Below, one piece after another: positions 1 through 21,151 of a stretch of DNA of 21,151 bases. This stretch comes from a virus. How positions within the stretch are numbered: position 1 is the first letter of the stretch; each line of letters opens with the position of its first letter. The notes below the pieces were generated by a model, which ran no database searches, was not told the origin of the DNA, and worked only from the letters and a program-made list of their open reading frames with translations. The translations under genes and the position numbers were made by a program. The stretch covers positions 1,376-22,526 of the IMG/VR virus record IMGVR_UViG_3300039159_000306; one strand, written 5' to 3'.

Positions 1-162
1 AAAAAGAAACAACGAATCGTTAAATACATTAACTACCCTATTTCTATTTCTAACAGCTACTAAGTTAACATCAAATAAATCGTATTTTAACTTAGTTATT
101 GTTGGAATTAATCTTTTTAGAACGAAGTTTGTTGTTCGGTTGCTTAATATTGCTTGGCTCAT
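1..162 (-). CDS. Partial CDS overlapping the patatin 3' end (N-terminal 54 codons)
   Basis: An open frame starts at ATG (162-160) and stays open for 54 codons to the left window edge, so only the N-terminus is present. It overlaps the last 71 bases of the patatin gene in a different frame. The translation begins MSQAILSNRT and continues with mixed charged and hydrophobic residues, including KYDLFDVNLVAVRNRNR at about 26-42, which looks like real protein rather than a shadow frame. By contrast, the patatin tail in the overlap is low complexity (Asn, Lys and Ser rich), as expected if this frame is the constrained one. I do not recognise the family. An overlap of 71 bases is long for this window, but nearby genes also overlap by tens of bases. 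The function is unknown; the position suggests the next gene of the late operon. Confidence 0.6.
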   Translation of the reverse strand, partial: MSQAILSNRTTNFVLKRLIPTITKLKYDLFDVNLVAVRNRNRVVNVFNDSLFLF

Positions 163-1054
163 TTTGTAGTGTTATAAATTCTAACAATTCATTCTTTTTA
201 TTTTCCCATAAAGTTACACCTTTTTCAATTAAGTAAGGTACTTCTTTAATAGAATCCATTACAACTTGTTTATCCAATTTAATATCACAATTTAGATACC
301 GATTGTTTAACAACGAGGTACAACCATACTTTGTAAATTCAATTGAAGCGTCTAAAATAACATCAACAATTGGAGTTGCGTTATTAGATTTAATCCATTG
401 TAAAGAACCAGCAGTTTCAAGATTTTTAAATTCTTTTTCATAATATCCCGTACCAAATGATAACAAATTAATGTCTTCCAATTTAGCTATATTCTTCTTA
501 ATCAAATGGAAGAGTAAGCACAAACTAGGATTATTTGCATAAACTCCACCGTCAATTAAAGTCTTATTAACTGGATAAAAGTAAGTTGGAGCAGTACTAG
601 TAGCTTTTGCAATAGTTGACAGCCTAACATTCTTATACTTATCATTATCAGACTCATACACAACTGGGACTCCAAGCTTAATGTCATAACTTGTAATTAA
701 GATTGGCTTTAAAACTTCACCTAATCTAACATCACCATAAATTTCATCAATAATATTTAACGCGTTTTCTGGATATTTGGGTAATCTATAACCGTCTAAA
801 GACTTAATTTTATATCCCAAAGACCTTTTGAATATAGTATCACAAAGTTTAACATACATTTCTAAAACATCTTTGCTTGCGTAGTTAAGCTTGGGATGAA
901 CTAAAGCTGTTGCAATGATTCCCCCCGTAGATGTGCCCGATACATAATCAAACTTATCAATAATCTTTGACTCCAATTCTTTTTCAAAATTAGATAAAGC
1001 TGATAAAGTTAATACTCCTCTGATACCACCGCCGTTAATTGCTAATCCTTTCAT
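92..1054 (-). CDS. Patatin-like phospholipase
   Basis: A 320-residue predicted lipid acyl hydrolase of the patatin fold, which cleaves acyl chains from membrane phospholipids with a Ser-Asp dyad. All expected motifs are visible: oxyanion-hole loop GGGIRG at 8-13, nucleophile elbow GTSTG at 40-44 (Ser42), the stretch ATSTAPTYF at 151-159, and DGGVYANNP at 168-176 with the catalytic Asp168. No signal peptide is seen. I chose the ATG at 1054 because it overlaps the upstream stop as TAATG and sits right before the conserved N-terminal strand; an earlier ATG at 1087 would add 11 residues. The C-terminus is low complexity and is overlapped by the next gene. Length and motifs resemble bacterial patatins, including CBASS effectors of the CapV type. 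In a phage it could act in lysis, membrane penetration or host interference; the sequence does not decide. Confidence 0.9.
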   Translation of the reverse strand: MKGLAINGGGIRGVLTLSALSNFEKELESKIIDKFDYVSGTSTGGIIATALVHPKLNYASKDVLEMYVKLCDTIFKRSLGYKIKSLDGYRLPKYPENALNIIDEIYGDVRLGEVLKPILITSYDIKLGVPVVYESDNDKYKNVRLSTIAKATSTAPTYFYPVNKTLIDGGVYANNPSLCLLFHLIKKNIAKLEDINLLSFGTGYYEKEFKNLETAGSLQWIKSNNATPIVDVILDASIEFTKYGCTSLLNNRYLNCDIKLDKQVVMDSIKEVPYLIEKGVTLWENKKNELLEFITLQNEPSNIKQPNNKLRSKKINSNNN

Positions 1055-1410
1055 TATAAATAGGTATAAGAAGCTCGCATTGTCCAACTAAAACTATTAC
1101 TTAAAATACCATTAGGATAAGTTATAGTAGTTTGAGTATTCAAAGCTGATGATTTAACTTCAACGATCCTTTTAATTGACCATTCGGCTTGTGATTCAAC
1201 TGCTCCAATGATTGAGCTACCCACAAAAGTTGTAGTTGTAATTGGAAAAGTTGTACCACTAACTACTTCATCAACTCTTAACAATGATAATTGAAGGGTA
1301 GGTATAATTGGCCCACCTGAAATTACTTGTAAAAGGTTATTGGATATTCCTTCTTTAATGCTTAATGCTTCTAATAGAGTTATTATTCGTTGTCCAGTGT
1401 ATTCGGTCAT
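1054..1410 (-). CDS. Small beta-rich protein of unknown function
   Basis: A 118-residue protein that I do not recognise. The first 30 residues look helical (MTEYTGQRIITLLEALSIKE), followed by strand-like Thr/Ser/Val-rich sequence and a C-terminus of alternating hydrophobic and polar residues (SFSWTMRASYTYL), which suggests a small beta sandwich or barrel. No signal peptide or membrane segment is seen. Its stop overlaps the patatin start as TAATG, so translation of the two is probably coupled. It is the first gene after the hairpin terminator at about 1421-1448, so it opens a new segment with patatin and the partial gene at the left edge. It could be a minor virion protein, but that is a guess from context. 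Confidence 0.7.
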   Translation of the reverse strand: MTEYTGQRIITLLEALSIKEGISNNLLQVISGGPIIPTLQLSLLRVDEVVSGTTFPITTTTFVGSSIIGAVESQAEWSIKRIVEVKSSALNTQTTITYPNGILSNSFSWTMRASYTYL

Positions 1411-1420
1411 AATATATATA

Positions 1421-1448
1421 AAAAAAAGAAACAGATAATCTGTTTCTT
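1421..1448 (-). terminator. Rho-independent terminator after the Met-rich gene
   Basis: Perfect inverted repeat: AAGAAACAGA (1426-1435), TAA loop, TCTGTTTCTT (1439-1448). Read on the minus strand the hairpin is followed by a run of seven T (1427-1421, partly inside the stem) and then TATATATATT. It lies between the Met-rich gene (stop at 1488) and the 118 aa gene (start at 1410). On the plus strand the hairpin is followed by A-rich sequence, so it should act only leftwards. Confidence 0.85.
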
Positions 1449-1470
1449 AAAATACAAAATTTTAATTAAA

Positions 1471-1492
1471 TATAATAAATTTATTTATTATA
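1471..1492 (-). repeat. AT-only inverted repeat at the Met-rich gene stop codon
   Basis: TATAATAAA (1471-1479) pairs perfectly with TTTATTATA (1484-1492) across a 4-nt spacer. It covers the TAA stop (1490-1488) of the Met-rich gene. Having only A-T pairs it is weak as an RNA hairpin, and such palindromes arise easily in AT-rich DNA, so a function is uncertain. Confidence 0.35.
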
Positions 1493-1799
1493 CCATTGCT
1501 TTTTGCTCCATTCCTTCCATTGGGGTTTCTTCCATCGGGGCTTCTTCCATTGGAGCTTCGCCACCTTGGATACTTGCCAAAAACATAGACACGCCTTCCA
1601 TCAACATATTACAGTCTTGTTTTTCCAAACCTTCAGTAAACATCATTACAACTTGCTCCATTACTTGCTCAATAGAAGCACTAGCTTCATCTTGGGGCAT
1701 ACTCATTGCTGGCTCTGATTCCATTCCACCTTCCATATTTATACCTAAGATATTCATTGGAATAAATACTGATTTAGTTACAGTTGTATTAAAATTCAT
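1488..1799 (-). CDS. Met-rich acidic protein with APMEE tandem repeats
   Basis: A 103-residue protein of no family I recognise. About 17 residues are Met (roughly 16%), and Glu/Asp far outnumber Lys/Arg. The N-terminus (MNFNTTVTKSVFIPMNIL) is strand-like and basic or neutral; residues about 42-77 (ASIEQVMEQVVMMFTEGLEK and onward) could form an amphipathic helix with Met on the hydrophobic face; residues about 81-96 carry tandem pentapeptides of the form E-A/T-P-M-E encoded by 15-bp DNA repeats. There is one Cys. No signal peptide or membrane segment is evident. The ATG follows an A-rich leader (AAAGAAATG). The gene follows the 63 aa gene by 17 bases and is closed by a hairpin terminator, which suggests a defined and perhaps abundant product. 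A small virion or chaperone-like role is possible; the function is unknown. Confidence 0.75.
   Translation of the reverse strand: MNFNTTVTKSVFIPMNILGINMEGGMESEPAMSMPQDEASASIEQVMEQVVMMFTEGLEKQDCNMLMEGVSMFLASIQGGEAPMEEAPMEETPMEGMEQKAMV
1514..1558 (-). repeat. Three tandem 15-bp repeats (in-frame pentapeptide repeat)
   Basis: Copies at 1514-1528, 1529-1543 and 1544-1558 follow CTTCCATYGGRGYTT on the plus strand, with each pair differing at two positions. Period 15 keeps the frame and gives the repeated E-A/T-P-M-E peptide in the Met-rich protein. A degenerate partial copy lies just before 1514. Confidence 0.9.
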
Positions 1800-1816
1800 T
1801 TCTTTAATTTTTAAAT

Positions 1817-2008
1817 TTAACGATTATTCTTCTTTTGTTTAACTCTAATCATATACATATAGTTTCCAAGTGTTATTAAACTTGGTCTATCTGTTGCAAG
1901 CTTTGCTAACTTAATTAGATTAGCTCGTTCATCTCTTGATATTACAAGTTCTGAACCTTCTAATTTGTATTGTACATTCCCGTTTTCATCAAGTAAGTTT
2001 GCTTTCAT
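1817..2008 (-). CDS. Small hypothetical protein (63 aa)
   Basis: A 63-residue protein starting MKANLLDENGNVQYKLEG. The first 25 residues look like a beta hairpin (DENGNVQYKLEGSELVIS), followed by a helix (RDERANLIKLAKLATDRP) and a strand (LGNYMYMIRV), ending with a basic tail KQKKNNR. I do not recognise a family. Its ATG overlaps the stop of the upstream 333 aa gene as ATGA, which supports it as a real, translationally coupled gene. It may assist its neighbour, but nothing in the sequence states a function. Confidence 0.7.
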   Translation of the reverse strand: MKANLLDENGNVQYKLEGSELVISRDERANLIKLAKLATDRPSLITLGNYMYMIRVKQKKNNR

Positions 2009-3006
2009 ATTATTTTGTTGTTAACTGAAAACTTACAACCTGAATCACAAGTTTTATCGTCTAAGTTCTTAATAGCTAATAAAGTAAGTTTTCCAAGTTC
2101 ATAAAGATTGTTATCGCTTTTATTTTTAATTTGGCTATTAACTAAATCTTCTATTTTCAAAGCTGTTTCTTTATTAAATATAATTTCTCCAATTTCTACT
2201 TCAAACAACTTGTACTTTCTATTATAATTTGTTAACGATTGTGGCACAGCTGGTACACCTTTATCACCCAAATTATTATATTCGCTATGAAGTACACCTT
2301 TTGTAATAATACCACCCGCTTTATAAGTTGGAAACCCAAATCCGTTGTTCAAACTCTTTGCCTGGAGATGTTTTAGATTTAATGCTAAACCTTTGTTCTT
2401 TTCGTAATTATAAGCATTTGTCTTACGCAACAAATCGTTTTGTTTTAGTTGTTTAATTCTATCGTCATCAGTTTTATCAAAATTCGTAAATCCTAAGTTG
2501 CTATCGATCACTCCCCTGAAATTACCTTTTGCTAAAAGAGAACCGGTGTTTATCATTCTTGTTACTTGATTTAAGTTTTTTAAGTGTAATGACATTCCTG
2601 ATTTAAAACTACCATCATTTGCGGTAACTACTTCTCCAGTAAACTCATCTTTGAAATTGTTTTCTAGTTTCGTCCCAGCTTTCCCAGCTACGTTTAAAAC
2701 TGCTGCTGCGATTTGACCTTTTGGGCCTAACATAGCCCCAACAGAATCTGTTATTTTAGTACCAATTTCAACATTCTTATTTCCAGAATCAACTTTTGGT
2801 TTTCCAATTACATTACCTATCATATTACCAACTATCGGAGCCGCCGCACCAGCAATACTTAAAGCTTTGCTAGGTATTGTACCATCAAGATTTAAATCTT
2901 CAATTTTTAAACTAGGTACTTCTTTTATTCCAGTCGGGCTTTTTTTTAGTTTAGAGAATGCTTCCGAAAAGGTTTTACTAGATAACAATTTCATTAAGTC
3001 TTCCAT
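2005..3006 (-). CDS. Candidate virion cargo/ejection protein with conserved C-terminal module
   Basis: A 333-residue protein. Residues about 45-115 are Ala/Gly-rich and helical (SIAGAAAPIVGNMIGNVIG and similar), like segments of phage ejection proteins that insert into or cross membranes. Residues about 185-220 are charged and helical. Residues about 228-290 form a module I recall from many crAss-like and other Bacteroidota phage proteins: a Gly-rich start (KAGGIITKGVLH, 229-240), an Asn-Asn-Leu, DKGVP (248-252), then a Glu-rich strand-helix FEVEIGEIIFNKE (268-280) leading into KIEDL. Two Cys lie near the end (320, 324). The start overlaps the previous stop as TAATG. It lies two genes downstream of the muzzle; in crAss-like phages cargo proteins are encoded just after the muzzle, so packaging in the head and ejection into the host is a reasonable inference, not shown. 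Confidence 0.6.
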   Translation of the reverse strand: MEDLMKLLSSKTFSEAFSKLKKSPTGIKEVPSLKIEDLNLDGTIPSKALSIAGAAAPIVGNMIGNVIGKPKVDSGNKNVEIGTKITDSVGAMLGPKGQIAAAVLNVAGKAGTKLENNFKDEFTGEVVTANDGSFKSGMSLHLKNLNQVTRMINTGSLLAKGNFRGVIDSNLGFTNFDKTDDDRIKQLKQNDLLRKTNAYNYEKNKGLALNLKHLQAKSLNNGFGFPTYKAGGIITKGVLHSEYNNLGDKGVPAVPQSLTNYNRKYKLFEVEIGEIIFNKETALKIEDLVNSQIKNKSDNNLYELGKLTLLAIKNLDDKTCDSGCKFSVNNKII

Positions 3007-3779
3007 TATCCGAATATTTTATCGTTTTCTTCATACATGTTTAACATATCATCAACAGAATATAAAATTGATTTAAATTCTTTGTCTCCCATAAACTTTG
3101 ACTTTTTATCAAGCTTAATAGAAACTGTTCCTAATAATACATAATCATTTTTAGATTTCGTAATAATTATAGGTTTGTCTATTGTACTATCGGTTATTGG
3201 AACTAATAAGGGAAACTTTACAATTTTTGTGATGTTTTCATAAATCACTGTGTTGTACATTGAATATTTAGTATTCTCTAAATCAAACTCAACGTAATCA
3301 AGTTCTTTAAACTTATTTAAAGTCTCATAAAAGGGTGATAATGGCTTAGACTGATGTTGATCAATAAAAGACTTGTTTCTATCGCTAACTCGTTCGTAAC
3401 GTCGTGAGAAGTTTTTAAAACCATAAGAAGTTCCATTATGGAATATATCAATTGTAACATAACATAAGTTGTAAGTGTGTAGTAATTCATCTAATATCTT
3501 TGTTACTTTCAAGACATTAGATAACAACCCTCTACCATTCTTAAAGATAGCATCTTTTGTGAGTTGCTTTAATTCATCCTCATGGAGTTGGTTCTGTTTT
3601 TTAACTTGTAAATCAAATTGAATATTCTTTAACTTTTCTGAATTAGTAAATCTTGTTAATAAAGACTTGCGTACAAGTTCTAAAAATAAAGATACTATTT
3701 TGTTTAGTGAGGTAATTGCTGAAGCTATTACAACTATTAGGACTCCAATAATTTCTTTGTTTTGAATGATTTCTTCCAT
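3006..3779 (-). CDS. Membrane-anchored protein with GAF/PAS-like region
   Basis: A 257-residue protein with one clear hydrophobic segment at about 11-33 (IGVLIVVIASAITS...), then a basic helical linker and a likely coiled coil (about 45-80). The region about 85-240 alternates strands and helices and contains VTIDIFHNGTSYGF at 108-121. The FHNG signature followed by an R-R-Y-E stretch resembles a GAF/PAS-like domain found behind an N-terminal membrane helix in phage proteins. A short acidic C-terminus follows. The N-terminal anchor with a cytosolic-looking remainder would fit a membrane-targeted sensor or a component acting at the host membrane during entry or lysis. It sits one base after the muzzle stop and overlaps the 333 aa gene (TAATG). 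A holin role is possible by position, but the large soluble part is unlike a simple holin. Confidence 0.6.
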   Translation of the reverse strand: MEEIIQNKEIIGVLIVVIASAITSLNKIVSLFLELVRKSLLTRFTNSEKLKNIQFDLQVKKQNQLHEDELKQLTKDAIFKNGRGLLSNVLKVTKILDELLHTYNLCYVTIDIFHNGTSYGFKNFSRRYERVSDRNKSFIDQHQSKPLSPFYETLNKFKELDYVEFDLENTKYSMYNTVIYENITKIVKFPLLVPITDSTIDKPIIITKSKNDYVLLGTVSIKLDKKSKFMGDKEFKSILYSVDDMLNMYEENDKIFG

Positions 3780-3780
3780 A

Positions 3781-6700
3781 TTAAAATGATTGTCTTACGA
3801 ATGAAACTATATTTCTTATAAATAACTCTTGATCAGTATTATAAGTTATTCTTATCTTACAATACTTGTCCCTAATTCTTCTATTGTTTAATCCCCCTCT
3901 TGAATCAGAGCTATTTTTAATACACGTTACATATAGTTTGTCTTCTCTATAAACACAATCAAATGCGAAAGTTGAATTTAAAGGATCTGTGTAATATGGA
4001 ATTGCAGCTTGAGCAACAATATTTCTGGGAAAACTAGTTTGTAAAGATGATTCATTATCATTAGTATACAAAATTGAACTTGGGTAAACATGATTTGATA
4101 CTATATTAAGATTATCAAATATTAATTGAGTAAATAGGTTTATAGATGCAACAAATTCAATTGTAGTATTTAATTGGGTATCGTAAACAAAATTGTATTT
4201 AGGGTTTACATAATGTTCCCAGATATTTCCGGGAGTTAAACCACCAAACGAATAAAAGTCACCCCTAATTGTAAAAGCTTGATTAGGTATAAAAGTTGGC
4301 TCATTCTGCCACAATCCGCCTCTAGCTTCATTATAAACAACATGATAAGATAATAGTTCATTATTAATTACAAATCCAACATCAGTCCTATATTTATTGT
4401 AATAGCTTTTAATATTATAGAACATTTTGGATTCAGTTTTGTTTATTAATGAATCAGTTGCTTTTTTAATATTTGCTTGAATTTTAAAATCTGAAATTAA
4501 ATCAAAAGATGATTCAGATAGTTTCCAAACTTTACCATTTGTTACATCAACTCCATATATATAGTTATCACTTTTAATAATTGAAAATTGATTTGTACTA
4601 CCATAAATAGAACTAATTGTCATTACGTTATTAATTGCTGGAAGAACTCCAACGCTTTCAAAAAATACTTCTCCTGCTGAATCATTTAAACCACCAATTC
4701 TTTGATTAATCGGTAATGCAACTAATCCATTTTCAAAAACAACCAATAATAAACTCTCATTGATTTTATTTAACGATATTATTTGTCCGTATTGAGATGT
4801 ATAATCGCGATAATCAGGTAAATTAAATTGTTGATAGCCATTTGCAAATGAACCGGGAACATGAATATCAGAAAAGTAAACCCTTGTTTTAAAGTTAGAT
4901 TGTAAAAAAGGAAGTCGATAATTAAACCCAGGTGTAATCAAACCACTTTCATAAGAGCCATACCCAGTATTAAAATTAGTAGTTTCTAAGACTCTTGATA
5001 AACGCCAAGGAGATGAACCTAAATAAGTTGATATAGCGGGTGATAAAGAACTTAAATAAGGATAAAAGGATCTAATTGTTTCGGTCACATCTCTAACTTG
5101 TTCATGACGAAATGCAACATTATAGTTGCTATCTGAAGCAAAGCTGATAGTTGGTCCAATGTTAATTTGTTGCCAAATATCGTCGTCTACAACTTTAATA
5201 TCACCGCTGTTATAATACAACCTTCTAAAAACAATAGACACATAATTATCTCCATTATGAGCTTTTAATACTCGTGATGGGTCAAGTATCAAACTCAACA
5301 TAGAACCGTTAGTCTCAGTCACGTTTGCTTGTGACCAATAAGTATTATGAGAGACTGGTTCGTAAGTTAAGAACTCTGGTAAATGACCGGTAATTTGAAT
5401 ACTTGTTGCTAAAGGGCCTTGGTTGTTATACAAAGCTCCATAAGCAAACCATTCATTGTTTGGTTCATTACCAGTAAACTTAGTTAGATTATGTGTAAAA
5501 TTATGGTATCTATCATCTGCAACTTTGCTATTTAAGAATATACCCGCATAATCCAATACAACAGTTGGTAATACAACTGAAAAATCAGTAAGTATATAAC
5601 TTGATACAGATTTAAAAGAAACATAATCGTTATACTTTAAAGGATGCCAAGAATACCTAACTCTATCTTTTATTAAAGCGTTGCCATTTTGAATAGTTGA
5701 AGCAGATTGAAATAAAGCTTGACTTGAGAACCCATTTTGACTAGCATTTGAATTAGCTTCTCTTATGAACTCGCTATTTAAAGCTATTGATTGAGTTGGT
5801 CCGCGTAATACATTTGTAGAACTAACTTGAGTAACAGTTGTGTATAAACCTGTATCATTTGGTAATTGAGAATATTCGTTTTGTTGACTATTACCATACA
5901 AAGAGTTTGTCTTAGAATAAACTTTAAATGATTTATTCTTACCGCTCATCCTATTTGAACTATTAATATTATCAGTTATAAATTCAGGTGAGATAAAAGC
6001 AAAACGAGTAAGAGCTTGATTATTAACATAAGCATTAGACGGTGAAGGATAATTCTGTCCAAAGAACTTAACAAGTTCAACGCTTTTTGAATCAAGGTCG
6101 GGAGTTCTAGCAATTTCTCCACTTGATGAATCTTTTACTCCCCAAGTACCAGCAGATTCTAATGTGAAATTTGGACTAGGAATCCATTTTGAATTACTAT
6201 CATCATACCCTCCGTTATCAGCATTATAATCAACTAAACGTTCTTGATTTTCATTTCCTTCACTAGCTGTTCCAACAATCCTATCGTAATCAATATTTGG
6301 AATCGCCATAGTATTCATTATAATACCACTTCCTAAAGAATCTTTACGACGCAAACAATTACGATATACTTTAAAACCGTTTGTATTGTCTTGAATATAA
6401 CTCGGTAATACCGGAAAAGTAAACTTTGCAGCAACTGTTCCAATTGTTCCAGTTTCAAGAATTGGAGCTAATCTGTATCTATCAGGAAATCTATAATACC
6501 CAATTGAGTTTTCATAATTATTAAAAGCGTCAAACTCATTTCCAATTGTAAACAAGTTAGTTGCTAAGTTATAAGTTGTATCAGATAAAAGCTCATCGCT
6601 TCCCCTCATTGGGAACAAAGGGCTTCGGCTACCGTCTTTCATTATGTATTGAATACAAAACGAATAAGCTTCACCGGGATAATAACCTAGCTTATCATGG

Positions 6701-8103
6701 ACATTTTTAGGATTGTAATATCCACCATCAAAACCATCATTTGTTTGACCATTAGTTAAAGCTGTGTGGATGTCAGCTATTGTTGGATTCTGTCCTACTC
6801 CCCTAACCGCAAGTCTTTCTTGCTCATAACTTACTTGCACTTGAGCAGAATAAGTACGCAAATCATTATAGTTTACAGTATTTTGTTTAATATTTCCAAT
6901 AAACAATCTACCTTGTGCTTCAACTCCTGTACGATATGTATAAACATCAGAATTATTTAAAGACAACGTATCATTTCCAATTGGAGTTGTGTTTTCAAAT
7001 CCAGTATGATTAATTGATAGTTGTGAATTTCCACTTAATAAGTAAGGAGTTTCAACTTTATAACTTGTAACAATTGGATTAGAACCTGAATCACCACTTG
7101 TGTAAGTAAAGTATAATCGTACAGCATAATACGAAAGTGATACGTTTTCAATTGCAATTATATTTGATTTATTTGATTCTTCGTTTACAGAGCCACCAAT
7201 AATAGAAGCTACTGAATCTCCAATATAAACCGGAATATTGAAACTACTAGCTACTACATCAGTTGATGTACCGTCTTGAGTTTCATATTTAATATAGTAT
7301 TTGTAAGTCCCAGTTAACAACTTACCGTTGGGAGCTTGAGATATAAAGTTAATCCATTCTAAGCTTCTACTAGTAAGTATTTGAGAAAGTTGAGTTGTCC
7401 AAGATTCGTTTGTATAAAAATTAGAACTTGTTGTACTAAACCTATTTACAATTTTATATTGAGTTTCATTATTTAGTTTGTTCAGCAATATTGAGAATCC
7501 ACTATTAATAATACGTGGACGATTATAATAATCAGTAATAATTATATTTACTGAATCATCATAACTTGCTTGAACAGCAACAATATGAATAGGATCGGTA
7601 TGACGAAAATTAAAAAAGCTAGAATTAAAATCACCGAACAACGTTCCAGCTGGAGGATTTAAAGGAATATTCAAATCACCTCTATAATTCTTTAGAGGTT
7701 TGTAGTTCATTTCCATTTGACCAACCCTAGAACAAGTAGCAACCGATTCGGGTCCTTGACAGTCAACTAAAGTATAAGTATCGTAATTAGGCGATGGGAA
7801 TGTTCCCAATTCTCCCCTTCCAGTAAATACTCTATTCAATCCTGTTCCAGTAAATTCAGCACTCAATATATAAGCTATTCCGTTAAAGTCTTTAACATCA
7901 ACGGGAAAGTAGTTTGGTTTAATTGTAGTACTAAAAATTGTACCTTTATCATTCTTTAAAATGATTTCATTTCCCGTATGAGATATAAACGTAACGTTTT
8001 GACCTATTGTATAAACATCCAAAGGGGTCATATAAGGGTGAATATCGTTTGATAAACCCCCGTTAAAAATATTGTTTATAACTTGATTTTCGCTGTTTGC
8101 CAT
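3781..8103 (-). CDS. Tail muzzle/nozzle protein (P22 gp10 and T7 gp12-like, crAss type)
   Basis: The largest gene here, 1440 residues. The N-terminus (VINNIFNGGLSNDI at about 8-21, then TPLDVYTIGQNVTF) is typical of tail nozzle proteins of podoviruses, where an FxGG stretch opens the propeller-like tube. The rest is strand-rich, high in Asn, Ser, Tyr and Gly, with few Cys and no signal peptide or membrane helix. Known crAss-like muzzle proteins are of similar great length and form the distal end of the tail tube, closed until DNA ejection. The gene follows small ring-protein genes and precedes the cargo candidate, the usual crAss-like order. Its ATG lies 41 bases inside the preceding 127 aa gene. 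No inserted domain or frameshift is seen over its length. Confidence 0.85.
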   Translation of the reverse strand: MANSENQVINNIFNGGLSNDIHPYMTPLDVYTIGQNVTFISHTGNEIILKNDKGTIFSTTIKPNYFPVDVKDFNGIAYILSAEFTGTGLNRVFTGRGELGTFPSPNYDTYTLVDCQGPESVATCSRVGQMEMNYKPLKNYRGDLNIPLNPPAGTLFGDFNSSFFNFRHTDPIHIVAVQASYDDSVNIIITDYYNRPRIINSGFSILLNKLNNETQYKIVNRFSTTSSNFYTNESWTTQLSQILTSRSLEWINFISQAPNGKLLTGTYKYYIKYETQDGTSTDVVASSFNIPVYIGDSVASIIGGSVNEESNKSNIIAIENVSLSYYAVRLYFTYTSGDSGSNPIVTSYKVETPYLLSGNSQLSINHTGFENTTPIGNDTLSLNNSDVYTYRTGVEAQGRLFIGNIKQNTVNYNDLRTYSAQVQVSYEQERLAVRGVGQNPTIADIHTALTNGQTNDGFDGGYYNPKNVHDKLGYYPGEAYSFCIQYIMKDGSRSPLFPMRGSDELLSDTTYNLATNLFTIGNEFDAFNNYENSIGYYRFPDRYRLAPILETGTIGTVAAKFTFPVLPSYIQDNTNGFKVYRNCLRRKDSLGSGIIMNTMAIPNIDYDRIVGTASEGNENQERLVDYNADNGGYDDSNSKWIPSPNFTLESAGTWGVKDSSSGEIARTPDLDSKSVELVKFFGQNYPSPSNAYVNNQALTRFAFISPEFITDNINSSNRMSGKNKSFKVYSKTNSLYGNSQQNEYSQLPNDTGLYTTVTQVSSTNVLRGPTQSIALNSEFIREANSNASQNGFSSQALFQSASTIQNGNALIKDRVRYSWHPLKYNDYVSFKSVSSYILTDFSVVLPTVVLDYAGIFLNSKVADDRYHNFTHNLTKFTGNEPNNEWFAYGALYNNQGPLATSIQITGHLPEFLTYEPVSHNTYWSQANVTETNGSMLSLILDPSRVLKAHNGDNYVSIVFRRLYYNSGDIKVVDDDIWQQINIGPTISFASDSNYNVAFRHEQVRDVTETIRSFYPYLSSLSPAISTYLGSSPWRLSRVLETTNFNTGYGSYESGLITPGFNYRLPFLQSNFKTRVYFSDIHVPGSFANGYQQFNLPDYRDYTSQYGQIISLNKINESLLLVVFENGLVALPINQRIGGLNDSAGEVFFESVGVLPAINNVMTISSIYGSTNQFSIIKSDNYIYGVDVTNGKVWKLSESSFDLISDFKIQANIKKATDSLINKTESKMFYNIKSYYNKYRTDVGFVINNELLSYHVVYNEARGGLWQNEPTFIPNQAFTIRGDFYSFGGLTPGNIWEHYVNPKYNFVYDTQLNTTIEFVASINLFTQLIFDNLNIVSNHVYPSSILYTNDNESSLQTSFPRNIVAQAAIPYYTDPLNSTFAFDCVYREDKLYVTCIKNSSDSRGGLNNRRIRDKYCKIRITYNTDQELFIRNIVSFVRQSF

Positions 8104-8446
8104 TATCTATTATTATTTTTTCAATGCCCCTTTCAATTTTAAACCAATACTTTTGTTCAATGTAGGGAGATTTAGTATCTCTTAATTGTGCATAACCTAC
8201 TTCTTTTACACAAGTAAAAAACAAACCTTCACCTTTATCATTATTAAACGATACAGGAAAGCCCATTTTTAAATAATCATAAATGACTGCCCATGTAATA
8301 TTTAATATATATGCTATTACCTTGGTTGGAATATACGGAAAATACTTTGAAAGTTTATCAAGATAATCATTAATTCCCAACGTCTCTTCTTCTTGCAAAG
8401 CTAGGAGTTCGTCCTTGGTAAGTAACTCCGCTAACGATTTTTTCAT
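8063..8446 (-). CDS. Small helical protein preceding the muzzle gene
   Basis: A 127-residue protein that I do not recognise. It begins with an acidic Leu-rich helix (MKKSLAELLTKDELLALQEE), then a hydrophobic helical region at about 37-62 (YIPTKVIAYILNITWAVIYD and on) that could be a helix-turn-helix-like core or a buried amphipathic helix rather than a membrane span, and ends with a strand part and a Lys-rich tail. It overlaps the muzzle gene by 41 bases and the preceding 162 aa gene by 77 bases, so it is squeezed between two virion-type genes. A small tail or assembly factor is plausible from context only. No later Met gives a better start. Confidence 0.65.
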   Translation of the reverse strand: MKKSLAELLTKDELLALQEEETLGINDYLDKLSKYFPYIPTKVIAYILNITWAVIYDYLKMGFPVSFNNDKGEGLFFTCVKEVGYAQLRDTKSPYIEQKYWFKIERGIEKIIIDNGKQRKSSYKQYF

Positions 8447-8858
8447 TTATTAAATATTGAACTCGTTTATTACACGCAATGTGCCAATAATAATATACTT
8501 CCCCTTTAACTAACATCTTTACTGAATATTCTTTGAAACTTAACCTTTTTGATTTGTCCTTAAACCTGTTGTTTTTAATAGTTGTTATGCTTTTACTATC
8601 TTCCCCAATATAAATAAAACATGTTTTATATTGAAAGACTTTTCCATTTAATAAATCTTCCATTAACAAAGCAATCATTTTTGTAAATACCCATTGTAAG
8701 AATATCCAAAATTGTCTGTACACTTTATAACGGGTAATCTTATAGGGATATAAAAATCTATGATTTATCTTTTCCCTTAAAACATCACAAATATTAAGTG
8801 AATGGAGATGAAGATTTAAAATCTTAGTTGATCTTAATTGGTTTACTTGAGTATCCAT
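8370..8858 (-). CDS. Small basic protein of the tail-gene cluster
   Basis: A 162-residue Lys/Arg-rich protein. Two starts are possible: ATG at 8894 (174 aa, 71-base overlap with the preceding gene) or ATG at 8858 (35-base overlap); I chose the latter for the smaller overlap and its A-rich leader GAAAAAGCT. Residues about 48-75 form a hydrophobic helix (FWIFLQWVFTKMIALLMEDL) followed by LLNGKVFQ, a pattern like small phage proteins in which a helix precedes a G-x-x-V/F strand. A Tyr/Trp-rich stretch (GEVYYYWHIACNKR) and an arginine tail follow. The 3' end overlaps the next gene by 77 bases. I recall similar short proteins in crAss-like tail clusters but cannot name the function. Confidence 0.6.
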   Translation of the reverse strand: MDTQVNQLRSTKILNLHLHSLNICDVLREKINHRFLYPYKITRYKVYRQFWIFLQWVFTKMIALLMEDLLNGKVFQYKTCFIYIGEDSKSITTIKNNRFKDKSKRLSFKEYSVKMLVKGEVYYYWHIACNKRVQYLINEKIVSGVTYQGRTPSFARRRDVGN

Positions 8859-9495
8859 AGCTTTTTCTATCAGATGAAAAGTTGATATTTGCAAATTGAT
8901 CCATAAAGTTCTGATTCATTTTACCTTGAACGCGAGCTTGAAGAATCTTTAAGTTCTTATTTTTAGTTGCTAAAGCTATTTGATTGAATGCCAGTTGATT
9001 ACCTTCATAAACTTTGCGAGAAATATCAATGTAAATCCAATAGTATCCAAGAGCTTCAGCTTCAGCTTCAGTAATTAAAGGCAAATCATTTTCATCTTTC
9101 TCATAGCTTTTATAAATAATAGTTACCAAAAGGTTTGGTGCAACAACAATTGAATCACCTTTAGAAACGTATTTTACATAACCGCCTTGTCCATACAAGT
9201 TGCTTTGTTCATTATTAATTGATTGAGTAATCCTATCATAAGTAGGGAAAGTTACTGATTCTATTTGTAAAGCGCAATAAGGAAGTTCAATAATCCCATC
9301 TTTATCAGATGTAAAATCTTGTTGATAAATAGAATGATGTAAATTACCAATTAACCTTAAACAATTTAAAGCAGTATCCAAATAATCATCTTCATTTGGA
9401 CTAGGATAAAAAGCTTTAATAGCCGCAATTCCAGCAAAAATAGAAAGCTTTTTTGTTTTGTTTGAGTTTTCTATATCTAAGTTTTTAAAGCTCAT
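8824..9495 (-). CDS. Tail ring/tubular protein (crAss-like, P22 gp4 or T7 gp11 type)
   Basis: A 223-residue protein of ring type. Residues 20-50 form a helix bundle start (FAGIAAIKAFYPSPNEDDYL), then strands (IIELPYCALQIESVTFP, 68-84), a Tyr/Gly-rich loop (NLYGQGGYVKY, 99-109), and a second strand pair (VAPNLLVTIIYKSYEKDEN, 118-136). The stretch DLPLITEAEAEALGYYWIY (137-155), with a helix rich in Glu and Ala followed by aromatic residues, is characteristic of tail ring/adaptor proteins in crAss-like phages. A basic helix at 175-205 and a Tyr/Ser-rich tail follow. Such proteins stack as dodecameric rings between portal and muzzle. It overlaps the preceding ring gene by one base (TAATG), so equal-level production is likely. 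Which ring it forms cannot be told from sequence alone. Confidence 0.65.
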   Translation of the reverse strand: MSFKNLDIENSNKTKKLSIFAGIAAIKAFYPSPNEDDYLDTALNCLRLIGNLHHSIYQQDFTSDKDGIIELPYCALQIESVTFPTYDRITQSINNEQSNLYGQGGYVKYVSKGDSIVVAPNLLVTIIYKSYEKDENDLPLITEAEAEALGYYWIYIDISRKVYEGNQLAFNQIALATKNKNLKILQARVQGKMNQNFMDQFANINFSSDRKSYGYSSKPIKIN

Positions 9496-10166
9496 TATTC
9501 TTTAATTCCCCCGCTAGCGTTTCGTCCCAAAAATCTATAATACCAACTTGCCCAGTTACTTGTAATGTCTTTTATAATATAATCAACAGCACCGGGTGGA
9601 ACAGGATAAGTAGATGTTTCAGGATTTAAGTTACAACAACTATATTTATTTACATCCATTGGATTCACTAATACTCCCGCAAAACTTATTTTATCAATAA
9701 TTTCTGTTGGGGGATTAAATAAGAATCCATGAGTAATTCCTTCATGAGACCTTAACACTACATAAGGTCGGTTAATTAAACTTTTATTGCGATACTTGTT
9801 GTACATATAATGATTATCGGTATAATAAGCAAAAGGAGTTTGCCTATTTACTGAACCAATATAGCTATTAACAAAAGTATTGGGTAATTCAAAATGCTTA
9901 ACGTTTTTATTTGTATCGGTATCACAACATAAACTGAATTGTTCGCAATCTAAAGGTATACAATTTATTTCTTGGATTATCCCATTTGTCTTTAAGCTAC
10001 CTTGAGTCAGCATATTTGTTATATAACTATTTCGCGATGCTAAAACAATATGGGACAATTGTTCAAGTGAAAAGTTCATTCTTGTAGTTGTAGATAATCC
10101 AGCTTCTAAGTTATTTCTAACCGCACTTGTTATCTTATTTAAACTCCAGGTTCCTTGATCATTCAT
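9495..10166 (-). CDS. Tail ring-type structural protein
   Basis: A 223-residue protein. The N-terminal 55 residues are helical; then comes a beta region with Cys at 69, 74, 80 and 81 (INCIPLDCEQFSLCCD, 67-82), an F-x-L-P-N stretch (92-96), and YIGSVNRQTPFAYYTD at 102-117, which matches a pattern I recall in crAss-like and T4-related neck or ring proteins (paired CC, then a strand-loop ending in an aromatic pair). A second CC lies at 177-178, and the C-terminal YPVPPGAVDYIIKDI (187-201) with W/Y-rich end looks like an oligomer-contact helix. It follows the terminator at about 10195-10229, so it is the first gene of the next transcript segment, and overlaps the next ring gene by one base. The family call is moderate; the exact ring position is unknown. 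Confidence 0.55.
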   Translation of the reverse strand: MNDQGTWSLNKITSAVRNNLEAGLSTTTRMNFSLEQLSHIVLASRNSYITNMLTQGSLKTNGIIQEINCIPLDCEQFSLCCDTDTNKNVKHFELPNTFVNSYIGSVNRQTPFAYYTDNHYMYNKYRNKSLINRPYVVLRSHEGITHGFLFNPPTEIIDKISFAGVLVNPMDVNKYSCCNLNPETSTYPVPPGAVDYIIKDITSNWASWYYRFLGRNASGGIKE

Positions 10167-10194
10167 AGTTACAAATATGATTTATAAAATTAAC

Positions 10195-10229
10195 AAAAAA
10201 AAACCGAACTTAATTAAAGTTCGGTTTTT
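10195..10229 (-). terminator. Strong Rho-independent terminator after the 335 aa structural gene
   Basis: AAAAACCGAACTT (10199-10211) pairs perfectly with AAGTTCGGTTTTT (10217-10229), a 13-bp stem with a 5-nt loop. On the minus strand the stem ends in a run of nine T (10203-10195). It lies 15 bases after the stop of the 335 aa gene. The other strand also ends in TTTTT followed by A, so weak two-way action is possible. Confidence 0.9.
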
Positions 10230-10244
10230 ATAAAAATTATTAAA

Positions 10245-11252
10245 TTATGCGTTTGTAACAAAGTTAACACCTAACGCACCAACACCTGCTTGAAGAATAC
10301 CTTGTTGATAAACACCGGAAGATGTATAGCTATATTGGGTATCAAGAAATTGGTGAAAGAATCCAGTCAAAGCAGTAGTTGTAAGCATTGATTGACAAGT
10401 AGATTCATTAAGGAACAACACAAAACGTGAAGTGTTGTTCATATTTGAATTATTCATTTGACCAACTGAAGGAACAATAGTAGTCATAAAACTTATTTCG
10501 GTATACAATTGATTTTGAACAGGAATTTCATCAAAATCAGGGAAGTAAGCCGAGTTGTTACCACCTACAGTTTTGTTACCAAATTCAATAACCGAACCAC
10601 GACCAACACCACGTACAAAGGCTTGGTTTACAATTGGATTAAACGTTGTAACAACAGAGGAAGGAAGCCCATTATCACCAAGTGCTTTAAAGCCTACAAA
10701 GGTTGTACCTTCATCATCAGCTTCAAATACAAGACGAGTAATAGAAGTAGCATTATCAACAGTTGCAAAAGTACCAGTAGTTGGAGCAACAACGTTAATA
10801 ACTAAATCACGGTTACGAGCATTGCGATCAACAACCATTGAATTGTGCAATTTAGCAAGTACAATTGCAGCGGTATCACCAACTTGCAAGTTTACATTAT
10901 AAACTACTTTCATTGCAAATTCATACTCAGGACGAGCGAAACGAGCAGCACGTGAAGTAGTTTGGAAATTAAATTCAAAAGACACCCGGGTATTAGCAGC
11001 GGGTACAGTACCCACAGTAATTTGAGCACCAGTAGCGGAGTTCAACTCTTGACGGCTACGACGATTTGCCAATCCGCGAACGAGACGAACATTTGAAGTT
11101 TGAGGCACACGAAGAGTATGGAAACCTTCCATATTACAAATAGAAGCAGTAGATGCAGGAACAATTGCACCAGCAAGGTTTGTAAAAGAAAGATTCAATT
11201 GACTTGGGCTATTGATAACCCGGCGTTTTTCAGGCAATAAAAATTCACTCAT
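10245..11252 (-). CDS. Abundant structural protein, auxiliary capsid or head-neck candidate
   Basis: A 335-residue protein rich in Ala, Val, Thr, Asn and Arg. The N-terminus (MSEFLLPEKRRVINSPSQ) is a likely arm, followed by strands and a basic loop (RLVRGLANRRSRQEL, about 57-71). Much of the remainder is strand-like (RVSFEFNF, LVINVVAP, RLVFEADDEG), consistent with a beta-sandwich virion protein. It has no membrane segment or signal peptide. Arg is almost always CGT/CGC here, and GC content is visibly higher than in flanking small genes, a feature shared with the capsid gene; together with the strong terminator this suggests high expression. In crAss-like phages an auxiliary capsid protein is encoded a few genes after the capsid gene, so that is my best candidate role, though a tail-tube or neck protein is also possible. 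I do not recognise a definite family motif. Confidence 0.6.
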   Translation of the reverse strand: MSEFLLPEKRRVINSPSQLNLSFTNLAGAIVPASTASICNMEGFHTLRVPQTSNVRLVRGLANRRSRQELNSATGAQITVGTVPAANTRVSFEFNFQTTSRAARFARPEYEFAMKVVYNVNLQVGDTAAIVLAKLHNSMVVDRNARNRDLVINVVAPTTGTFATVDNATSITRLVFEADDEGTTFVGFKALGDNGLPSSVVTTFNPIVNQAFVRGVGRGSVIEFGNKTVGGNNSAYFPDFDEIPVQNQLYTEISFMTTIVPSVGQMNNSNMNNTSRFVLFLNESTCQSMLTTTALTGFFHQFLDTQYSYTSSGVYQQGILQAGVGALGVNFVTNA

Positions 11253-11288
11253 ATTATAGTTCTATTAGTTAAATAAACAATTTACTAT

Positions 11289-12053
11289 TTATTGAGCCGG
11301 CGCTTGTCCTATTGGGTAAGCTCCGGGTACTGGGCGAGTTTGTACTACTTGATTATAAGTAGCGGCTCTTGGATTACTATTTCTTTCTAAAATCATTAGA
11401 ATCAACAGTTGTCTAATCTTTCTACTTGTTACATCATCAAATTCTAAAACTTGACTTGTATCAACCGCATCATTAATCAATTGTGGTTGCGTCAAATTTA
11501 TAACTTCAGGAAGCTTTAAATAGTTCATTCTAACTCCAGTTAATTGATAAGGAGAAGTAACTAACAATCCTACGTTTCCATCCATGTGAACTTCAGCATT
11601 AAAGTTTGTAGTAGGTGCATCGATAATATCATGGTAGGGCCTGAAATATCTAGGCTTCATAAATGAATCTTGTACCAACGCAACTTTTCTATCAAAATCA
11701 AATGGTGAAGAACCAAATTCTTGGACTGTTCCAACTGGGTAACAAGTATCAATAATAGGGCCGTTTACAGTTAAGAATACACTTAACGATTCTAATGAAC
11801 GATAATCTTGAGGTAAAGGAAATGAAAACACCCCTATACTTGGAGTAGTAAAAGTAGTTATAACTTGATACTTTTTTAAAGCTTTTAAGAAATTAAGATT
11901 CCCTTTTCCACTTTGAAAAGTCTCATAAGCATTATTTACAAACTGAAAGATTGCTTCGTTTGCATAGTAATTAAACTCTCTTACATGAAGATTGGGAGAT
12001 GTTTCTTTGATTACTTCAGTAAAAATACCTTCGTATAATTGTTTACTAGTCAT
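11289..12053 (-). CDS. Head-tail connector/ring protein
   Basis: A 254-residue protein built like podoviral connector proteins: an N-terminal helical region (MTSKQLYEGIFTEVIKETSP, then a second helix with FVNNAYETFQSG), a central beta part (VFSFPLPQDYRSLESLSVFL, 75-94, a strand-P-x-DYR motif common in such proteins), then MNYLKLPEV (176-184), a Leu-P-x-V strand of the same kind, and a C-terminal helix (about 205-236) with the sequence SRKIRQLLILMILERNSNPR. The helix ending in N-P-R is the usual end of crAss-like and T7/P22 adaptor proteins. The tail is Pro/Gln-rich and probably flexible. It would sit below the portal. The gene lies 3 bases after the 263 aa gene. The exact ring number is an inference from order. 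Confidence 0.65.
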   Translation of the reverse strand: MTSKQLYEGIFTEVIKETSPNLHVREFNYYANEAIFQFVNNAYETFQSGKGNLNFLKALKKYQVITTFTTPSIGVFSFPLPQDYRSLESLSVFLTVNGPIIDTCYPVGTVQEFGSSPFDFDRKVALVQDSFMKPRYFRPYHDIIDAPTTNFNAEVHMDGNVGLLVTSPYQLTGVRMNYLKLPEVINLTQPQLINDAVDTSQVLEFDDVTSRKIRQLLILMILERNSNPRAATYNQVVQTRPVPGAYPIGQAPAQ

Positions 12054-12056
12054 ACT

Positions 12057-12848
12057 TTATTTTAATTGACCCATCATTTGTAAAAACAAATCGTTCTTTT
12101 CAACGTTCTTAATATCAGAAGCTTCTTGAATAAAAGCGACAAGACCTTCAAAACTAACACCCAATGAATGTTGACCAAATAAATATTCTTCGCTTAAACC
12201 TTTTTTCTTCTTTACTACAATAGACGCTTCTATTAACCGCTTTGCAATATCTTTGTAATCCCTTAATTTATCAGCTAATGTAGTTAAAATCTTCATTGGA
12301 TCTGATTGAGCTTCTTGAAACAATAAAGCTGTTACTTTACCAAAAGATAAGCCACCTGTATTGAATCCCATTAACCTAGCAATCTTGACCGCCATTTCAA
12401 AGTTACAATCTTTGATCGCTTTAAATGCTTCAAACCTTGCATCCCATAATTTGTTGGTGCGTTCTTCACTAGTTGCTTCATCATGGATATACCATTGAAC
12501 CATTGGGCGAGCGTGACCTTCTTCAAATGATAAAGCTAAGTTTTCATTCTCAACCAACCACCTTAAAACCAAACGGTCTTTCAAATTACCGGTATCAATA
12601 GTTACTCCATTATAAACATCAAACTTGCTTAAAACGTTATCAGGATTGGTAGGGTCAACATAAGACTCTCCACCTTCTTTAACTTTCTGACTCAACATTT
12701 GCACACCTTTATACCAAGAATTTGATTTATCGGGCCAAGGCTTTGCTGTCCACTTTTTATTGTTTCCGCTATTATAACTTTTAATCGTTATAGTACCACC
12801 CTTCATATCCAACAAACTCTTTTTAAGTACATCTCTATCAATAATCAT
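12057..12848 (-). CDS. Conserved virion-type protein following the capsid gene
   Basis: A 263-residue mostly helical protein. The N-terminal 60 residues are polar with Trp pairs (WTAKPWPDKSNSWYKGVQ, 33-50). A middle segment (ENLALSFEEGHARPMVQWYI, 102-121) and helices with a KLWDARFEAFKAIKDCNFE stretch (133-151) follow. The C-terminus has KKKKGLSEEYLFGQHSLGVS (213-232) then FEGLVAFIQEA, a G-L-x-x-E-Y-L-F-G pattern with a following Leu-Gly and helix that I recall from crAss-like phage proteins located near the capsid gene. The function is unknown: a minor head or neck protein is likely by position, being the first gene after the capsid terminator and 3 bases before the connector gene. No enzyme motif is visible. 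Confidence 0.65.
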   Translation of the reverse strand: MIIDRDVLKKSLLDMKGGTITIKSYNSGNNKKWTAKPWPDKSNSWYKGVQMLSQKVKEGGESYVDPTNPDNVLSKFDVYNGVTIDTGNLKDRLVLRWLVENENLALSFEEGHARPMVQWYIHDEATSEERTNKLWDARFEAFKAIKDCNFEMAVKIARLMGFNTGGLSFGKVTALLFQEAQSDPMKILTTLADKLRDYKDIAKRLIEASIVVKKKKGLSEEYLFGQHSLGVSFEGLVAFIQEASDIKNVEKNDLFLQMMGQLK

Positions 12849-12880
12849 TGTTTTTAAATATTAGTTCCATTAAACAAAAT

Positions 12881-12912
12881 AAAAAGAAAGAGTAGATTAA
12901 CTACTCTTTCTT
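12881..12912 (-). terminator. Rho-independent terminator after the major capsid gene
   Basis: AAGAAAGAGTAG (12884-12895) and CTACTCTTTCTT (12901-12912) form a perfect 12-bp stem with loop ATTAA. On the minus strand it is followed by TTTTATTTTG. It starts 8 bases past the capsid stop codon (12920) and ends before the 263 aa gene start (12848), so it should end or attenuate the capsid transcript. Confidence 0.88.
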
Positions 12913-12919
12913 GTTTTTA

Positions 12920-14416
12920 CTAAACGTTCTCAGTAATAATTGTAGCAGCATAAGGGTTAGTTACGCGGCAACCAATCCAACCCAACAAAGTTTGGGTAGA
13001 ATAATCACCAGTGTGGGAAACCAAACCTGATTCACCACCGCTCATCCCACCAATACCAGCGTTACCAGACCTAACAAGTGCACGATTCTTCAAGGTCAAC
13101 AAGTTAACATTGGGAACAGCACCACCTTCGGTTTGATAAAGACCTGTATCGATAAAGATTGCATAACCACGATCTTGGTAATGGTTAGTCAAAGCTTCGT
13201 CAACTACAAAGTTAATTACGTTACCTTCATAGATGTAACTGTTAAGAGTTGCACCTACTGTAATTTCATTAGCCATACGAGCATTCTTAACTTTAGATTT
13301 GGTTACTTTATCTTCAAATGACACGTCATCTTTAGTATAGAACCAAGCACCGTTAGGATTCAAAGCAAACACTTTAGATTCCAAAGCACGGTATTTAGCC
13401 CGGGCAAAACGACGGTTTACAGCACAAGTAATGTGATTACCAGTAGACTGACCACGACGATCACATACTGATTCAATTGCAGAAATAAAGTCATTAGTTG
13501 ACAAGTTATTATCTGAATAGTCCACATAATAAGCTTCTTTTTCATATTGAGCAATCAATCCATCACCAGAGATAATATCTTCACCACGGTTGTTTTGGAT
13601 ATACGACCGGTTGGTAGCTGGGTTCATAGAAGACCGACCAAATACAATTGCATTATTCTTTTGGATTTGGAAATCATCAAACAATTTCTGCTCAATAGAA
13701 TTGAACAAATATACTTTGAAGTCTTTTCCACCCTTCATTGCTTTCTCATAATCAGCTTCTTCCATAAAGTACTGATCTTGAGTTGCCTTCAAATCAGAGC
13801 TATAAGATTGGTCAACCCGGATTTTAGTCAAATAGTTTGTATGGGTTTCAGTTTGATACCAAGACTTAGAACTTCCACGTTCAGAAAATTCTTCGTTAGC
13901 TTTATACAAGAAACGCAAACGGCTATTAGCCCGAGTATACCGTACATCAAGCCTTTCAGCAGGATTGTTTGTCCACAACTTAACAGTAACCAAAAACTCA
14001 TTGTCAGAAATACGCTCTGGTTCAGTTACAGCATAAAGTTGTTGAGTATTTGTCAAAGCAAAAATATCACCTTGAGCAAACATCCGGTCATTAACAAACA
14101 ATTGACCAGTTTCATTAATAGCCAAAGCAGTTGTAAAATCACGACTTACACCAACAGTTGGAATTTGAGAAATATCAAGATTCCACTTGTATTGCCAAGT
14201 CATTACTTCTTGTACTTTAGTCATAGACTTTTCATCTTCAACATAAAGATTACCCATTGCTTCAAAAATAGTAGCAAGGCCCATTTTGTGTTGATTCCTC
14301 ATCCGGTTCAATCCAGGAAGATGTTCAGGATTACGACCCATAAGTTCCATAAAAGAACCAACAGAATACGTTTGATTACTGAACCGAGCAATTGTATTTT
14401 TTTGTACTTGTAACAT
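12920..14416 (-). CDS. Major capsid protein (HK97 fold, crAss-like)
   Basis: A 498-residue protein whose length and motifs match crAss-like major capsid proteins, which form the icosahedral shell. Visible features: an N-terminal helix region with FMELMGRNPEHLPGLNRM (22-39); central IISGDGLIAQYEKEAYYVDY, like the G-D-G-I/L-I-x-Q-x-E stretch of the family; a helix then strand near ITCAVNRRFARAKYRAL; and a C-terminus with GLVSHTGDYSTQTLLGWIG followed by CRVTNPYAATI, the usual family ending. GC content and CGT/CGG Arg use are higher than in neighbouring small genes, in line with high expression. The stop is TAG. The leader is A/T-rich (AAGAA before ATG) with no Shine-Dalgarno site. It follows the acidic scaffold candidate by 27 bases and is closed by a hairpin terminator. 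Confidence 0.9.
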   Translation of the reverse strand: MLQVQKNTIARFSNQTYSVGSFMELMGRNPEHLPGLNRMRNQHKMGLATIFEAMGNLYVEDEKSMTKVQEVMTWQYKWNLDISQIPTVGVSRDFTTALAINETGQLFVNDRMFAQGDIFALTNTQQLYAVTEPERISDNEFLVTVKLWTNNPAERLDVRYTRANSRLRFLYKANEEFSERGSSKSWYQTETHTNYLTKIRVDQSYSSDLKATQDQYFMEEADYEKAMKGGKDFKVYLFNSIEQKLFDDFQIQKNNAIVFGRSSMNPATNRSYIQNNRGEDIISGDGLIAQYEKEAYYVDYSDNNLSTNDFISAIESVCDRRGQSTGNHITCAVNRRFARAKYRALESKVFALNPNGAWFYTKDDVSFEDKVTKSKVKNARMANEITVGATLNSYIYEGNVINFVVDEALTNHYQDRGYAIFIDTGLYQTEGGAVPNVNLLTLKNRALVRSGNAGIGGMSGGESGLVSHTGDYSTQTLLGWIGCRVTNPYAATIITENV

Positions 14417-14443
14417 TTCTTAAGTATTATATACCACTAATAA

Positions 14444-15250
14444 TTACCAAACTCTTTTTACTTCATCACTAGTTTTAATCGGAACCATCTTTTTCGTTTC
14501 GGTTTTACTTACCGGACGAGTCTTTTCAAATTCTTTTCTTATTTTGGGCAAGGCTAATATTGAAAGAGCAGCTTGTATCTTACCATCGGGAGTATTCAAA
14601 AACTTATCAAAATCACCCGACATAATAAACTCTTTTGCTTCTGACTTATCATCCATGTCCAATTCAAAACCATATAAGCCTTTTACGTCATTCAATAAAC
14701 TAACAGCTTTAGTGTTATCGTCCATTTGCTTGTTTGCAATTTTATTCAATTTCTCTTGCTCTTCTTGTTGTAAAATCTCTTCTAGTTGTTTCTTTACTAA
14801 ATTGACTTTAGTTTTGTAAGAAGGTAATTGTTTTAACATCTCTAATTCTGTATCCAATTCATCTTCATCCAAATCAGGGTAATCACTTTTTAGTTTAGCC
14901 AACATTAAATCATCTTCTGAATAATCATCAAGATTTGTTGGTTTGTTTAAAACGCTTTCTAATTCCCCGTTACGATACATTTCAAGAACTTTCATTTCAT
15001 TAATGTCTTGTTTTGGAGTATTTACTTTTTCGTTCCATCTAAGCACACTAACTAGTTGAGCATCTGAAAGAGTATCAATATCGTATTCCAATTGATTGTC
15101 TTCTTTACCAGTAGTTATTGTTGAAGCTCCAAGCCGTTCTTTAACAAGCTCTGATAAATAGTTTACTATTACTTGATCTTCTTCTTCGTTAACCTTAACA
15201 AAACTTGTAAGGTCAAGTTGATCATCTTCAATAATTTGAATATCGTCCAT
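14444..15250 (-). CDS. Acidic coiled-coil protein, candidate scaffolding protein
   Basis: A 268-residue protein directly upstream of the capsid gene. Residues 1-60 are strongly acidic (MDDIQIIEDDQLDLTSF and on), the middle has long Asp/Glu-rich helices (SEDDLMLAKLKSDYPDLDED, 111-130), and about 145-180 is a charged Gln/Glu/Lys helix (KKQLEEILQQEEQEKLNKIA) likely to be a coiled coil. The C-terminal 35 residues turn basic (KIRKEFEKTRPVSKTETKKM and on). An acidic, helical body with a basic C-terminus, placed just before the major capsid gene, is the classic layout of phage scaffolding proteins such as that of P22, where the basic end binds the capsid protein. I do not recognise a sequence family, so the role is inferred. 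It lies 4 bases after the 122 aa gene. Confidence 0.65.
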   Translation of the reverse strand: MDDIQIIEDDQLDLTSFVKVNEEEDQVIVNYLSELVKERLGASTITTGKEDNQLEYDIDTLSDAQLVSVLRWNEKVNTPKQDINEMKVLEMYRNGELESVLNKPTNLDDYSEDDLMLAKLKSDYPDLDEDELDTELEMLKQLPSYKTKVNLVKKQLEEILQQEEQEKLNKIANKQMDDNTKAVSLLNDVKGLYGFELDMDDKSEAKEFIMSGDFDKFLNTPDGKIQAALSILALPKIRKEFEKTRPVSKTETKKMVPIKTSDEVKRVW

Positions 15251-15254
15251 CGTA

Positions 15255-15623
15255 TTATATGTATTCTAAAACAATTAAATTCTTATTTATTATGCTACTC
15301 TTAACGTCTTCACAATTCCTATCACACAAGTTCAATTGTTTTTTCATTAAACCTATAAGTCTTGTAGCTATTTCACTTTTACAAATTATATCGCAATTTA
15401 ATCCAAATTTTGCTAACAACTTGTCATAATCAGTATTTGATAAGCAACTATTAGAATTACAAAGTTTAGTATGTTCAATAAGCTTTAAGATAGCATCAAG
15501 TAGAAAATAAGTAAAACTTAAATCTAATTCACAATCCTCTCCCAACAATTGAAGTTGATAAAGCTCGGTGAATTGGTCATACCCAATATCGTTGACCAAA
15601 GTTGAAATTTCTTTATTAATCAC
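15255..15623 (-). CDS. Small Cys-rich helical protein
   Basis: A 122-residue protein with seven Cys (31, 55, 60, 77, 81, 100, 104). It is mostly helical and contains two copies of a helix ending in a Cys pair: LIEHTKLCNSNSC (48-60) and LMKKQLNLCDRNC (92-104). The same helix-plus-Cys pattern occurs twice at the C-terminus of the preceding 338 aa protein, so the two proteins may be related or may bind each other. Spaced Cys pairs could hold metal or form disulfides; the phage cytoplasmic stage favours metal or late oxidation in the particle. No family is recognised. It overlaps the 338 aa gene by 8 bases. Confidence 0.65.
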   Translation of the reverse strand: MINKEISTLVNDIGYDQFTELYQLQLLGEDCELDLSFTYFLLDAILKLIEHTKLCNSNSCLSNTDYDKLLAKFGLNCDIICKSEIATRLIGLMKKQLNLCDRNCEDVKSSIINKNLIVLEYI

Positions 15624-16632
15624 AGTTGCTTAGACAAGTATCACAATCACGCTCACAAGTATCACAATAGTTCAATAACGCTTCAATAATCTTGTTAACC
15701 TTAACAAAATCATTCAATTGATTGGTTATATCAATTTGTGTATAGTTTGTAATAATATTATAAATTTTTAATTTATTCATAAATAATTGATAAATTGCTT
15801 GTACGGGAGATATTTTATTTATAAACTTCGTACTACCACAAGCTTTACCACTATTGCACATCAAAGCTTTAAGTAACTTATTATAACATTTATCAATTGA
15901 ACAACGGTTAACATAAATATTACTATTGCCCAAATATTCAATTTTATAAATACCATCTTTTGTAAACTTATAAATTGATGAACTCAAACTTGCAATCAAT
16001 AATGTTGTTACCAACGAGTTATTATGAGCAAATCTAATACTTACAATCAAAGGTATATTTGTTAAATTGCTAAACTTTATTTCTTCACACTTACTAGTAC
16101 AATCTGATTCTAAACTATCACAAGTTGGTTCTATAATTAATTGATTTCCAACTACTAGCCCATAACTTGTATTAGAAGTTCCACAACAATCAGTTATTGC
16201 TAAATCAACTCTATAATTACCGTTTGTATTGGGATAAAAATTAAAAGTAGGATTAGTTGTTGTTGAAATCAAAATATAACTATTATTAACAAATTTATAA
16301 ACTTGCCATTCATAGCTCAAAGTCAAACAATTACATACTGCCGCAATGATAGGAGACAATACATATTGAGTATTAACAACATATTGCTTTAATAACGGTA
16401 ACGATACTTGCAAATTGTTATTAGTAAAATCATTTGTACTATGGTCAACATCAATCTGAAGCGTTTTACCACTAGTTGTTTGAATTGTTGAGCCTTGTAC
16501 ACTTGTGTTTATAACAAAAACAATTGTATCAAAGGTAAGGGTAAGTAAACCCACATTCTTTATAATTGTAACTTTGGCCAAATTACCAAGTTCTTGATAA
16601 AAAACGGGTACACTTTTATCAAATATTATCAT
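15616..16632 (-). CDS. Ig/PKD-like Cys-rich protein, candidate head-fibre or capsid decoration protein
   Basis: A 338-residue protein with 16 Cys. Residues 1-90 are strand-rich. Residues about 92-165 resemble a PKD/Ig-like domain: CLTLSYEWQVYKF (102-114), then NGNYRVDLAITDCCG (137-151), the usual Y-x-V-x-L-x-V-T-D last strand. Residues 171-245 hold further strands (IPLIVSIRFAHNN). The C-terminus turns helical, with LLKALMCNSGKAC (253-265) and a cluster C323-x2-C-x3-C-x2-C-x3-C337 that could bind metal or form disulfides. Ig-like domains are common in phage surface decorations that bind mucin or glycans. In crAss-like phages a head-fibre-related gene lies next to the portal gene, which fits, but is an inference. 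It overlaps the 128 aa gene by 14 bases and the 122 aa gene by 8. Confidence 0.6.
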   Translation of the reverse strand: MIIFDKSVPVFYQELGNLAKVTIIKNVGLLTLTFDTIVFVINTSVQGSTIQTTSGKTLQIDVDHSTNDFTNNNLQVSLPLLKQYVVNTQYVLSPIIAAVCNCLTLSYEWQVYKFVNNSYILISTTTNPTFNFYPNTNGNYRVDLAITDCCGTSNTSYGLVVGNQLIIEPTCDSLESDCTSKCEEIKFSNLTNIPLIVSIRFAHNNSLVTTLLIASLSSSIYKFTKDGIYKIEYLGNSNIYVNRCSIDKCYNKLLKALMCNSGKACGSTKFINKISPVQAIYQLFMNKLKIYNIITNYTQIDITNQLNDFVKVNKIIEALLNYCDTCERDCDTCLSNCD

Positions 16633-17005
16633 ACATCAATTTCTTATAAGCCGTTAAACGATTTTGTTTTTCTTCAAATGTATACAAATCCAATTTGTTG
16701 CAAGTAAATACTTTTGATTCGCTCACATATAGTATTATGTTCTTATCAGTCCTAAAGGGAATCTTAATTTCATCAACCTTTTTAACCTTTTTAATTCCAC
16801 ATCTTTCTTTCAAACTTTTCAACCTCAATTTAGTAACTCTTATTTCTTCTGTATTATCACTATTCACTAATATATCATTATATTCTTTTAACTTAATTTC
16901 ATTTTTGCTATCTCGTTGAACTTTTTCTTGATTTCTCCTAGTTTGGTAACGGGGAGATAACGAGTTCCATTTTTCACCATCAAACTTGTATTTCTTTTCT
17001 CTCAT
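16619..17005 (-). CDS. Small basic protein after portal
   Basis: A 128-residue Lys/Arg-rich protein that I do not recognise. It starts MREKKYKFDGEKWNSLSPRY and has a long basic helix region (VTKLRLKSLKERCGIKKVKKV, 58-78) followed by strands (IKIPFRTDKNIILYVSES) and a helical C-terminus. The net charge is clearly positive, so nucleic-acid or capsid-interior contact is conceivable. Its ATG overlaps the portal stop as TAATG, and its own end overlaps the Ig-like gene by 14 bases, which supports a real coupled gene. The function is unknown. Confidence 0.65.
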   Translation of the reverse strand: MREKKYKFDGEKWNSLSPRYQTRRNQEKVQRDSKNEIKLKEYNDILVNSDNTEEIRVTKLRLKSLKERCGIKKVKKVDEIKIPFRTDKNIILYVSESKVFTCNKLDLYTFEEKQNRLTAYKKLMYDNI

Positions 17006-19218
17006 TATCGATTGAAATTTATTTTATCATTATACGGAGACGCATCAATTGTTTGGGCTATTTCAGCTTCAAGTTTCTTAACTTCTATAGACTGTTCAGC
17101 TTGACCCTTTTCTTTCAAGTAACTAAGTTTCTCATCTTCAAATCTTTGATTAATCATCATTTGTTCTCTCCTAAGCTTTAAGTCTTCAGTCAAGTTCTTT
17201 TCTTGAAGTCCCCCAAGAGATTGGATAATTTGTTCTTGTTCTTTTAACTTTGCGTTAAGCTGTTCCAATTGTTTTTGAGCTTCTTGAAGTTGATTGATTG
17301 CTTGCTCTTCTTGTTTATCAAAAGCTTGAGTTAAAGTAAGCGAACGTTTTGTAATTGAGTTGCTCATTAAAACTTTATAAGCAGAAGGTAAATCCAAAGA
17401 TGATTGTTGTAATGCAACTTTTACCAATTCATCACCCATTAACAACTTCTTATTATCATTTTGAGAATCAGAAACAAATATATTAAAATCACAAAGACTC
17501 ATTTTTTCTGATTCAAATGTAAATATCTTATGATTAATAGTATCAGGGATTAAGTAACTAAAAACAGTATCTTCTTTATAGCTTATCCTAGCCATATTAA
17601 TAACAGAAGCTAGAGTACGCTTTATAAGTTCACCATTCAAAAAATATAAATCTTTATTGTTAATTTCCCCTTGTTGGATAGCCATAGTAGAAACAGTCTT
17701 ACCATCACGCTCTTCCATATTCCCCATTGATTGACGAGTTAAGCCAACAGTATTAAGAGCTTGAGTTTCAAGTATTTCTAAATACGCCATAAACGATTGA
17801 AGCATTTGACCTTCTAAGTTTGAAGGATAACTGCCATAATTATTAAATGGAGTTGCCTCATTACCTTCTTGACTCAATGATATTACAAGTGGCATACCAT
17901 TTTTCATATAACCAGCAGTCTTGTTCAACCTTTCAACCATTGAATCACCTAAATCTTGATTAAGATGTTCAGCAACAATATATGTTCCACCGGGACGAGC
18001 CGAATGAAAAAGATTGTTTAATTGAAAATGGGTAATATCATACAAATCTTGAATAGATTTTGTATCAAATATTAAAGATGACTTTTGTGGATTGTTACGA
18101 CCTTTGTACAAACAACCATCATAAGTCAAAGTTGTTGCATAAGGATTTTGTAAAGTACGAGGGGGATATTTAACGCGACCATAACCAAAATAAATACCGT
18201 CTCCAATTTCAATTTTATAACCTTCATAAAGGTTTTGAATAAACCTATTTTCAGACTTTACAGGATTTGGTTCAGTTAGTTTTAAATCATCAATTGGAGC
18301 TTTCATCTTATCGGTAGCAATCCATTCTACATGGAGAACCGATATTAAATTATCCCGTTTTCTTTCTAAACTCATATTATAAACAGTATCCGTATAATTA
18401 TTACCCTCATAAAGATCATGAGCAAGTACTTCATTATAACTAGATATACTATCTCCAATATTATGCTTTCTCAGCAACTCCAATTCTTTTTCTTCAATTA
18501 AAGAACCGTATTGCAATATAATATCACTTACTGAAAGAAACTCCCGATAAACAACGCGATGTTGTTCATTCAACCAAAGCTTATCACCGTGATAGTCTTT
18601 ATAAATATGCTCGGGATTTATCAACTTAGTAATAGGATCTTTATTGAGTTCCCTAATATAAGTACGTCTATATTGACCCCCAACAACACATAAATCTTGT
18701 AAATTTAAATTAAAGAGTTGTTTAAGGTTATGAGATTGAATATAGTATTCCATATAATCTTGAGCCGTTATTTCAAAATCAGCTTGCCAATTTCCCGAAT
18801 ACTTTTTACCAAGCTCTTTTGTAAGTTTCTCTTTCCACTCTTTTGAGTTTTCACCTTCAATTGCTTCTTTCACTTCATCCAACATCATCAAGCGTTTTTG
18901 CTCAAGCTTTAAATTAAGACCTTCCTTGTTTTGACAAGTAATTAAATAATCAAGCTTATTGTTCAATTGATTGTTTACCAAAGATTTAACAATTCTTCCC
19001 ATTAAAGGAATAAAAGGAATCTTCATTGGATGGGCAATTCCATAATTATCAACCAAGTGTTGATACTCCCGATCGTTTCTACGACCATTATAAATATTGT
19101 AACAAAGTGTTTCAAATTGTTTTGAATCGTTATTTACCAATTCTGCAATATGATGTTTGCAAGAATCAATTAAATAATTTTCATCCAATTTGTTTTTTAC
19201 GTTATCGTCGGGTCTCAT
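17005..19218 (-). CDS. Portal protein
   Basis: A 737-residue protein placed right after TerL, as portals usually are. It forms the dodecameric ring at one capsid vertex through which DNA enters and leaves. Visible features: an N-terminal helical part with IPFIPLMGRIVKSLVNNQLN (68-87) typical of the portal start; a DFEITAQDYMEYYIQ helix and LCVVGGQYRR (about 147-185); INPEHIYKDYHGDKLWLNEQ, the clip/stem-region N-P-x-x-I-Y-x-D pattern with HRVVYREFLS after it; and SMGNMEERDGKTVSTMAIQ in the crown-side helix. The last 120 residues are a Gln/Glu/Lys-rich coiled coil (QEEQAINQLQEAQKQLEQLN and on), the barrel of such portals. Length fits crAss-like portals. ATG overlaps the TerL stop (ATGA). I see no frameshift. 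Confidence 0.85.
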   Translation of the reverse strand: MRPDDNVKNKLDENYLIDSCKHHIAELVNNDSKQFETLCYNIYNGRRNDREYQHLVDNYGIAHPMKIPFIPLMGRIVKSLVNNQLNNKLDYLITCQNKEGLNLKLEQKRLMMLDEVKEAIEGENSKEWKEKLTKELGKKYSGNWQADFEITAQDYMEYYIQSHNLKQLFNLNLQDLCVVGGQYRRTYIRELNKDPITKLINPEHIYKDYHGDKLWLNEQHRVVYREFLSVSDIILQYGSLIEEKELELLRKHNIGDSISSYNEVLAHDLYEGNNYTDTVYNMSLERKRDNLISVLHVEWIATDKMKAPIDDLKLTEPNPVKSENRFIQNLYEGYKIEIGDGIYFGYGRVKYPPRTLQNPYATTLTYDGCLYKGRNNPQKSSLIFDTKSIQDLYDITHFQLNNLFHSARPGGTYIVAEHLNQDLGDSMVERLNKTAGYMKNGMPLVISLSQEGNEATPFNNYGSYPSNLEGQMLQSFMAYLEILETQALNTVGLTRQSMGNMEERDGKTVSTMAIQQGEINNKDLYFLNGELIKRTLASVINMARISYKEDTVFSYLIPDTINHKIFTFESEKMSLCDFNIFVSDSQNDNKKLLMGDELVKVALQQSSLDLPSAYKVLMSNSITKRSLTLTQAFDKQEEQAINQLQEAQKQLEQLNAKLKEQEQIIQSLGGLQEKNLTEDLKLRREQMMINQRFEDEKLSYLKEKGQAEQSIEVKKLEAEIAQTIDASPYNDKINFNR

Positions 19219-21151
19219 AAATATTGATTGGTTCGTCTATCATAAGTTTTATTTATATTAGATTCTTCTTTGTTTTTAACAAAAGATTTCTGTTGATAAG
19301 ATATACTTCCATCAGAGTTTGTGACCCAAGCAAAAGATTCTATCTTTTTGTTTTTATCATTCTTTGGTTTTGGTTGCAGCTTATACAAATCAGCTTCATA
19401 ACATTCCACCATTCCAATAGCAGCAACCAAGTCAAATTTTGTTTTATCAACATATCTATACTTTGCTAATTGACTTAGAATATCCACAAACATAATCCTA
19501 TCTACACAATCTTTTATATATTCTTTAATTAAATCTATATAAAACATTATAATTGGTTGAGTTGCCCTTAATCCGTACCTAGCTTTGTTAGCTCTATAAT
19601 CTTTTATTGTTGCTCCCGGAGAATCAGGCTCTTTTACCAAGTAATTAATAAAGTTGTTGGTCTTCATATACATAATAAAAGAAAGTTTGGTGTATTCAAC
19701 CAATGCTTTTGCATTATAATACAGCAACAACAAACTAGCTTGTTCGTAAACATCATTAACATCCTTTGTCCTATCCTTAATAAAAGCAACATAAGATGAA
19801 TTATAAGGACTCATCAAATCATTTGGATCAGTACGTTGCTTTACAACACAAGCAAAATCAGATTTCGCTTGAGACTCATATTTAACTTCCGCTGAATCAC
19901 TTGAACCTTGGTCAATTGAGTCAACTCCCGCAATAAACAAATTAGTAATAGTTACTTTGTCCAATTCAACTTGGTGAGAACCATTAACAATAGTTGCCCA
20001 AGTAGGATGCTTATAAATATGAACCTTTCCAAAAGGAGACTTTCTAAATTCAACTCCAATAATCTTATTGCTTGAGTTTTTCAAAGGAAACAACGTTCCT
20101 TTCTCAATAGTAGGCTTTATAAAACCAGATTCAATTGAAATAAGTTGCCTTGCCAACTTAGCACTATCAAATTCATTACCACTTGACTTTATTAGAGCCT
20201 CACTAATGGTAAACGGTTGGTCAGCAAAAGCAGTTAAGGCATCCTCATTGCTTTGCCCACTCAATATCTGCTTTCTTTTCTCTTTGAGCTTCTTAATGTT
20301 AGCAATCCTATTTGGAACACCGTCTTCATCAAGGTCTATAATATCATAAGCTGGGACAAACCAACCTACCCCACTATTTGGCGCATAATAATCTTCAGAG
20401 TTCTTATCAATTATAAACTCTAAAGGGTCAATTGGTAAATTAAAGAGAGCTTCGTCATCTTGTACAACATCTTCCCAAACATTCTTAAACTTTACCATAT
20501 TAAAGCCTTGAGGATTATATATAATCTTCTTTAAGCCCTCTACATCAGCATCATTCGTATTACTTGTACCCCACGCATACATATTACCCACAACAACACC
20601 TTGAGGTTCAACAACAGGTTGGGCAATGTTTAAACATTTTATTAGAAACTTTATCTTTCCTGATTCCTCAAAATACAGACTATTCCCAGCTTTACCAGCA
20701 GCATCAGTTGGTTTCACCAAAGCTATTCCTTGCACTAAGCCACCAGTCTTTTTAATTTGTTTGGTCTTCAATCCATTTTTGTACTTATAAATAATAAGGC
20801 CCGCTTCACGTTGCATTTCATTCAAAGAATCTTTCAACATAAAGTTCTTTGTAAAAAAGTTGTCCGTTGCGATGTTCATAAAGTCCATTGCATTAAAGCA
20901 CTTGTTCATAATACCATTTAAATTCAAGTCTTCTTTGCTATTAGCAAGATAAAAACTCCTTTTAAAAATAGGTTGACCAAGAGTATCATAATCTACAATA
21001 CAAGTATCCCTTGCACCAGCAGCCGCAAACTTTTCTGAATAACCACAACGCCTAACCTTAATAGCACAAAAATGTTGTCCCATCTTTTGTAGATACTCAA
21101 CAATCCTATAAAATTGAAAGTCAATAAACCAAAACTTGGGGAAACCCGTAG
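19215..21151 (-). CDS. terL: Terminase large subunit (partial, 5' end outside the window)
   Basis: The ATPase-nuclease motor that packages DNA and cuts it at the portal. The frame stays open past the first internal Met (21083) to the right edge; the extra 22 residues (TGFPKFWFIDFQFYRIVEYL and on) match the usual start of crAss-like TerL, so 21083 is not the true start. Numbered from that Met: deviant Walker A region AIKVRRCGYSEK (7-18); Walker B SLYFEES (135-141) with the acidic pair; coupling stretch WGTSN (171-175); RNase H-like nuclease with AGVDSID (385-391), a candidate second acid in VEYTKLSF (462-469), and FDLVAAIGM (550-558). A Lys/Gln-rich tail ends the protein. Its stop TGA overlaps the portal ATG. 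No truncation other than the window edge. Confidence 0.88.
   Translation of the reverse strand, partial: TGFPKFWFIDFQFYRIVEYLQKMGQHFCAIKVRRCGYSEKFAAAGARDTCIVDYDTLGQPIFKRSFYLANSKEDLNLNGIMNKCFNAMDFMNIATDNFFTKNFMLKDSLNEMQREAGLIIYKYKNGLKTKQIKKTGGLVQGIALVKPTDAAGKAGNSLYFEESGKIKFLIKCLNIAQPVVEPQGVVVGNMYAWGTSNTNDADVEGLKKIIYNPQGFNMVKFKNVWEDVVQDDEALFNLPIDPLEFIIDKNSEDYYAPNSGVGWFVPAYDIIDLDEDGVPNRIANIKKLKEKRKQILSGQSNEDALTAFADQPFTISEALIKSSGNEFDSAKLARQLISIESGFIKPTIEKGTLFPLKNSSNKIIGVEFRKSPFGKVHIYKHPTWATIVNGSHQVELDKVTITNLFIAGVDSIDQGSSDSAEVKYESQAKSDFACVVKQRTDPNDLMSPYNSSYVAFIKDRTKDVNDVYEQASLLLLYYNAKALVEYTKLSFIMYMKTNNFINYLVKEPDSPGATIKDYRANKARYGLRATQPIIMFYIDLIKEYIKDCVDRIMFVDILSQLAKYRYVDKTKFDLVAAIGMVECYEADLYKLQPKPKNDKNKKIESFAWVTNSDGSISYQQKSFVKNKEESNINKTYDRRTNQYL

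Follow-up and report, generated by a model that had tools for sequence, protein, structure and literature searches.

A patatin-like phospholipase gene joined to a lysin-family gene in distant crAss-like phages, with a probable role in lysis

In two related genomes of crAss-like phages, a 22,526-base virus record and the single relative of it that we found (contig G001, 105,641 bases, or 105.6 kb), a gene for a patatin-like phospholipase stands beside a gene of a lysin family, and the small membrane genes that usually accompany this lysin in crAss phages were not found. This joining of a patatin to a lysin-family gene is new for crAss-like phages: no earlier report of a patatin in a crAss phage appeared among the papers listed from the open-access literature, and the words 'patatin' and 'phospholipase' are absent from the main texts of Yutin 2021 (PMC7886860) and of the zeta-crAss paper (PMC12386605). 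The placement before a probable lysin suggests that the enzyme helps to burst the host rather than to enter it or to fight its defences. We consider it probable that the patatin is a late lysis-cassette phospholipase that works together with the lysin and may stand in for spanins or a holin.

The stretch of DNA analysed here, which we call the window, comprises 21,151 nucleotides and corresponds to bases 1376–22526 of the record. The record is a distant crAss-like phage, as a sequence-only reading of the window had proposed, judging from its gene order, from portal and TerL genes that match PHROG models, from tblastn of the portal against crAss-named phages (19.3–22.2% identity among the matches listed, 40 of 49 records) and from a CrAss_Ring_2 match just short of its cut-off; the best portal match among those listed is an unclassified faecal phage (24.7% identity). 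We assigned the names 'MCP' and 'muzzle' by position, following the gene order of crAss phages. The features of the window are as follows.

1–162, minus strand: 5′ part of the lysin-like gene; the whole gene (G000:C1:914-1537, 207 aa) leaves the window
92–1054, minus strand: patatin-like phospholipase, 320 aa, dyad Ser42/Asp168, assigned by PF01734, phrog_25573, a predicted model and structures
551–553, minus strand: codon of the catalytic Asp168 (DGG), read from the sequence; D168 column invariant in 38 rows
929–931, minus strand: codon of the nucleophile Ser42 (GTSTG), read from the sequence; S42 column invariant in 38 rows
1054–1410, minus strand: 118-aa gene, function unassigned; its stop overlaps the patatin start (TAATG)
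1488–1799, minus strand: 103-aa gene, Met/Glu-rich; G001 homologue 28% identical (E 3e-7)
1817–2008, minus strand: 63-aa gene; G001 homologue 53% identical over 55 aa (E 1e-15)
2005–3006, minus strand: 333-aa gene; its last third resembles a separate 119-aa G001 gene (49% over 94 aa, E 4e-24)
3006–3779, minus strand: 257-aa protein with an N-terminal hydrophobic segment (Kyte-Doolittle), directly after the muzzle-position gene
3781–8103, minus strand: muzzle-position protein, 1440 aa; 40% identical over 1496 columns to a 1453-aa protein of G001
9495–10166, minus strand: tail ring protein 2-like (PF25702 CrAss_Ring_2, 25.6 bits against a cut-off of 27)
12920–14416, minus strand: MCP-position protein, 498 aa; 52% identical to L004:10001-11497 (G001)
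17005–19218, minus strand: portal protein (phrog_6547, 3.4e-46; tblastn to annotated crAss-phage portals)
19215–21083, minus strand: TerL (phrog_6681, 7.6e-43, profile positions 177–747 of 758)

The TerL frame is open to the window end, its 5′ end probably being cut by the contig. The 257-aa protein, a possible membrane partner, gave no phage tblastn match and no BLASTP match in G001, each at E 0.01.

The patatin ORF runs on the minus strand from an ATG at 1054 to a stop that ends at 92; over the same interval the plus strand holds no open frame, and its translation is full of stops. The profile search that the sequence-only reading had proposed gave 72 bits for PF01734 (E 9.6e-20, Pfam), where the cut-off is 27.7, and phrog_25573 matched with 2.2e-38. 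All three catalytic elements named in that reading, GGGIRG (residues 8–13), GTSTG and DGG, are present, and S42 and D168 do not vary across a 38-row patatin alignment, so that the active site, judged from sequence, is intact. Its further statement that TAATG couples the gene to its upstream neighbour also proved right, the patatin start sharing these letters with the stop of the 118-aa gene. A Kyte-Doolittle scan found no hydrophobic segment in the window patatin and the model has a strand at residues 2–6; it is therefore likely that the protein has no signal peptide, as had been noted. Strand and position agree with the description of a phage late operon, although the late timing itself is presumed. 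The AlphaFold model (mean pLDDT 91.1) and Pfam revealed no second domain besides the patatin. Among solved structures the closest to the model is the bacterial lipase 9kh6 (Z 36.0), followed by plant patatin-17 (Z 35.6, 2.3 Å, 287 residues aligned), AbCapV (Z 33.3–35.1), CapE (Z 32.8) and iPLA2-beta (Z 32.0), the alignments to the lipase, patatin-17 and AbCapV spanning 287–293 residues. The proposed structural comparison with CapV thus found a close match, but patatin-17 matches as well, and Z values of this kind cannot decide between CapV and patatin for the modelled window protein.

Downstream of the patatin, and overlapping it by 71 bases, lies the 207-aa lysin-like ORF, most of which falls in the 1375 bases beyond the window edge. 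A short run of N, an assembly gap at about G000:C1:1358-1369, interrupts it just left of the window; both sides of the run match the G001 lysin in one frame (53% identical). The gene matches phrog_3000 (1.5e-26) and phrog_33083 'endolysin' (5.8e-8). It had no Pfam match above cut-off, NCBIfam and PDB sequence searches named no family, and Foldseek by itself gave no significant match. With VIA-align, which re-ranks the top 1000 chains of Foldseek, the model of the G001 lysin (pLDDT 96.0) retrieved L,D-transpeptidase/L,D-carboxypeptidase-fold entries, including Pgp2, Csd6, Ldt enzymes and DpaA, in rows 1–38 of 47 (Z 9.3–5.9), headed by Pgp2 6xj6 (Z 9.3, 3.4 Å, 130 residues); the first unrelated row beneath these entries had a Z of 3.0. 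The Z values are middling for the YkuD fold and belong to the G001 copy only. In a 38-row alignment of the lysin family H148, S164, G166 and C167 are invariant, C167 of the G001 copy being C168 in the protein of our own record, and the combination of His with S-x-G-C is what we take to be the motif of the YkuD / L,D-transpeptidase family. The YkuD reading draws on a single structural aligner and one motif and, because none of the Pfam, NCBIfam and PDB sequence searches produced a match, we treat the neighbour as a YkuD-like candidate and do not place it in that family. Lysin family and predicted fold together make it a probable lysin with putative peptidoglycan-cutting activity.

The patatin of contig G001 is 32–37% identical to that of the window and has the same catalytic motifs. 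There the patatin is followed by a 126-aa gene that has two hydrophobic segments and then by the lysin, all three overlapping, and this lysin is the only lysin-family match in the contig. The 126-aa gene is a holin candidate by Kyte-Doolittle, a crude scan that also flags a segment inside the G001 patatin; our own record has no such candidate between patatin and lysin. Behind the muzzle-position gene both genomes carry matching genes in a conserved order: homologues of the 333-aa gene (its last third), of the 63-aa gene and of the 103-aa gene. The 118-aa gene had no BLASTP match in G001 at E 0.01 and is 35% identical (MAFFT) to a 155-aa G001 gene at the matching place. In our own record patatin and lysin come directly after these shared genes, whereas G001 has several genes in between, including one of 1089 aa that matches tail-fibre families and one of 964 aa whose GDSL-like region scores below its cut-off. 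Because G001 genes split the patatin from the post-muzzle block, it is with the lysin that the patatin stays in the two genomes, and not with the post-muzzle genes. The sequence-only reading had placed the patatin in a tail and virion gene cluster, which holds in the window but not in G001, and had asked whether related genomes carry it at this position: G001 has the gene beside the lysin, although not at the same post-muzzle position. As a related contig has a patatin gene, the gene is not absent from all related phages, the case that the reading had linked to a stray insertion.

Two further observations concern G001. The 964-aa gene (L006:11724-14618), three genes upstream of the patatin, has a GDSL lipase-like region (29.1 bits, short of the cut-off of 32.9) and is a second possible esterase near it. 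Upstream of the TerL-like gene lies an exonuclease-like gene, both judged by eye.

Scans of viral contigs with the single patatin, TerL and muzzle-position proteins returned no relative of this lineage, the scan with the MCP-position gene returned one contig, G001, and searching with two-row alignments, one each for patatin, lysin and MCP, brought no third member to light; the scan patterns are narrow and do not establish that the lineage is rare. Among 19 patatin loci with flanks of about 8 kb or less, a lysin-family ORF occurred in that of G001 only, and none of 80 lysin loci held a patatin ORF at E 1e-8. Part of the G001 genome may be missing, and our own record has only 22.5 kb.

The gene order of usual crAss phages is different: there a lysin of the same family precedes two small membrane genes and lies upstream of TerL. 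The patatin phages instead have their lysin next to the patatin, behind the structural genes, and searches did not recover the two small genes. Relatives of the lysin were confirmed in at least 573 of 600 candidate stretches of IMG/VR and occur in 24 of 50,697 GenBank phage records. The lysins of five Crassvirales records are 40.7–45.7% identical to the G001 lysin, and two overlapping small membrane genes lie within 300 bases after the lysin in 5/5 annotated Crassvirales records inspected, a count that covers these five records, with listed hits such as H55 and H64 outside it. The pair is followed by TerL directly in three records, by TerL further on in one and by the record end in one; in cr8_1 a 59-aa gene separates it from the lysin. 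One of the small membrane genes weakly matches an Rz-like spanin (0.0022). We assembled 11 crAss-like loci with the pair, the five annotated records of the BLAST list and six IMG/VR loci; as the latter were chosen after their small hydrophobic neighbour was known, 5/5 is the unbiased count. Across the lysin family, 52 of 79 loci had a small gene with a hydrophobic segment next to the lysin, and small hydrophobic genes accounted for 53 of 130 adjacent genes versus 118 of 666 other same-strand genes (Fisher p 4e-8, a value that ignores kinship since the 79 loci are not independent).

Profiles of both small membrane genes had no match in G001 or in our own record, and the two records likewise gave none for the families Amidase_2, phage lysozyme, M15 and Rz-like spanin; GH19 had no match either, but it found nothing in its control and so carries no weight. 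Divergent spanins escape sequence profiles, which makes the absence of spanins weak. A lipobox pattern occurs in one G001 ORF, whose strand is not that of the late genes, and a near-identical pattern marks only 4 of the 11 second small genes of the crAss controls. The lysin family is not always found within lysis cassettes, because in phage ACA1 a relative lies among tail genes and at L114:1695-5540 the lysin domain forms the C-terminus of a 1281-aa ORF. At another locus (L097) the lysin is flanked by a PHROG endolysin (1.2e-64) and, across from it, by a small gene that has two hydrophobic segments, and L041 carries the lysin-family gene in two overlapping tandem copies (854–1546 and 1488–2096).

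The scan with the two-row patatin alignment also brought up 18 other patatin loci. A second phage patatin group comprises 17 of them (L019-L035, 23–29% identity); in the seven loci viewed the patatin overlaps the next gene (264–659 aa) by four bases, and in six of these seven the overlapping gene contains an NFISPVTG stretch. Where weak hits name the preceding genes, these are terminase-like or tail-like, and the gene abutting the patatin is likely structural, judged from weak hits and position. The uncultured phage LR745206.1 (L016; 635 kb) has genes of both kinds, a patatin and one of the lysin family, with about 55 kb between them.

Among bacterial patatin relatives (the best 80 of at least 511 confirmed loci), M15 peptidases are the commonest nearby family, with 24 of 105 near genes versus at most 1 of 74 far genes; near genes were taken on the same strand only and far genes on either strand, the far number is a bound from 25 of 70 far families listed, and, the pairing coming mostly from Chryseobacterium and Flavobacterium, the 24 are not independent events. 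One far gene is S13, another type of D-Ala-D-Ala carboxypeptidase. The pairing of M15 and patatin echoes that of patatin and lysin in the phages. On flavobacterial chromosomes (L129, L133, L142, L145, L156, L160 and others) the patatin gene comes after an M15 (VanY-like) gene, as it likewise comes after an M15 peptidase gene on a Chryseobacterium plasmid (L208). By eye, the order at L126 and L164 is M15-like gene, lipoprotein-like gene, 106-aa gene and patatin; a GH19-like lysozyme ORF lies just upstream of the patatin in L154 (Ignavibacteria), a peptidoglycan-binding-like ORF lies just downstream of it in L131 (Bacteroidia), and no phage structural genes were recognised in the ten bacterial loci displayed.

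These data allow us to propose a role for the patatin in lysis. We suggest that it would be translated late, together with the tail genes, and would build up in the cytosol because no signal peptide is seen. It would then cleave acyl chains off membrane phospholipids, acting either on the inner membrane from inside or, once a holin opens the inner membrane, from the periplasm or at the outer membrane; CapV is likewise cytosolic and attacks the membrane from inside. The overlapping downstream gene would yield a YkuD-fold cysteine peptidase that loosens peptidoglycan, and patatin and lysin may jointly disrupt membrane and wall, doing the holin or spanin job of other crAss phages. The adjacency of patatin and lysin in both known genomes, the lysin-family match, the predicted fold of the neighbour and the failure of profiles to find the usual crAss small membrane genes in the patatin phages support this proposal, as do the small hydrophobic genes often next to the lysin elsewhere, the M15 peptidases near bacterial patatins and the cassette suggested for phage WO; the limitation of the pair to two genomes, the lysin relatives outside lysis cassettes, the lack of a holin candidate between patatin and lysin in our own record, and the second phage patatin group, where the likely structural neighbour favours a virion role, speak against it. 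In a bolder form, which we regard as fairly doubtful, a crAss-like lineage swapped the spanin pair for a phospholipase, so that lysin and patatin dissolve wall and membrane lipids enzymatically.

The sequence-only reading had left lysis, entry and competition with host effectors side by side as options, and lysis has gained the most support because the patatin abuts a lysin-family gene, lying mostly outside the window, in both genomes. The main rival is an entry enzyme carried in the virion: the patatin would be packed with the post-muzzle cargo and would cut host membrane lipids at genome delivery. It does share its strand with the muzzle-position gene and is the sixth gene behind it; in crAss001, gp45 and gp46, which follow the muzzle gp44, were detected as virion cargo by mass spectrometry, as described in PMC10172136; the second phage group has its patatins next to likely structural genes (7 loci viewed of 17); and a 2011 paper suggests entry or exit for the WO patatin (PMC3173496). 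Yet in G001 fibre-like and other genes part the patatin from the post-muzzle block while the lysin remains beside it, and neither Pfam nor the model revealed a further domain on the enzyme, so that we judge entry unlikely. Even less probable, in our estimate, is that the patatin serves late in infection as an accessory lipase, remodelling or recycling host lipid, or that the gene is of no current importance and stands beside the lysin by chance; the occurrence in two genomes only and the long tree branches (1.59 and 2.67) would fit this, but the catalytic residues are kept in both genomes despite 32–37% identity, and so is an overlap with the lysin or the preceding gene.

A defence origin was also considered, in which a CBASS-like phospholipase was taken up to kill cells co-infected by a rival, or an inactive or decoy protein competes with CapV. 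CapV, the cGAMP-activated CBASS phospholipase, shares the patatin fold, family and catalytic dyad with the window protein, and to this extent the link drawn by the sequence-only reading stands; PADLOC phospholipase effector models match as well (2.5e-52), and AbCapV is among the nearest structures. However, the window patatin reaches 153.4 bits with NCBIfam CBASS_lipase, short of the cut-off of 200, plant patatin-17 fits its model as well as CapV does, and Pfam recognised no CD-NTase among the 20 window proteins, one further neighbour in our own record and nine in G001. Near the bacterial relatives no CD-NTase occurs among the 25 Pfam families listed of 78, and a crude motif scan flagged 2 of 80 loci (4 of the 80 having dropped out at gene calling), neither convincing and one the patatin itself, a result too weak either way. 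In a 70-row patatin tree, which is unrooted and shown with a midpoint root, the two phage patatins pair (99/89) and attach between an 11-row group holding six CapV rows and the remaining rows, the window patatin not being among the CapV rows; with either phage row dropped, the other stays in about the same place, outside the CapV rows and apart from the two phage WO patatins. The tree thus makes a sister relation to the CapV group possible, and descent from within that group is not supported. Three results led us to abandon the capture of a CapV as the main explanation: the lack of a CD-NTase among the proteins scanned, the score short of the cut-off, and the tree position outside the CapV rows. 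As the active site is intact, which argues against an inactive decoy, and the late-gene position suits lysis better, we regard a defence role as very improbable.

The late lysis role has parallels in known systems. The mycobacteriophage enzyme LysB is not a patatin but an esterase that cleaves mycolyl-arabinogalactan in the envelope of mycobacteria; it resembles the window protein in being a lipid-cutting enzyme within a lysis cassette, and the two are compared by role alone. LysB is a tested lysis enzyme acting in a third step, as spanins do, in the account of PMC5707550. A patatin-based lytic cassette has already been proposed for phage WO of Wolbachia in PMC9203015: a patatin of similar size stands there beside a small membrane gene and next to tail genes. 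The same source describes WO as having an ankyrin protein and no canonical endolysin, whereas in the crAss-like patatin phages a lysin-family gene is adjacent and Pfam recognised no ankyrin among the 20 window proteins, the one own neighbour and the nine of G001; the WO-type set of patatin, holin-like gene and ankyrin is thus not that of our record or of G001. The window patatin is 30.2–31.8% identical to those of six phage WO records, and in the tree the two patatins from WO cluster with rows of Pseudoalteromonas and Methylovorus, not with the crAss-like pair.

If the patatin does act in lysis, the WO proposal would gain an independent example, here from a phage with a lysin-family gene. If the bolder exchange of spanins for a phospholipase were true, the patatin and M15 genes paired on flavobacterial chromosomes would represent a lysis module that is shared and can be exchanged. 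Spanins were unrecognisable in 91 (about 13%) of the 677 phages of one survey, which leaves open how the outer membrane is breached there (PMC6139136), and a phospholipase in the lysis cassette would be a concrete and testable answer for such phages.

Follow-up and report, generated by a model that had tools for sequence, protein, structure and literature searches.

The Gene Pair and Its Surroundings

Two adjacent open reading frames on the minus strand encode proteins of 338 aa (A) and 122 aa (B), and overlap each other by 8 nt (Table 1). They lie in the window, the whole stretch of 21,151 nucleotides that was analysed, which represents most of a 22.5-kb IMG/VR virus record. The window is part of a Crassvirales genome, and five IMG/VR contigs, this one included, make up its deep clade. 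Its TerL matches Crassvirales terminases, and the portal of the L008 relative matches Crassvirales portals (both by tblastn). In the portal tree, the window and the four other IMG/VR contigs form one clade (100/100), separate from the rows for Steigviridae, Suoliviridae, and Intestiviridae taken into the tree.

Table 1. Positions of the gene pair and its neighbours in the window. THA and THB are gp38 and gp39 of crAss001; P values are from profile ranking.
Feature	Position	Strand	Basis
338-aa protein (A), candidate hub A (THA-like)	15616..16632	-	
122-aa protein (B), candidate hub B (THB-like), GTG start	15255..15623	-	
Portal protein	17005..19218	-	phrog_6547, E 3.4e-46
128-aa protein between portal and A, kept in all five clade members	16619..17005	-	
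268-aa protein, gp31 (scaffold) position before MCP	14444..15250	-	top profile match gp31, P 0.0072
Major capsid protein (MCP)	12920..14416	-	relatives in crass-like contigs; position
335-aa protein, place of auxiliary capsid protein (AUX, gp36)	10245..11252	-	gene order only
Ring protein R2-like (gp40)	9495..10166	-	P 1.7e-4
Ring protein R1-like (gp43)	8824..9495	-	P 1.2e-4

The genes on the minus strand are arranged in the order TerL, portal, 128-aa protein, A, B, 268-aa gp31-like protein, MCP, gp33-like protein, R3/R4-like ring protein, 335-aa protein at the AUX place, R2-like protein, and R1-like protein, followed by further genes up to a 1440-aa protein at the muzzle place. Ring proteins, gp33, and gp31 were assigned by ranking profiles against crAss001 families, AUX and muzzle by gene order only; the 335-aa protein has no profile match among the crAss001 families. 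For five window proteins outside the pair, the top match in the ranking is the syntenic crAss001 counterpart (P 7e-6 to 7e-3). The counterparts of gp31, gp33, R3/R4, R2, and R1 are found in the order of Crassvirales structural genes, with AUX recognised by place only. Only 78 nt lie between the AUX-place gene and the R2-like gene, which leaves no room for a THA/THB pair at the canonical site.

The protein encoded just after the portal is 125–141 aa long in the clade (L008:6349-6762, L027:12310-12735, L035:11768-12181, and L044:2640-3017, in addition to the window), and none of the crAss001 families compared with it is a convincing counterpart. Near the end of the structural block, a gene at 92-1087 (-) of the window encodes a patatin-like phospholipase (PF01734, E 1.1e-19), possibly with a role in lysis or at the membrane. 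The large terminase of the relative G001 (IMGVR 3300025129_000031; L008:9103-11826 (-)) contains a Hint (intein-type) insertion, with Hom_end_hint at residues 275–324 (E 2.4e-10); the window terminase is without it.

Cysteine Content and Conservation

The preliminary description drew attention to four leucine-rich helical segments with cysteines, two in A (C259/C265 and C323/C326/C330) and two in B (C55/C60 and C100/C104), here numbered 1 to 4 in this order. Both reading frames and all four segments are present as described, and the enrichment is confirmed: A has 16 cysteines (4.7%) and B has seven (5.7%), against 0.74% for the remaining 18 window genes, a six- to eightfold difference. The pattern [LMY]C[ND]x1-4C, picked post hoc after the segments had been seen, occurs four times against 0.11 expected from composition-keeping shuffles, none of which reached four in 20,000.

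Neither gene has a real match in PHROGs or Pfam. No match is found by tblastn of both proteins against 50,697 phage records, by a search of genome contigs for the pair, or by scanning IMG/VR with the 338-aa protein alone, and neither the A-domain profile nor the 122-aa protein has a real match among PDB sequences. The relatives in IMG/VR were reached through MCP and portal. The pair is clear in three of the four relatives: L002/G001 (437 and 400 aa for A and B, respectively), L027 (716 and 390 aa), and L035 (398 and 386 aa). These three keep the order of A followed by B between portal and scaffold, with other genes separating the two. The conserved part is the C-terminal ~165 aa in A and the N-terminal ~120 aa in B. 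A of the window aligns with that of L002 over 252 columns at 33% identity (E 4e-34). B of the relatives carries extra sequence after the conserved domain, which in L035 matches fn3 (E 5.5e-8).

The fibre block of the same relatives also contains cysteine-rich DUF5977 proteins (L002:3709-5760, L027:16289-18142, and L035:15649-17241; E 1e-11 to 3e-18), which have no counterpart in the window. Those of L002 and L027 lie between A and B and are EGF-like in look. In the fifth contig, L044, cysteine-rich candidates are at the right place, with no significant similarity to the pair. Directly after a cysteine-rich 264-aa gene, L044:5202-7226 (+) encodes a 674-aa fibre protein with a C-terminal Peptidase_S74 intramolecular chaperone (E 6.4e-13). 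This protein starts with a helical, cysteine-bearing region of ~100 aa; it may represent a fusion of a hub-B-type domain with a fibre, a reading that profiles do not support.

Among the window and the three relatives, nine of the 12 cysteines in the last ~165 aa of A are kept in all four members (C178, C182, C244, C249, C259, C265, C323, C326, and C333), and C330 is kept in three. In B, this applies to two of seven (C60 and C81); C77 and C100 are kept in three members, and C31, C55, and C104 are without conservation. Conservation of the segment cysteines among homologues, which the preliminary description left to be checked, therefore extends to all of those in A and to C60 and C100 in B, and fails for C55 (the first cysteine of segment 3) and for C104 (the second of segment 4); only the window has C104. 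N or D after the cysteine is conserved largely in segment 2 only. This unevenness indicates that segments 1 and 2 are real conserved features and that segments 3 and 4 are only half so.

The single motif L/M/Y-C-N/D proposed for both proteins thus does not hold across the family. What stands of the proposed common helix–cysteine module is that partner genes in the structural block encode strongly cysteine-rich helical domains; the four segments do not repeat a single motif. That the two genes share one duplicated module, as was also suggested, is very improbable. A and B do have the same composition and helices ended by cysteines, and the helical part of A compared with B gives P 0.051. However, profile comparison of A and B stays at P 0.05–0.10, which is not significant, and BLASTP finds no similarity between them. 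Half of the segment cysteines of B and their flanking residues are not conserved, and A and B are distinct families in the three relatives. Duplication is rejected on the BLASTP and profile comparisons.

The end of A, with the spacing CxxCxxxCxxC, could be taken as a putative metal site, with the cysteines binding zinc or an iron–sulfur cluster instead of forming disulfides. The spacing and the conservation of the cysteines suit this idea, as does a sub-threshold match of the 122-aa protein to the TAZ zinc finger (E 0.086). But no metal-binding family reaches its cut-off, TAZ being the best with 13.7 bits against a cut-off of 25, and the spacing is lost in L035. The hubs of crAss001, moreover, use disulfides (PMC10172136). 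Metal binding is thus quite improbable, and by analogy with crAss001 the cysteines of the pair are most plausibly disulfide-bonded. The remark that cysteine-rich virion proteins are little described in this phage family does not take into account that the tail hub and ring proteins of phiCrAss001 are disulfide-bonded (PMC10172136).

Comparison of the 338-aa Protein with THA

In crAss001, the hub around the tail barrel consists of THA (gp38) and THB (gp39) in A2B composition (PMC10172136). Disulfides stabilise the hubs, which hold gp22, a fibre protein (PMC10172136).

A profile of the A domain from the four members was ranked against 114 targets, 57 crassvirus families and the same number of reversed ones. 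THA is the first of the 114 (P 0.0019; P 0.00092 with the helices alone), at an hhalign probability of only 15–23%. Taken as single sequences, the A domains score weakly against THA by HMM (shuffle P 0.013–0.33). THA is followed in the ranking by two virion genes of Cellulophaga phage phi14:2, g083 and g087. The product of g083 (L014:17889-18935 (-)) is a fibre-block virion protein with a helical N-terminal part, and is the second-best match of the helices of A (P 0.0025). The 186-aa product of g087, which is among the top four matches of the A domain, resembles A in its beta-type N-terminal part, its helices, and its CxxxCxxC end. It is encoded directly after AUX and is present in virions by MS according to its record; its statistical support is weak, whether against THA or against the window family.

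An AF2 model of the A domain built from the four sequences (pLDDT 69.4, pTM 0.64) has six strands followed by three long helices, with one cysteine group following helix 1 and another where helix 3 ends. Residues ~173–338 (window 15619-16116) are thus predicted to be a conserved domain of a beta sandwich and a cysteine-bearing three-helix part. Residues 1–170 are beta-rich, with a PKD_4 match (E 0.086) under the Pfam cut-off. A model of the full 338-aa protein from two sequences reached pLDDT 35.7 and was set aside.

Among all BFVD viral models, the best match to the A-domain model is a 184-aa protein of cr118_1 (A0A7M1RVK8, Suoliviridae), with E 8.4e-4 and probability 1.00. The match covers 161 columns, nearly the whole A domain, at a TM-score of only 0.44/0.41. 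The gene was placed at 87607-88161 of MT774379, as the only 184-aa gene listed. It is directly after an AUX-like gene, for which AUX is the first in profile ranking (P 0.002), and shares 4 nt with an overlapping 139-aa gene. Profile ranking of the 184-aa protein itself also puts THA first, weakly (P 0.021). Since this gene was chosen by fold alone, its position at the THA place is an independent check. Like A, the cr118_1 protein has C-terminal cysteines. It differs from A in its canonical THA position and 4-nt A/B overlap, has five cysteines, and is 11% identical. The tenth-ranking BFVD match, a protein of cr110_1, was rejected; it covers only 60 columns and its gene is outside the THA place.

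A PDB fold search with the A domain gives nothing at E<=0.001, and THA is not among the 50 matches listed, though it is in PDB (7QOJ). Since there is no significant PDB fold match, a hub function is something that we infer. Compared with crAss001 THA (PDB 7QOJ, 7QOL, 8CKB), the 338-aa protein shows the same succession of a beta domain and cysteine-bearing helices, has THA as the top profile match of its domain, and is followed by a small helical partner gene with an 8-nt overlap. It differs in having an additional beta-rich N-terminal half and more cysteines in the helical part. The THA gene is placed directly after AUX and before R2, whereas the 338-aa gene follows the portal. The site after AUX is typical of Steigviridae, and the position of the fibre block varies within the order. 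Taken together, profile ranking and the predicted fold suggest with moderate confidence that the 338-aa protein is THA-like.

Comparison of the 122-aa Protein with THB

B is a small helical partner of 122 aa encoded downstream of A, as THB is in crAss001. By eye and in the hhalign register, both have a [ST]-x-x-D-[YL] helix followed by two cysteines. The 8-nt overlap of A and B equals that of crAss001 and of six other pairs. It is weak evidence, because a pair of genes in cr110_1 that is not THA/THB also overlaps by 8 nt. That pair (16197-17085, after the AUX-place gene) was considered as THA/THB and rejected, as it has no profile match. The B profile ranks THB 16th among the 57 families and 57 reversed ones (P 0.25), which is not significant, and the relatives of B differ from THB in their Fn3-like extensions. 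Gene order, the overlap, and the motif hint that the 122-aa protein might be THB-like.

A Probable Divergent Tail Hub or, Less Likely, Fibre Adaptors

On balance, the pair of this Crassvirales phage is probably a divergent hub for docking tail fibres, corresponding to THA/THB. It would have been relocated from the usual place after AUX to the fibre block behind the portal. The absence at the usual site is read as relocation because of the 78 nt between the AUX-place gene and R2.

The main rival to relocation is that the hub was lost and a new fibre adaptor gained. A and B would then be fibre or adhesin adaptors, such as base proteins of head fibres or tail fibres, unrelated to THA/THB, in which a cysteine-stapled helical bundle fixes Ig/Fn3-like outer domains to the virion. 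The pair indeed lies between the portal and scaffold genes, in the fibre block; the head and tail fibre genes of crAss001 are at this place. A differs in length, from 338 to 716 aa, through sequence outside its conserved domain, B has Fn3-like sequence in relatives, and no PDB match to THA is found. The profile search, however, puts THA first, and the best fold match is a gene at the THA place of cr118_1. The empty canonical hub site would also need an explanation of its own. The adaptor interpretation is less likely than the hub.

If the pair is a divergent hub, A would be seated on the tail barrel by its C-terminal beta sandwich and three-helix domain, with the beta-rich N-terminal half pointing outward. 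The small helical hub B partner would be the 122-aa protein from the overlapping gene. Read by eye, the model suggests an up-down-up bundle in which helices 1 and 3 would end on one face, so that the two cysteine groups would lie near each other at the same end of the bundle. Disulfides could form within the A domain and to hub B or ring proteins, and would stiffen the collar that carries the fibres. By analogy with crAss001, disulfide formation, assembly of an A2B collar, and fibre docking may be expected of this pair.

It can be speculated, more tentatively, that the hub left the tail cluster, joined an exchangeable fibre cassette, and gained Ig/PKD-like and Fn3-like modules, the hub itself having become the variable adhesive part. 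We take the pair for a known virion part in divergent form, not for a system of a new type, and found no description of its crassvirus clade.

THA/THB is the attachment point of crassvirus tail fibres, and its structures are from one phage. The hub interpretation directly predicts disulfides in virions. If it is true, this divergent, relocated, and enlarged pair shows how far the hub can change. The domain of a beta sandwich and three cysteine-bearing helices would then help to find hubs in crassviruses without a recognisable one.
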